Source: Oscillospiraceae bacterium (GTDB lineage Bacteria; Bacillota; Clostridia; Oscillospirales; Oscillospiraceae). Taken from it: DNA of 52,943 nucleotides. A model generated the notes under the pieces. It searched no databases. It saw only the letters and a program-made list of their open reading frames with translations, and was not told where the DNA came from. Location: contig JAFXUU010000104.1 in NCBI GenBank assembly GCA_017524845.1, positions 1 through 52,943 on the forward strand, read 5' to 3'. This document shows positions 1-52,943 of the stretch, piece by piece (position 1 is the first letter of the stretch; every line of letters begins with the position of its first letter). A program made the position numbers and the translations under genes.

Positions 1-960
1 GACACTGGCCGCCCCGCAGCCGGTAGCCGTGACGTCGGCGCGGCCCACCCATCCGCCGGAGCCGGTCGTGCGGTAAACCTTGTACTTCGTGGCTCCGGAG
101 ACGGCGTTCCAGGTGACGGTGATGCCGCCGGCAGAGGCGGAAGCCCCCTTCAGCACCGGCGCGCCGAAGACGGCGACGGCCCTGGCGGAGACGCCCTTCG
201 TGTCGAAGGAGCTCCACCTGCTGCCGTTCCAGGCTTTCACGGTGTAGGTGTAGGTCGTGCCCTCCGCGACGTTGGCGTCCGTGTAGCCGGTAGCCGTGAC
301 GTCGGCGAGGCCGACCCATCCGCCGGAGCCGGTCTTGCGGTAGATCTTGTACTTCGTGGCCCCGGAGACGGCGTTCCAGGTGACGGTGATGCCGTTGTCG
401 GCGGCGGAAGCGCCCTTCAGCACCGGCGCGCCGAAGATGGCGACGGCCCTGGCGGAGACGCCCTTCGTGTCGAAATCGCTCCAGATGCTGCCGTTATACG
501 CCTTCACGGTGTAGGTGTAGGCGGTGCCCTCCACGACGTTGGTGTCCACATAGCTGGTGCCCGCGACGTCGGCGAGGCCGGTCCAGCTGCCGGAGCCGGA
601 CTTGCGGTAGACCTTGTACTTCGTGGCCCCGGAGACGGCGTTCCAGGCGACGGTGATGCCGTTCACCCCCGCGGAGGCGCTTTTCAGCGTCGGCGCCGGG
701 AAGACGGCGACGGCCCTGGCGGAGACGCCCTTCGTGTCGAAATTGCTCCATTCGCTGCCGTCATACGCCTTCACGGTGTAGGTGTAGGTGGCGCCCTCCT
801 TCACGGCGGCGTCCACATAGCGCGTGTCGGTGACGTCGGCAAGGGCGACCCAGTCGGAGGAGCCGGACTTGCGGTAGACCTTGTATTTCGCGGCGTTGAG
901 GGTCTCGTACCAGGCGACGGTGATGCCGTTGACGCCGGCCTTGGCGGAGACCATCAGCGG
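1..960 (-). repeat. Tandem 267-bp fibronectin-III-encoding repeats
   Basis: Four FnIII-like units are visible; the leftmost is cut by the window edge. A recurring landmark (gtcgaa, encoding FDTK on the - strand) falls at 202, 469 and 736, exactly 267 bp apart, which matches 89 residues per unit. The rightmost unit (about 735-975) is the most diverged and the inner ones are closer to each other. This is an intragenic coding repeat, not a CRISPR array. Confidence 0.8.
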
Positions 961-2520
961 GGCGGTGAAAATGGCCGTCATGGCAACCGTGTTCGACTGC
1001 ACCTTTTCATCGAAGTCGTCGGTGATCACGCAGTAGAGCTTCGTGCCGCTGGTGTCCTCCGTCAGCCTCAGGGTGCAGACGGCCGTGGTGGAGGCGTGCT
1101 TCACGAACCTGGAGCTGTCGGGCGCTTTCACGTACCACGCGTAGCTGAGATTGTTCCCCGACGCGACCACGGTGAAATCCACGGAGCTGCCCAGCGCGCC
1201 CTGGAAGCTCTTGGGCTGGGTGGTGATCTTCAGCTCGTCGGAACCCGCTTCGGAGGAATTGACGTGCAGGCTGGCGTTGCGGGTGAGGGTCCAGTTCCCG
1301 TCGTCGACGGTGATGGCCCGCCACTGGGACTGGCTGCCGCCGTAATAAACGTCCTTCAGAGGGCAGCCCAGGAAAGCGTTGTACCGGATGATGGTGACGC
1401 TGGTGGGAATGCTGATGGTATACAGCTGGGAGCAGAGATGGAAGGCATAGTCGTCGATGTACTTCACGCCCGAGGGGATGGCGTATTCGTTCAGCCCCTT
1501 GCCCGGGCACAGGAGCAGCGTCGCCCGGTTCTTGGAGAAGAGGACGCCGCCTCTGCTGCAGTAGGCGGTATTGTCGCTGTCCACGTCGATGGACGTCAGG
1601 GAGCTGCAGCCGTAGAAGGCGAGATCGCCGATGCTGGTGACGCTGTCGGGGATCGTGATCTCGCTCAGATAGATGCAGGAGGCAAAGGCATAGGAGCCGA
1701 TGGTCCGGACGCTTCTGGGGATCGAATAGACGTCGTCCCAGTAGTTCCCGGGGCAGGCGATCAGCTGGGTGGCGTCCTTGTTGAAGAGCACGCCGTCCTT
1801 GCTGCAGTAGGCGGAGTTGGAATTGCTCACGAGGATCGATTCCAGCTTGGTGCATTCATAAAACGCCTGGAGGCCGATGGTCGTGACGGAGGAGGGAATG
1901 GCGACCTCCGTCAGCTCCCTGCAGCAGTAAAACGCCTTTGCGCGGATGGCGGTCACGCCGTCGGGGACCGTGAATTCGCCCGTCCGACCTTCGGGGTAGA
2001 GGATCAGCGTGGTGCCGCGGCGGTTGTAGAGGACGCCCTCCATGCTTTTGAAGCTGCTGTTTTCCTCGTCCACGAGGATGTTTTTGATCCCGGTGTCGAG
2101 GAAGGCCGATTCGTCGATGCTCGAGACGGAGGCGGGGATCCTGATCTTCCGCAGGGCGCAGGACATGAAAGCGTACGCGCCGATGGATTCCAGGGTGTCC
2201 GGCAGGGATACGGACGAAAGCTGATAGCAATCGCTGAAAGCGTTTTCACAGATGCTGGTGACGCCCTCGCTGACCACCACCTCCAGGATATCTCCCTCGT
2301 AGCCGTGCCAGGGAGCGATCCCGGCGCTGATGTCCTCCGACATATCGCCCTTGCCGGAGATCGTCAGCACCCCGTCGCTGCTCAGGGACCAGTTGAGATT
2401 GCTCCCGTATCTGCCGCTGGCGATGCTCCAGCCCGCGGCTGAGGCTCCGCCGGGCAGCAGAGCCAGGAGAAGTACCAGGGCCAGCGCAAGGGAAGCCAGC
2501 CGTTTCGTTTTTCCGCCCAT
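1..2520 (-). CDS. BspA-like LRR / Ig-like / fibronectin-III secreted protein, 3' end cut by window edge
   Basis: The reading frame opens at ATG 2520 and stays open for 840 codons to the window edge, so the C-terminus is missing. Residues 1-28 form a Sec signal peptide: basic start, Leu/Ala-rich core, and an ASA-type end. About residues 70-400 are BspA-type (LRR_5) repeats with the cadence 'SVTSIGDLAFYGCSSLT', broken by 'GVLFNK' type inserts. About 429-515 is an Ig-like domain containing 'SYAWYVKAP'. From about 516 come fibronectin-III-like units of 89 residues (267 bp), each with 'YTYTVKA' and 'GITVTWNAVSGATKYK'. Known BspA family members are secreted or surface adhesins; binding here is inferred. 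No anchor motif is visible in the part present. A consensus promoter and AAGGAG ribosome-binding site precede the start. The gene is paralogous to the one at 2669-5647. Confidence 0.88.
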   Translation of the reverse strand, partial: MGGKTKRLASLALALVLLLALLPGGASAAGWSIASGRYGSNLNWSLSSDGVLTISGKGDMSEDISAGIAPWHGYEGDILEVVVSEGVTSICENAFSDCYQLSSVSLPDTLESIGAYAFMSCALRKIRIPASVSSIDESAFLDTGIKNILVDEENSSFKSMEGVLYNRRGTTLILYPEGRTGEFTVPDGVTAIRAKAFYCCRELTEVAIPSSVTTIGLQAFYECTKLESILVSNSNSAYCSKDGVLFNKDATQLIACPGNYWDDVYSIPRSVRTIGSYAFASCIYLSEITIPDSVTSIGDLAFYGCSSLTSIDVDSDNTAYCSRGGVLFSKNRATLLLCPGKGLNEYAIPSGVKYIDDYAFHLCSQLYTISIPTSVTIIRYNAFLGCPLKDVYYGGSQSQWRAITVDDGNWTLTRNASLHVNSSEAGSDELKITTQPKSFQGALGSSVDFTVVASGNNLSYAWYVKAPDSSRFVKHASTTAVCTLRLTEDTSGTKLYCVITDDFDEKVQSNTVAMTAIFTAPLMVSAKAGVNGITVAWYETLNAAKYKVYRKSGSSDWVALADVTDTRYVDAAVKEGATYTYTVKAYDGSEWSNFDTKGVSARAVAVFPAPTLKSASAGVNGITVAWNAVSGATKYKVYRKSGSGSWTGLADVAGTSYVDTNVVEGTAYTYTVKAYNGSIWSDFDTKGVSARAVAIFGAPVLKGASAADNGITVTWNAVSGATKYKIYRKTGSGGWVGLADVTATGYTDANVAEGTTYTYTVKAWNGSRWSSFDTKGVSARAVAVFGAPVLKGASASAGGITVTWNAVSGATKYKVYRTTGSGGWVGRADVTATGCGAASV

Positions 2521-2528
2521 GACAATTG

Positions 2529-2580
2529 CTCCTTTTTCATGATTTGCCCCTATTATATAAGAGACCGCGAAATCTGACAA
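2529..2580 (-). promoter_or_regulatory. Promoter and RBS of the first BspA-like gene
   Basis: On the - strand, TTGTCA (2575-2580) and TATAAT (2552-2557) are separated by exactly 17 bp. AAGGAG (2529-2534) lies 8 bases before the ATG at 2520. This is a textbook sigma-A promoter. The context GGCTTGTCAGA is shared with the promoter of the paralogue at 5647. Confidence 0.8.
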
Positions 2581-2621
2581 GCCTTTCGGCATGAGAAAAG
2601 CAGGAAAGACGCGAAAACGCA

Positions 2622-2650
2622 GCCGCCGCAGGCAGAAAAGCCCCGGCGGC
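2622..2650 (-). terminator. Weak hairpin terminator downstream of the second BspA-like gene
   Basis: GCCGCCG (2622-2628) pairs with CGGCGGC (2644-2650) just beyond the stop codon at 2669-2671. Reading on the - strand it is followed by TGCGTTTTCGCGTCTTT. The loop is long and the T-tract interrupted, so termination may be partial. The sequence is similar to the stronger hairpin at 5803-5831. Confidence 0.4.
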
Positions 2651-2668
2651 GCGTCCGATTCTTTTGTG

Positions 2669-5647
2669 TTATTCCGCAGCGGCGGAGACGCCCCCGGCGT
2701 CGAAGCCGCTCCAGGCCGCCCCGTTCCAGGCCTTCACGGTGTAGGTGTAGGCGACGCCGGAAACCACGTCGGCGTCCGTAAAGCTCGTCTCCGTCACGTC
2801 TCCGAGACCGATCCAGCCGCTGTCGGTCTTCCGGTAGACCCGGTAGCTTTTGGCGCCGGAGACGGCGTTCCAGGTGACGGTGATGCCGTTCGTGCCCGCA
2901 GCCGCGCTCTTCAGCACCGGCGCGCCGAAGGCGTCTTTGGCGGTGGCGGAGACGCCCTTGGCGTCGAAGCCGCTCCAGGCCGAGCCGTTGTACGCCTTCA
3001 CGGTGTAGGTATAAGTCGTGCCGGAAACCACGTCGGCGTCCGTAAAGCTCGTCTCCGTCACGTCTCCGAGACCGAGCCAGCCGCTGTCGGTCTTCCGGTA
3101 GACGCGGTAGACGGTCGCGCCGGAGACGGCGTTCCAGGTGACGGTGATGCCGTTCGTGCCCGCAGCCGCGCTCTTCAGCACGGGCGCGCCGAAGGCGTCC
3201 TTCGCCGTGGCGGAGACGCCCTTGGCGTCGAAGCCGCTCCAGGCCGAGCCGTTGTACGCCTTCACGGTGTAGGTATAGGTGACGCCGGAGGCGACGGCGG
3301 CGTCCGTAAAGCTCGTCCCCGTCACGTCTCCGAGACCGAGCCAGCCGCTGTCGGTCTTCCGGTAGACCCGGTAGCTCACCGCGCCGGAGACCTCGCTCCA
3401 GGAGACGGTGACGCCGTCCGTCCCCGCCGCCGCACCCGTCAGCACCGGGGCGGTGAAGACGTCCCGCACCGTAACGGTGATCCCGGCGGGATCAAAGCCG
3501 CTCCACTCCGTTCCGTTCCAGGCCTTCACGGTGTAGGTGTAAGCGGCGCCGGGAGCGACGTCTGTGTCCGTATAGCCCGTCCCCGTTACGTCCCCGAGAC
3601 CGACCCAGCCGCCGGAGCCGTTCCTGCGGTAGACCCGATATCTCACCGCGCCGGAGACTTCGCCCCAGGAGACGGTGACGCCATTCGTCCCCGCCGCCGC
3701 GCTTTTCAGCGCGGGCGTACCGAAGGCGGGAGCCTCGATGGTCATGGTCACGGTGTCCGACTGCACCGTGTTCCCCATGGCGTCGGTGACGATGCAGTAG
3801 ATCTGCCGACCGTTTTTGGCTTCCGTGAGGACCGTGCTGTATGAGGGGCTTGTGACTTTGGATTTCGAAAACTCCTCCGCGCCGGGGTTTTTTACGTACC
3901 ACTGGTAGCTCAGGTCCTCGCCCTGGGCCTTCAGGCTGAAATATGCCCTGCCGCCCTCCGGGGCTGCACAGTTCGCCGGCTGCTTCGTGATCCGCAGCGG
4001 CGTGAGGCAGAGCAGCTCGGTCCTCCGCAGACACTCGTTGCCAGACGCCATGGAGATGGAGAACCATTCCTGTGTGGTGCCGACGAAATATACGTCGGCC
4101 AGAGAGAGGCAGTTCTGGAACGCCCGAGCGCCGACGCTCGTTACGCTGTTCGGGATGATTATGCTTGTCAAATCGCTGCAGCCGATGAACGCGCCCTCGC
4201 CGATCTCGCGGATATTGTCCCGAAGGACAACGTCGATCAGACCGGTGCAGTGGGAAAACGCATAGTTTCCGATCCTCGTGATGCTGCCCGGAACGGTCAC
4301 CCTCGTCAGAGAGCTGCACTCGGCAAACGCATGGCTCCCGAGGCGCGTCACACTGTCCGGGATGTTCACCTCCGCGAGGGCCGAGCACCCGGAAAAGGCA
4401 TCTGATCCGATGCTCGTCACGCTGTTCGGGATAGTCATGTCCGTGAGTGCCTTGCAGCCGGAAAACACTCGTTCCCCGATGGCGGTCACGCTGTCCGGAA
4501 TGGTCACGCCCGTGAGCGCCTTGCAGCCGGAAAACGCAGCCGGACCGAAATCCGTCACCCCGTCGGGGATCGCGTAAGCCCCGCTCCGGCCCCGGGGAAA
4601 TTGGATCAAGGTCGTGCCGCTCTTGTTGAAAAGTACGCCGTCGATGTCTCTGAAGTATGGGTTGGACGCCGCCACCGTTATGTGCGTCATTGCGCCGCAG
4701 CCGGCAAACGGAGCTTCGACGATGTTCTTCAGCCCGCTGCCGAGTACCGCGCCCGTGAGCGCGCTGCAGCCGGAAAACGCAGCCACGCCGATGCTCGTTA
4801 CGCTGTCCGGAACGGCGACGAAGGTGAGGCTCCTGCAGTCGCCGAAGGCGAATTCCCCGATGGTCGTTACGCTGTTCCCGATAGTCAGCTCCGTCATCGC
4901 GCCGCAGCTGAAGAACGCCTTATCTTCCACGGTCGTCACGCTGTCCGGAATGCTCGCGCCTTTGAGTGCGCGGCAGTCGTAAAACGCGCTGCAGCCGATG
5001 GTCGTCACGCCGTCCGGGATGGTCACGCCCGTGAGAGAGAAACAGCCGCGAAACGCTTCCGGGCGGATATCCGTTACCCCCTCCGGGATCGAGTAAGCCC
5101 CGCTCCTGCCGCCGGGAAACTGGATCAGAGCCGTGCCGCTTTTGTCGAAAAGCACGCCTTCGACGGCCGTGAACGCCGGATTCGCTTCCTCCGCTTTGAT
5201 GTCCGTCAGCCTGCGGCAGGAGGCAAACGGGCCGTCCCCCAGCCGCGTCACGGTGGCCGGGACCGTGATCTCCGTCAGCGAGTCGCAGTTGAAAAACGCG
5301 TTGTCCCCGATGCTCGTCACGCTGGCCGGGATCGTGATGCGCTGCAGGGCCGTGCAGCCGTAAAACGCCCGGTTCCCGATGCCCGTCACGCCTTCGGCGA
5401 TGACGATCTCTGTGATGATCATTTGGTTGCCGTACCAGGAGGCGTATTCGGCATTCCGGGGATAATCGTACATCGCCCCCGTGCCGGAGATCGTCAGCAG
5501 CCCGCCGTGGTACAGCACCCAGCTGAGATCGTCCCCGCATTCGCCGGATAAGAACACATCCTCCGCCAGCGCTCCGCCGGGCAGCAGGGCCAGCAGCAGG
5601 ACCAGCGCCAGGACCAGGGAAAGCAGCCGTTTTGTTTTTCCGCTCAT
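2669..5647 (-). CDS. BspA-like LRR / Ig-like / fibronectin-III secreted protein (complete)
   Basis: 992 residues. Residues 1-28 are a signal peptide (basic start, long Leu/Ala core, ending GGALA). About 85-540 are some twenty BspA/LRR_5 repeats such as 'SVTSIGSDAFSGCSALAEV', with recurrent 'GVLFNKSGTTLIQFP' modules. About 550-638 is an Ig-like domain with 'SYQWYVKNP'. About 640-992 are four FnIII-like units of 88 residues. The protein ends directly after the last FnIII unit with no LPXTG, SLH or membrane anchor, so it is either released or held non-covalently. The family is known for adhesion and host-protein binding; a specific ligand cannot be inferred. The ATG start follows an AGGGG ribosome-binding site and a TTGTCA-N17-TATGAT promoter. 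Paralogous to the genes on either side. Confidence 0.9.
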   Translation of the reverse strand: MSGKTKRLLSLVLALVLLLALLPGGALAEDVFLSGECGDDLSWVLYHGGLLTISGTGAMYDYPRNAEYASWYGNQMIITEIVIAEGVTGIGNRAFYGCTALQRITIPASVTSIGDNAFFNCDSLTEITVPATVTRLGDGPFASCRRLTDIKAEEANPAFTAVEGVLFDKSGTALIQFPGGRSGAYSIPEGVTDIRPEAFRGCFSLTGVTIPDGVTTIGCSAFYDCRALKGASIPDSVTTVEDKAFFSCGAMTELTIGNSVTTIGEFAFGDCRSLTFVAVPDSVTSIGVAAFSGCSALTGAVLGSGLKNIVEAPFAGCGAMTHITVAASNPYFRDIDGVLFNKSGTTLIQFPRGRSGAYAIPDGVTDFGPAAFSGCKALTGVTIPDSVTAIGERVFSGCKALTDMTIPNSVTSIGSDAFSGCSALAEVNIPDSVTRLGSHAFAECSSLTRVTVPGSITRIGNYAFSHCTGLIDVVLRDNIREIGEGAFIGCSDLTSIIIPNSVTSVGARAFQNCLSLADVYFVGTTQEWFSISMASGNECLRRTELLCLTPLRITKQPANCAAPEGGRAYFSLKAQGEDLSYQWYVKNPGAEEFSKSKVTSPSYSTVLTEAKNGRQIYCIVTDAMGNTVQSDTVTMTIEAPAFGTPALKSAAAGTNGVTVSWGEVSGAVRYRVYRRNGSGGWVGLGDVTGTGYTDTDVAPGAAYTYTVKAWNGTEWSGFDPAGITVTVRDVFTAPVLTGAAAGTDGVTVSWSEVSGAVSYRVYRKTDSGWLGLGDVTGTSFTDAAVASGVTYTYTVKAYNGSAWSGFDAKGVSATAKDAFGAPVLKSAAAGTNGITVTWNAVSGATVYRVYRKTDSGWLGLGDVTETSFTDADVVSGTTYTYTVKAYNGSAWSGFDAKGVSATAKDAFGAPVLKSAAAGTNGITVTWNAVSGAKSYRVYRKTDSGWIGLGDVTETSFTDADVVSGVAYTYTVKAWNGAAWSGFDAGGVSAAAE
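2690..3720 (-). repeat. Tandem 264-bp fibronectin-III-encoding repeats, two nearly identical
   Basis: The landmark cgtcgaagccgctccaggc recurs at about 2699, 2963 and 3227, exactly 264 bp apart, matching 88-residue FnIII units. The units around 2700-3220 are almost identical at the base level, including synonymous positions, which suggests recent duplication or gene conversion. The fourth unit (about 3480-3720) is more diverged. Confidence 0.8.
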
Positions 5648-5656
5648 GTGAACTGC

Positions 5657-5715
5657 CCCTTTTCAGAATGCGTAAATTTATATAACATCATATCAAAACA
5701 GAAGCTGTCTGACAA
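5657..5715 (-). promoter_or_regulatory. Promoter of the complete BspA-like gene
   Basis: On the - strand, TTGTCA (5710-5715) and TATGAT (5687-5692) are 17 bp apart, upstream of an AGGGG ribosome-binding site (about 5657-5661) and ATG 5647. The flanks GGGCTTGTCAGA match the promoter of the downstream paralogue (2575-2580), so promoter and gene appear to have been duplicated together. Confidence 0.75.
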
Positions 5716-5774
5716 GCCCTTCCCCGGGAGAGCGGCAGCCGCCGTCCCCCGCAGGGCGGCTGACGGATGAGAGC
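5716..5774. repeat. Degenerate copy of a GC-rich palindromic intergenic repeat
   Basis: The block starts with CCCTTCCCCGGGAG and ends with GGGCGGCTGACGGATGAGAG. This is the same order of motifs as the left arm of the better preserved element at 8051-8172 (CCTTCCCC ... GGGGCGGCTGAGGG). It is non-coding and lies between the second BspA gene's promoter and the remnant gene's terminator. It probably belongs to a dispersed repeat family; only one arm is recognisable. Confidence 0.4.
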
Positions 5775-5802
5775 CTGTCCCCGCCGATCCCGCAGAAACG
5801 CA

Positions 5803-5840
5803 GCCGCCGCGGGCAGTCTGCCCGCGGCGGCGTGTGGTTT
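5803..5840 (-). terminator. Hairpin terminator downstream of the BspA remnant
   Basis: A perfect 13-bp stem, GCCGCCGCGGGCA (5803-5815) with TGCCCGCGGCGGC (5819-5831), has a 3-base loop. Read on the - strand it lies just after the stop codon at 5854-5856 and is followed by TGCGTTTCTGC. The long stem makes it convincing despite the short T-run. Confidence 0.6.
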
Positions 5841-5853
5841 CAGTTCATTTGTG

Positions 5854-6303
5854 TCATTTCGCTGTGGCGGAAACGCCCGCCGCGTCGAAGCCGCTCCAGG
5901 TCGAGCCGTTGTACGCTTTCACGGTGTAGGTATAAGTCGTGCCGGAGGTGACGGCGGCGTCCGTGTAGCTCAGGCCCGTCACGTCTCCCTGGCTGGTCCA
6001 GCCGCCGGAGCCGGTTTTGCGGTATACGCGATACTTCGTAGCTCCCTCCACCGCGTTCCAGGTCACGGTGATGCCGTTGGGCCCGGCGGAAGCCCCCGTC
6101 AGCACCGGCGCAGCCGGCCCTGCCGCGATGGTCATGGTCACGGTATCCGTCTGCACGGTGCTGCCATAAGCGTCCGTCACGATGCAGTAAGCCTGATTTC
6201 CGTTCCGCGCCGCCGTCAGCTCCACGCTGTAGGTAGCGGTGGTGATGCTGGATTTGGAGAACCTTGTTGCCGAGGGCTTCTTTACATACCAAATGTATAC
6301 GAA
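5854..6303 (-). pseudogene. 5'-truncated remnant of a BspA-like / FnIII gene
   Basis: On the - strand the frame encodes the second half of an Ig-like domain ('WYVKKPSATRFSKSS', then 'AYCIVTDAYGSTVQTD'), one FnIII unit ('GITVTWNAVEGATKYR', 'YTYTVKAYNGS'), and a normal TGA stop at 5854-5856. It aligns with the C-terminal region of the complete paralogue. Homology stops at about 6300, just before the Ig tryptophan, and an in-frame TAA lies at 6328-6330. Signal peptide, LRR region and promoter are all absent. The 123-codon frame from ATG 6225 has no convincing ribosome-binding site. I read this as a gene whose 5' part was deleted or replaced, not as an expressed small protein. Confidence 0.7.
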
Positions 6304-6388
6304 GAAAGGACGGATGGCAAGGACTTTTTAACAAAAAGTGGGGGAAACCCTCCGTCCGACGTATCCGGGAAAAAGATGTCGGGAAAAA

Positions 6389-6416
6389 TTGACAAACGCC
6401 CGGGATGGAATATAAT
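6389..6416 (+). promoter_or_regulatory. Consensus sigma-A promoter of the FAD oxidoreductase gene
   Basis: TTGACA (6389-6394), 16 bp, TATAAT (6411-6416). Both hexamers are perfect consensus. The leader from about 6423 to 6517 is GC-rich and ends in AGGAAAGG (6501-6508) before ATG 6518. The stretch 6301-6388 holds only a short hairpin (ACTTTTT/AAAAAGT around 6324-6340) nested in GGACGGA/TCCGTCC; no gene is seen there. Confidence 0.8.
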
Positions 6417-6517
6417 AGATTCAAATACATTTAAGTATCCCGGAGGGGACGGGCACGCCGCCGGTCCCGCCGCGGGGCGCAGCCGCCGCGGAGCGCCGGG
6501 AGGAAAGGAAGCGGCAT

Positions 6518-7975
6518 ATGAGCGAAATCTATCGGGAAACACCCAATGAGCTGCCGGTCTACGGGACGTACGACATCCTGATCGTGGGCGGCGGCGCGGC
6601 GGGCCATAGCGCGGCCATCGCGGCGGCCCGGGCCAACCGGGAGGCGAAGATCCTCCTCATGGAGCGCTACGGCTACTTCGGCGGCGACGTCACCGGGGGC
6701 TACGTGCTGGTGGTGCCCTCCCTGAGCTGGAAGAACTATTCCGTGATCCGGGGCATCCAGGAGGAGTGGTTCTCCCGCCTGGACAAGTCCGCCCCGGAGG
6801 CCTATCTCAGCCCCCGGCTGGACGACGTGGGGAAGAACGACCCCATCCTCATCGGCAAGTGGGAGAAGATCCCCTTCTGCACCTCCGGCTTCGGCCCGGA
6901 GAAGGTGCTGGCCCGGGCTCCCTCCTACGATCCCCAGCAGCTGAAGATCGAGATGGACCTGATGGTGCAGGAGGAGCCCAATATCGAGGTGCTGCTCCAT
7001 TGCTGGGGCACCAAGCCCATCATGGAGGGCAAGGAGATCAAGGGCGTCATCTTCGAGAGCAAGGCGGGCCGCCAGGCCGTCTATTCGAAGATCGTCATCG
7101 ACGCCACCGGCGACGGCGACATCTATGCCCAGGCGGGCGCTCCCTTCCACGGCAAGAGCGGCATCCCCGGCGAGATGGAGCGGGACGATCAGACCGCCCT
7201 GGTGTGGCGGGCCGCGGGCGTGGACTATCTGGCCTACGCCGAGTGGCAGCGGACGAATCCCGAGGAGTCCCGGGCCTTCAGCAGCGAGCTGATGAAGGTG
7301 GCGGGCTACCGTACCATGTTCTTCCCCGCGGGCAACACCGACGTGGTCTGGTTCAACAACTGGCTCAGCGGTCGTCTCTGCATCGACCTGAAGGACATCC
7401 GGGAGACGGAGTTCGTCGTCCGCAATTCCATCCGCCGTATCCTGGATTTCTGCAGGGAGAAGTGCCCGGCCTTCAAAAACGCCTATCTGCTGGACATCGC
7501 GCCCCAGCTGGGCGTGCGCTGCTCCCGCCGTCTGGACGGCAGGGTGTACATGACCATGAAGCACATGGCCGCCAACGTGGCCTTCGACGACGTCATCGCC
7601 TGGAGCACCACCACCGGCTCCTCCGTGCCCGTGGAGATCCCCTACGGCTGCATCGTGCCCAAGGAGATCGACAACCTGCTGGCCCCCGGCCGCCACCTCT
7701 CCGCCGATCCCGACGCCATCGGCCCCCTGCAGCTGATCCCCCAGTGCGTGCAGACCGGCCAGGCCGCGGGCGTGGCCGCCGCCGTCGCCGTCAGGGACGG
7801 AACGACGACCGCCAACGTGGACATCAAAAAGGTGCAGTACATCCTTTCCCACGAGCAGGACGTGCCCCTGCCCCGGCAGGACAATACGAATCAGGCCATG
7901 GTGGCCGAGATGGAGGCCTGCAACTACGGCCGCGACAGCGAGCGCGCCAAGCGCATCCTCGCCAAAGCGGACTGA
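6518..7975 (+). CDS. FAD-dependent oxidoreductase (FAD_oxidored family)
   Basis: 485 residues, cytoplasmic. A Rossmann nucleotide-binding motif GGGAAG sits at residues 24-29 after a hydrophobic beta strand, followed by 'ILLMERYGYFGG' with the acidic ribose-binding residue. The C-terminal part carries 'LAPGRHLSADPDAIG' and 'VQTGQAAGVAAAVAV', the second FAD-contact segment typical of PF12831-type succinate dehydrogenase/fumarate reductase-like proteins. The substrate cannot be told from sequence; relatives are annotated only as FAD-dependent oxidoreductases. The gene appears monocistronic: it has its own perfect promoter upstream and a strong terminator 18 bases after the stop. ATG 6518 is chosen for its AGGAAAGG site 9 bases upstream. 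Confidence 0.87.
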   Translation: MSEIYRETPNELPVYGTYDILIVGGGAAGHSAAIAAARANREAKILLMERYGYFGGDVTGGYVLVVPSLSWKNYSVIRGIQEEWFSRLDKSAPEAYLSPRLDDVGKNDPILIGKWEKIPFCTSGFGPEKVLARAPSYDPQQLKIEMDLMVQEEPNIEVLLHCWGTKPIMEGKEIKGVIFESKAGRQAVYSKIVIDATGDGDIYAQAGAPFHGKSGIPGEMERDDQTALVWRAAGVDYLAYAEWQRTNPEESRAFSSELMKVAGYRTMFFPAGNTDVVWFNNWLSGRLCIDLKDIRETEFVVRNSIRRILDFCREKCPAFKNAYLLDIAPQLGVRCSRRLDGRVYMTMKHMAANVAFDDVIAWSTTTGSSVPVEIPYGCIVPKEIDNLLAPGRHLSADPDAIGPLQLIPQCVQTGQAAGVAAAVAVRDGTTTANVDIKKVQYILSHEQDVPLPRQDNTNQAMVAEMEACNYGRDSERAKRILAKAD

Positions 7976-7992
7976 GCAAAGAAACCGTCCCG

Positions 7993-8023
7993 CGGGCTCC
8001 GGGGAAACCCGGAGCCCGTTTTT
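7993..8023 (+). terminator. Rho-independent terminator after the FAD oxidoreductase gene
   Basis: An 11-bp perfect stem, CGGGCTCCGGG (7993-8003) with CCCGGAGCCCG (8008-8018), has a GAAA tetraloop and is followed by TTTTT (8019-8023). Confidence 0.9.
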
Positions 8024-8050
8024 CAGGCCCCCGTTCCCGCCACGCGGACT

Positions 8051-8172
8051 GCCTTCCCCTTGGGGAAGGTGCCCCGAAGGGGCGGCTGAGGGAACCCCCG
8101 TCCACCGTCCCCGCGGCAGCGGAAAAGCCGTCGTCAGCCGCCTGCGGCGACAGCTTCCCCGGAGGGGAAGCC
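8051..8172. repeat. 122-bp MITE-like palindromic intergenic repeat
   Basis: The gap 7976-8287 contains a terminator, this element and a promoter, and no gene. Two arms face each other. The left arm (8051-8092) is GCCTTCCCC / TTGGGGAAGG / TGCCCCGAAGGGGC / GGCTGAGGG. The right arm (8130-8172), read on the - strand, is GGCTTCCCC / TCCGGGGAAGC / TGTCGCCGCAGGCGGCTGACG. The arms thus form an imperfect terminal inverted repeat of about 42 bp, each with internal hairpins (CCTTCCCC/GGGGAAGG and GCCCC/GGGGC). There is no coding capacity. Related fragments are at 5716-5774 and 50723-50800. I interpret it as a non-autonomous miniature element or REP-like repeat; target-site duplications were not identifiable. 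Confidence 0.6.
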
Positions 8173-8229
8173 CGGGACGCTCCCGTCCCCGCCGCGTCCA
8201 TGCCCGCTACAGGCCCCGTTTTTTCGCCC

Positions 8230-8257
8230 TTGATTCTCCCGGGAATCATGGTAGAAT
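8230..8257 (+). promoter_or_regulatory. Promoter of the tldD-tldE operon
   Basis: TTGATT (8230-8235), 16 bp, TAGAAT (8252-8257). An AAAGGAGG ribosome-binding site (8274-8281) lies 6 bases before ATG 8288. Confidence 0.65.
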
Positions 8258-8287
8258 AAGGCACAGCAAACAAAAAGGAGGTATCCG

Positions 8288-9673
8288 ATGCTTCAGGATA
8301 TACTGACTGCCCGGAAAGGGCAATTCGACCCCGGCGTCCATACGGAGCTGCGGGGCCAGCTCAACCGGCAGCGCCGGGTGGTGCTGCTCTCCGGCAACGT
8401 GGTGGCCAACGCCCGCGCCGACGTGTCCGGCGTCTCCGCCCGCGTCTGGCGGAACGGGACCTGCGGGTTCTCCTCCATGGCGGAGTATTCCCCGGAGGCG
8501 GCCCGGAAGGTACTGGAGGCCGCAACGGAGAACGCCGCGTTCATGGACGCCCACGTCCCCGCCGGGAAACCGCCCCTGCCCGCCCTGAAATACAGCCGCC
8601 GCGCCCTGGGCTGGGACATCCGGGACTGCGCCCAGAAGGAATACATCGAGGCCGCCCGGGCGCTGGACGCCTACGTGACGGAGCACTGCCCCAATCTGCT
8701 GAGCCGCACCGTCGTCGCCATGGAGGACTCCATGGAAAAGCTGCTGGTCACCTCCGACGGCATGGATTCCCACGTGATCGCCCCCCGCTCCTACTGCTAC
8801 GTGGTGCTGACGGCGGCCACCCCGGAGGGAGTCCCGGTGGAGGTCATGCGCGCCTTCGGCGGCGAGGGCACCTTCGACCGCAATTTCAGCGACCCCGCCT
8901 CCTGTTATAAGGAGATCGACAGGCTGTATGAGCAGCTCATGCAGAAGCGGGAGGGCGTCTATGCCGACGCCGGACTGAAGACCGTCATCCTGGGCGGCAT
9001 CATGACCGGCATGCTCTCCCACGAGGCCGTGGGCCACACCGTGGAGGCCGACCTGGTGCTGGGCGGCAGCGTGGCCGGTCCCTGCCTGCACAAGCAGGTG
9101 GCCAGCGAGAAGGTGAGCCTGACGGACTTCGCCCACACCGCCTTCGGCAAGCGCTGCCCCCTGCCCGTTTTCGTGGACGACGAGGGCACCCCCGCCGTGG
9201 ACGTGCCCCTCATCGAGAACGGCATCCTCACCGGCTATATGAACAACCGGGAGAGCGCGGAGCATTTCGGCATGGCCCCCGGCGGCAACGCCCGGGCCTG
9301 GCTCTTCTCCGACGAGCCCCTGATCCGCATGCGCAACACCTCGGTGCACCCCGGCACGGACAAGCTGGAGGACATGATCGCCTCCGTGGACGACGGGTAT
9401 TATCTCATCGATTCCGGCAACGGTCAGGCGGACACCACCGGGGAATTCATGTTCGGCGTGACCATGGGCTACGAGATCAAGAAGGGCAAGCTGGGCCGCG
9501 CCCTGCTGGACACCACCATCTCCGGCGTCGCCTTCGACATGCTCAAGACCGTGGATATGGTAGGGGACGAGATCGTCTGGTCCAGCTCCGGCTTCTGCGG
9601 AAAGAAGCAGCCCATGCCCGTGGGGATGGGCGGCCCGGCCCTGCGCTGCAAAGTGATGATCGGAGGTCGCTGA
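8288..9673 (+). CDS. tldD: TldD-type metalloprotease subunit
   Basis: 461 residues, cytoplasmic. The zinc motif HEAVGH lies at about residues 245-250 within 'MTGMLSHEAVGHTVEAD', the signature of the catalytic TldD subunit (PF01523). The C-terminal part includes 'YMNNRESAEHFGM' and 'TTGEFMFGVTMGYEI', typical of the TldD/PmbA beta-barrel domains. In E. coli, TldD and TldE form a heterodimer whose TldD subunit cleaves unfolded peptides and matures microcin-type precursors; in Clostridia its physiological substrate is generally unknown. The partner gene starts 1 base after this stop. No RiPP precursor or modifying enzyme is seen nearby, so a housekeeping peptidase role is more likely. An AAAGGAGG site decides the start. 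Confidence 0.93.
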   Translation: MLQDILTARKGQFDPGVHTELRGQLNRQRRVVLLSGNVVANARADVSGVSARVWRNGTCGFSSMAEYSPEAARKVLEAATENAAFMDAHVPAGKPPLPALKYSRRALGWDIRDCAQKEYIEAARALDAYVTEHCPNLLSRTVVAMEDSMEKLLVTSDGMDSHVIAPRSYCYVVLTAATPEGVPVEVMRAFGGEGTFDRNFSDPASCYKEIDRLYEQLMQKREGVYADAGLKTVILGGIMTGMLSHEAVGHTVEADLVLGGSVAGPCLHKQVASEKVSLTDFAHTAFGKRCPLPVFVDDEGTPAVDVPLIENGILTGYMNNRESAEHFGMAPGGNARAWLFSDEPLIRMRNTSVHPGTDKLEDMIASVDDGYYLIDSGNGQADTTGEFMFGVTMGYEIKKGKLGRALLDTTISGVAFDMLKTVDMVGDEIVWSSSGFCGKKQPMPVGMGGPALRCKVMIGGR

Positions 9674-9674
9674 G

Positions 9675-10976
9675 ATGGAAAGATTGACAGAGCTTGCCAG
9701 ACTGATCCTGGCGGAGGCCGAAAAGCTGGGGGCGGACTACGCCCAGTGCGAGGTGGCCGAAAGCGAAAAGCGGGAATTCAACGTGGACGGCGGCCGTTTC
9801 TCCCTCATGCGCACCCTTTTCGACCGGGAGGTCTCCGTTACGGTGCTGAAGGAGCAGCGCAAGGGCTCGGTGGGCATCAACCGCTTCGACGAGGAGAGCG
9901 TCCGCGCCGCCGTGGCGGACAGTCTGGCCGCCTGCGAGAGCGCCGAGCCGGACCCCGCCTGGGAATTCGACACGGAACCCAGGGAGGAGAGCTTCACCGA
10001 CGGCTGCCCCGACTGCGACGAGGAGGCCCTCTTCATGCGGACGCGGGAGCTGCTGCGGGACGTGAACGAGCGGCATCCGAAGATCATGATGGAGCAGATG
10101 ATCACCGAGCACGACGCGGAGCGCCGCGTCTATATGAACAGCGCCGGCGTCGTCTGCAAAACCACCTCCGGCTGGTATGACTTCGAGCTGATGTATTCCG
10201 CCCACGAGGGGGAGAAGGGCTCCTCCTTCTATGGCAGCAGCGTGAGGCTCCAGAACCTGGACAAGCCCGTGATCGACTGCGCCTTCATCGAAAAAGAGCT
10301 CGCCGACGTGGAAAAGCAGATCGAAACCAAGCCCATGGAGGGCAAGTTCGTGGGGACCGTGCTGCTGGCGCCCATGGCCCTGGCGGAAATCGTCCTTTCC
10401 ACGGTCAGCAACAGCTTCCTCTCCGACGCCGCCCTCATCGACGGCACCAGCATCTGGAAGGACAAGCTGGGCGAGCAGGTGGCGGATCCGGGCATCACCG
10501 TCTCCCTGCAGCCCCGCTGCCCCGACGTGGTCTGCGGCCAGCGCTACACCGGCGAGGGCTATGCCGCCGAGGACTTCGACGTGATCCGGGAGGGAAAGCT
10601 TCAGAGCTTCCTTCTCAGCCAGTACGGGGCCAACCGGGTGGGCGGCAAGCGCGCCCCCGCAAACGGCAGCAACGTGACCATGGCCCCCGGCGCCAAATCC
10701 CTGGAGGAGATCATCGGGGGCATCGAGCGGGGCGTGCTGGTGATGCGCTTCTCCGGCGGCGAGCCCGCGGCCAGCGGCGAATTCGCCGGCGTGGCGAAAA
10801 ACAGCTTCCTCATTGAAAACGGCCGGGTGACCGACGCCCTGGCAGAGACCATGATCAGCGGCTGCGTGCCGGACATGCTCATGAACGTCCGGGCCGTCAG
10901 CAGCGACGTGCTGAAGGACGGGACCATGGTCCTGCCCTACGTGGCCTTCGACGGCGTCACCGTCTCCGGAAGATAA
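9675..10976 (+). CDS. TldE/PmbA-type non-catalytic partner of TldD
   Basis: 433 residues. The protein has the TldD/PmbA fold features but no HExxxH motif. Its N-terminal segment ('LILAEAEKLGADYAQCEV', then 'SVTVLKEQRKGSVGIN') and C-terminal segment ('SGGEPAASGEFAGVAKNSF') are characteristic of the TldE/PmbA subunit. Known TldE proteins pair with TldD and form the chamber around the TldD active site without binding the catalytic zinc. The start codon is 1 base after the tldD stop, and the ribosome-binding site (CGGAGG) lies inside the end of tldD, so translation is coupled. A strong terminator follows, which makes this a two-gene operon. Confidence 0.9.
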   Translation: MERLTELARLILAEAEKLGADYAQCEVAESEKREFNVDGGRFSLMRTLFDREVSVTVLKEQRKGSVGINRFDEESVRAAVADSLAACESAEPDPAWEFDTEPREESFTDGCPDCDEEALFMRTRELLRDVNERHPKIMMEQMITEHDAERRVYMNSAGVVCKTTSGWYDFELMYSAHEGEKGSSFYGSSVRLQNLDKPVIDCAFIEKELADVEKQIETKPMEGKFVGTVLLAPMALAEIVLSTVSNSFLSDAALIDGTSIWKDKLGEQVADPGITVSLQPRCPDVVCGQRYTGEGYAAEDFDVIREGKLQSFLLSQYGANRVGGKRAPANGSNVTMAPGAKSLEEIIGGIERGVLVMRFSGGEPAASGEFAGVAKNSFLIENGRVTDALAETMISGCVPDMLMNVRAVSSDVLKDGTMVLPYVAFDGVTVSGR

Positions 10977-10989
10977 AGGGCTCCCGCCG

Positions 10990-11030
10990 AAGGGGCCGCA
11001 GCGGAAAAGAGCTGCGGCCCCTTCGTTCTC
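10990..11030 (+). terminator. Terminator after tldE
   Basis: A 13-bp stem, AAGGGGCCGCAGC (10990-11002) with GCTGCGGCCCCTT (11011-11023), has an 8-base loop and is followed by CGTTCTCT. The stem is long and perfect and the T-run poor. Confidence 0.7.
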
Positions 11031-11097
11031 TGCCCGGCGGGAACGGCGGTTTCCGAGGGCGCGGCCGGGCGATCTCCCGTTTTCCGGTCCGGAAATA

Positions 11098-11126
11098 TTG
11101 AAAAGCCGCCGGAGCCGTGATATATT
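11098..11126 (+). promoter_or_regulatory. Promoter of the tsaE-led operon
   Basis: TTGAAA (11098-11103), 17 bp, TATATT (11121-11126). AAGGAGG lies upstream of ATG 11170 (about 11154-11161). No strong terminator is seen until after 20149, so transcription may run from tsaE through the aminopeptidase gene. Confidence 0.7.
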
Positions 11127-11169
11127 ACCATGATGGCATGGAGCCAAACTGCCGAAGGAGGCGGAGCGC

Positions 11170-11586
11170 ATGACCGTGGAGACCCATTCCGAAGCGGAGA
11201 CCGAGGCCCTGGGGGAGCGGCTGGCCAAATGCCTGCGGGCCGGCAGCGTCTGCGCCCTCTACGGGGAGCTGGGGGCGGGGAAGACCGCCTTTGTCCGGGG
11301 CATGGCCCGGGGCCTGGGCGTCGAAGAGAGCGTCACCAGCCCCACCTTCACCATCGTGAACGAATACCCCGGCGATCCCCCCCTCTTCCACTTCGACATG
11401 TATCGCCTGAAGAACGCCGAGGAGCTCTACGGTATCGGCTGGGAGGACTATCTGGACCGGGAGGGCGTCTGCGTCACCGAATGGAGCGAAAACGTGGAGG
11501 AAGCCCTGCCGGAGGACGCGGTGCGGGTGCGCATCCGGCGTCTGAGCGACACGGACCGGCGCATCGCCATCGAGGGCATGCTATGA
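11170..11586 (+). CDS. tsaE: tRNA t6A biosynthesis ATPase TsaE
   Basis: 138 residues, a normal length for TsaE. The P-loop GELGAGKT is at residues 32-39, followed by 'VTSPTFTIVNEY', a TsaE hallmark, and 'FDMYRL' and 'GWEDYL' segments. TsaE works with TsaB and TsaD in transferring threonylcarbamoyl from the TsaC product to A37 of ANN-decoding tRNAs, and its ATPase is needed for turnover. tsaB follows with a 4-base ATGA overlap, and tsaC is further along the same operon, which supports the assignment. TsaD is not in the window. ATG 11170 has AAGGAGG at a good distance. Confidence 0.95.
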   Translation: MTVETHSEAETEALGERLAKCLRAGSVCALYGELGAGKTAFVRGMARGLGVEESVTSPTFTIVNEYPGDPPLFHFDMYRLKNAEELYGIGWEDYLDREGVCVTEWSENVEEALPEDAVRVRIRRLSDTDRRIAIEGML

Positions 11587-12284
11587 GGATACTGGCGCTG
11601 GAATCCACCGCCCGGGCGGCCTCCGCCGCCCTTTGGGAGGACGGGCGCTGCGTGGGACTTTATCTTCAGAACTGCGGCCTCACCCACTCCCAGACCCTTC
11701 TGCCCATGGTGGAAAACCTTTTGAAGGGCTGCTCCCTCCGGGTAACGGATGCGGACCTCATCGCCGTTGCCCGGGGACCCGGCTCCTTCACCGGCGTGCG
11801 CATCGGCGTGGCGGCGGCCAAGGGCCTCAGCTGGGGGGCGGACAGGCCCTGCTGCGGCGTTTCCACCCTGGAGGCCATGGCGATGCAGGCCCTGTGCCTG
11901 GAGGGCAGACTCCTGTGCTGCTGCATGGACGCCCGCCGGGGCCAGGTGTACAACGCCCTTTTCCGGGTGTCGGGCGGGAGACCGGAGCGCCTTTCGGAGG
12001 ACCGGGCCCTTTCCCTGGCGGAGCTCCTGCCGGAGCTCCCGGAGGCCCCCGTCCTGCTGGGCGACGGGGCGGAGCTGACGGCAAGGGCCATGGAGGAAGC
12101 GGCCCTGCCCTATACCCTGGCCCCGGAGCCGCTGCGCATCCAGAGCGCCTGGGGCGTGGCCCTGGCGGCGGCAAAGGCTCCCCGGGAGAGCTGGGGCGAG
12201 CCGGAGCCGGTGTACCTGCGTCTGAGCCAGGCGGAGCGGGAGCGGCTGGAGCGCCTGGAGCGGGAAAAAGAGAACAACGCCTGA
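11583..12284 (+). CDS. tsaB: tRNA t6A biosynthesis protein TsaB
   Basis: 233 residues, an ASKHA-fold pseudo-peptidase. It starts 'MRILALESTARAASAAL' and carries 'GLTHSQTLLPMVENLL', 'VARGPGSFTGVRIGV', and 'CCCMDARRGQVYNALF', all classic TsaB (YeaZ) segments. TsaB scaffolds the TsaD catalytic subunit in the t6A complex. The start is ATG 11583, giving a 4-base overlap with tsaE; the frame is open further upstream but that part is only antiphase tsaE sequence. The C-terminus is Arg/Glu-rich. upp follows after 30 bases. Confidence 0.93.
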   Translation: MRILALESTARAASAALWEDGRCVGLYLQNCGLTHSQTLLPMVENLLKGCSLRVTDADLIAVARGPGSFTGVRIGVAAAKGLSWGADRPCCGVSTLEAMAMQALCLEGRLLCCCMDARRGQVYNALFRVSGGRPERLSEDRALSLAELLPELPEAPVLLGDGAELTARAMEEAALPYTLAPEPLRIQSAWGVALAAAKAPRESWGEPEPVYLRLSQAERERLERLEREKENNA

Positions 12285-12314
12285 TAATTCGAACAGGATA
12301 AAGGAGATACGCAA

Positions 12315-12944
12315 ATGGGAACGCTGCACGTTTTGAACCATCCCCTGATCCAGCACAAGCTGAGCATCCTGCGGGACAAGAATACCAGCGTCAAGGAGTT
12401 CCGCGAGCTCATCAGCGAGATCGCGGGCCTGATGTGCTTTGAGGCCACCCGGGACATGCCCACCGAGGAGGTGGAGGTGGAGACCCCCGTGGCCATCGCC
12501 CGGGCGCGCCGTCTGGCGGGCAAGAAGATGGCCATCGTGCCCATCCTCCGGGCCGGTCTGGGCATGGTGGACGGCATCGTCCAGCTGGTCCCCGGCTGCA
12601 AGGTGGGGCACATCGGCCTCTACCGGGACCCGGAGACCCTGCAGCCGGTGGAATACTACTGCAAGCTCCCCAACGACATCGCCGACCGGGAGATCATCGT
12701 CCTCGATCCCATGCTGGCTACCGGCGGCAGCGCCAGCGCGGCCATCGGCTTCATCAAGTCCCACGGCGGGCGGCACATCCGCCTCATGTGCATCATCGGC
12801 GCTCCCGTGGGGGCGGACAAGGTGATGGCGGACCATCCGGACGTGGACGTTTACGTGGCGGCCATGGACAGCCACCTCAACGATCACGGCTACATCGTTC
12901 CCGGCCTGGGCGACGCGGGCGACCGCATCTTCGGCACCAAGTAA
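12315..12944 (+). CDS. upp: Uracil phosphoribosyltransferase
   Basis: 209 residues, the usual length. The protein converts uracil and PRPP to UMP in pyrimidine salvage. It shows the Upp N-terminus ('[20 protein letters not shown]'), the '[13 protein letters not shown]' segment, the PRPP-binding loop '[15 protein letters not shown]', and the C-terminal uracil-binding '[19 protein letters not shown]'. A ribosome-binding site AAAGGAG lies 8 bases before ATG 12315. The next gene begins on the base directly after the TAA stop. In Bacillus, upp lies near the prfA-ywlC region too, so this placement is a rearranged version of known synteny. Confidence 0.97.
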
Positions 12945-14840
12945 GTGGTCGACATCTCGGTCAAGGGCGTCTGGAAGGCCTTTGAACAGGACAAGAATAT
13001 CCTGAAGGGCGTGGACCTGGAGATCTTCGAGGGGGAGCGCGTGGGGCTGCTGGGGCGCAACGGCGCCGGAAAAAGCACCCTGTTCAGGATCATCACCGGG
13101 GAGCTGGAGGCCGACCGGGGCGAAGTGGTGCTGGGCACGGGGAAGCGCGTGGGCATCCTGACGCAGATCCCCCGTTTTCCGGAGGACTTCACCACCGAGG
13201 ACGTGCTGAAGACCGCCCAGGCCCGGCTGGATGAGATGCACCGCCGCCTCACGGGCATGCAGAAAGCCATGGCGGCCGGGGAAGAGGTGGACGCCGCCGC
13301 CTACGACCGGCTCCAGAGCGCCTTCGAGGGCCTGGGGGGCTATGAGACGGAGGTCCGGCGCAGCAAGGTGGCCAACGGCCTGGACATCCCGCAGGAGATG
13401 CGGGAGCGGCCCTTCCGCCTCCTGTCCGGCGGGGAGAAGACGCGGGTGAACCTGGCCCGTCTCATCCTGGAGGAAACGGACATCCTCCTGCTGGACGAGC
13501 CCACGAACCATCTGGACCTCAGCGCCACCGAATGGCTGGAGGATTATCTGCTCCATTTCCGGGGCACCGTCCTCACCATCTCCCACGACCGCTGGTTCCT
13601 GGACAGGGCGGTGCAGCGCATCGTGGAGCTGGCGGACGGGAAGGCCGAGCTCTATTCCGGCAATTACAGCTTCTTCGTGGTGGAGAAGCAGCGGCGCTAC
13701 GAGGAGGCCCGGAAGGCCTGGGAGAAGAATCAGAAGCAGATCGCCCAGCTGCAGAAGGCGGCGGACGACCTGCACCTCTGGGCCTTCATGGGGGCGGACA
13801 AGCTCCACAAGCGGGCCTTTTCCATGGAGAAGCGCATCGAGCGCCTGAAGCAGACGGAGAAGCCCCGGGAGGAGCGGAGGCTGAAGGCCCGCTTCGGGGA
13901 GACCGGCTTCCGGGGGGATGAGGCGCTGGTGGTCCACGGCCTGACGAAGGCTTACGGGGGCCGCACCCTTTTTGAAGACGCGGAGCTCCTGGTCACCGGC
14001 GGGGAGCGCATCGCCCTCATCGGGGACAACGGCACCGGCAAATCCACCTTCCTCTCCATCCTCATGGGGAAGGAGACCGCGGACGCCGGGGTCTGTCACT
14101 TCGGCCCGGCGGTGAAGGCCGCCATGCTGGAGCAGCAGGTGCACTTCGAGCGCATGGACCGCACCCTGGCGGACACCATGCTCTATGAGGGCGGCTGCAC
14201 CCCCCAGCAGGCCAGGGACCGGCTGGGCGCCTTCGGCTTCTCCGGGGAGGACGCCTTCAAATACGTGGGGGACCTTTCCGGCGGCGAGCTGAGCCGCCTG
14301 CGCCTCTGCATCCTGATGAAGGAGGACGTGAACTTCCTCATCCTGGACGAGCCCACCAACCATCTGGACCTCCTCTCCCGGGAGTGGATGGAGGACGCCC
14401 TTTCCGATTACGGGGAGGCCCTCCTGTTCGTCAGCCACGACCGCTGGTTCATCTCCCGCTTCGCCACCCGCATCTGGGAGCTGGAGGACGGGAGGATCAC
14501 CGACTGGCGCTGTTCCTTCGAGGAATACCGCGCCCGGAAGGAACGGTCTGCCCAGGCTGCCCTGGCCCGGCAGGCGGAGGAAAAAAAGCAGCAGAAGCGG
14601 GAAAAGCCCAAGAAGGAGAAGCCCGCCGGGGGCCAGAAGGCCCTGCAGAAGAAGCTGGCCGCCCTGGAGCGGGAGATCGCCGCCGGGGAGGAGCAGCTCC
14701 GCCGCCTGGACGGGGAGATCCAGGAAAACGCCACGGATTACGAGGCGCTGAGCCGCCTCTTTGAGGAAAAAGCCGCCGCGGAGGCGGCGCTGGAGGAAGC
14801 GTACGAGGCCTGGGGCGCGCTCTCGGAGGACGGGGAGTGA
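12945..14840 (+). CDS. ABC-F family ribosome-associated ATPase
   Basis: 631 residues with two ABC domains and no membrane segments, the ABC-F layout. Domain 1 has Walker A GRNGAGKST at 37-45, signature LSGGEKTRVNLA, and Walker B 'ILLLDEPTNHLD'. The interdomain linker (about 225-330) is charged and helical. Domain 2 has GDNGTGKST, LSGGELSRLRLC, and 'FLILDEPTNHLD'. The last 100 residues are a Lys/Glu/Gln-rich coiled coil as in Uup/YdiF-type members. ABC-F proteins bind the ribosomal E site and relieve stalls or confer antibiotic protection; subfamily and role cannot be fixed from sequence alone. GTG 12945 abuts the upp stop, giving tight translational coupling. The neighbours (prfA, t6A genes) suggest a translation factor rather than a resistance gene. 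Confidence 0.92.
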   Translation: MVDISVKGVWKAFEQDKNILKGVDLEIFEGERVGLLGRNGAGKSTLFRIITGELEADRGEVVLGTGKRVGILTQIPRFPEDFTTEDVLKTAQARLDEMHRRLTGMQKAMAAGEEVDAAAYDRLQSAFEGLGGYETEVRRSKVANGLDIPQEMRERPFRLLSGGEKTRVNLARLILEETDILLLDEPTNHLDLSATEWLEDYLLHFRGTVLTISHDRWFLDRAVQRIVELADGKAELYSGNYSFFVVEKQRRYEEARKAWEKNQKQIAQLQKAADDLHLWAFMGADKLHKRAFSMEKRIERLKQTEKPREERRLKARFGETGFRGDEALVVHGLTKAYGGRTLFEDAELLVTGGERIALIGDNGTGKSTFLSILMGKETADAGVCHFGPAVKAAMLEQQVHFERMDRTLADTMLYEGGCTPQQARDRLGAFGFSGEDAFKYVGDLSGGELSRLRLCILMKEDVNFLILDEPTNHLDLLSREWMEDALSDYGEALLFVSHDRWFISRFATRIWELEDGRITDWRCSFEEYRARKERSAQAALARQAEEKKQQKREKPKKEKPAGGQKALQKKLAALEREIAAGEEQLRRLDGEIQENATDYEALSRLFEEKAAAEAALEEAYEAWGALSEDGE

Positions 14841-14861
14841 GCCGCCGGCGGGAAGGAACGG

Positions 14862-15926
14862 ATGCGGGAAAAGCTGATCGCCATCGAGAAAAAATACGGG
14901 CAGCTGGAGGCCAGACTGGCCGATCCCGCCTGTTATAACGATCCGGAGGCCCTGCGGAAGCTCACCCGGGAGCAGAAGGAGCTGCAGCCCGTGGCGGAAA
15001 AGCTGCGGGAGCTGCGGAGGCTGGAGGCTCAGCTGGCGGAGGCGGAGGAGCTGCTGCGCTCCGGGGACGGGGAGCTGCGCGCCCTGGCCCGGGAGGAGCT
15101 GGAAACGGGCAGGATCCGGCAGACGGCCCTGGAGGAGGAGCTGAAGGTCCTCCTGCTGCCCCGGGATCCGGACGACGGACGCAACGTCATCATGGAGATC
15201 CGGGCAGGCGCCGGGGGAGACGAGGCCGCCCTTTTCGCCCATTCCCTCTACCGAATGTACGCCATGTACGCGGAGAAGAACGGCTGGCGGCTGGAGCTGA
15301 CGAACCTGAACGAGACGGAGCTGGGCGGGGCCAAAGAGGTCTGCTTCCGGGTGGAAGGGGCGGAGGCCTACGCCCGCCTGAAATTCGAGAGCGGCGTCCA
15401 CCGGGTGCAGCGGGTGCCGGACACGGAGACCCAGGGACGCATCCACACCTCCACCGTCACGGTGGCGGTGCTCCCGGAGCTGGACGAGGTGGAATTCCGC
15501 CTGGACGAGAAGGACCTGCGCATCGACGTGTTCCGCTCCTCCGGCGCGGGCGGGCAGAAGGTGAACAAGACCTCCTCCGCCATCCGCGTCACCCACCTGC
15601 CCACGGGCATGGTGGTGGAATGCCAGGACGAGCGCAGCCAGTATAAAAACAAGGACCGGGCGCTCAGCATCCTGCGGAGCAAGCTCTATGAGCTGGAAAA
15701 GGAGAAGCAGCGCTCCGCAGTGGCGGCGGAGCGGAAGAGCCAGGTGGGCACCGGCATGCGCAACGAGCGCATCCGCACCTACAATTTCCCCCAGGGCAGG
15801 GTGACGGACCACCGCATCGGCCTGACCCTGTATAAGATCGACGCCGTGATGGACGGAGATCTGGAGGAGCTGATCGCCGCCCTGCGGGCGGCGGAGCAGG
15901 CGGAAAGGCTGCGGGGAGCGGAATGA
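14862..15926 (+). CDS. prfA: Peptide chain release factor 1
   Basis: 354 residues, the standard RF1 length. The GGQ peptidyl-hydrolysis motif is at 230-232 in 'SSGAGGQKVNKTSSA'. The codon-recognition tripeptide is of the RF1 type PxT (here PDT, in 'VQRVPDTETQGRIHTS') and not the RF2 SPF. 'NVIMEIRAGAGGDEA' is also typical. RF1 ends translation at UAA and UAG. The gene overlaps tsaC by 4 bases. In Bacillus and many Firmicutes prmC, which methylates the GGQ glutamine, lies between prfA and the Sua5 gene; here it is absent from that slot. Confidence 0.97.
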   Translation: MREKLIAIEKKYGQLEARLADPACYNDPEALRKLTREQKELQPVAEKLRELRRLEAQLAEAEELLRSGDGELRALAREELETGRIRQTALEEELKVLLLPRDPDDGRNVIMEIRAGAGGDEAALFAHSLYRMYAMYAEKNGWRLELTNLNETELGGAKEVCFRVEGAEAYARLKFESGVHRVQRVPDTETQGRIHTSTVTVAVLPELDEVEFRLDEKDLRIDVFRSSGAGGQKVNKTSSAIRVTHLPTGMVVECQDERSQYKNKDRALSILRSKLYELEKEKQRSAVAAERKSQVGTGMRNERIRTYNFPQGRVTDHRIGLTLYKIDAVMDGDLEELIAALRAAEQAERLRGAE

Positions 15927-16927
15927 AGACGGAGCTTTTGGATGCCTCCGGAGCCGCCCGCGCCGCGGAGCTCCTGCGGGCCGGGGGCCTGGTGGCCCTC
16001 CCCACGGAGACGGTCTACGGCCTGGGAGCCAACGGCCTGGACGAGAAGGCCGTGGCCCGCATCTTCGAAGTGAAGGGCCGCCCCCAGGACAATCCCCTCA
16101 TCCTGCACGTGGCCTCGGCGGAGGATCTGGACAGGTGGTGCCGGGATATCCCGGCGGAGGCCCGTGCGCTGACGGAGCGATTCTGGCCCGGCCCCCTCAC
16201 CCTGGTGCTCCGCCGGCGGCCCTCGGTGCCCCTGCGGGTAACGGCGGGGCTGGAGACGGTGGCCATGCGCTGCCCGGACCATCCCCTGACGAGGGAGGTG
16301 CTGCGCCTGGCGGGCGTGCCCGTGGCGGCCCCCAGCGCCAACCTCTCCGGCAAGCCCAGCACCACCACCGCGGCGCACTGCGTCCACGACCTTTGGGGAA
16401 AGGTGGAGGCCATCCTGGACGGAGGCCCCTGCCGGGTGGGCCTGGAATCCACCATCCTGGATCTCAGCGTTTTCCCGCCCCGGGTGCTGCGGCCCGGCGG
16501 CGTCACCCTGGAGCAGCTGCGCGCCGTCCTGCCGGAGACGGAGCTGGACCCGGGCCTGGTGCGGCCCGACGAGATCCCCAAGGCCCCCGGCATGAAATAC
16601 CGTCACTATTCTCCCCAGGCGGAGCTGCGCCTCCTGCGGGGGGAGAAGGAACGGTTTTTCGATTATGTAAACTCACTTCCCGACGCGGGCACGGCCGTGC
16701 TCTGCTATGCCGGGGAGGAAGGGAATTTCCCCGGCAAGCGGGCCCTGGCCTATGGCCGGGAGGACGCGCCGGAGACCCTGGCTGCCGGGCTTTTCGACAG
16801 TCTGCGGGCCCTGGATACGCCGGAGGTCGCCCTCATCTGTGTCCGCTGCCCCTCGGAGGAGGGCGTGGGCCGGGCGGTGGTGAACCGGCTGAAAAAGGCG
16901 GCGGGAGGGAAGATAACGTGTTTGTGA
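15923..16927 (+). CDS. tsaC: L-threonylcarbamoyladenylate synthase (Sua5 type)
   Basis: 334 residues, the long Sua5/YwlC form with a C-terminal Sua5 domain (about 220-334). The N-terminal YrdC domain has 'GGLVALPTETVYGLG', the 'KGRPQDNPLILHV' substrate loop, 'FWPGPLTLVL', and 'PVAAPSANLSGKPS'. It makes threonylcarbamoyl-AMP from threonine, bicarbonate and ATP, the first step of tRNA t6A synthesis, feeding TsaB/TsaE encoded upstream. The start overlaps the prfA stop (ATGA). Its stop overlaps the next start by 10 bases. Confidence 0.95.
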   Translation: MKTELLDASGAARAAELLRAGGLVALPTETVYGLGANGLDEKAVARIFEVKGRPQDNPLILHVASAEDLDRWCRDIPAEARALTERFWPGPLTLVLRRRPSVPLRVTAGLETVAMRCPDHPLTREVLRLAGVPVAAPSANLSGKPSTTTAAHCVHDLWGKVEAILDGGPCRVGLESTILDLSVFPPRVLRPGGVTLEQLRAVLPETELDPGLVRPDEIPKAPGMKYRHYSPQAELRLLRGEKERFFDYVNSLPDAGTAVLCYAGEEGNFPGKRALAYGREDAPETLAAGLFDSLRALDTPEVALICVRCPSEEGVGRAVVNRLKKAAGGKITCL

Positions 16928-18768
16928 TCGGCATCACCGGCGGCACCGGAACGGGGAAGACCACGGCTCTGGAGACCGTCCGGGAGCTGGGCGGCGAGAT
17001 CATCGACTGCGACGAGGTGTATCACGGCCTGCTGGCGTCGGACAAGGCCCTGCTGGCGGCCATCGAAGCTGCCTTCCCCGGCACGGTGGAGGACGGGGTC
17101 CTCCTGCGCAGGAAGCTGGGGCAGATCGTCTTCGGGGACGAAGGAAAGCTGCTGAAGCTCAACGGCATCACCCACGGCTTCGTGAAGAAAGAGGTGGAAA
17201 GGCTCCTGGCGGAGGCCCGCCGGGCGGGGAAGACCCTCGCCGCCGTCGACGCCATCGCCCTCATCGAAGGGGGGCTGGGGGCGCTGTGCCAGGCCACCGT
17301 GGCCGTCTGCGCCCCGGAGGAGACCCGCGTCCGGCGGCTCATGGCCCGGGAGGGCGTCACGGAGGAATACGCCCGCCTGCGCATCCGGGCCCAGAAGAGC
17401 GAGGATTGGTTCCGGCAGCACTGTACGGTCACCCTGGTGAACGACGGCAGCCGGGAGGAATTTGCGGAAAAATGCCGGCGGTGCTTCGAGGCGCTGCCGG
17501 GGGAGGTTCAGAGCATGAGCATGGAAACGATGGAAAAGCTGGAATCCGGCGTGCGGTCCTACAGCCGGGCCTTTCCCGTGGAGTTCACCCGGGCCAAGAT
17601 GTCCCGGATGTACGCCGCCGACGGGCGGGCCTATCTGGATTTCTTCGACGGGGCCGGGGCCCTGAACTACGGCCACAACAACGATTACATCAAGGAGAAG
17701 ATCCTGGCCTACCTGGCGGACGACGGGATCACCCACGCCCTGGACATGTTCACCGGGGCCAAGGCGGCCTTCTTCGAGGCCTTCGACCGGATGATCCTGC
17801 AGCCCAGGGGCCTCCGCTACCGCCTCATGAGCTGCGGCCCCACGGGCACCAACGCCGTGGAGGCGGCCCTGAAGCTGGCCCGGAAGGTCACGGGGCGCAC
17901 GGGCGTCTTCGCCCTCACCGGCTCCTTCCACGGGATGAGCCTGGGTTCTCTCGCCGTCACCGCCGGGGTAGACCACCGGGAGGGCGCCCACGTGCCCCTG
18001 TTCTTCACGAATTTCGTGCCCCATCCCAACGCCGTCGGCTTCGATACCATCGACTACTATGAGTGGCTGCTGACGGACAATTACTCCGGCGTGGAGAAGC
18101 CCGCGGCCTTCATCATCGAGACCACCCAGGCCGAGGGCGGCATCCAGATCGCCCCCACGCCCTGGCTGCAGCGGCTGCGCGCCCTCTGCGACCGGCACGG
18201 CATCCTGCTGATCGTGGACGATATCCAGGTGGGCTGCGGCCGCACGGGGAGCTTTTTCAGCTTCGAGCGGGCGGGCGTCGTGCCGGACCTGGTGGTGCTG
18301 AGCAAATCCATCTCCGGCTACGGGCTGCCCATGTCCCTGCTGTTGATCCGCCCCGAGCTGGACAAGTTCTATCCCGCCGAGCACAACGGCACCTTCCGGG
18401 GCAATCAGCTGGCCTTCGTGGGCGCGAAGGCGGCCCTGGAATACCGGGAAATGGTGGACCTGGACAGCCAGGTGAAGCACAAGGAAAAGCTGGTGTCCGA
18501 CTATATCGAAGAAAAGCTCCTGCCCATGGACGACCGCCTGCGGCACCGGGGCATCGGCCTCATCCACGGGGTGGATTTCGAACAGCTCGGGGACGTGAGC
18601 GGCGCGGTGGCGAAGGAGTGCTTCCGCCGGGGCCTGGTGATCGAGCGGGCCGGAAGGAACGACTGCGTGCTGAAGCTCATGCCCGCCCTCACCATAACGG
18701 AGGAGGAGCTGGCCGAGGGCCTGGACATCATCCACGAGAGCATGCTGACGATTTTGGGAGGAAGATAA
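16918..18768 (+). CDS. Fused dephospho-CoA kinase / diaminobutyrate--2-oxoglutarate aminotransferase
   Basis: One open frame of 616 residues from GTG 16918 (GGAGG 9 bases upstream). Residues 1-199 are CoaE: P-loop GGTGTGKT at 8-15, 'IIDCDEVYH' with the conserved acidic pair at 30-32, 'DAIALIEGGLGALC', and a lid segment 'REGVTEEYARLRIRAQ'; the length is normal. CoaE phosphorylates dephospho-CoA in the last step of CoA synthesis. Residues 200-616 are a full-length EctB-like class III aminotransferase starting 'MSMETMEKLESGVRSYSR', with 'DDIQVGCGRTGSFFSFE' and the PLP lysine K463 in 'SKSISGYGLPM'. EctB converts aspartate semialdehyde and glutamate to 2,4-diaminobutyrate. No ectA or ectC is near. 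I see no stop between the halves, but a good internal ribosome-binding site precedes ATG 17515, so free EctB may also be made. Confidence 0.85.
   Translation: MFVIGITGGTGTGKTTALETVRELGGEIIDCDEVYHGLLASDKALLAAIEAAFPGTVEDGVLLRRKLGQIVFGDEGKLLKLNGITHGFVKKEVERLLAEARRAGKTLAAVDAIALIEGGLGALCQATVAVCAPEETRVRRLMAREGVTEEYARLRIRAQKSEDWFRQHCTVTLVNDGSREEFAEKCRRCFEALPGEVQSMSMETMEKLESGVRSYSRAFPVEFTRAKMSRMYAADGRAYLDFFDGAGALNYGHNNDYIKEKILAYLADDGITHALDMFTGAKAAFFEAFDRMILQPRGLRYRLMSCGPTGTNAVEAALKLARKVTGRTGVFALTGSFHGMSLGSLAVTAGVDHREGAHVPLFFTNFVPHPNAVGFDTIDYYEWLLTDNYSGVEKPAAFIIETTQAEGGIQIAPTPWLQRLRALCDRHGILLIVDDIQVGCGRTGSFFSFERAGVVPDLVVLSKSISGYGLPMSLLLIRPELDKFYPAEHNGTFRGNQLAFVGAKAALEYREMVDLDSQVKHKEKLVSDYIEEKLLPMDDRLRHRGIGLIHGVDFEQLGDVSGAVAKECFRRGLVIERAGRNDCVLKLMPALTITEEELAEGLDIIHESMLTILGGR
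17501..17517 (+). promoter_or_regulatory. Internal ribosome-binding site and start codon of the EctB half
   Basis: GGGAGG (17501-17506) lies 8 bases before ATG 17515, which matches the natural EctB N-terminus (MSMET). The site is inside the uninterrupted coaE-ectB frame, so it either is a relic of two separate genes or gives a separate aminotransferase product. Confidence 0.6.
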
Positions 18769-18769
18769 G

Positions 18770-20149
18770 ATGACGCGAGACGAACTGTTTTTCAAGCAGA
18801 AGAATATCTATGAGACGGCAGACGAAGCCAAGGTCCGGGAGATCTACGATTTCGCCGAGGGCTACAAGACCTGGCTCAGCGCCTCTCGCACCGAGCGGCT
18901 GGCCGTCCGGGAGGCGGTGAAGCTGGCCGAGGCCGCGGGCTTCAAGCCCTGGGTCCCCGGCAAGGCCCATAAGGCCGGGGAGAAGCTGTATTTCGTGAAC
19001 CGGGAGAAGGCCCTCACGCTGGCGGTGCTGGGCAAAAAGTCTCTGGCGGAGGGGGCGAATATCGCCGCAGCCCACGTGGACAATCCCCGGCTGGACCTGA
19101 AGCAGCAGCCCCTTTATGAAGACGGGGAGATGGCCTTCTTCAAGACCCATTACTACGGCGGCATCAAGAAATATCAGTGGGTGACGACGCCTCTGGCCCT
19201 GGTGGGCACGGTGGTCCGGGCCGACGGGGAGAAGATCGACGTATCCGTGGGCCTGGATAAGGGGGAGCCCCGCCTCGTCATCACCGATCTGCTGCCCCAT
19301 CTGGCCGGGGATCAGATGAAGAAGAACGCGGCCGACGTCATCACCGGCGAGGGCCTGAATCTGCTCCTGGGCTCCCGGCCCGACGCCGAGGAGGGCGCCG
19401 ACCGGGTGAAGCTCCGGGTGCTGAAGCTGCTCCATGAGAAATACGGGATCACCGAGGCGGACTTCCTCTCCGCCGAACTCTGCGCCGTCCCTGCCGACGA
19501 GGTCACCGACATCGGGCTGGACGGGAGCTTCATCGGCGGCTACGGCCACGACGACCGGGTCTGCGCCTACGCCGAGCTCATGGCCGTGCTGGAGACGAAA
19601 AAGCCCGAAAAGACCGCCGTCTGCCTCCTGGTGGACAAGGAGGAGATCGGCTCCGAGGGCGTGACGGCCATGCAGTCCGCCGCCTTCGACCGTTTCATGG
19701 AGGACCTCTGCCGGGCCCAGGGCGTCTCCCTGCGGGAGTGCTGCGCCCGGTCCTTCTGCCTCTCCGCCGACGTGTGCAACGCCTTCGATCCCAATTTCCC
19801 CGACGTCAGCGAGAAGCGCAACAACGCCAGGGTGAATTACGGGGTGGGTATCCTCAAATTCACCGGCTCCCGGGGCAAGTCCGGCTCCAATGACGCTTCC
19901 GCCGAGGTGGTGGGCCGGGTGCGCCGCCTGCTGGACGGCGCGGGCGTCGCCTGGCAGATGGGCGAGCTGGGCAAGGTGGACAAGGGCGGCGGCGGCACCG
20001 TGGCCATGTTCACCGCCCGCCGGGACATCGACACCATCGACGCCGGGGTCCCCGTGCTGAGCATGCACGCCCCCTTCGAGGTCATCGCCAAGGCGGACCT
20101 GTATATGACCTACGCCGCCGTGAAGGCCCTCTACGCAGCGGCGATTTGA
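18770..20149 (+). CDS. M18 family aminopeptidase (aspartyl aminopeptidase type)
   Basis: 459 residues, the usual M18 length. A metal-binding histidine is at residue 102 in 'AAHVDNPRLDLK'. Other metal or catalytic segments are 'GYGHDDRVCAYA', 'DKEEIGSEG' and the C-terminal 'MHAPFEVIAKADLY'. M18 enzymes are dodecameric cytosolic zinc peptidases removing N-terminal acidic or hydrophobic residues. ATG 18770 lies 1 base after the upstream stop, with GGAGG (within the end of the aminotransferase gene) as ribosome-binding site, so it is co-translated with the fusion gene. The last codons overlap the -35 box of the next promoter. Confidence 0.92.
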   Translation: MTRDELFFKQKNIYETADEAKVREIYDFAEGYKTWLSASRTERLAVREAVKLAEAAGFKPWVPGKAHKAGEKLYFVNREKALTLAVLGKKSLAEGANIAAAHVDNPRLDLKQQPLYEDGEMAFFKTHYYGGIKKYQWVTTPLALVGTVVRADGEKIDVSVGLDKGEPRLVITDLLPHLAGDQMKKNAADVITGEGLNLLLGSRPDAEEGADRVKLRVLKLLHEKYGITEADFLSAELCAVPADEVTDIGLDGSFIGGYGHDDRVCAYAELMAVLETKKPEKTAVCLLVDKEEIGSEGVTAMQSAAFDRFMEDLCRAQGVSLRECCARSFCLSADVCNAFDPNFPDVSEKRNNARVNYGVGILKFTGSRGKSGSNDASAEVVGRVRRLLDGAGVAWQMGELGKVDKGGGGTVAMFTARRDIDTIDAGVPVLSMHAPFEVIAKADLYMTYAAVKALYAAAI

Positions 20150-20174
20150 CAAACGCTTCCAACAGCGTTATGAT
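20146..20174 (+). promoter_or_regulatory. Promoter of the zinc-ribbon membrane protein gene, -35 overlapping the upstream stop codon
   Basis: TTGACA (20146-20151), 17 bp, TATGAT (20169-20174). The -35 box contains the TGA stop of the aminopeptidase gene (20147-20149). The leader holds a GC hairpin CCGGGCC/GGCCCGG (20182-20202) before the AAAGGAGG site. Confidence 0.8.
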
Positions 20175-20227
20175 GCCTTTGCCGGGCCCCGACCCGGCCC
20201 GGTGAGATTCCGAAAGGAGGATCGGAC

Positions 20228-20923
20228 GTGGAAGAAAAGAAGGTTTGTCCCTCCTGCGGCGCCGTGCTGCAGCCCGACGCCAGGCACTGCACGGAGTGCG
20301 GGGCAAAAATCGAAGAGATAGAGAACGCCGCAGCCGCGGCGGAAGCTGCCGCCGCGAAGGCGGAGGAAGCCTTGAACGAGGCGGAGGCGGTCTTCGGCCA
20401 GGCGCCCTTCGCCCAGCAGTCCCCCGCCGCCATCCTGGGAAGCGCGGCCGCCGCCGTCCCGGAGGTCGAGACCGCCGCGCCCGCCCAGGAAAAGCCGGAG
20501 CCCATGTACGCGGCCCCCGCCGCCCCCGCGGCGGCCCCTTACGCGGCCCCCGCCCAGCAGCCTTACCGGCCCCAGCCCGCTCAGCCCGTCTACCCGCCCT
20601 ACGCTCCGGCGCAGGTCCGGGAGACGGAGGACCCCGACCGGCCCGGCCGCAAGAGCAAGTATGCTCCCATGACCTCTCTGGGCATGGCCGTGGAGATCTT
20701 CCTCATGGGGATCCCCGTCATCGGCTTCGTCCTCATGATCCTGTGGAGCTGCGGCGTCTGCCGCAAGATCGCCCGGCGCAACCTGGCCCGGGCGTACCTC
20801 ATCCTGCTGGTGGTGAGCCTGCTGGTGCTGGTGATCGCTGCCCTGCTGGCCCGCTTCGTCTTCCCGGACGAGATCGTGCGTCTGGTGGAAAAGCTCATCC
20901 CCGGCTACACGCTCCAGTGGTGA
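20228..20923 (+). CDS. Zinc-ribbon, Ala/Pro-rich membrane protein of unknown function
   Basis: 231 residues from GTG 20228 (AAAGGAGG upstream). A zinc ribbon is formed by C7, C10, C21 and C24 ('CPSCGAVL', 'CTECGAK'). Residues 30-60 are Ala/Glu-rich and probably helical. Residues 70-145 are a low-complexity Ala/Pro/Gln/Tyr linker. Two hydrophobic segments follow at about 158-180 and 195-215, separated by a short basic Cys-containing loop. The layout resembles the many 'zinc-ribbon domain' membrane proteins of Firmicutes, whose function is unknown. It is monocistronic between its own promoter and a strong terminator. It lies next to a MoxR operon but is transcribed separately. Confidence 0.75.
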   Translation: MEEKKVCPSCGAVLQPDARHCTECGAKIEEIENAAAAAEAAAAKAEEALNEAEAVFGQAPFAQQSPAAILGSAAAAVPEVETAAPAQEKPEPMYAAPAAPAAAPYAAPAQQPYRPQPAQPVYPPYAPAQVRETEDPDRPGRKSKYAPMTSLGMAVEIFLMGIPVIGFVLMILWSCGVCRKIARRNLARAYLILLVVSLLVLVIAALLARFVFPDEIVRLVEKLIPGYTLQW

Positions 20924-20940
20924 CCGATCACGCTTCCCCC

Positions 20941-20972
20941 TCCGCCGGGCCTTCGGGCCCGGCGGATTTTTC
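20941..20972 (+). terminator. Terminator after the zinc-ribbon gene
   Basis: An 11-bp stem, TCCGCCGGGCC (20941-20951) with GGCCCGGCGGA (20956-20966), has a TTCG loop and then TTTTTCT. A strong intrinsic terminator. Confidence 0.9.
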
Positions 20973-20974
20973 TG

Positions 20975-21003
20975 TTGCAATCCCGGAACGCAGGGTATAA
21001 AAT
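20975..21003 (+). promoter_or_regulatory. Promoter of the MoxR operon
   Basis: TTGCAA (20975-20980), 17 bp, TAAAAT (20998-21003), with an alternative TATAAA at 20996-21001. It sits directly behind the upstream terminator. GGAAAGGAA precedes ATG 21042. Confidence 0.55.
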
Positions 21004-21041
21004 TATCAAATAAATCGCATCTGGAAGGAAAGGAATCGCAT

Positions 21042-22013
21042 ATGGAAATCGCCGAGATCGCAGCCCTCGCAGCGCGCATCAGGGAGAACGTGGAAAAGGT
21101 CATCATCAGCAGCGGGGATCACCTGGAGCTGATGCTGACGGCTCTCATCGCCGGAGGACACGTCCTGCTGGACGACGTGCCCGGCACGGGAAAGACCGTC
21201 ACCGCCAAGGCTCTGGCGAAGAGCCTGGGCGTGGATATGAAGCGCATCCAGTTCACGCCGGACCTCCTGCCCGGGGACGTGACGGGGATGAGCGTCTTCA
21301 ATCAGAAGGAAAACGTCTTCGAGTTCCGGGAGGGCCCCGCCTTCACCAACGTCCTCCTGGCCGACGAGATCAACCGGGCCACCCCCCGCACCCAGAGCGC
21401 CCTGCTGGAGTGCATGGAGGAAAAGCAGATCACGGCCGACGGGGTCACCCGCAGCCTGGGGCGGCCCTTCTTCGTCATCGCCACCCAGAACCCGGTGGAG
21501 ACCGGGGGCACCTTCCCCCTGCCCGAGGCCCAGCTGGACCGCTTCCTCATGCGTCTGCGCCCCGGCTACCCCGGCGCCGAGGGGGAGAAGAGCATCCTCG
21601 ACCGCTTCATCAACAACGATCCCCTGGCGGAGCTGGAGAGCGTGGCCTCCGGCAGCGAGCTGATCGACGCCCAGGCAAGCTGCTCCGCCGTGCAGGTGTC
21701 CGACCCGGTGCGGTATTACATCGTGGCCCTCACGGAGGCCACCAGGACCCCCGCGGAGGTGAGCCTGGGAGTCAGCCCCCGGGGCATGCTGTGGATGCTG
21801 AAGGCCGCCCAGGCCTGGGCCGCCGTCCACGGCCGGGACTACGTGCTGCCCGACGACGTGAAGAAGCTGGCCGCCCCGGTGTTCGCCCACCGGCTGGTCA
21901 CCCGCTCCGGCTACGGGGCCGCCGAGCGCAGCGAGGAGCTCATCCGGGAGCTGACCCGGGCGGTGCCGGTGCCCTCCGAGGACCCGGCGGCGGAAAAGCT
22001 GCTGGAGAGCTGA
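21042..22013 (+). CDS. MoxR family AAA+ ATPase
   Basis: 323 residues. Walker A GTGKT at 48-52 in 'LLDDVPGTGKT', Walker B 'NVLLADEINRATP', sensor 1 'FVIATQNPVE', and the downstream AAA lid domain give a standard MoxR/RavA-type ATPase. MoxR proteins act as chaperones, often for proteins encoded beside them such as DUF58 and von Willebrand factor A proteins. The next two genes encode exactly such partners (DUF58, membrane DUF4129), with 1-base spacing and then a 4-base overlap. Location is cytoplasmic, probably membrane-associated through partners. Confidence 0.93.
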   Translation: MEIAEIAALAARIRENVEKVIISSGDHLELMLTALIAGGHVLLDDVPGTGKTVTAKALAKSLGVDMKRIQFTPDLLPGDVTGMSVFNQKENVFEFREGPAFTNVLLADEINRATPRTQSALLECMEEKQITADGVTRSLGRPFFVIATQNPVETGGTFPLPEAQLDRFLMRLRPGYPGAEGEKSILDRFINNDPLAELESVASGSELIDAQASCSAVQVSDPVRYYIVALTEATRTPAEVSLGVSPRGMLWMLKAAQAWAAVHGRDYVLPDDVKKLAAPVFAHRLVTRSGYGAAERSEELIRELTRAVPVPSEDPAAEKLLES

Positions 22014-22014
22014 T

Positions 22015-23091
22015 ATGACCCCGATATGGATCATGGTCGTCGTCGCCGTGCTGGCGATCCTCCAGACCATATACTACAACCGCTTCGGCCTCCGGAAGGT
22101 GAGCTATACCCGGCGCTTCAGCCGGGAGCGGGTCTTCGAGGGGGAGAAGGTGGAGCTGGTGGAGGTGCTGGCCAACGATAAGCCGGTGCCCGTCCCCTGG
22201 GTGCGGGTGGAGTCCCGCATCTCCGGGGACCTGCAGTTCCGCCGCCAGGAGAACATGGGCCTGAGCATGGACCGCTTCCACAAGAGCCTGTTCTACCTGG
22301 GCGGCTTTTCGAAGATCACCCGCCGCCATGAAATCACCTGCCTCCACCGGGGCTATTTCGACTGCTCGCTCGCCTCCGTCGTGGCGGGGGACCTCTTCGG
22401 CGTGGCCCACGACCGGGCGGACGTGCAGGGGGACGCGAGGATCTTTGTCTACCCCGCCGTCCTGAAGCCGGACGAGCTGCCGGACACCGCCCTCCAGTGG
22501 CAGGGGGACGTGACGGTGCGCCGCTGGATCCTGCCGGACCCCATCCTGGTCTCCGGCATCCGGGCCTACCGCAGCGGCGACCCCCGGAAGGACGTGCACT
22601 GGCGGGCCACCGCCCGCACCGGCAGCCTGCAGGTGAAGCAGCGGGACTATACCGTCTGCCCCCGGGCGCTGCTGGTGCTCAACTGCCAGATCTCCGACCG
22701 GCAGATGGGGGCCATGGAGCCCAGGGACGCGGAATACATCGAAGGGGGCGTGCGCATCTGCGCGGCCCTTGCCGCCTGGTGCGTGCGAAACGGCGTTGAC
22801 GTGGGCTTCCTCACGAACGGGGAGAGCGCCCTGCCGGAGATCAGCCTGAGCATCCCGCCCCGCTGCTCCGAGGCGCAGCTGGAGCGCATCCTGGAGGCCC
22901 TGGCGGTGCTGAAGATCAGGATGACCCTGGACCTCCACGTTCTGCTGGACCGGCAGATCGAAGCCGCCGTGTCGGACATGGACATCCTCGTCGTCTCGGC
23001 CTATTGGAGCGACGTGCTGGAGGAGCGGGCGGGGAAGCTGCGCAAGCTGGGCAATTCCGTCACCTGGCAGAAGATCGGAGGCGGACAGTGA
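22015..23091 (+). CDS. DUF58 domain-containing protein
   Basis: 358 residues. One N-terminal transmembrane helix (about 3-20) is followed by an extended beta-rich part. The DUF58 signature is around 205-225, 'DPRKDVHWRATARTGSLQV', with 'IRAYRSGD' just before. The family is almost always encoded next to a MoxR ATPase; its biochemical function is not settled, with links to envelope assembly and stress. ATG 22015 is 1 base after the moxR stop. The gene overlaps the next one (GTGA, 23088-23091). Confidence 0.9.
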   Translation: MTPIWIMVVVAVLAILQTIYYNRFGLRKVSYTRRFSRERVFEGEKVELVEVLANDKPVPVPWVRVESRISGDLQFRRQENMGLSMDRFHKSLFYLGGFSKITRRHEITCLHRGYFDCSLASVVAGDLFGVAHDRADVQGDARIFVYPAVLKPDELPDTALQWQGDVTVRRWILPDPILVSGIRAYRSGDPRKDVHWRATARTGSLQVKQRDYTVCPRALLVLNCQISDRQMGAMEPRDAEYIEGGVRICAALAAWCVRNGVDVGFLTNGESALPEISLSIPPRCSEAQLERILEALAVLKIRMTLDLHVLLDRQIEAAVSDMDILVVSAYWSDVLEERAGKLRKLGNSVTWQKIGGGQ

Positions 23092-24401
23092 AAACGGAAA
23101 AGATCGCCATTCGGCTGATGAACCTGCTGCTGAGCGCCTTCTTTGCCTTCGGCGTGCTGGTGTTCCTGGAGCAGTTTTCCCGAACCGGCTGGCCCTGGTA
23201 CAGCCGGTCCCTCCGCTGCTGGCCCCTGCTGATCTGCTTCCTGCTGGGGTCCCTGGCCCGTCTGCTGGACCGGTGGAAATATCCCCTCCTGGGGGTGAGC
23301 GTCCTCCTGGCCCTGGCCGTCATGGCGCCCTCCTGGCCCGCTTACGGCGGCCTGGATATCGCCTATCTCGTCTGCGCCGCCGTCATGGGAGGCGTGCTGT
23401 TCCTCCTGGGCCACCGGGGGGAGGAGCCCTTCCCGCCGAGGCTGGCGGTGGCCTCCCTGCTGGTCTACCTTGGAGGCAGCCTCTATTTCTTCCTGGGGGA
23501 CTGGGAGATCGCGGCTTTCCGGCCCCTGTGCTGGTGCGGCCTCGCCTCCTTCTGCCTGAGCCTCTACAGCTTCAACGCCGCCAGCCTCTACATCGGCGTC
23601 CACAACGTCAAGGGCGGCGAGAGCATGGCCATCCCCTCGGGCATCCGGGGCCGGAACCTGATCCTGCTCACGGTGTTCCTCGTCGCGGCGGTGCTCCTGG
23701 GGAGCCTGGGGGTCGTACACCGCTTCCTCTCCGGCGCCGGGCGCTGGCTCGTCTCCCTGGGGGCGGCCTTCCTGCGCTTCATGGCGGGGCTGGGGGGCGG
23801 CAGCGGCATGATGAGCCCCACCTCTCCCACCCCTACGGCGGAGGAGACGGAGGGGCCCGGCCTCAGCAACATCGTGGAGGACGGGGACCCCACCTTCGCC
23901 GTCTTCTACGGCATCATCCTGGGGGTCTGCGGCATCCTCTTCTTCCTGCTGGCCTACGGCTTTGTCAAGGAGGGACGCCGGGGCGGCGGACACCGCTTTG
24001 CCGACTGGGTCCGCGGTCTCTTCCGCACCCGGGAGATCCTGGAGTATGAGGACGACGTGGAACGCACCGGCGACCTGCGCAGCGCCCTGGCCGAGGGCGG
24101 GAAGAAAGCCCGCCGCTGGCTGAAAAAGCTGCGGGAGAAGCCGGAGCGCTTCGACGATATGCCGGACGACCGGATGCGATTGCGCTTTGCCTACAAGGCC
24201 CTGCTGAAATCCGGCCGCGTTTCCGGCTGGATCCCCTCCGCCACCCCCAGGGAGGTGGGCGGAAAGCTGGAGACCGAAGCCTTCCGGGAGCTGACGGAGG
24301 CCTACTGCGCCGCCCGCTACGATCTGGAGCGGGAGCCCACGGAGGAAGAGGCGGCCTGGGCCGGCAAGGCCATGCAGGCCCTGCAGAGGAGGGGCCGATG
24401 A
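23088..24401 (+). CDS. Polytopic membrane protein with C-terminal DUF4129-like domain
   Basis: 437 residues from GTG 23088, with GGAGG 6 bases upstream and a 4-base overlap with the DUF58 gene. The frame is open upstream, but that part is antiphase DUF58 sequence. About eight hydrophobic segments fill residues 10-210, and another lies at about 270-295. The cytoplasmic tail (about 300-437) has the pattern 'RMRLRFAYKALLKSG', 'ATPREVG', and 'FRELTEAYCAARYD', typical of DUF4129 modules found at the end of transglutaminase-like TgpA proteins. No transglutaminase domain is present here. Together with MoxR and DUF58 it forms the usual three-part envelope cluster of unknown function. Confidence 0.75.
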   Translation: MKTEKIAIRLMNLLLSAFFAFGVLVFLEQFSRTGWPWYSRSLRCWPLLICFLLGSLARLLDRWKYPLLGVSVLLALAVMAPSWPAYGGLDIAYLVCAAVMGGVLFLLGHRGEEPFPPRLAVASLLVYLGGSLYFFLGDWEIAAFRPLCWCGLASFCLSLYSFNAASLYIGVHNVKGGESMAIPSGIRGRNLILLTVFLVAAVLLGSLGVVHRFLSGAGRWLVSLGAAFLRFMAGLGGGSGMMSPTSPTPTAEETEGPGLSNIVEDGDPTFAVFYGIILGVCGILFFLLAYGFVKEGRRGGGHRFADWVRGLFRTREILEYEDDVERTGDLRSALAEGGKKARRWLKKLREKPERFDDMPDDRMRLRFAYKALLKSGRVSGWIPSATPREVGGKLETEAFRELTEAYCAARYDLEREPTEEEAAWAGKAMQALQRRGR

Positions 24402-25282
24402 AGGGGTACACCGTCGGCGCCGACGTGGGGGGCACCCACGTCCGTCTGGCGCTGCTGACCCCGGAGGGAGAGCTGCGCCGCGTGGTGAAATACCGGCGGG
24501 AGGAGGTCATGCCCGACGGCGATCCCTTCCGCTTCGGAGACGTGCTGCGGCAGTACGCGGAGGACTGCGCCGTGCCCGTCGCGGCGGCGGGGACCGGCAT
24601 CCCCGGCACCCTGAGCCGGGACTGCCGCACGGTGCTCAACGTGCCCAACATCCCGGCCCTGAACGGGCTCGAGCTGGCCGACGGGCTGAGCCGCCGGGCG
24701 GGCTTCCCCGTGAAGCTGGAAAACGATACCGTGATGCTCCTGGGGGGCGACCTGCACCGCCTCTCCCTGCCCCGGCGGGGCCTGATCCTGGGCGTATACG
24801 TCGGCACGGGGCTGGGCAGCGCCGTGTTTTACGACGCAAGGCCCCTTCGCGGGGCCAATTCCCTCAATGAGCTGGGCCATTTCCCCATCCCCGGCAGCCG
24901 GGTGAAGTGCACCTGCGGCAACGTGGGCTGCGCGGAAAACCTGGTGTCCGGCCGCCGCCTTCAGGCCCTGCGGGCGGAGAAGTGGCCGGAGACCCATATC
25001 GCCGAGCTTTTCCCGGCCATGGCGGGCTCCCCGGAGCTGGCGGAATTCGTGGACACCGCCGCCTGCCTCCTGGCGGGCTGCGTGAACCTCCTGGATCCGG
25101 AGGTGCTGGTGGTGGGAGGCGGCGTGCCCGCCATGCGGGGCTTCCCCCGGGAAGCGCTGGAAGCCGCCGTGCGGGAGAAGTGCATGCACCCCCGGCCCGC
25201 GGACAGCCTGCGTCTGGTTTGGAGCCAGGGTGCGGACGATACCGGCGCCCTGGGCGCCGCCTGGCTGGCCCGGGAGAGCTGA
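24398..25282 (+). CDS. ROK family sugar kinase
   Basis: 294 residues. The ATP-binding phosphate loop 'GADVGGTHVRLAL' is at 7-19. The ROK catalytic region 'KLENDTVMLLGG' contains the general-base aspartate. The zinc-binding 'CTCGNVGCAEN' is at about 171-181. Relatives phosphorylate glucose, allose, N-acetylmannosamine or other hexoses; the absence of an N-terminal HTH makes it a kinase and not a NagC-type repressor. Sugar specificity is undetermined; the allose-kinase subgroup is one possibility. The start overlaps the preceding gene by 4 bases (ATGA). A palindromic terminator follows, so it closes the MoxR operon. Confidence 0.88.
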   Translation: MKGYTVGADVGGTHVRLALLTPEGELRRVVKYRREEVMPDGDPFRFGDVLRQYAEDCAVPVAAAGTGIPGTLSRDCRTVLNVPNIPALNGLELADGLSRRAGFPVKLENDTVMLLGGDLHRLSLPRRGLILGVYVGTGLGSAVFYDARPLRGANSLNELGHFPIPGSRVKCTCGNVGCAENLVSGRRLQALRAEKWPETHIAELFPAMAGSPELAEFVDTAACLLAGCVNLLDPEVLVVGGGVPAMRGFPREALEAAVREKCMHPRPADSLRLVWSQGADDTGALGAAWLARES

Positions 25283-25293
25283 ACAGGGATTTT

Positions 25294-25333
25294 GCGGCGG
25301 ATTTCCCGGGAAATCCGCCGCCCTTGCTTTTTC
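25294..25333 (+). terminator. Terminator after the ROK kinase gene
   Basis: A 28-base perfect palindrome (25294-25321) reads GCGGCGGATTTCCC and its complement, followed by CCTTGCTTTTTC. A strong stem with a delayed T-tract. Confidence 0.75.
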
Positions 25334-25345
25334 GCGGGCGCAAAA

Positions 25346-25356
25346 CGTGGTATGAT
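25346..25356 (+). promoter_or_regulatory. Extended -10 promoter of addBA
   Basis: TATGAT (25351-25356) is preceded by TGG (25348-25350), an extended -10 element. No good -35 box lies at 17 bp; TTGCTT at 25324 is 21 bp away. AAAGGAGGG precedes GTG 25407. Confidence 0.5.
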
Positions 25357-25406
25357 AAGCATGGGGAGAACGCCGGACGGAGTCCGGAGGAAAGGAGGGA
25401 CGGACC

Positions 25407-28400
25407 GTGCTCAGACTGATCCTGGGTGCCGCCGGCAGCGGCAAGACCCGGCGCGTCTGCGAGGAGATCCGGGACGGGATGCGCGGGCGGGACGGGATGG
25501 TGCTCCTGACGCCGGAGCAGCAGTCCCACCGGGCGGAGCGCCGTCTGGCCGCCGTCTGCGGTCCGGCCCTCAGTCTCCATGGGGAGGTGCTCAGCTTTAC
25601 CCGCATGTACAACCGGGCGGCGCTGGAGATCGGCGGCCTGGCCGACCCCCTGCCGGACAAGGGCGGCCGCCTCCTGATGATGGCCCTGGCCCTGGAGGAG
25701 GCGGGACCGAAGCTCACCTGCTTCCGGGAGCGGGGGAAGCGCACGGATTTTCTCCGCCGCCTCATGACCACCGCCGAGGAGCTGCGGGGCTCCATGACCA
25801 CCGCCGCCGAGCTTCTCGCCGCAGCGGAGAAGACGCCCTCCGCCGCCGTGCGCGGGAAGCTGACGGATATGGCCCTGGTGCTGGAGGCCTGGGAGGCGGT
25901 GCAGAAGCGCAGCCTGGGCGACAGCCGGGACGCCGTGGCCCGCCTGGCCGAGGGGATCGCCGGCTGCGGCGTGGGCGCCGGCGGCGTCTGGGCCGACGGC
26001 TTCACCGATTTCACCGCCGAGGAGCTGGCGGTGCTGGAGGGCATCCTCCGCCGGGGCACGGACCTCACCGTGACCCTGCCCCTGGGCGAAGGGGAGAACG
26101 CCTGCTTCGCCGTGGCGGAGGGCGCCTTCCGCAGCCTGACGGAGCTCGCCCGCCGCCGGGGAGCGGAGGTGGTCCTGGAGCGCCTGCCCGATCCCCCGGC
26201 CGATCCCATCCGCTATCTCGCCGCGAATCTCTATGAATACGAGGCGCCGCCCCTCCCGGCGGGGGAAAAGCCGGTGGAGCTCTGCAAAATGGCCTCCTTC
26301 CGGGGGGAGTGCCGCTGGGCCGCCGCCCGCATCCGGGAGCTGATGCTGGCCGACGGCAGCCTTCGCTATTCGGATTTTGCCGTGGCCGTACCGGGCTTCG
26401 CTTCCCGCCGCGCCGCCGCGGAGTCCGTGTTCCGGGCCTACGGACTGCCCGTTTTCGTGGAGGAGGCGTCCCCCCTTCTGCCCAGCGCCTCCGCCGTGTT
26501 CCTGCTGGAGGCCCTCCGCACCGTGACGGAGGGCTGGCGGGCCGGAAACCTCTTCCGCTGCCTGAAGACCGGCCTGGGCGGGCTGACCGCCGGGGAAACG
26601 GACGAGCTGGAGAACTACTGCCTCACCTGGGAGCTGCGGGGCGAGAGCGTCTGGCGGCGCGAGGAAGCCTGGGATCTCAGCCCCCGGGGCTACGACGCCC
26701 GCCCGGAGGAGGACAGGGAGGCCCTGGAGCGGATCGACGCCCTGCGCCGCCGGGTCGCAGCCCCCTTCGGCCGCCTGGGGGACGCGCTGAAAAACCCCGC
26801 GCCGGCGGGGGATCACCTGCGGGCCCTGTCGGCCTTCCTGGAGGAGACCGGCGTCCGGGAGGCCCTCATTGCCCGGGCGGACGCCCTGGAAAAGGGCGGG
26901 GACGCCGCCGCGGCCTCCGCCTGCGCCGGGGCCTGGAACGCCGCGGCGGACTGCCTCCGGGAGATGGACGCCCTCCTGGGCGGCGTCACCCTCGCCGGGG
27001 AGGAATTCACCCGGCTGCTGGAGCTGCTCCTGCGGGAGCGGGAGGTGGGCTCCATCCCCGCGGCCCTGGACTGCGTGAGCCTGGGCAGCCCCGCCCGCCT
27101 GCGGGACCGGAAGCCCCGGGTGCTGCTGGTGCTGGGGGCGGACGAGGAGCATCTGCCGGAGGAGACCGGCTCCCGGGGCCTGTTTTCCCCGGAGGAGCTG
27201 CGCATCCTCTTCGATTTGGGCATCCGCCTCACAGCGGACAGGGACGACGCCCTGACGAGGCCCCTTCTGGAGCTGTACCTCCTGGCCGCCTCCCCCGCGG
27301 AGCGGCTGCTGGTGAGCTGGAGCGGCGGCGAGGACGCGCGTCCCGGCATCCTGGCGGAGCGGGCCCGGACGCTGCTGGGCCTCGTGCCGGAAACGGAGGA
27401 GAGCCTGGCCGGGCGGCAGCTGGCCGCCGCGGCCGCGCCGCTTCTGGAGCTGGCCCTGGGGAAGGGTCCCTGGGCCGAGGCGGCCCGGGCCTGCCTGCCG
27501 CCGGGCAGGCCGGAGGAGCTCCGGGCCTTCGCCGCCCAGGCCCACACCTCCCTACTGCCGGAGACGGCGGAGAAGCTCTACGGCCGCACCCTGCGGCTGA
27601 CCCCCTCCAGAGTGGAGAGCTTTTACAAGTGCTCCTACCGCTATTTCCTGGAATACGGGCTGCGGGCGAAGGAACGGAAGGCAGCCCGCTTCTCCGCTCC
27701 GGAAAACGGCACCTTCCTCCACTATCTGCTGGAAAACGTCTGCCGCCGGGTGCGGGACGAGGGGGGCTTCGCCGCCGTGACGGAGGAGCGTCTGCGCGCC
27801 CTCACGGCGGAGTACGCCGAGCGCTTCGGCAGGGAGACCTTCAAGCCCGCCCAGCTCAGGGACAAGCGTTTCCTCTATCTCTTCCGCCGCCTCAGCCTCC
27901 GGGCGGAGGAGATCGTGCTGCAGCTGGCGGAGCAGCTTGCCGCCGGAGACTTCGAGCCCCTGGATTTCGAGCTGAGATTCTCCGACCGGGACGGGGATCT
28001 GCCCGCCCTGGAGCTGGGGGACCTGCGCCTGGAGGGCACGGTGGACCGGGTGGACGGCTGGCGGAACGGGAACGACCTCTATCTCTGCGTGGCGGACTAC
28101 AAATCCGGGGAGAAGCAGTTTTCCCTGGCGGAGGTCTACCGGGGCACGGAGCTGCAGATGCCGGTCTATCTTTTCATGCTCACAACCCTGGGCAAGGACC
28201 GCTACCAGACCGGGATCGTCCCCGGAGGCGTGCTCTATCTCCCCGCCAGGCAGGCCCAGGCGAACCTGCCCCGCAGCAGCACCGAGGAGGAGATCCGGGA
28301 CGAGCGGTATAGAAAGGCGAAGGTGACCGGGCTCCTGCTGAAGGACGTTCCCATGCTCCGCGCCAGGGACCGGAGCGAGCCTCCCCGCTTCCTGCCGGTA

Positions 28401-28685
28401 AAATTCAAGGACGGCCTTCCGATCTCCGGCGCGGCCACCGGTCCGCAGATGCGGCTTCTGGAGGCCCACGTCCGCAGGCTCCTCACCGGCATGGGGGAGG
28501 ACCTGCGCCGGGGAGAGGCGGCGGCCGACCCCCTCTTCACGACAAAGGACAAGGGCCCCTGCAGCTACTGTCCCTTCGGGGATATCTGCGGCTTCGATCC
28601 GAAAAAAACGAAGCCCCGCCTCATCGGGACCCTGAAGGAGGACGAATTCTGGGCCGCCGTGGGAAAGGAGAAGGAACGTGGCTGA
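25407..28685 (+). CDS. addB: Helicase-nuclease subunit AddB
   Basis: 1092 residues, a normal AddB length. Walker A GAAGSGKT at 7-14. The C-terminal nuclease region contains 'VADYKSGEK', with the catalytic Asp/Lys of the RecB-type nuclease. The iron-sulfur cysteines bracket the nuclease: one in 'FYKCSYRYFLEYGL' (about 740) and three in 'CSYCPFGDICGF' near the end. AddAB resects double-strand breaks to a Chi-like site and loads RecA. GTG 25407 has AAAGGAGG upstream. addA overlaps by 8 bases, the usual addB-addA order. Confidence 0.96.
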   Translation: MLRLILGAAGSGKTRRVCEEIRDGMRGRDGMVLLTPEQQSHRAERRLAAVCGPALSLHGEVLSFTRMYNRAALEIGGLADPLPDKGGRLLMMALALEEAGPKLTCFRERGKRTDFLRRLMTTAEELRGSMTTAAELLAAAEKTPSAAVRGKLTDMALVLEAWEAVQKRSLGDSRDAVARLAEGIAGCGVGAGGVWADGFTDFTAEELAVLEGILRRGTDLTVTLPLGEGENACFAVAEGAFRSLTELARRRGAEVVLERLPDPPADPIRYLAANLYEYEAPPLPAGEKPVELCKMASFRGECRWAAARIRELMLADGSLRYSDFAVAVPGFASRRAAAESVFRAYGLPVFVEEASPLLPSASAVFLLEALRTVTEGWRAGNLFRCLKTGLGGLTAGETDELENYCLTWELRGESVWRREEAWDLSPRGYDARPEEDREALERIDALRRRVAAPFGRLGDALKNPAPAGDHLRALSAFLEETGVREALIARADALEKGGDAAAASACAGAWNAAADCLREMDALLGGVTLAGEEFTRLLELLLREREVGSIPAALDCVSLGSPARLRDRKPRVLLVLGADEEHLPEETGSRGLFSPEELRILFDLGIRLTADRDDALTRPLLELYLLAASPAERLLVSWSGGEDARPGILAERARTLLGLVPETEESLAGRQLAAAAAPLLELALGKGPWAEAARACLPPGRPEELRAFAAQAHTSLLPETAEKLYGRTLRLTPSRVESFYKCSYRYFLEYGLRAKERKAARFSAPENGTFLHYLLENVCRRVRDEGGFAAVTEERLRALTAEYAERFGRETFKPAQLRDKRFLYLFRRLSLRAEEIVLQLAEQLAAGDFEPLDFELRFSDRDGDLPALELGDLRLEGTVDRVDGWRNGNDLYLCVADYKSGEKQFSLAEVYRGTELQMPVYLFMLTTLGKDRYQTGIVPGGVLYLPARQAQANLPRSSTEEEIRDERYRKAKVTGLLLKDVPMLRARDRSEPPRFLPVKFKDGLPISGAATGPQMRLLEAHVRRLLTGMGEDLRRGEAAADPLFTTKDKGPCSYCPFGDICGFDPKKTKPRLIGTLKEDEFWAAVGKEKERG

Positions 28686-31600
28686 TTTCCGCCTCACCGA
28701 AAACCAGCAGGCCGCGGTGGATCACCGGGGCGGAGCGCTCCTCATTTCCGCGGGCGCCGGCAGCGGGAAGACCCGGGTGCTGGTGGAGCGGCTGATGGAC
28801 CTCCTTTTGAAGGGGACGCCGGACAGGGACGAGCTCCCGGACGTGGACCGCTTCCTCGTCATCACCTTCACCAAGGCCGCCGCCGCGGAGCTCCGGGGCA
28901 GGATCCTGGAGGCCATCCGGGACCGTCTGCGCACGGAGCCCGGGAACCGCCGCCTCCGGCGGCAGATCCTGCTGCTGCGGCAGGCCCGGATCGGCACGAT
29001 CCACTCCTTCTGCTCATCCCTCATCCGGGAAAACGCCCACCTGCTGGGCGTCCGGCCGGATTTCCGGCAGCTGGAGGGGGCGGAGGAGACCGTTCTCCGG
29101 CAGGAGATCCTGCAGGAGGTGCTGGCCGGGCGCTACGAGAACATGACCTCCTCCTTCCGCGCCCTGGCCGATGCTCTGGACGGGGGAACGGACGACCGCG
29201 TCCTCACGGAGGCGGTGCTGGAGACCTACAGGGCCGTGCAGAGCCACCCGGACCCGGAGGAATGGCTGCGCAGACAGCTGGAAGCGCCCCTCTTCACCGG
29301 CGATGCGGGGGACACGATCTGGGGACGGGAGCTCCTGGACCGGGCCCGGCGGCGCGCGGCGTTCTGGAAGGAATACATGGAAACGACGCTGGAGGAGCTG
29401 GAGGACGCGCCGGAGGTGGAAGCGCGCTACGGACCCTCCGTTCGGGAGACCGTGTCCGACCTGGAGGACCTCTCCCGGGCGCTGGACCTGGGCTGGGATG
29501 CCGCCGCGGCCTTCGGCGAAGTGAGCTTCCCGAAGCTGAACGCTTACCGCGGGAAGGATCCGGCGGCGGCGCGGGCCAGGGACCGGCGGGCGCGCTGTAA
29601 AAAGGCGCTGGAGACCCTGCTGCAGCCCTTCGCGGAGGAGAGCGCGGTCCTGGAGGAGGATATGGCGGCCGTCCGCCCCATCACGGACGAGCTCCTCTCC
29701 CTGGTGCTGGATTTCTCCGAGGCCTTCACGGCGGAGGAGCGGCGGCGGGGCCTGCTGGATTTCAACGATCTGGAGCATCTCGCTCTGCAGCTCCTCACGG
29801 AAAAGGACGGCGCGGGCCGACGGAGTCCCTCCGCCCTGGGCAGGGAGATCGGCGGCCGCTTCGACGAGATCCTGGTGGACGAATACCAGGACTGCAACCG
29901 GGTGCAGGACGAGATCTTTTTCGCCCTCAGCCGGGAGGGGCGGAACGTCACCATGGTGGGGGACGTGAAGCAGTCCATCTACCGCTTCCGCCTGGCGGAC
30001 CCCGGCATGTTCCTGGAAAAATACCGGAGCTATGCCGATAAGCCGTCCCCCAGCCGGGGCCGCCGCATCCTGCTGCCGGAGAACTTCCGCTCCGACGCGG
30101 GCATCCTGCGGCCGGTGAACGGGTTTTTCTCCGCCGTCATGTCCCGGGAGCTGGGGGAGCTGGATTACGGCGAGAAGGAGGCCCTTCTTCCCGGTCCCGA
30201 CGCCGGGGACACGGAGGGCGCCTTCCGCCTCTTCGTTGTGGAAAACGGGGAGGACGGTCTCCGGTCGGAGGCGGAGGCCGCGGCGGGCTACGTGGCCTGG
30301 CTGCTGCAGAGCGGCATGACCGTGCCGGACAGGGACGGTCCCCGGCCTCTGCGCCCGGAGGACGTGGCCCTGCTCCTGCGTGCCGGCCGGGGGAACACCG
30401 TTTACGCCGAGGCCCTTCTCCGCCATGGGATCCCCTCCGCAAGCACGAAATCGGAGGAGGATCTGGGGAAAAGTCCGGAGGTGCGCTGGCTCCTGAACCT
30501 CCTGCAGGCCGTGGACAATCCCCGGCAGGACGTCCCCCTCCTCGCCGCCCTGCGCAGTCCCGTCTTCCGTTTCACGGAGGAACGGCTGGCGGAGCTCCGC
30601 GCCGCCTGCCGGGAGGGCTGCTTTTACGAGGCCCTGGCCGCCGCCGGGGAGGAGGACTGCCGGGAGGCGCTGGCGAAGCTGGAGCGCTGGCGGCAGCGCG
30701 CCGCCGTGCTGCCCGCGGAGGAGCTTTTGGAGGAGATCTGCGGGGAGGAGAGCCTCTGGGCCCTGGCCGAGGCCTCGGAGCCCGGCGCGGCCGCCAGGCT
30801 GGACGCCCTGATCGAAGCCGCCCGGGGCTTTGCCGAGAGCGGCAGGCAGGACCTCTACAGCTTCCTCGACTATCTGCGGGAGGCGGGGAGCGCGGGGAAA
30901 ACGGCCCTGACCGCGGCCGGCGGCGGGAGCGGCGTGCGGATCTCCACCATCCACGGCAGCAAGGGCCTGGAATACCCCGTGGTGATCCTGGCGGACCTCA
31001 TGCACCGATTCAACGACGAGGATAAGAAAAAGCCCGTCGTGATCCATCCCCGGCTGGGGCTGGGCGCCAAGCGCATCGACCGGAAGCGGGGAATCACCTA
31101 TGCCACCCTGGCCCACAGCGCCTGTACCGCGCAGCTGGCGGAGGAGAGCAGAAGCGAGGAGCTGCGCGTCCTCTACGTGGCCATGACCCGCGCGAGGCAG
31201 CACCTGGCCCTGTTCTGCAGGGTCGGGGATGCGGAAGAGGAGAAGAGCAAACGGAAGCAGGCGGAGATCCTTCCCCTGCCGCCGGAGCTGCTGGAGAAGG
31301 CAAGATGCCCCGGGGACTGGATCCTGGACGCCTCCCTGGCCCTGGGCGGGGAGGACTGGGCCTGGCGGGACCCGCCCCGGGCGGAGACCGCGGCGGCGGC
31401 GGAGGAGCCGGAGAAAGCGGATCGGTCCGTCTCCCCGGACCTGGTCCGCGCCCGGCTGGAATGGAAGTATCCCCGGGCGGCGGACACCCGCCTGCCCAGC
31501 AAGCTCACCGCCACGGCCCTGCGGGCCGGCTTCGCCGCCGCCGAGGCCGCGGAGGGAGCCGGGGAGCTGCCCCTTCGGCGCTATGGGGAGCGGGATTTCC

Positions 31601-32130
31601 CGGCCCTCAGCCTGGGGAAGGCCGCCCTGACCCCCGCGGAAAAGGGGAGCGCCGTACACCTCGCGCTGCAGTACGCGGACCTGGACGCCTGCGGGACGGC
31701 GGAGGGCGCGGCGGCGGAACTGCGCCGCCTCGGCGAAGTGCGGCTGCTCACGGCCGGGCAGCTCGCCGCGGTGGAGCCGGAGAAGCTCCGGGCTTTCTGC
31801 GCCGGGCCCGTCATGGCCCTCCTGCGCCGGGGGAAGGTGCACCGGGAGTTCAAATTCTCCCTGCTGGCCCCCCTCCGGGAGCTTCTGGGCGAGGGGGAGG
31901 GGGAGACCCTCCTGCAGGGGGTGGTGGACCTCTGGAGCGAGCTGCCGGAGGGGCTGATCCTTTTGGATTACAAGACCGACCGGGTCACCCGGGAGACCCA
32001 GAACGCCCGGGCTGCGGAATACGAGCCCCAGCTTCGGGCCTACGCCTGGGCCCTGGAGCGCATCACGGGAAAAAGAGTACTGCGCCGCTTCCTCTGGTTT
32101 TTCGCCACGGGGGAGAGCGTGGAGATATAA
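28678..32130 (+). CDS. addA: Helicase-nuclease subunit AddA
   Basis: 1150 residues. UvrD/Rep-type SF1 helicase: Walker A 'ISAGAGSGKT' ending at residue 32, 'VITFTKAAAAELRGRI', 'RIGTIHSFC', Walker B-like 'EILVDEYQDCN', 'GDVKQSIYRFR', and 'STIHGSKGLEYPVV'. The C-terminal nuclease domain shows 'GSAVHLALQYADLD' and 'LLDYKTDRV'. It is the 3'-5' motor and one nuclease of AddAB. GTG 28678 overlaps the end of addB; translation is coupled through the GGAGAAGGA site. Confidence 0.96.
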   Translation: MADFRLTENQQAAVDHRGGALLISAGAGSGKTRVLVERLMDLLLKGTPDRDELPDVDRFLVITFTKAAAAELRGRILEAIRDRLRTEPGNRRLRRQILLLRQARIGTIHSFCSSLIRENAHLLGVRPDFRQLEGAEETVLRQEILQEVLAGRYENMTSSFRALADALDGGTDDRVLTEAVLETYRAVQSHPDPEEWLRRQLEAPLFTGDAGDTIWGRELLDRARRRAAFWKEYMETTLEELEDAPEVEARYGPSVRETVSDLEDLSRALDLGWDAAAAFGEVSFPKLNAYRGKDPAAARARDRRARCKKALETLLQPFAEESAVLEEDMAAVRPITDELLSLVLDFSEAFTAEERRRGLLDFNDLEHLALQLLTEKDGAGRRSPSALGREIGGRFDEILVDEYQDCNRVQDEIFFALSREGRNVTMVGDVKQSIYRFRLADPGMFLEKYRSYADKPSPSRGRRILLPENFRSDAGILRPVNGFFSAVMSRELGELDYGEKEALLPGPDAGDTEGAFRLFVVENGEDGLRSEAEAAAGYVAWLLQSGMTVPDRDGPRPLRPEDVALLLRAGRGNTVYAEALLRHGIPSASTKSEEDLGKSPEVRWLLNLLQAVDNPRQDVPLLAALRSPVFRFTEERLAELRAACREGCFYEALAAAGEEDCREALAKLERWRQRAAVLPAEELLEEICGEESLWALAEASEPGAAARLDALIEAARGFAESGRQDLYSFLDYLREAGSAGKTALTAAGGGSGVRISTIHGSKGLEYPVVILADLMHRFNDEDKKKPVVIHPRLGLGAKRIDRKRGITYATLAHSACTAQLAEESRSEELRVLYVAMTRARQHLALFCRVGDAEEEKSKRKQAEILPLPPELLEKARCPGDWILDASLALGGEDWAWRDPPRAETAAAAEEPEKADRSVSPDLVRARLEWKYPRAADTRLPSKLTATALRAGFAAAEAAEGAGELPLRRYGERDFPALSLGKAALTPAEKGSAVHLALQYADLDACGTAEGAAAELRRLGEVRLLTAGQLAAVEPEKLRAFCAGPVMALLRRGKVHREFKFSLLAPLRELLGEGEGETLLQGVVDLWSELPEGLILLDYKTDRVTRETQNARAAEYEPQLRAYAWALERITGKRVLRRFLWFFATGESVEI

Positions 32131-32141
32131 GCGAGGGAAGT

Positions 32142-32960
32142 ATGGAGAACGTTTGTCTGCTGGACGGGGCCATGGGCACGGAGCTCATGAAGCGCGGCGT
32201 TGCCGTGCCCCGCTTTTCCGAGGAAGTGAACCTGACGGAGCCGGAGGCGGTCCGGGCGATCCACCGGGATTATATCGACGCGGGCAGCCGCATCGTCTAT
32301 GCCTGCACCTTCGGCTGCAACCCTGTGAAGGCCAGGGGCGCTGCGATCGCCCCCGTGGTGGGCGCGGCCCTGGCCAACGCCAGGGCCGCCGCCGGGGACA
32401 GGGCGCGGGTCGCCCTGGACGTGGGCCCCCTGGGAAAGCTGCTGGAGCCCTACGGGGAGCTGGAGGAGGATGAGGCGCGGGCCGCCTTCCGGGAGGTTTT
32501 CGCCGCCGGGGCCTCTGCCGACCTGACGGTGCTGGAGACCTTCTTCGACCTGAACGAGGCCCTTCTCGCCCTGGAGACCGCCCGGGAGGTCCTGCCCGGC
32601 AAGCCCTGCTTCGTCACCATGACCTTCCAGCAGAGCGGGCGCACCCTCACGGGGGTCTCCGTGGGGGAGATGGCCCGGGCGCTGGCTTCGGCGGGGGCCG
32701 ACGCGGTGGGCCTCAACTGCTCCCTGGGGCCCCGGGAAGCCCTGCCCCTGGCGAGAGAGCTGCGGGAAGCCGCGGACAGGCCCCTCATCGTGAAGCCCAA
32801 CGCCGGCATGCCCGACCCCGTCACCGGGGCTTATCCCATGGACGCGGGCGCCTTCGCCGAGGCCATGGCCCCCATCCTGGAGCTGGGCGTTGCCTACGCC
32901 GGGGGCTGCTGCGGCACGGACCCCGGGTATATCCGGAAGCTGGCGGAGCTGATCAGATGA
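32142..32960 (+). CDS. Homocysteine S-methyltransferase family protein
   Basis: 272 residues from ATG 32142; the frame is open far upstream but only as an antiphase copy of addA. Start 'VCLLDGAMGTELMKRG' is the family N-terminus. Zinc-ligand cysteines are in 'GLNCSLGP' and near the end in 'GGCCGTDP'. Such proteins transfer a methyl group to homocysteine to make methionine; as a free-standing domain the methyl donor (S-methylmethionine, or methyl from a separate folate/B12 module) is not clear. It lies 11 bases after addA and overlaps the next gene by 4 bases, so it belongs to the same transcript, an unexpected partner for a repair operon. Confidence 0.85.
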   Translation: MENVCLLDGAMGTELMKRGVAVPRFSEEVNLTEPEAVRAIHRDYIDAGSRIVYACTFGCNPVKARGAAIAPVVGAALANARAAAGDRARVALDVGPLGKLLEPYGELEEDEARAAFREVFAAGASADLTVLETFFDLNEALLALETAREVLPGKPCFVTMTFQQSGRTLTGVSVGEMARALASAGADAVGLNCSLGPREALPLARELREAADRPLIVKPNAGMPDPVTGAYPMDAGAFAEAMAPILELGVAYAGGCCGTDPGYIRKLAELIR

Positions 32961-34798
32961 CCGTATCCGTATTCGCATTCACGGTGCTGACGGTGCTGGG
33001 GGCCCTTCTGGTCGTCGTGCGTACCTTCGACGGGAACCCCGAGCGGCTGGAGCCGGGCAGGGACGCGGACGGACTGGAGCAGCCCCTGCGCCGCTTCCAC
33101 CGGCCCTCGAAGCTCACAAGGCGGGACGCCCTGCCCCTCGCCGCCGTAACGGTCCTCTGCGCCCTGCTGGCCTTCCTGAACCTGGGCAGCGTCCGGAACC
33201 CCGTCTCCTGGCATACCTTCGCCCAAGCGGGGGACAGCGCCGTGCTCACCCTCCGGCAGGAGGCCGAGCCGGCGGGCGTCCGCTGGTTTTCCGGGGCCAC
33301 CGTAGGCGCATGGCGGCTGGAATGGTCGGCCGACGGGGTCTCCTGGTCCGGCGGGGAACAGCTGGAGCAGGCCTATACGGACGTGCTGAAGTGGCACGAC
33401 CATACGCCGGAGGAGCCCTTCGGCCGGGTGCGCTTCCTGCGCGTCACCGCCCTGCGGGCGGACCTCACCCTGGGGGAGATCGCCGTGACGGACGCGGCGG
33501 GCGCGCTCATCCCCTTCACCTCCGGAGCCGAAGCCCTGGGGGACGAGCAGGACCTGGTCCCGGCGGAGGAGGACTGGCGCAACAGCAGCTACTTCGACAA
33601 GATCTACCATGCCCGCACCGCCTGGGAACACCTGACGGCCCGGCAGCCCTACGAGATCACCCATCCGCCCCTGGGGAAGGTGATCATCGGCTTCGGCATC
33701 CGCCTCTTCGGCATGACGCCCTTCGGCTGGCGCTTCTCCGGGGCCCTCTTCGGCCTGCTGCTGGTGCCGCTCCTCTACGTGCTGCTGAAGCTGATGCTGG
33801 GGAGCACGGCGGTCTCCGTCTGCGTCTCCCTCGTCTACACCTTCGATTTCATGCGCTTTGCCCAGTCCCGCATCGCCACCATCGACACCTACGGGGTGTT
33901 TTTCACCCTGCTGATGTATTTCTTCTTCTATCTCTATTACACCCAGCCCTGGGACGCGCCCCTCCGGCGCACCCTCCTGCCCCTGGGCCTCAGCGGCCTC
34001 AGCTTCGCCCTGGGGGTGGCCTCCAAGTGGACCTGCGTCTTCGGCGGAGGCGGGCTGGCGGTGCTCTGGTGTCTGCGCCAGGGGGAGCGGCTGCGCCGGG
34101 GCGGCCTGCGGGAGGAGCTGACGGGCTATTTCCTGCCCACCGTGGCCTGGAGCTGCGTGTTTTTCCTGGGCTTCCCCCTCCTGGCCTACTGGGTCTCCTA
34201 CGCACCCTACGCCCGGGCCGCCGGGGTCTCCATGGGCAGCACGGACTACCTGAAGCTCATCCTGGACAACGTGCGTTATATGTACAATTACCACAGCGGT
34301 CTGGACGCCACCCACCCCTACGCCTCGCCCTGGTGGAAGTGGGTGCTGGACCTGCGGCCCATCCTCTATTACCTTCATTATTTCGACGAGGGCTATCAGC
34401 TCCGCTCCGCCATCGGCGCCGGAGGGAACCCTCTGTTCTGGTGGACGGGGCTGGGGGCCATGGTCTGCATGGGGGTGAAGGGAATCCGGGGGGACCGGAT
34501 GGCCTGGTTCGTCCTGGCAGGCTGGCTCAGCACCCTGCTGCCCTGGGTGCTGGTGGAGCGCTGCGCCTTCATCTACCATTATTTCCCCTGCACCCTCTTC
34601 CTGGCCCTGGCGATCGGCCGCTGCCTCAGGGACTGCGCCCGCCGCAGCCCCGGCGGCAGGGACAAGACGGCCTGGTTTCTGGCCGCGGGCTGCGCCGTCC
34701 TTTTCGCCGTGTTCTGCCCGGCCCTCAGCGGCCTGCCCTATACCTCCGGCTACAGCGCCCACCTGCTCAGCTGGTTCGGCGGAAGCTGGCCCTTCTGA
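32957..34798 (+). CDS. PMT-type (GT39) glycosyltransferase membrane protein with discoidin-like insert
   Basis: 613 residues, polytopic membrane protein. TM segments are at about 3-20 and 55-75, then about ten more from 245 on. Between them (about 80-190) lies a beta-rich domain ('WRLEWSADGVSW', 'RFLRVTALRADLTLGEI') resembling F5/8-type discoidin folds. The PMT core starts with 'SSYFDKIYHARTAWEHL', then 'YEITHPPLGKVIIG'. The family uses polyprenyl-phosphate-linked mannose to glycosylate surface proteins or polymers. The usual Asp-Glu pair of PMTs is Asp-Lys here (Lys codon at 33599-33601). Overlaps the methyltransferase gene by 4 bases (ATGA). Confidence 0.82.
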   Translation: MTVSVFAFTVLTVLGALLVVVRTFDGNPERLEPGRDADGLEQPLRRFHRPSKLTRRDALPLAAVTVLCALLAFLNLGSVRNPVSWHTFAQAGDSAVLTLRQEAEPAGVRWFSGATVGAWRLEWSADGVSWSGGEQLEQAYTDVLKWHDHTPEEPFGRVRFLRVTALRADLTLGEIAVTDAAGALIPFTSGAEALGDEQDLVPAEEDWRNSSYFDKIYHARTAWEHLTARQPYEITHPPLGKVIIGFGIRLFGMTPFGWRFSGALFGLLLVPLLYVLLKLMLGSTAVSVCVSLVYTFDFMRFAQSRIATIDTYGVFFTLLMYFFFYLYYTQPWDAPLRRTLLPLGLSGLSFALGVASKWTCVFGGGGLAVLWCLRQGERLRRGGLREELTGYFLPTVAWSCVFFLGFPLLAYWVSYAPYARAAGVSMGSTDYLKLILDNVRYMYNYHSGLDATHPYASPWWKWVLDLRPILYYLHYFDEGYQLRSAIGAGGNPLFWWTGLGAMVCMGVKGIRGDRMAWFVLAGWLSTLLPWVLVERCAFIYHYFPCTLFLALAIGRCLRDCARRSPGGRDKTAWFLAAGCAVLFAVFCPALSGLPYTSGYSAHLLSWFGGSWPF

Positions 34799-34841
34799 GC
34801 GTCGCGCGGCGATAAAACGATTCGTAAGGAGAGCGATACGC

Positions 34842-35282
34842 ATGATTGCACTGGGAAGCGACCACGGGGGCTACGCCCTCAAGGAGGAGATCAAGCGGCA
34901 CCTGGCGGAGAGGGGCGTCCCCTTCACCGATTTCGGCACCGATTCCGAAGAAAGCTGCGACTATCCCGTCTACGCGGACAGGGTCTGCCGCGCCGTGACC
35001 GCCGGGGAGGCGGAGAAGGGCATCCTCTGCTGCGGCACCGGCATCGGCATGTCCATGGCGGCCAACAAGCACCGGGGCATCCGCTGCGCCTGCTGCGGCG
35101 ACTGCTTCTCCGCGGAGATGACCCGCCGCCACAACGACGCGAACGTCCTGGCCCTGGGCGGCCGGGTGACCGGGCCCGGCCTGGCCCTGAAGCTCGTGGA
35201 TATCTTTCTGGACACCCCCTTCGAGGGCGGCCGTCACGCCCGCCGGGTGGGCATGGTCATGGCCCTGGAGGACGGGGACTGA
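34842..35282 (+). CDS. rpiB: Ribose-5-phosphate isomerase B
   Basis: 146 residues, standard length. 'IALGSDHGGYALKEEI' at the N-terminus holds the active-site Asp-His region, 'GILCCGTGIGMSMAANK' the catalytic Cys and anion hole, and 'RRHNDANVLALGGR' the phosphate-binding arginines and histidine. It interconverts ribose 5-phosphate and ribulose 5-phosphate; some members also act on allose 6-phosphate, and a ROK kinase in this window would be compatible with that, but the link is weak. AAGGAG precedes ATG 34842. A short gap of 43 bases follows the glycosyltransferase. Confidence 0.96.
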   Translation: MIALGSDHGGYALKEEIKRHLAERGVPFTDFGTDSEESCDYPVYADRVCRAVTAGEAEKGILCCGTGIGMSMAANKHRGIRCACCGDCFSAEMTRRHNDANVLALGGRVTGPGLALKLVDIFLDTPFEGGRHARRVGMVMALEDGD

Positions 35283-35311
35283 GGCCCTCCCGGGGGATTA
35301 CCATTTTTTCC

Positions 35312-35340
35312 TTGCCATTCCGGCGAAAATTCTGTAGAAT
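35312..35340 (+). promoter_or_regulatory. Promoter of the recJ-rel-dtd operon
   Basis: TTGCCA (35312-35317), 17 bp, TAGAAT (35335-35340), followed by an A-rich stretch. A small GC hairpin (CCCTCCCGGGGG region, 35284-35296) and a T-run at 35304-35309 just upstream may terminate rpiB. Confidence 0.7.
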
Positions 35341-35389
35341 AAAAAAATAAACCGGCGGGGCGGGCTGCCTCGCCATGGGGGGTGCGGCG

Positions 35390-37435
35390 ATGAAAGCGTT
35401 TGGGGCGTGGGCCGTCGGCAAGACGGACGACGCGGCTGCGGAAGCGATATGGCGGTCCGGCTGCTGCCGGCGGTTGACCGCCGCGCTTCTCGCGTCCCGC
35501 GGGATCCGCACGCCGGAGGAAGCGGCGGAGTTCCTGCGGGAGGACGCAGGCCTGCTCCACGATCCCATGGCCATGAAGGATATGGACAAGGCCGTGGCGC
35601 GCATCCGCCTGGCGGTGGAGAGAAAGGAAACCGTGGCCGTCTACGGCGACTACGACGTGGACGGGATCACCGCCACGGCCCTGTTGTGTTCCTGGTTCAA
35701 GCGGCAGGGGCTGCGCTGCATCCCCTACATCCCGGAGCGGCTCACGGAGGGCTACGGCGTCAGCGAGGAAGCCCTGGAGGGCCTGGCGCAGCAGGGCGTG
35801 ACCCTGATGGTCACGGTGGACTGCGGAGTCACCGCCGTCAGCCAGATCTGCCGGGCGGCGGAGCTGGGCGTCGACGTGGTGGTGACGGATCACCACGAGT
35901 GCGTGGGGGATCTGCCCCCCGCCGCCGCCGTGGTGGACCCCCACCGGAAGGACGACGACTATCCCTTCAAGGGTCTGGCGGGCGTGGGCGTGGCCTTCAA
36001 GGTCGTCTCCGCCCTGGAGGGTCCGGAGGCGACGGAGGCGCTGCTGGACCGCTACGGCGCGCTGACGGCCCTGGGCACCATCGCGGACATCATGCCCGTC
36101 GTCGGGGAAAACCGCGCCCTGATCCGCCGGGGCGTGTGGCTGCTGCGCACCCGGGAATACGCCGGGCTGGACAGCCTGATGGCGGCCATCTACGTGGACA
36201 AAAGGCGCCTGTCCGGCTCGGATATCAGCTTCTCCGTGGTACCGAAGCTCAACGCCGCCGGCCGCATGGGCCGGGTAAAGGTGGCCTTCGACCTGCTCAT
36301 GGCGGAGGACCGGCGGGAGGCCCAGTGCCTGGCCGGGGAGCTCTGCACCATGAACGCGGAGCGCCGGAGCGTGGAGGACCGGGTATACCGGGAGGCTCTC
36401 GCCATGCTGGGGGAGCTCCGCCGTCCCGACGCGCCCATCGTCCTTGCTTCGGAGAACTGGCACCACGGGGTCAGCGGCATCGTGGCCTCCCGCCTGGCGG
36501 AGCGCTTCGGCGTGCCGGCGGTCATCATCTGCCTGGAGGGCGAGGAAGGCCGGGGCTCCTGCCGGAGCTACGGCAGCTTCGGCATCCTGGGCGCGCTGGA
36601 CGCGGCCCGGGACGAGCTCACCAGCTACGGCGGCCACGAGCTGGCCGCGGGGCTCACCATCCGGCGGGATCGGGTGGACGCCCTCCGGCGCAGGCTGGCG
36701 GACTACTACCGCTCCCACGAGGGGGAGCGGGCGCAGCTGCGCATCCCCATCGATTTCTGCGTGGAGGATCCCTCCCTGCTCACCCTGGAGGAGATCGACG
36801 CGCTGAAGCTCATGTCCCCCTGGGGCGTGGGGAACCCTGCCCCCGCCCTCTGCATGCGGGACGTGATTGCCGAAGCCCTGATCCCCATCGGGGGCGACCG
36901 GCACCTGAAGCTGGTGGCCGTGAAAAACGGCTGGCGCTTCGACTGCGTGTTCTTCGGCGTCTCCGTCCGGGAGCTGGGCATCCATCCGGGCAGCCTGGTG
37001 GACCTGGCCTTCGATCCGGGGATCAACGATTTCCGGGGAAGCCGCACCGTGCAGCTCCTGCTGCGGGACGTGCGGCCCAGCCGCATGCGGGGGGATCCCA
37101 GCGTGGACATGGCCCGCCGCTTCTTCGCCGGTCAGCGGCTGCTGCCCATGGAAAACGCCATGCTTTTGCCCAACCGGGCGGACCTGGGCCGGGTCTGGCG
37201 CTACCTCACCGGCCGGGCCCGCTGCTTCGAGGAAGAGGCGGACACCCTGCTGCCGGATATCGCCCTCCGGGCCGGCGTGCCGGTGCCCGGCCGCGTATGG
37301 GTCTGCCTGCGGGTGCTGGACGAGCTGAAGCTCATCCGCCTCCGGGAAGCGGACGGCGTCATGGAGATCACCGTTCCCCGGGTGGAGGGAAAGGCGGACC
37401 TCTCCAAATCCGAGCTGCTGCAGCGGCTGCGCTGA
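35390..37435 (+). CDS. recJ: Single-stranded-DNA-specific exonuclease RecJ
   Basis: 681 residues from ATG 35390; an in-frame ATG at 35375 would add five residues but has a worse ribosome-binding context. DHH-family motifs are clear: 'VAVYGDYDVDGITATALL' (motif I), 'TVDCGVTA' (motif II), 'VVTDHHE' (motif III, DHH), and 'NAAGRMG'. The DHHA1 part has 'ENWHHGVSGIVASRLAERFG' and 'SYGGHELAAGLTI', then the OB-like domain and a 100-residue C-terminal extension typical of Firmicutes RecJ. 5'-3' exonuclease in RecFOR-type repair and mismatch repair. rel follows after 14 bases; apt, which lies between them in Bacillus, is not here. Confidence 0.94.
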   Translation: MKAFGAWAVGKTDDAAAEAIWRSGCCRRLTAALLASRGIRTPEEAAEFLREDAGLLHDPMAMKDMDKAVARIRLAVERKETVAVYGDYDVDGITATALLCSWFKRQGLRCIPYIPERLTEGYGVSEEALEGLAQQGVTLMVTVDCGVTAVSQICRAAELGVDVVVTDHHECVGDLPPAAAVVDPHRKDDDYPFKGLAGVGVAFKVVSALEGPEATEALLDRYGALTALGTIADIMPVVGENRALIRRGVWLLRTREYAGLDSLMAAIYVDKRRLSGSDISFSVVPKLNAAGRMGRVKVAFDLLMAEDRREAQCLAGELCTMNAERRSVEDRVYREALAMLGELRRPDAPIVLASENWHHGVSGIVASRLAERFGVPAVIICLEGEEGRGSCRSYGSFGILGALDAARDELTSYGGHELAAGLTIRRDRVDALRRRLADYYRSHEGERAQLRIPIDFCVEDPSLLTLEEIDALKLMSPWGVGNPAPALCMRDVIAEALIPIGGDRHLKLVAVKNGWRFDCVFFGVSVRELGIHPGSLVDLAFDPGINDFRGSRTVQLLLRDVRPSRMRGDPSVDMARRFFAGQRLLPMENAMLLPNRADLGRVWRYLTGRARCFEEEADTLLPDIALRAGVPVPGRVWVCLRVLDELKLIRLREADGVMEITVPRVEGKADLSKSELLQRLR

Positions 37436-37449
37436 GATAACGGGAGCCT

Positions 37450-39726
37450 ATGAACGACAGCGAGAAACGCATCGACGGAGCGGAGCCCTCCGCCGATTCC
37501 GTCAAGCCGGACGAGATGGAGCGGCTTTACGGCGAGCTGGTGGAGAAAGCCCTCAGCTACAACCCGGGCCTGGACAGGGCGCGGGTCCGCGCAGCGTACG
37601 AATATGCCCGGGACAAGCACGGCGCGCAGCTGCGGAAGGACGGCTCTCCCTACATCTCCCATCCCCTGGCCGCCGCCACCATCTGCGCCGGCATGGGCCT
37701 GGACGAGGACAGCATCATCGCCTGTCTCCTCCACGACACCATCGAGGACACGGACGCCACCTATGAGGAGATCTCCAGGCTCTTCGGCAGCCAGGTGGCC
37801 GACCTGGTGGAGGGCGTCACGAAGCTGACGCGGGTGGTCTACACCACCAAGGAGGAGGCGCAGATGGAGAATCTGCGCAAGATGCTCCTGGCCATGAGCA
37901 AGGACATCCGGGTCATCCTCATCAAGATCGCCGATCGGCTCCACAACATGCACACCATGAATTTCCAGTCCGAGGCCAAGCGCCGGGAAAAGGCCCTGGA
38001 GACCATGGAGATCTACGCGCCGCTGGCCCACCGGCTGGGGATGCAGCGGGTGAAGTGGGAGCTGGAGGACCTGAGCCTCATTTATCTGGACCCCATCGGC
38101 TATCAGGAGATCGTGGTGCAGCTGGACGCCCGCATGGAAGAGCTCAGCGAATTCATGGACAGGATCCAGGAGCGCATCAGAAAGCGGATGGAGGAATGCT
38201 CCGTCCGCTGCGAGGTCTCCGGGCGGCTGAAGCATATCTACAGCATCTACCGGAAGATGGCGGCCCAGAACAAGCGGTTCAATGAGATCCTGGACCTCTG
38301 CGCCTTCCGGGTGATCGTGGACAGCGTGGCCGACTGCTACAACGTCCTGGGCCAGATCCACGAGCTCTTCACCCCCATCCCCGGCCGCTTCAAGGACTAC
38401 ATCGCCACCCCGAAGCCCAATATGTACCAGTCCATCCACACCTCCGTCATCGGCTCCGAGGGCATCCCCTTCGAGGTGCAGATCCGCACCTTCGAGATGC
38501 ACCACACGGCGGAATACGGCGTGGCGGCCCACTGGAAGTATAAGGACGGCATACAGGGCCGGGCGGACGAGGAGAAGTTTGCCTGGATCCGCAGCCTGCT
38601 GGAGGCCCAGCAGGACACCGACGCGCCGGAGTTCATCTCCGAGCTGAAGGTGGACATGTTCGCCGACGAGGTCTTCGTCTTTACCCCCAAGGGGGACGTC
38701 ATCAATCTCCCCGCCGGGGCCACCCCCATCGACTTCGCCTATTCCATCCATTCCCAGGTGGGCAATCATATGACCGGGGCCAAGGTCAACGGGCGCATCG
38801 TCTCCTTCGACCGGGTGCTGGAGAACGGGGACATCGTGGAGGTGTCCACCTCTCCCAGCTCCAAGGGTCCCGCCCGGGACTGGATCTCCCTGGCCAAGAG
38901 CGCCACGGCCCGCACCAAGATCCGCCAGTGGTTCAAGAAGGAGAAGCGGGAGGAGAACATCGTGCGGGGCAAGGCGGCCATGGAGGCCGCCCTGAAGCAC
39001 GCGGGCCTGCCCGGGGACCTGCTGTACGACGGCGAGATCATGCCCACGGTGCTGAAGAAGCTGGCCGTCACCTCCCTGGACGATATGTTCGCCGCCGTGG
39101 GCTACGGGGGCATGACCACCGTCCGCTGCCTCAACCGCATCAAGGAGGAATCCGCCCGCGCCCAGAAGGAGAACCGGGTCCAGGCCGAGGACCTGCTCAC
39201 AAAGGAGCCGGAGCGGAAGGGCGCCGGCGTCCAGGGCGTGCTGGTGGGGGATCTGGACAACTTCCTCGTGAAGTTCTCCCGCTGCTGCACCCCCGTGCCG
39301 GGGGATTCCATCGTGGGCTTCATCACCCGGGGCTACGGCGTTTCCGTCCACCGGAAGGACTGCGCCAACTATCACAAGGCGAGCGCGGAGGATAAGGAGG
39401 GAGGGCGCTGGGTCCCCGTTCAGTGGGGAGATACGGGCGCCCAGCAGTACACCGCCGCCCTGACCATCACCGCCGAGGCCCGGCAGAACCTGATCCTGGA
39501 CATCGTCACCGCCCTGAACGCCGATAAGGTGGGCGTCACCTCCATGAACATCCGGGAGACCGGCGGCGGCGGGGCCGTGGCCCAGCTCAGCGTGCTGGTG
39601 AAGGACCTGGAGACCCTGAACGGAGCCATGCGGCATCTCCGGGGCGTGCGCAGCGTAAAGGACGTGCTGCGCCCCGGCACAGACGTCCCCCAGGGCAAGC
39701 GGCCGAAGAAGAAGGAGGAGGCGTAA
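37450..39726 (+). CDS. rel: Bifunctional (p)ppGpp synthetase/hydrolase (Rel)
   Basis: 758 residues. N-terminal HD hydrolase with 'YISHPLAAATICAGMG' and 'CLLHDTIEDTDAT'. Synthetase domain with 'YSIYRKMAAQNKRFNEI', 'DLCAFRVIV' and 'FKDYIATPKPNMYQSIHTS'. TGS domain 'VFVFTPKGDVINLPAGATP', then the zinc-finger/helical region with 'SRCCTPVPGDSIVGF', and a C-terminal ACT domain ('DIVTALNADKVGVTSMN'). Both catalytic halves look intact, so it should make and degrade (p)ppGpp on amino-acid starvation. Fourth base after its stop begins dtd. Confidence 0.96.
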   Translation: MNDSEKRIDGAEPSADSVKPDEMERLYGELVEKALSYNPGLDRARVRAAYEYARDKHGAQLRKDGSPYISHPLAAATICAGMGLDEDSIIACLLHDTIEDTDATYEEISRLFGSQVADLVEGVTKLTRVVYTTKEEAQMENLRKMLLAMSKDIRVILIKIADRLHNMHTMNFQSEAKRREKALETMEIYAPLAHRLGMQRVKWELEDLSLIYLDPIGYQEIVVQLDARMEELSEFMDRIQERIRKRMEECSVRCEVSGRLKHIYSIYRKMAAQNKRFNEILDLCAFRVIVDSVADCYNVLGQIHELFTPIPGRFKDYIATPKPNMYQSIHTSVIGSEGIPFEVQIRTFEMHHTAEYGVAAHWKYKDGIQGRADEEKFAWIRSLLEAQQDTDAPEFISELKVDMFADEVFVFTPKGDVINLPAGATPIDFAYSIHSQVGNHMTGAKVNGRIVSFDRVLENGDIVEVSTSPSSKGPARDWISLAKSATARTKIRQWFKKEKREENIVRGKAAMEAALKHAGLPGDLLYDGEIMPTVLKKLAVTSLDDMFAAVGYGGMTTVRCLNRIKEESARAQKENRVQAEDLLTKEPERKGAGVQGVLVGDLDNFLVKFSRCCTPVPGDSIVGFITRGYGVSVHRKDCANYHKASAEDKEGGRWVPVQWGDTGAQQYTAALTITAEARQNLILDIVTALNADKVGVTSMNIRETGGGGAVAQLSVLVKDLETLNGAMRHLRGVRSVKDVLRPGTDVPQGKRPKKKEEA

Positions 39727-39729
39727 GGC

Positions 39730-40176
39730 ATGCGCGCTGTGGTCACCCGTGTGGCCTCCGCCGCCGTCACCGTGGCGGGGGCGGCTGTGGGCGAGATCGG
39801 AAAGGGCTATCTTGTGCTCCTGGGCGTGAAGACCGGGGACGGGGAAGCCCAGGCGGAGAAGCTGGCGGATAAGATCACCGGCCTCCGGGTATTCGAGGAC
39901 GAGACGGGGAAGATGAACCGGGGCCTGGCGGACGTGGGGGGCAGCCTTCTGGTGGTGAGCCAGTTCACCCTCTACGGCAACTGCCGCCACGGGCGTCGGC
40001 CGGAGTTCCTCCAGGCGGCGAAATCCGCCGAGGCCGTGCCCCTGTACGAATACTTCGTGCGCCGCTGCCGGGAGCGGGGCTTCACCGTGGCCACCGGCGC
40101 CTTCGGGGAGGAGATGCTGGTCTCCTCCGTGAACGACGGACCGGTGACGCTCATCCTGGATACGGAGCAGCTATAG
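39730..40176 (+). CDS. dtd: D-aminoacyl-tRNA deacylase
   Basis: 148 residues, the usual DTD length. The two cross-subunit active-site motifs are present: 'SQFTLYGNCRHGRRPEF' (normally SQFTLYad..kGrRP.F) and 'NDGPVTLILDT' near the C-terminus. It removes D-amino acids (and glycine from tRNA-Ala) from mischarged tRNA. rel-dtd adjacency is conserved in Firmicutes. The stop codon is followed after two bases by a perfect 10-bp hairpin. Confidence 0.95.
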   Translation: MRAVVTRVASAAVTVAGAAVGEIGKGYLVLLGVKTGDGEAQAEKLADKITGLRVFEDETGKMNRGLADVGGSLLVVSQFTLYGNCRHGRRPEFLQAAKSAEAVPLYEYFVRRCRERGFTVATGAFGEEMLVSSVNDGPVTLILDTEQL

Positions 40177-40614
40177 ACAAAGCGATGCAAGCATCGCTTT
40201 GAGAAGGCTTGCGCTTCGCTCCCCGCACTGCGTCCTTATTTGACGGAATGGTTCGCATCGCCGCAGCTGCGACAATGCTCTCAGATTCCGTCAAAACGTC
40301 CTTCTCAAAATTGAAGCACGGCTTCAATTTTGAAGAGGAGGAGCCGGGTGAATCCTTCGTGTATTCGCGCAGGCGCGGATACACGACATTCGCCCGAGCG
40401 ACGACGCCGCTCGCACAGTCCGCTCTGCGAGAAGTATTTTTCGCGAGGCACATTTTGTAGCACACGCGTCCCTGCGAGGGGCCCTCGCGCGCGGAATGTC
40501 CCCGCGAAAAATGATCTCATTTCTTCGCGTCTGCGGACGCGAACTCTGCGAGGCTTACCTGCAGTTTGCGGCGGACGGTTCCCGTCCGCCCTTTTCTTCA
40601 AAGGAGGCAGAAAT
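40177..40614. other. Hairpin-rich, lower-GC intergenic block, possible mobile repeat or structured RNA
   Basis: This 438-base gap has about 54% G+C by hand count of three lines, against about two thirds around it. Perfect or near-perfect inverted repeats follow one another: 40179-40188/40191-40200 (10 bp), 40198-40207/40300-40309 (10 bp, enclosing 40240-40249/40285-40294, 10 bp), 40305-40317/40321-40333 (13 bp), 40358-40369/40374-40385 (12 bp, one G-T), 40524-40531/40536-40543 (8 bp), and 40570-40578/40582-40590 (9 bp, then CTTTTCTT). TGCGAG recurs at 40426, 40472 (offset) and 40547. An 83-codon frame (TTG 40209 to TAG 40460) lacks a ribosome-binding site and overlaps the stems, so I do not call it a gene. 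Structure suggests an RNA or a non-autonomous element; the family is not recognised. Confidence 0.55.
40570..40596 (+). terminator. Terminator-like hairpin upstream of the MBL gene
   Basis: GGCGGACGG (40570-40578) pairs with CCGTCCGCC (40582-40590), loop TTC, then CTTTTCTT. It lies only 10 bases before the AAGGAGG site of the MBL gene, so it either ends an upstream transcript or acts as an attenuator of the next gene. Confidence 0.6.
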
Positions 40615-41232
40615 ATGCTGATCAAGGGCTTTTCCGTGGGGCAGCTGGGCACCAACTGCTACGTGGTGACGGACGAGACCACCCTCTCCTGCGCCGTGAT
40701 CGACCCCGGCGCGGAATCGGGGACCATTCTGAATTACATCGACGACAACGGCCTGAAGACCGAGGCCATCTTCATCACCCACGGCCACTACGACCACACC
40801 GGCGCGGTGATCTCCGTCTATGAGGCCACCGGGGCCACCGTGTACATCCACGCCCTGGACGTGAACGCCGACGGGGTGGACGACGAGCTGCGCTACAGGG
40901 GCGGCAGCGAGCTTAGCTTCTATAAGGAGGGGGACGTGATCCCCGTGGGGAAGCTGGAGTTCCACGTCATGGAGACCCCCGGCCACAGCCGCGGCAGCGT
41001 GACCCTCCGCTGCGAGGACGCCCTTTTCACCGGGGACACCCTCTTCAGGGGCTCCTGCGGCCGCACGGATTTTCCCGGGGGCAGCACCGCGGCCATCATG
41101 GGCTCCCTGCGGCGGCTGGCCTCCCTGGAGGGGGATTACGAGGTCTATCCCGGACACATGGACGCCACCACCCTGGAGCGGGAGCGCCGCTTCAACCCCT
41201 TCGTGCTGGACGCCATGGAGGACAGGGACTGA
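40615..41232 (+). CDS. MBL-fold metallohydrolase (glyoxalase II-like)
   Basis: 205 residues from ATG 40615 with AAGGAGG 8 bases upstream. The metal motif THGHYDHTG (about 57-65) is the HxHxDH of the metallo-beta-lactamase fold. 'ETPGHSRGSV' gives the next histidine, 'LFTGDTLFRGSCGR' the bridging aspartate, and 'VYPGHMDATT' the last histidine. The pattern fits the hydroxyacylglutathione-hydrolase-like YcbL group in Firmicutes; the true substrate is not known. hemZ follows after 6 bases. In-frame codons upstream of ATG 40615 belong to the structured intergenic block and lack a ribosome-binding site. Confidence 0.9.
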   Translation: MLIKGFSVGQLGTNCYVVTDETTLSCAVIDPGAESGTILNYIDDNGLKTEAIFITHGHYDHTGAVISVYEATGATVYIHALDVNADGVDDELRYRGGSELSFYKEGDVIPVGKLEFHVMETPGHSRGSVTLRCEDALFTGDTLFRGSCGRTDFPGGSTAAIMGSLRRLASLEGDYEVYPGHMDATTLERERRFNPFVLDAMEDRD

Positions 41233-41238
41233 AGGGCC

Positions 41239-42675
41239 GTGGCGCTGGATATCGAGCTGCGGGGCCATGAGCTCCGCTACGCCGCCGAGCAGGCGGTGAT
41301 GGCCTTCCTGCCGGAGTTCGGCGGGGAGGACCGGCTGGTGAGCAGCCTCGCCGGGGACCGCGCCCTAGCCTCCCTGCGCTATCAAGGCGGAGAATACGAG
41401 GGTGAAGCGCCCCTGCCGGAGCCTCTTCCGGCAGAGGCGCTGCTTCGCAAGCGGGTCCTGCAGCGGGCCGTGAAGGAGAGCGTCTTCCGGGCCGCGGCGG
41501 CCGCCCTGGGGTCCGTTCCGCCCTGGGGGAGCCTCACGGGAGTCCGCCCCGGCAAGCTGGCGGCCCGGCACATGGAGACGGCCGGGCGGGACGCGGAGGA
41601 AACGGCGGCCTGGCTGGAGCGGGAATACAGCCTCAGCCACCGCCGGGCGCAGCTCTGCGCGCAGGCGGCCCTGGCGGGCCTGCGGGCGAAGGAGCATCTG
41701 GCCCCGGGGGACATCATCCTCTACGTGGGCATCCCCTTCTGCCCGACCCGCTGCGCCTATTGCTCCTTCGTGAGCCACAGCGTGGAAAAATCCCTGAAGC
41801 TGGTGGAGCCCTACGTGGAGGCCCTCTGCGGGGAGATGGCGAGTACCGGACGCCTCGTCCGGGAGGCGGGACTGCGGGTGCGGGCCGTGTACTGGGGCGG
41901 CGGCACCCCCACCACCCTAACGGCGGAGCAGCTCCGGCGCACGATGGACGCCCTGGCAGAGGCCTTCGAGCTGTCCGGAAATCCGGAATACACCGTGGAA
42001 GCGGGCAGACCGGACACCGTCACCCGGGAAAAACTGGAGGTCCTGCGGGAGCGGGGCGCGGGACGCATCAGCATCAATCCGCAGTCCATGGACGACCGGG
42101 TGCTGGCGGCCATCGGCCGCCGCCATACGGCGGAGGACGTCCGCCGGGCCTATGCCCTGGCCGGGGAGCATTTCGGCGGCCAGGTGAACATGGATCTCAT
42201 CGCGGGCCTGCCGGAGGACAGCCCGGCGGGCTTCCGGGCAGGGCTGGAGGAGGTGCTGGCCCTGGGACCGGCGAACGTCACCGTCCACACCCTCACCCGC
42301 AAGCGGGGCGCGGACATGAACGCCCTGGCCCTCCGGGGCCTGCCCGGGGAGGCGGTGGGGGAGATGCTGGACTGTGCCATGGAGCTCCTGCCCGCCGCAG
42401 GTTACGGGCCCTATTACCTCTACCGGCAGAAGTTCTCCGCCGGAGGCTTCGAGAACGTGGGCTGGGCCAGGGAGGGCACGGCCTGCCTCTACAACGTCGC
42501 CATGATGGAGGAGCTCTGCAGCGTTCTGAGCCTGGGGGCCGGCGGCGCCACCAAGCGGCTGCTCCCCGGCGGGAAGATCCTGCGCTGCTTCAATAAGAAA
42601 TACCCCTATGAGTACATCGGCAGCCTGCCCGCGGCGGAAGCGGAAAAGCGCGCGCTCTTCCTGGGGGAAGGGTGA
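41239..42675 (+). CDS. hemZ: Radical SAM protein HemZ (oxygen-independent coproporphyrinogen oxidase-like)
   Basis: 478 residues from GTG 41239. A 160-residue N-terminal part typical of HemZ precedes the radical-SAM core, with the 4Fe-4S motif in 'GIPFCPTRCAYCSF' (CxxxCxxC) at about 169-182, 'VYWGGGTPTTLTAEQL', 'EAGRPDTVTREKL', and 'RISINPQSMDD'. The C-terminal part has 'YYLYRQKFSAGGFENVGWA', characteristic of the HemZ subgroup. Annotated members are called coproporphyrinogen dehydrogenase, but no other haem genes are here and the activity in Clostridia is uncertain. Weak ribosome-binding site (GAAGGG); probably translationally coupled to the MBL gene. Confidence 0.88.
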   Translation: MALDIELRGHELRYAAEQAVMAFLPEFGGEDRLVSSLAGDRALASLRYQGGEYEGEAPLPEPLPAEALLRKRVLQRAVKESVFRAAAAALGSVPPWGSLTGVRPGKLAARHMETAGRDAEETAAWLEREYSLSHRRAQLCAQAALAGLRAKEHLAPGDIILYVGIPFCPTRCAYCSFVSHSVEKSLKLVEPYVEALCGEMASTGRLVREAGLRVRAVYWGGGTPTTLTAEQLRRTMDALAEAFELSGNPEYTVEAGRPDTVTREKLEVLRERGAGRISINPQSMDDRVLAAIGRRHTAEDVRRAYALAGEHFGGQVNMDLIAGLPEDSPAGFRAGLEEVLALGPANVTVHTLTRKRGADMNALALRGLPGEAVGEMLDCAMELLPAAGYGPYYLYRQKFSAGGFENVGWAREGTACLYNVAMMEELCSVLSLGAGGATKRLLPGGKILRCFNKKYPYEYIGSLPAAEAEKRALFLGEG

Positions 42676-42703
42676 ACTCTGTCGCATTTGGCGGAAAAAA
42701 ACA

Positions 42704-42732
42704 TTTACAAGCGCCGGTCCGGCATATATAAT
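42704..42732 (+). promoter_or_regulatory. Promoter of the cytidylate-kinase-like gene
   Basis: TTTACA (42704-42709), 17 bp, TATAAT (42727-42732). It places transcription start near 42739, downstream of the in-frame ATG at 42688, and so supports ATG 42808 as the true start (GGAGGGGG at 42795-42802). Confidence 0.8.
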
Positions 42733-42807
42733 ATGAGTACGAGTCGGGAAACGGACGCCGGGCGACAGCCCGATGCGCCCCGGAAAAGGGGAACGGAGGG
42801 GGAAATC

Positions 42808-43431
42808 ATGGCATATTCCATCATCACGATCAGCAGGGAATTCGGCACCGGCGCGCGGCTCATCGGCCGGGAAGTGGCAGCCCTGCTGGGCTACGGCTAC
42901 TACGACCGGGCGCTGATCGAAATGGCCGCGGAAAAGAGCGGTCTCAGCGAGGAATTCATCGAACGCACCGAGGAAAAGGCCTCCAACAGCTTCCTCTACA
43001 ATCTGGCCACGGCGGCCTATCTCGCGGCGGACCCCATGAACGAATACACCGTCCCCGTGAACGACCGGGCCTTCATGGTGCAGTCGGACGTGATCCGGGA
43101 CATCGCCCGCTCCGGCAACGGGGTCATCGTGGGCCGCTGCGCGGATTGGGTCCTGCGGGATCATCCCAGCCTCCTGCGGGTCTTCATCTACGCCGACCGG
43201 GAGGATCGGGTGAACCGCATCGTCAAGGAATACGGGCAGGACCCGAAGAACGCCGAGAGCGTGCTCACGAAGATCGACAAGGGCCGGGCCAACTATCACA
43301 AGTTCTACACAGGCACCAACTGGCGCAGCATGGAGAACTACGATCTCTGCATCAATACCTCCGCCACCGGCATCCAGGGCGCGGTCATGGCGATCAAGGG
43401 CTGCGCGGAGGAGAAGTTCGGAAAAAAGTAA
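42808..43431 (+). CDS. Cytidylate kinase-like family protein
   Basis: 207 residues from ATG 42808. 'IITISREFGTGARLIGREVA' is the P-loop-like start of the cytidylate-kinase-like family (AAA_26), followed by 'YYDRALIEMAAEKSGLS'. 'GNGVIVGRCADWVL' and 'RVFIYADREDRVNRIV' are the lid and NMP-binding region equivalents. The family is common in gut Firmicutes; the nucleotide it acts on has not been established and it is not the essential Cmk. An upstream in-frame ATG (42688) is rejected because the promoter lies between. The stop is followed by an AT-rich tandem repeat and a bidirectional terminator. Confidence 0.85.
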   Translation: MAYSIITISREFGTGARLIGREVAALLGYGYYDRALIEMAAEKSGLSEEFIERTEEKASNSFLYNLATAAYLAADPMNEYTVPVNDRAFMVQSDVIRDIARSGNGVIVGRCADWVLRDHPSLLRVFIYADREDRVNRIVKEYGQDPKNAESVLTKIDKGRANYHKFYTGTNWRSMENYDLCINTSATGIQGAVMAIKGCAEEKFGKK

Positions 43432-43453
43432 TACGTATTAAGTAATAAGTAAT
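43426..43453. repeat. AT-rich AAGTAAT triple repeat with central palindrome
   Basis: AAGTAAT occurs at 43426-43432 (overlapping the stop codon), 43440-43446 and 43447-43453. Between the first two lies AATACGTATT (43430-43439), a perfect 10-base palindrome. The base composition is strikingly unlike its surroundings. It could be an insertion scar or a simple-sequence expansion. Confidence 0.4.
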
Positions 43454-43464
43454 AGATAAAGTGA

Positions 43465-43493
43465 CCCCGGCGCGGTCTTCGGCCGCGCCGGGG
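43465..43493. terminator. Bidirectional terminator between convergent genes
   Basis: CCCCGGCGCGG (43465-43475) pairs with CCGCGCCGGGG (43483-43493), loop of 7. In the - direction it is followed by TCACTTTATC, so it fits spoIVA best; in the + direction the T-run is poor. Confidence 0.7.
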
Positions 43494-43510
43494 CTGCATA
43501 TTTCGGGCGC

Positions 43511-44986
43511 CTACAGCAGGATGCAGATCATGCCGTTGGCTCCCTCGTTCACGATGCGCTGCAGGGCCTCCTGGAGCTTAAAGCGGCTGTCCTCCGGCAG
43601 ACGCTTGATCTTGGCCTGCAGGCCCTCGGAGGCGATGTCGTAGAGGCTCTTGCCGAAGACGTTGGATTCCCAGATCTTTCCCGTGTCCCCCTCGAATTCC
43701 TGCAGCAGATAGTTGATCACGTCCTCGCTCTGCTTTCCCCCGGCGATGGCGGGGGAGACCTCCGTCTCGATGTTGGCCAGGATCATGTGGATGCTGGGGG
43801 CGCTGGCCTTGAGGCGCACGCTGTATTTGCCGCCCTGCCGCACGATCTCCGGCTCGGCCAGCTTCAGCTCCGATGCCTCCGGCAGCACCACTCCATAGCC
43901 CTTCTCCCGCACCTCCCGCAGCGCGCCGCTGACCCGGTCGTATTCCCGGCGGATGCGCCCCGCGTCCGTCAGCAGCCCCAGCAGGTCCCCGTCGCCGGAA
44001 ACGGCCACCCCGCTCTCCTCCGTCAGGATGCGGTAGAAAAGACTTCTCGGCAGCTCCGCCCGGATGCGGGCGCAGCCCGTGTCCGGCCGCAGGGAAGCGA
44101 CCTCCGCGCGCTCCACGTTTTCCGCCAGGGCGAAGCGGGCCGCGGCGGTCTCCGCGTCCCGCAGCCGCCGGAGATCGGCGCAGGCCTCCCGGAGGGAACC
44201 GTAGAGGGCCGATTTCAGGGGATGCGCGGGCGGCAGGGCGTCCAGCCACTCGGGGAGGTCGACGCCCAGCTCCGCTATGGGAAATTCCCGCAGGGCCGCC
44301 CCCAGGATGCCGCTCACGTCCGCCTCGGTGAGATGCAGACAGGAGACCGCCACGCAGTCCACGGAGTATTTTTCCTCCAGCTCCCGGCGCAGGGCCTGCG
44401 CCGCCGGGGCGGCGGGGTCGGCGGCGTTCAGCACCAGGATGAAGGGCTTGCCCAGGGCCTTCAGCTCCGCCACGGCCCGCTCCTCCGCGGGGACGTAGCT
44501 CTCCCGGGGGATCTCCGTGATGCTCCCGTCGGTGGTCATGACGACGCCGACGGTGGAGTGCTCCGCGATCACCCGCCGGGTCCCGACCTCGGCGGCCTCC
44601 GCCATGGTGATTTCCCGGTCGAACCAGGGGGTGGTCACCATCCGGGGCTCCCCCTCCTCGTCCGTGCCCGCGGCTCCGTCCACCAGATAGCCCACGCTGT
44701 CGATGAGGCGCACGGAGAATTCGGCGCCCCCTGCCCGGATCTCCACGGCCTCCTCCGGGACGAATTTCGGCTCGCTGGTCATCACCGTGCGGCCGGAGCC
44801 GCTCTGAGGCAGCTCATCCCGCGCCCGCTCCCGCAGATAGGGGTCCTCGATGCCGGGGATCACCAGCGTCTCCATAAACCGCTTGATGAAGGTGGATTTG
44901 CCCGTCCGGACCGGCCCCACCACGCCGATGTAAATGTTGCCGCCCGTGCGGACGGCCATATCCCGATAGATGCTGTGCGTATCCAA
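43511..44986 (-). CDS. spoIVA: Stage IV sporulation protein A (spore coat morphogenetic ATPase)
   Basis: 491 residues from TTG 44986, essentially the same length as B. subtilis SpoIVA (492). With this start the Walker A lysine of 'GPVRTGKSTFIKRFM' falls at residue 30, as in B. subtilis. 'IYRDMAVRTGGNIYIGVVG' is the typical N-terminus. The C-terminus 'IVNEGANGMICILL' matches the family's conserved end used for forespore-membrane localisation through SpoVM. SpoIVA polymerises with ATP hydrolysis to form the coat basement layer around the forespore. The frame is open up to 45040, but that part is not conserved; GGAGGG lies 8 bases before the TTG. A sigma-E-like -10 lies upstream. Confidence 0.95.
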   Translation of the reverse strand: MDTHSIYRDMAVRTGGNIYIGVVGPVRTGKSTFIKRFMETLVIPGIEDPYLRERARDELPQSGSGRTVMTSEPKFVPEEAVEIRAGGAEFSVRLIDSVGYLVDGAAGTDEEGEPRMVTTPWFDREITMAEAAEVGTRRVIAEHSTVGVVMTTDGSITEIPRESYVPAEERAVAELKALGKPFILVLNAADPAAPAAQALRRELEEKYSVDCVAVSCLHLTEADVSGILGAALREFPIAELGVDLPEWLDALPPAHPLKSALYGSLREACADLRRLRDAETAAARFALAENVERAEVASLRPDTGCARIRAELPRSLFYRILTEESGVAVSGDGDLLGLLTDAGRIRREYDRVSGALREVREKGYGVVLPEASELKLAEPEIVRQGGKYSVRLKASAPSIHMILANIETEVSPAIAGGKQSEDVINYLLQEFEGDTGKIWESNVFGKSLYDIASEGLQAKIKRLPEDSRFKLQEALQRIVNEGANGMICILL

Positions 44987-45048
44987 GAGCGATCCCTCCG
45001 TCAATTCCGCTTGGGCGGAAGGGACGCGCCCTCCCTTCACCCTGCCCC

Positions 45049-45057
45049 ATGTGTATG
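45049..45057 (-). promoter_or_regulatory. Candidate sigma-E -10 element of spoIVA
   Basis: On the - strand the sequence reads CATACACAT (45057-45049), close to the sigma-E -10 consensus CATACANT. It lies about 60 bases upstream of the spoIVA start. I do not see a good sigma-E -35 at 14-15 bp, so this rests on one half-site and the known sigma-E control of spoIVA in Bacillus. Confidence 0.35.
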
Positions 45058-45117
45058 CCCGCCGGTACCGGGAAAGAACCGCCGCCTTGCAGGGAATTGA
45101 CCTTTGTCAGGGAACGA

Positions 45118-45225
45118 ATATGACGGATTACAGAGGAAAAACAGCATTCCCGTCTTGCTATTTTCTGACGGAAGTCTTATAATACTGCCGTTGGTAACCC
45201 AAGGCGAACTTCCGTCATATGACGG
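45118..45225 (+). promoter_or_regulatory. Promoter and repeated TGACGG operator-like sites upstream of the phosphoesterase gene
   Basis: The 346-base divergent gap 44987-45332 holds regulatory sequence only. TTGCTA (45155-45160), 17 bp, TATAAT (45178-45183) is a good sigma-A promoter for the rightward gene. ATATGACGG occurs at 45118-45126 and again at 45217-45225, and CTGACGGAA lies in the promoter spacer (45165-45173). The third site is part of a perfect palindrome, CCGTCATATGACGG (45212-45225), in the leader. The pattern suggests binding sites for an unidentified regulator. The leader (about 45190-45332) shows no riboswitch that I recognise. Confidence 0.55.
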
Positions 45226-45332
45226 TTTTCCGAAGAAAATCCCGCCTGTTTCCCGGCTGACCGCGATCCCCCGAGGCGTAAGGAACAGACGGATTTTTGA
45301 TTCTGCAAATTCTAATAAGAAGGAGAAGAAAC

Positions 45333-47636
45333 ATGAGAACTGGCAAACGATTCTGGTCTCTTCTGCTGGCGCTCGTCCTGGTGGTTTCGCTCATGGGCGG
45401 AGCCTTCGTGGCCGGCGCTGTGGAGGAAGCGGGTCCCTATGAGAAGGCGGCTTCTCTGGACAAGGGCAGCGAGTACCTGATCGCCACCGAGTATGAGGGC
45501 AAGACCTTCGCTCTCACCTGTGTCGACAGCGTGCTTGGCGCGATGGAGATCGCCGTGGACGGGGACGCCGTCGCCGCGGCGGACAACACCGCCCTCTGGG
45601 TCCCCGACGGGTCCAATCACCTGGAAAGCAAGACCAACCCCGGCAAGTTCATCTTCGCCGGCTCCGGCGGCTTCATGGTGTGGGACAGCAGCATGCTGCG
45701 GGACTTCGTGTATGACGCGGCTTCCGAGACCGTGAAGCTCCACACCAAGTACTGGCTCACCTTCGACGGCGCCAAGTTCGACCAGACCGAGGATCAGGCC
45801 AAGGCCTGCAAGGTCCTGCTCTACGCCAAGGCCGGCGCCGCCGCTGCCGAGCCCGCCGAGGAAGCCCCCGCCATGTCCATTTTCGATTATCCCCATCCCG
45901 AAACGGTCCGCCGCAGCGCGGTCAAGAATGCCGACGGGTCCATCACCCTGGCCTTCTCCTCCGACACCCACTATGACGGCGCGAACCTCAACCTGAAGAC
46001 CTGGATGGAGGCGTCCGAGGCCGAGGTCGGCTACATCGACGCCATGGGCTTCTGCGGCGACATGGGCTCCGCCTACGCCTCCACTGCGGACGAATTCTGG
46101 AGCTACGCCGGCGCCACCATGGCATATGTGGACAGCCGCATCGCCGACGGCAAGGTGGGCGACGCCATCTATACCACCGGCAACCACGAGTGGTTCCCCT
46201 ACGCCGGCGGCAACTACTCTGCCGAGTATGACAACTACGATGCCGCGAAGCGGCTGCAGATCTTCGGCGAAGGCCTGGTGACCGACGACTACATCATCTA
46301 CTGCTTCGGCGCCGGCGAATCCGCCGTTGGTTTCGTGTATGAGTATCGGCAGGACGAGATCGACGCCTTTGCCGCCTATCTGGAAACTGCGCCCACCGAT
46401 ATCCCCATCTTCGTGCTGACCCACTATCCGCTGCATCGGTGGCTGGGCCGCGGCGAAGAGCGCTACCAGAAGAACGCCGCGGAGATCATCGACCTCCTGA
46501 ACGATCATCCCAACCTGGTCGTCCTCTGGGGCCACAACCACAGCGACTTCGACGACAACTACTATGCTCCCAAGTTCCCCGGGGATGAGATCGTCATCAG
46601 CCCCGAGGGCGAGACCAAGACCATCAACTTCACCTATCTGGCTGCCGGCTGCACCGCCGACACCGAGTACACCGGCCCCAGCGCCGGCTCCGCCAGCGTC
46701 ATGAACAAGGGCCTGATCGTCACCATCAAGGCCGACGGCACCATGGATTACAACTACGTCACCATCGACGGGCAGCTCATGCACATCGACGGCCCCTGGC
46801 TGGTCCGCTTCCGCGGCGGCTTCGACAACTACGAGGTTTTTGACTCCCAGTATGTGGATAACGGCCAGACTCCCGCGCCCGTCGAGGCCCCCGCGGTCGA
46901 TGGCTACGCCTTCGACGGCTGGTATACCTGGAATAACGGCGCCGAGGCTGCGTTCGACTTCGCCGCCCCCATCACCAGGAACATCCTGGTCACTGCCAAG
47001 TACGCCAAGGTCCTCGCGCCTGTGGCCGCGCCCAACGCGGCGGACTGCGTGACCGTCAAGCCCAGCGCCGCCTTCAACGGGCAGAGCCTGACCATGACGG
47101 CCGCCGGCGTGGGCGACCGGATCACGGTGTTCGATCTGGCCTCCATCGGCTACGGCACCGGCATCGAGTACGGCTTCTGGTTTGCTCCCGACGGCGTCGT
47201 CTCCTTCGACAAGGATGCGACCCTGTACTATCAGGGTTCCCCCACGGACTTCACGCTGAAGGCAGGGGAGTTCTACAGCGTCGCCGGTCTGGGCGAGCAC
47301 TATCTGCAGCTGGACGACGGGAGCATGCTCCTTCTCCTTGAGAACGAAGCTCCGGGCAACTTTGCCAGCCTGCCCGGCGACCAGCCCTTCTCCGCCTTCC
47401 CCGGCACCGCAGGTGCGGCAGAGCCTGCTCCCGCCGAGCCTGCTCCCGCTCCCGCTTCGGAGCCCGCTCCCGCAGCCGGCCAGACCTACACCGTCGTTCC
47501 GGGCGACAACCTCTGGAAGATCGCCCAGAAGTTCTACGGCACCGGCTTCAAGTGGGACGTGATCTACAAGGCCAACGCCGCGAGCATCCGCAATCCCAGC
47601 CTCATCTACGCCGGCCAGGTCCTGCAGATCCCCTGA
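45333..47636 (+). CDS. Secreted metallophosphoesterase with InlB-like repeat and C-terminal LysM
   Basis: 767 residues from ATG 45333 (AAGGAG upstream). Residues 1-31 are a signal peptide ending in AGA. About 35-180 is a beta-rich N-terminal domain. About 200-480 is a calcineurin-like phosphoesterase with 'SSDTHYDG', 'YTTGNHEWF', 'VLTHYPLHRW' and 'VLWGHNHSDFDD' as metal ligands. About 520-570 resembles an InlB / Listeria-Bacteroides repeat ('YAFDGWYTWNNGAEAAFDF'). A Pro/Ala/Glu-rich spacer precedes a LysM domain at about 723-767 ('TYTVVPGDNLWKIAQKFYG'), which binds peptidoglycan. It is thus probably a cell-wall-bound extracellular phosphatase or nucleotidase; the substrate is not known. Codon choice is less GC-extreme than its neighbours. 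Confidence 0.85.
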   Translation: MRTGKRFWSLLLALVLVVSLMGGAFVAGAVEEAGPYEKAASLDKGSEYLIATEYEGKTFALTCVDSVLGAMEIAVDGDAVAAADNTALWVPDGSNHLESKTNPGKFIFAGSGGFMVWDSSMLRDFVYDAASETVKLHTKYWLTFDGAKFDQTEDQAKACKVLLYAKAGAAAAEPAEEAPAMSIFDYPHPETVRRSAVKNADGSITLAFSSDTHYDGANLNLKTWMEASEAEVGYIDAMGFCGDMGSAYASTADEFWSYAGATMAYVDSRIADGKVGDAIYTTGNHEWFPYAGGNYSAEYDNYDAAKRLQIFGEGLVTDDYIIYCFGAGESAVGFVYEYRQDEIDAFAAYLETAPTDIPIFVLTHYPLHRWLGRGEERYQKNAAEIIDLLNDHPNLVVLWGHNHSDFDDNYYAPKFPGDEIVISPEGETKTINFTYLAAGCTADTEYTGPSAGSASVMNKGLIVTIKADGTMDYNYVTIDGQLMHIDGPWLVRFRGGFDNYEVFDSQYVDNGQTPAPVEAPAVDGYAFDGWYTWNNGAEAAFDFAAPITRNILVTAKYAKVLAPVAAPNAADCVTVKPSAAFNGQSLTMTAAGVGDRITVFDLASIGYGTGIEYGFWFAPDGVVSFDKDATLYYQGSPTDFTLKAGEFYSVAGLGEHYLQLDDGSMLLLLENEAPGNFASLPGDQPFSAFPGTAGAAEPAPAEPAPAPASEPAPAAGQTYTVVPGDNLWKIAQKFYGTGFKWDVIYKANAASIRNPSLIYAGQVLQIP

Positions 47637-47668
47637 TACCGGCCATAGGAAAACCCGGAAATATCGAA

Positions 47669-47700
47669 CCGGACGCCCGCATCGCGGGCGTCCGGCTTGT
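47669..47700. terminator. Terminator between convergent genes
   Basis: A 12-bp perfect stem, CCGGACGCCCGC (47669-47680) with GCGGGCGTCCGG (47684-47695), has a 3-base loop and is followed by CTTGTTCC on the + strand and TTCGATATTTCC on the - strand. It probably serves both the phosphoesterase gene and the reductase gene. Confidence 0.75.
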
Positions 47701-47717
47701 TCCATTCGGTCTGTATA

Positions 47718-49652
47718 TCAGATCGCTCTGGCGACGGTGTCCGCCGCGGAGGTGGCGCTCATGATGTTGGCGGGGCTCACGCAGTCGCCCAGGAGGTAGA
47801 ACTCCGGCGCGCAGGCGTAGAGGGCGGCGGCCGCCTCCCGCTGGGGCTTCTGGCCCACGGCGTAGATCACCGTGTCGGCGGGGAAGAGCCTGCCGTTTCC
47901 GATTACGCCCTCGGCGGTGATCTCCTCGGCCCTGGTGGAGAGGTTGACGCCGATCCCGTATTTGGCGATCTCCACGTCCAGGGCCTTCATGTGCAGGTTG
48001 TTCCCGCCGTCGCTCACGTGGTCCAGCATCTCCACCAGCTCCACCTTTTTGCCCAGCATGGAAAGGTAGATGCCCAGCTCGATGCCCACGAGGCCCGCGC
48101 CCAGGATCACGACCTTATCGCCGCATTCCTCCGGATGGGTGTAAGCGTATTCGGCGGCGAGGACGTTAGAACCGTCGATGCCGGGGATGGGGGGCTTCAC
48201 GGGCCGGGCGCCGGTGGCGGCGATGATGACGTCCGGCTTCAAAGCTTCGGCCGCCGCGGGGGTGACCTCCGTGTTCAGGCGGATATCCACGCCCGCCCGG
48301 GCGAGGCGGAAGGCCTGCTGATTGAGGTATTCGTCCAGCTTCGCCTTGAAGGGCACGCTGCGCTCGCAGCGCAGGGTGCCGCCCAGCTCGCCGGTCTTCT
48401 CGCAGAGGATGACCTTGTGGCCCCGCTCCGCCGCGGTCAGCGCGGCCTGCATGCCGCCCACGCCGCCGCCGGCCACCAGCACGGTCTTGACCTTCTTCAC
48501 GGGCACGGGCACGGCGTATTCCTTCTCCCGGCCGATCTCCGGGTTGATGGCGCAGTGGAACTGGCCGGTGTGCAGCAGGCCGGAGAAGCAGGCCAGGCAG
48601 CGCATGCACTTGCGCACTTCTCCGTCCTCGCCGGCGCGGATCTTGTTCACCAGGTCCGGGTCTGCCATGAGGCCCCGGGCGATCTCCACCACGTCCACCT
48701 TGCCGGAGGCCACCAGCTCCTCCATGATCTCGGGGTTCCCGTGGGCGCCCACGGTGGCCACGGGGGTGCTCACGTGCTTCTTGATGGCCTCGGCATAGAC
48801 GGCGTTGCAGCCGTCGGCCAGGAACATGCTGGGGTGCGTCACGGTGAAGACCTCGCTGACCTCGTGGCTGCCGGCAGAAACGTGGATCAGGTCGCAGTGC
48901 CCGTCGATCTGCTTCGCGATCCGGATGCCCTCCTCAATGTCGTAGCCGCCGGCGTAGCATTCGCTGCCGGAGATGCGCACCTCGATGGGGAACTTCGGAC
49001 CGACTGCCTTGCGGATGGAGTCCAGAATGGCGACCACGATCCGCGCCCGGTTCTCGATGTCGGGGCCGCCCCACCGATCCTTCCGGGTGTTGAGGGTGGG
49101 GGAGAGGAACTGGCTCAGCAGCCAGCCGTGGCCGGCGTGGACCGTCACCATGCCGAAGCCGCAGCGCTTGGCGAAGGCGGCTGCCTGCCCGTATTTGCGG
49201 ATGGTGCGCTCGATGCGCGCTTCGTCCATGGCCAGGACGATCCGCCCGCTTTCCTCGCATTCCACGGGCCCGAAGGCGAGTCCCCGGCTGGCCTCGCCCG
49301 TCAGGCCGGAGTTGCGGTTGGAATACATGCCCGCATGCTGCAGCTCCACGCTGGCCACCGCCCCGTAGCGGCGGATCTCGTCCGCGCAGCGGGCGAGGCC
49401 GTTCAGGTGGAAGGGATCGTCCAGCTTGATCTGATGGCTGGGGATGCCGTAGTCCGTATCCACCTGGCATTCGCCCAGGGTCACGGCGGCGGCGCCGCCC
49501 CTTGCCTTGCGGGCGTAGTACGAGGCGGCCTCGGGGGGAAGGGTGCCGTCCGCATATTCGTCCATCCATCCGGTGGGGGCGGCGAAGATGCGGTTCCGGA
49601 AGATCGTTCCCGCGAGCTCGATGGGCTCAAAGATGTGGGGGTATTTCAGCAT
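47718..49652 (-). CDS. NADH:flavin oxidoreductase / 2-enoate reductase-like (OYE-Fe/S-FAD) protein
   Basis: 644 residues from ATG 49652 (GGAAAGGA upstream); the frame is open 24 codons further but that part contains the promoter. N-terminal TIM barrel of the Old Yellow Enzyme class ('IFEPIELAGTIFRNRIFAAP', 'HAGHGWLLSQFLSPTLNTRKD'). The 4Fe-4S cysteines are in 'CMRCLACFSG' and 'FHCAINPEIG' (about 347-370). The C-terminal half has a dinucleotide fold 'VLVAGGGVGGMQAAL' and a second one 'VVILGAGLVGIELG'. The layout is that of 2,4-dienoyl-CoA reductase, 2-enoate reductases and the bile-acid BaiCD/BaiH enzymes. The substrate is probably an alpha,beta-unsaturated acid or CoA ester; it cannot be fixed further. 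Confidence 0.9.
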   Translation of the reverse strand: MLKYPHIFEPIELAGTIFRNRIFAAPTGWMDEYADGTLPPEAASYYARKARGGAAAVTLGECQVDTDYGIPSHQIKLDDPFHLNGLARCADEIRRYGAVASVELQHAGMYSNRNSGLTGEASRGLAFGPVECEESGRIVLAMDEARIERTIRKYGQAAAFAKRCGFGMVTVHAGHGWLLSQFLSPTLNTRKDRWGGPDIENRARIVVAILDSIRKAVGPKFPIEVRISGSECYAGGYDIEEGIRIAKQIDGHCDLIHVSAGSHEVSEVFTVTHPSMFLADGCNAVYAEAIKKHVSTPVATVGAHGNPEIMEELVASGKVDVVEIARGLMADPDLVNKIRAGEDGEVRKCMRCLACFSGLLHTGQFHCAINPEIGREKEYAVPVPVKKVKTVLVAGGGVGGMQAALTAAERGHKVILCEKTGELGGTLRCERSVPFKAKLDEYLNQQAFRLARAGVDIRLNTEVTPAAAEALKPDVIIAATGARPVKPPIPGIDGSNVLAAEYAYTHPEECGDKVVILGAGLVGIELGIYLSMLGKKVELVEMLDHVSDGGNNLHMKALDVEIAKYGIGVNLSTRAEEITAEGVIGNGRLFPADTVIYAVGQKPQREAAAALYACAPEFYLLGDCVSPANIMSATSAADTVARAI

Positions 49653-49702
49653 ATGTCTCGTCCTTTCCGGGCGGCGTGGCCGCCGAGTTTTCTCTATTGT
49701 AC

Positions 49703-49731
49703 AGTATACCATTCCCCGCTTCACTTTTCAA
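49703..49731 (-). promoter_or_regulatory. Promoter of the OYE-type reductase gene
   Basis: On the - strand: TTGAAA (49726-49731), 17 bp, TATACT (49703-49708). It overlaps the opposite-facing promoter at 49720-49748. Confidence 0.75.
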
Positions 49732-49748
49732 CGCGCTTATGCTAGAAT
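49720..49748 (+). promoter_or_regulatory. Promoter of the YitT-type gene
   Basis: TTCACT (49720-49725), 17 bp, TAGAAT (49743-49748). Its -35 box lies within the spacer of the leftward promoter, and the leftward -35 lies in its spacer. Confidence 0.55.
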
Positions 49749-49802
49749 GCCCCGGGAAGAATAACGGGGCGAAGAACGGATAATCTGAGGGAGGAGCGGA
49801 GC

Positions 49803-50711
49803 ATGAAGAAGGATTGGGGGGCTTTCGGCGTGCAGATGGTGAAAAAGCTGCTGTTCATCTTTATGGGCAACCTCTGCTATGCCCTGGCCATCAATCTCTT
49901 TCTGAAGCCGAACCGCATCGCCGCCGGCGGCTTCGCGGGCCTCGCCATCGCCCTGAACCCCTGGCTCCACGTGCCCACAGGCGTCTTCGTGCTGATCCTG
50001 TCCGCGCCTCTTTTCGTCTGGGCCGTGTTCGTGAAGGGCTGGAGCTTCATGCTCCTGGGCCTCGCGGGCTCGGTGCTCTACACCTTCGAGGTGGATATCT
50101 CCGCCCTCTTCCTGCCCGCTGTGACCCACGATCTGCTCCTGGCCGCCCTCTGCGGCGGCGCCCTCAACGGCCTGGCCGCCATCTGCTTCCTGGAGGCGGA
50201 GACCAATTCCGGCGGCACGGATCTCCTGGCCCGGCTGCTGCTGACGAGGCATCGCAATCTCTCCCTGGGGACCATGTTCCTCTTCTGCGACGGGGCGGTG
50301 GTGCTGGTGTCCATGCTGGTGGAGAAAAACCTGGAGATCGGCATCTACGGGGCCATCGGCATCATCGTCAGCTCCTTCGTGGGGGATAAGCTCATCGCGG
50401 GCATGAACCGGGCCAGCGTCTACTATATCATCCCCTCCGGCCCGGCGGAGCCCATCGCCGAGGGGATCATGTCGGAGCTGCAGCGGGGCGTCACCGCCCT
50501 GCAGGGCCGGGGCATGTACGCCGACACGGAGCGGCAGGTGCTCATGACCGTGGTGAAGCCCGCCCAGGGCTACAAGGTCAAGGCCCTGGTGAAGCGCATC
50601 GACCCCGGGGCCTTCGTCTTCATGGCCCGCGCCGCCGAGGTGGCGGGGGAGGGCTTCGTGGACGTGGACGCCTCCGCCAGCATCGAAAGGAAAAAGGATA
50701 AGCGGAAATAA
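49803..50711 (+). CDS. YitT family membrane protein
   Basis: 302 residues. Five to six hydrophobic segments in residues 10-205 form the YitT/DUF161 membrane part ('NLFLKPNRIAAGGFAGLA', 'SGGTDLLARLL', 'GIYGAIGIIVSSFVGDKL'). The last 90 residues are a soluble DUF2179 domain ('GVTALQGRGMY', 'LMTVVKPAQGYKVKALVKRIDPGAFVF'). The family is widespread in Firmicutes with no established transport substrate. GGGAGGAGC precedes ATG 49803. Lys/Arg-rich C-terminal tail. Confidence 0.9.
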   Translation: MKKDWGAFGVQMVKKLLFIFMGNLCYALAINLFLKPNRIAAGGFAGLAIALNPWLHVPTGVFVLILSAPLFVWAVFVKGWSFMLLGLAGSVLYTFEVDISALFLPAVTHDLLLAALCGGALNGLAAICFLEAETNSGGTDLLARLLLTRHRNLSLGTMFLFCDGAVVLVSMLVEKNLEIGIYGAIGIIVSSFVGDKLIAGMNRASVYYIIPSGPAEPIAEGIMSELQRGVTALQGRGMYADTERQVLMTVVKPAQGYKVKALVKRIDPGAFVFMARAAEVAGEGFVDVDASASIERKKDKRK

Positions 50712-50722
50712 CGCCGCTTTGC

Positions 50723-50800
50723 GGCATGCTCCTCATCAGTCATCCGTCCAGCGGGCAGCGGCGGCGCGAAGCGCCGGATGAGGGGCAGCGTGCAAGGCGG
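50723..50800. repeat. Imperfect inverted repeat, probable degenerate copy of the intergenic repeat family
   Basis: GCATGCTCCTCATC near 50723 faces GGATGAGGGGCAGCGTGC near 50777-50794, with inner GGCGC/GCGCC pairs. The GGATGAGGGGC end resembles the GGCTGAGGG arm end of the element at 8051-8172. A very short hairpin GCCGC/GCGGC at 50713-50725 directly after the YitT stop may aid termination. Confidence 0.4.
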
Positions 50801-50817
50801 CTGCGCGTTGAATCCAA

Positions 50818-50879
50818 CTGCCGGTTGATTTCTACTGTCGGTTGCCTCTCTTGCGTCCAACCGGCCCATCTGCCACAAT
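50818..50879 (+). promoter_or_regulatory. Promoter and candidate operator of the first XRE regulator
   Basis: TTGCGT (50851-50856), 17 bp, CACAAT (50874-50879). Just upstream are direct repeats CTGCCGGTTG (50818-50827) and CTGTCGGTTG (50835-50844), 17 bp apart, and the inverted CAACCGG (50858-50864) lies in the promoter spacer. The arrangement suggests autoregulation by the adjacent HTH protein. Confidence 0.45.
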
Positions 50880-50902
50880 GACGGCGAAAGGAGGTCATCC
50901 AT

Positions 50903-52066
50903 GTGAAAGACAAGACCGACATGAACGACAGGGAGAGTATGGGCGGCGTCATCCGCCGCCTGCGCATGGAGCGGGAGTGGACCCAGGAGGAGCTGGGGGA
51001 GCTCGTGGGCGTATCGGCCCAGGCGGTGAGCAAGTGGGAAACGGAGCAGAGCCTGCCGGACATTTCCCAGGTGCCGATGTTGGCCCGCACCTTCGGCGTC
51101 ACCACGGACGCGCTTTTCGGACTGGAGGAGGAGCCCGCGCCGGAGTTCCCGGAGGCCGACGCCCTGTGCACGGACCCGGAGGAAGCCTGGCAGCGCTGGC
51201 GGAAGATGGGACGGAAGCTGGAAGAGGGGCCGGTAAACGACGCTTGCGTCAGCCGCTGGCTCTTTCAGGGGTATCTTCTCTGTTATCCGGATTCTCCCGT
51301 TTATCACCCGGAGCGTGCGAAGGAGGCGCGGGACGAGCTGCTGTCCTTTGCGGAGAAGAAGTATGGGAAAAAGGGAACGCCGAAGGAACATATTTCGGAT
51401 TTCAGCCTGAAATCGCTCCTTACGAACCTGCACGCCCTGGCAGGCGGCGAGGAAAAGGCCCTGGCGCTGATCAAGGGCGCGCCGGAGCTGCCCCAGGAGC
51501 TGTCCTGGTCCCGCCGGGCGGAGGTCTTTCGCCTGCTGGGAAAGCGGAAGGAGGAGCGGGAGCAGCTGAGCAGCTTATTCGCGCTCCTGCCCTCCTTCCT
51601 GCTGTCAGCGCTGTTCCGCCGGGCGGAAAACGCCCTGGCTCTGGGCCGGAAGGACGAGGCACTGTACTGCGTGAGCTTCGGACGATCGTTTGCCAGGCTC
51701 CTGTTCGGCGCGGAGAAGGTCGACCCGCTTTACTGGCAGGACGGAAAGAGCTTTCTGCAGATGGGGGCCCGCGTATTGCTGGCCCAGGGGAAACGGGAGG
51801 AAGCCCTGGCCTGGCTGAAGCAGATGGTGGATGAAAAGCTGGAGTCCCTGCTGCCCGGCTATTCCATGTCGGTGAATACGCCGCTGCTCCGGGCCGTACA
51901 GCTCGCGCCCGGCAGCGGGAATGAAAAGGCCTTCCGTTATCACCGGGCCATGCTGCTGCGGGCTCTGGATCATCCGGACCTGGCGCCCCTGCGGGAGGAG
52001 CCGGACTTCCGGCAGCTCTATGCGAGGGCGGAAGCCCTGGGCGAGGATAAGCAGGCCGCAACCTGA
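50903..52066 (+). CDS. XRE family transcriptional regulator with long helical C-terminal domain
   Basis: 387 residues from GTG 50903 (AAAGGAGG 8 bases upstream); an ATG at 50901 is out of frame and followed at once by TGA. Residues 15-70 are an XRE helix-turn-helix: 'IRRLRMEREWTQEELGELV' then 'VSAQAVSKWETEQSLPDIS'. The remaining 310 residues are Leu/Ala/Glu-rich and helical, with TPR-like pairs ('RAENALALGRKDEALYCV', 'LLAQGKREEALAWLKQMV'). Such regulators are common in gut Clostridia, often sensing peptides or acting locally; the target is not known. The neighbouring second regulator has a closely similar HTH. Confidence 0.87.
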   Translation: MKDKTDMNDRESMGGVIRRLRMEREWTQEELGELVGVSAQAVSKWETEQSLPDISQVPMLARTFGVTTDALFGLEEEPAPEFPEADALCTDPEEAWQRWRKMGRKLEEGPVNDACVSRWLFQGYLLCYPDSPVYHPERAKEARDELLSFAEKKYGKKGTPKEHISDFSLKSLLTNLHALAGGEEKALALIKGAPELPQELSWSRRAEVFRLLGKRKEEREQLSSLFALLPSFLLSALFRRAENALALGRKDEALYCVSFGRSFARLLFGAEKVDPLYWQDGKSFLQMGARVLLAQGKREEALAWLKQMVDEKLESLLPGYSMSVNTPLLRAVQLAPGSGNEKAFRYHRAMLLRALDHPDLAPLREEPDFRQLYARAEALGEDKQAAT

Positions 52067-52094
52067 GGTTGAGGCCCCCTCTCCTATCCTGTAA

Positions 52095-52123
52095 TTGACG
52101 GGGCGCTCCCCGGCCGATAGAAT
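52095..52123 (+). promoter_or_regulatory. Promoter of the second XRE regulator with palindrome in the spacer
   Basis: TTGACG (52095-52100), 17 bp, TAGAAT (52118-52123). GGGGCGCTCCCC (52100-52111), an inverted repeat, lies directly in the spacer and could be an operator. Confidence 0.6.
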
Positions 52124-52158
52124 GTCCGCAGAATAAGAAAAGAAAAGGAGATGCGGAC

Positions 52159-52943
52159 ATGGATATCGACAGCTTCGCGCAGCGCCTCAGGTCCCTTCGA
52201 ATGAAAGCGGGTCTCACCCAGGAGGCGCTGGCGGCCTGCCTGGCGGTTTCGGCCCAGTCGGTGAGCAAGTGGGAAAACGGGGCGAACCTGCCGGAAACCG
52301 CCCTGATCCTGCCCCTGGCTAGGCTCCTCGGCGTCAGCGCCGACGGGCTGCTGGCGGAGACCGTGCCCCGGAAAGAGTGGGAGGCCCGCTGGGAGGAGGC
52401 CCGGAAGCGGCGGGACCACCGGGCGCTGCTGCGCGTCGCGGAGGCGGCCCTGGAGGACTGGCCCCTGGACCGGGAGCTGCGCTTCCGGCGGGCTAATGAG
52501 GAATACCAGGTCGCCGCCCTTACGGAGGATGAGGCGGAACGGACGGGGCTCCTTCGCTCTGCGGAAGAACACCTGTCCGGGCTCCTGCGGGATCGTCCGG
52601 GGGACGGGGACGCCGGGACGATGCTGGTCTGCACCCTGCTGGGGCTGGGAAAAAGAGAAGAAGCGGAAGCGCTCGCGGAACGCCTCCCCCACCGGGAGAA
52701 GCTGCAGCTGCTCCTCCGCCGGGGCGAAGCGCGTCGGGAGGCGCTCCGCCGGGAGCTCGCAGGGGCGGCTGTGGAGCTGCTGAACCTGCTGCAGAGCGAG
52801 GGGAGCCGGGAAGCCTGCGACATGACGGCTGCGATCCTCGATGCGGCGGGGCAGCCGAAGGGCCTGATCTGGTACCGCCTGAACCTCTGCCTCCAGCGCG
52901 CCCGCCTCGCCCGGGCGGAGGGAGACGCGGAGAGAGCCGTCGA
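52159..52943 (+). CDS. XRE family transcriptional regulator, 3' end cut by window edge
   Basis: At least 261 codons from ATG 52159 (AAAGGAG upstream), open to the window end. Residues 6-65 are an XRE helix-turn-helix ('LRSLRMKAGLTQEALAACL', 'VSAQSVSKWENGANLPE'), close to the HTH of the preceding gene. The rest is Arg/Glu/Leu-rich, helical and repeat-like ('LGLGKREEAEALAERL', 'YRLNLCLQRARLARAEG'). It has its own promoter, 92 bases after the first regulator, so the two are probably separately transcribed paralogues. The C-terminus and any downstream target are outside the window. Confidence 0.85.
   Translation, partial: MDIDSFAQRLRSLRMKAGLTQEALAACLAVSAQSVSKWENGANLPETALILPLARLLGVSADGLLAETVPRKEWEARWEEARKRRDHRALLRVAEAALEDWPLDRELRFRRANEEYQVAALTEDEAERTGLLRSAEEHLSGLLRDRPGDGDAGTMLVCTLLGLGKREEAEALAERLPHREKLQLLLRRGEARREALRRELAGAAVELLNLLQSEGSREACDMTAAILDAAGQPKGLIWYRLNLCLQRARLARAEGDAERAV

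Follow-up and report, generated by a model that had tools for sequence, protein, structure and literature searches.

Human COASY (PPAT-DPCK) carries dephospho-CoA kinase in a multidomain chain, as does the gene described here; its partner, however, is N-terminal and catalyses the step just ahead of the kinase in one and the same pathway, in which it differs from our fusion. EctB of ectoine and NRPS-linked pathways belongs to the same sequence family (NF006733) as the second part of our gene, which, unlike those enzymes, is fused to dephospho-CoA kinase (CoaE) and has neither ectA nor ectC among its identified neighbours (prfA, sua5 and the M18 aminopeptidase gene). Mycobacterial CoaE carries a C-terminal UPF0157 domain, and in M. 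tuberculosis this extra domain is reported to aid folding (PMC2765170). The mycobacterial protein resembles ours in being a dephospho-CoA kinase with a C-terminal extension on one chain; its partner is UPF0157, whereas ours is a complete PLP aminotransferase. EctB from two species is reported to be homo-hexameric (PMC5924519), so that a fusion could set CoaE heads on an oligomer. In the open-access literature, covered by titles and abstract openings and more narrowly for M18 and CarB, no CoaE-EctB, CoaE-M18 or CarB-DapF fusion was found.

A single reading frame joins CoaE and EctB

The window is the whole stretch of 52,943 nucleotides that was analysed, from contig JAFXUU010000104.1 of an Oscillospiraceae bacterium. 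Its features at the locus, with the evidence for each, are:

14862..15926, + strand: prfA, for peptide chain release factor 1; a conserved neighbour on the upstream side (PCRF and RF-1 domains; synteny)
15923..16927, + strand: sua5/tsaC (threonylcarbamoyl-AMP synthase), whose last 10 nt also belong to the fused ORF (Pfam; synteny)
16918..18768, + strand: fused coaE-ectB ORF (translation; homologous stop-free ORFs in genomes G001-G005 and G085)
16918..17514, + strand: CoaE (dephospho-CoA kinase) part, codons 1-199 (PF01121 at 3-179; conserved residues)
17500..17506, + strand: Shine-Dalgarno (SD)-like GGGGAGG, set 8 nt ahead of the internal ATG (sequence; anti-SD duplex of -12.5 kcal/mol)
17515..17517, + strand: in-frame internal ATG at which free EctB probably starts (six of the seven fused genes have ATG here, one GTG)
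17515..18768, + strand: EctB-type diaminobutyrate aminotransferase part, codons 200-616 (PF00202 at 218-607, NF006733; PLP lysine K463)
18770..20149, + strand: M18 aminopeptidase, downstream neighbour (PF02127; synteny)

Translation of positions 16918-18768 on the forward strand gives a single stop-free frame that opens with GTG, spans 616 codons and closes with TAA. Pfam places CoaE (PF01121) at residues 3-179 of the protein, with 120.5 bits against a cut-off of 27, and Aminotran_3 (PF00202) at residues 218-607, with 217.3 bits against 30.5. Both results agree with an earlier note on this DNA, which had read a complete CoaE of 199 residues running without a stop into a complete EctB-like part of 417; the GGGAGG at 17501-17506 and the ATG at 17515-17517 to which it had drawn attention lie exactly there. 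Among the NCBIfam models, the EctB part passes NF006733 (diaminobutyrate--2-oxoglutarate transaminase; 572.7 against 438 bits) and narrowly misses the ectoine EctB equivalog TIGR02407 (540.8 against 552.2 bits), so that we file it under the transaminase family and not as an ectoine EctB. The unfused EctB of genome G013 scores 551.4 bits against the same TIGR02407 cut-off of 552.2. The closest PDB structures to the EctB part, 9s1q, 9s1p and 6rl5, are diaminobutyrate--2-oxoglutarate transaminases. The CoaE part aligns to positions 1-188 of the 395 in PRK03333, a model that we take to represent the UPF0157-type CoaE, and stays below its cut-off (112 against 215 bits). The tryptic peptide at the junction of the fusion protein is CFEALPGEVQSMSMETMEK.

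The fusion is shared by seven genomes in two genera

A stop-free ORF over the whole length was found in six of the seven genomes of the source genus (G000-G005) and in one of the two genomes of a second genus, g80 (G085). Identity to the window is 87-88% in G001 and G002 and 69-70% in G003-G005, the fusion being present in seven genomes at 69-88%, and the junction codons differ between subclades. The fusion is genuine and inherited. The earlier note had proposed a search for the same architecture in related genomes, and had held that a stop at this point in all close relatives would speak against it; the search returned these seven fused genomes. The two other members of the genera, G006 (82% complete) and G166 (66% complete), have no fused ORF, and since neither gave any CoaE match, both are uninformative rather than counter-examples. 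The fused locus is found in the records RUG14053, Tb.RUG.415 and RGIG10357, the last a bin from yak rumen; RUG is a prefix for rumen bins. The one TGA counted for the ORF of G085 is its terminal stop.

An EctB match at E<=1e-70 was present in 32 of 400 genomes of the family. Seven of these are fused, 13 have coaE adjoining a separate ectB, 11 have no coaE in the stretch around ectB, and G171, whose match is partial and lies at the start of a contig, was left unclassed. Across the order, where 15 of 394 genomes matched at E<=1e-90, the listed matches held no further CoaE-EctB fusion.

Both parts are conserved, and the fused copy is probably the only CoaE

Residues G8, G11, G13, K14, T15, D30, D32, R137 and R140, which we take to be the P-loop and other functional residues of CoaE, are invariant in 13 aligned CoaE sequences including that of the window. 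The PLP lysine K463 is invariant in 23 aligned EctB sequences and the position aligned to it holds Ala in PDB chain 9s1p_H and Lys in 9s1q_A. Over the 21 pairs of the seven fused genes, NG86 dN/dS is 0.11-0.46 for the CoaE part and 0.05-0.34 for the EctB part, the larger dS values being close to saturation. Judged from these comparisons, both halves of the fusion are under purifying selection. Each of the seven fused genomes gave exactly one CoaE match, always the fused copy, in a search that was positive in 10 of 14 control genomes. The fused copy is thus probably the only CoaE of the cell; the fused genomes are 71-90% complete, so that a second one could still escape detection. Given the conserved residues, the purifying selection and the single CoaE, the fusion protein should have both enzyme activities.

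Gene order and origin of the fusion

The usual order in the family is prfA-sua5-coaE-M18. M18 follows coaE on the same strand in 44 of 48 loci that lack ectB, mostly behind prfA and sua5; the 48 include some double records of one genome, and the exceptions are L024, L030, L103 and L130. In genera g3, g8, g24, g86, g88 and g95, ectB is a separate gene between coaE and M18. Unfused coaE-ectB pairs occur in 13 further genomes and in one named locus (L102), and the spacing in these 14 pairs extends from an overlap of 14 bases to well over 100 bases of separation. G091 has coaE and ectB in one frame, parted by a single TGA.

We built a tree of PrfA+Sua5+M18 with 55 rows (6 fused, 11 unfused and 38 without ectB). 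It was drawn from 57 chosen loci, L018 and L028 having been dropped for too few flanking genes, and is without G002 and the unfused G175, G296 and G310. On this tree the insertion of ectB takes one change, with a support of only 55, and the fusion takes one change with an SH-aLRT of 83; the sister, G013, is unfused. On a tree of CoaE+M18, the fused EctB rows need two changes, which is compatible with one origin. Loss of the coaE stop between adjacent genes best explains the fusion. The earlier note had suggested a stop lost between two overlapping genes; the stop loss stands, and the overlap stands in part, the 14 unfused pairs ranging from overlap to gaps of more than 100 bases.

CoaE is fused to M18 elsewhere in the family

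In five loci without ectB the coaE ORF is 657-667 codons long, and both of the two that were tested by Pfam encode CoaE fused to M18. By full-span matches without a stop, coaE is fused to M18 in at least 37 of 400 genomes of the family, from at least 18 genera. Each of the 37 proved on checking to be a single ORF, and G187, which is among the fused genomes, consists of one contig. A partial CoaE-M18 match without a stop in G407 was left out of the 37. The set of coaE-M18 loci comprises 113, of which 42 are fused; five of the 42 are second records of genomes already counted, and the fused loci were included by design. On the CoaE+M18 tree of 129 rows, fusion to M18 needs 16 changes, 15 of them forced by starred branches; this is a quick tree with SH-aLRT values only and cannot tell gain from loss. 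Seven duplicate loci were kept in the 113 loci and in the 129 rows (122 different) and were excluded from the SD analyses. At a strict cut-off, 197 genomes of the order gave eight CoaE-M18 matches, one fused (G025, of the same family) and seven with stops.

The earlier note had known of no described protein with this architecture. The idea of a singular architecture finds no support here, since coaE also runs into M18 in these 37 or more genomes, with at least 15 forced changes. The CoaE-M18 fusions (L104-L106, L110, L125, L185-L189, L191 and others) resemble the gene in the window in operon position, in the end of CoaE and in the absence of a stop, and, like the CoaE-EctB fusions, they keep an internal SD and start. 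They differ in the partner and in the number of state changes, which are many for M18 and probably one for EctB, and their SD retention is statistically clearer.

An internal start is retained at the junction

In all seven EctB fusions, GAGG lies 8 bases before an in-frame ATG (six genes) or GTG (one gene), and the anti-SD duplex energies are -12.5 kcal/mol in three, -11.3 in one and -6.9 in three. At the internal M18 start, the median energy is -10.2 kcal/mol in 37 fused genes, compared with -10.3 in 69 separate genes and -1.8 at 217 control ATGs; -5 kcal/mol or lower is reached in 37/37 fusions versus 22% of control ATGs. For the EctB junctions, six loci were compared with 27 control ATGs from within those genes, 37% of which also reach -5 kcal/mol; the comparison gave p 0.049, a value computed with L146 at an upstream ATG (-0.9) where its GTG start scores -11.3. 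When synonymous codons were resampled, SD strength was in excess at p<0.05 in 14 of the 37 M18 fusions and in none of the seven EctB fusions (median p 0.18). At the EctB junction this result does not point to SD codons under strong selection, and the internal start may be kept there passively.

As a pattern across the CoaE fusions, retained internal starts are well supported by sequence, and for the EctB fusions alone they are weakly indicated. These starts may be active in translation, and it is plausible that both CoaE-EctB and free EctB are made from the locus. Without processing, free CoaE cannot be made from the fused gene. The earlier note had envisaged a fusion beside free EctB; the internal SD and start on which it drew are conserved in 7/7 fused genes, and two products are possible.

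A near-neutral fusion is the preferred reading

The junctions of 42 relatives and named loci fall into frames 0, 1 and 2 in 14, 17 and 11 cases, and six of the 14 frame-0 junctions are fused, three of them near-copies (L104-L106). Shuffling the junctions of 86 in-frame loci left 33.5% without a stop. Among the matches listed, 37 of 92 full-span in-frame coaE-M18 rows (0.40) have no stop, the 92 being a lower bound. With 0.40 fused against 0.335 in the shuffles, the coaE stop behaves as nearly free, the neutral estimate being a rough guide that ignores phylogeny. The fused state has persisted in several clades, and selection could have played a part.

We favour, at a probability of roughly two in three, a near-neutral operon fusion through loss of the coaE stop, with the internal start retained. 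The usual family order is prfA-sua5-coaE-M18, and synteny and the tree show that in one group of genera ectB was placed between the last two of these genes. In g1 and g80 the frame of coaE is joined to ectB with no stop, a join that is most simply traced to a single event in the ancestor of both genera. Both halves are conserved and constrained in sequence, and the fusion protein should act as dephospho-CoA kinase and diaminobutyrate aminotransferase. The retained SD with ATG or GTG may let ribosomes also start EctB, which would yield CoaE-EctB and free EctB and no free CoaE. A metabolic link between CoaE and EctB would be absent: the C-terminus of CoaE would tolerate extensions and its stop would drift almost freely, so that CoaE would join whatever follows, EctB here and M18 elsewhere, when the frame and a missing stop permit.

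Several other readings have to be weighed against this one. A sequencing or assembly error, or recoding, that masks a real stop is extremely improbable: each of the seven genomes with a fused coaE-ectB is a draft in many contigs, but the seven are concordant at 69-88% identity with junction codons that differ between subclades, and recoding or a frameshift is superfluous because the frame has no stop. A bifunctional enzyme in the 'Rosetta stone' sense, with CoaE and EctB joined for the benefit of channelling, co-regulation or oligomer scaffolding, would accord with a fusion that spans two genera, with the constraint on both parts and with the finding that, of the 32 family genomes that match EctB, 20 have ectB either next to coaE or joined to it. 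We nevertheless regard it as distinctly unlikely, as fusions are about as frequent as a drifting stop would make them and the same end of CoaE is also joined, with many state changes, to an unrelated peptidase in at least 37 of 400 genomes, so that the partner specificity of a Rosetta stone is not seen. To our knowledge, the known reactions of CoaE and EctB share no substrate.

The fusion might also be a minor product, with EctB made mainly from the internal start, a little CoaE-EctB supplying CoaE, and mixed oligomers bearing few CoaE heads. In the window the internal start has an SD of -12.5 kcal/mol, and EctB from two species is reported to form homo-hexamers (PMC5924519); both point that way, but the SD is weaker (-6.9) in the three genomes of the second subclade, and we put this reading forward tentatively, at clearly less than even odds. 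It is rather doubtful that the coaE stop flickers over evolution with CoaE placed time and again as an N-terminal head on the next enzyme, the intact internal ribosome site still supplying that enzyme without a head, the ratio of headed to headless chains setting the dose of CoaE, and the CoaE of the window standing only on EctB oligomers. The near-neutral fusion remains our preferred reading. Since coaE is repeatedly fused to another neighbour in relatives, the coaE-ectB fusion seems to be a side effect of gene order that is tolerated, and we do not favour the view that it reveals a new metabolic link.

Stop loss as a mechanism is ordinary; what is notable is that near-neutral fusion recurs while the internal start stays intact. 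Fusions widely serve to infer functional links between enzymes, and the normally essential CoaE, joined within one family to two unrelated neighbours at about the rate of a drifting stop, offers a natural test of where the fusion rule misleads. With about 44 fused loci among those listed (7 EctB and 37 M18) and matched unfused ones, internal initiation is measurable.

Pathway context of EctB

A search for EctC gave a match in none of 18 genomes and in none of 14 control genomes. DapF was above the cut-off in 38 of 39 genomes, including all seven fused ones, and MurE likewise in all of the 39 but one, the fused G002 (83% complete). We had considered diaminobutyrate (DABA) in place of DAP in peptidoglycan; with DapF in 7/7 and MurE in 6/7 fused genomes, DABA does not seem to replace DAP. 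A norspermidine/diaminopropane route (Dat plus decarboxylase) was likewise set aside: within the one decarboxylase family covered, the PLP decarboxylase PF00282, no match above the cut-off was found in 18 genomes, and 8 of 14 controls were positive. Weak PF00282 matches of 18-19 bits against a cut-off of 27 occur in G003-G005.

Elsewhere, close relatives of this EctB have neighbours of another kind. They adjoin murT and a GatD-like gene at seven loci (Pfam run on one of each) and an ATPgrasp_ST protein at 12 loci (Pfam run on one; L073 and L158 are, judged by length, the same contig). A large protein next to close EctB is common to eight loci and is an NRPS by Pfam in both of the two tested. 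These neighbours are hints that DABA goes into cell-envelope or peptide products.

Gene junctions at coaE and other fusions

The end of sua5, the gene upstream of coaE, shares 10 bases (16918-16927) with the start of the fused coaE-ectB frame in the window, and the operon is therefore tightly packed. The opposite extreme from fusion is found at two unfused coaE-ectB loci (L039 and L040, in genomes G296 and G258), where the coaE frame stops 14 bases into ectB.

In-frame fusions of CoaE to the M18 aminopeptidase, its usual downstream neighbor in the family, were present in 37 of 400 Oscillospiraceae genomes; their state has changed many times, and the internal ribosome sites are intact.

CoaE-M18 aminopeptidase in-frame fusions
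L104:5950-7944
L125:216-2186
L185-L189, L215-L229

A fusion of approximately 1350 residues joining the carbamoyl-phosphate synthase large subunit to diaminopimelate epimerase (DapF) was also observed at three loci, two of them in genomes of the same genus as the window (G000 and G001). An open frame of more than 1100 codons holding a DapF match was found in 25 of the 39 genomes searched.

Carbamoyl-phosphate synthase large subunit-diaminopimelate epimerase fusions
L182:1273-5355 (G001), domains confirmed
L181:4960-8985 (G000, contig C10), recognized from its sequence ends
L183 (G029), recognized from its sequence ends

Genes adjoining ectB

At seven loci (L067, L074, L078, L081, L087, L097 and L165) ectB immediately follows murT and a gene for a GatD-like amidotransferase, both identified using Pfam on one example of each. 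This arrangement suggests that other Clostridia use diaminobutyrate in their cell walls. A gene for a protein of approximately 340 residues adjoins ectB at 12 loci (L072, L073, L076, L079, L080, L086, L099, L157, L158, L159, L163 and L164, L073 and L158 being one and the same contig); the single example tested was ATPgrasp_ST (PF14397).
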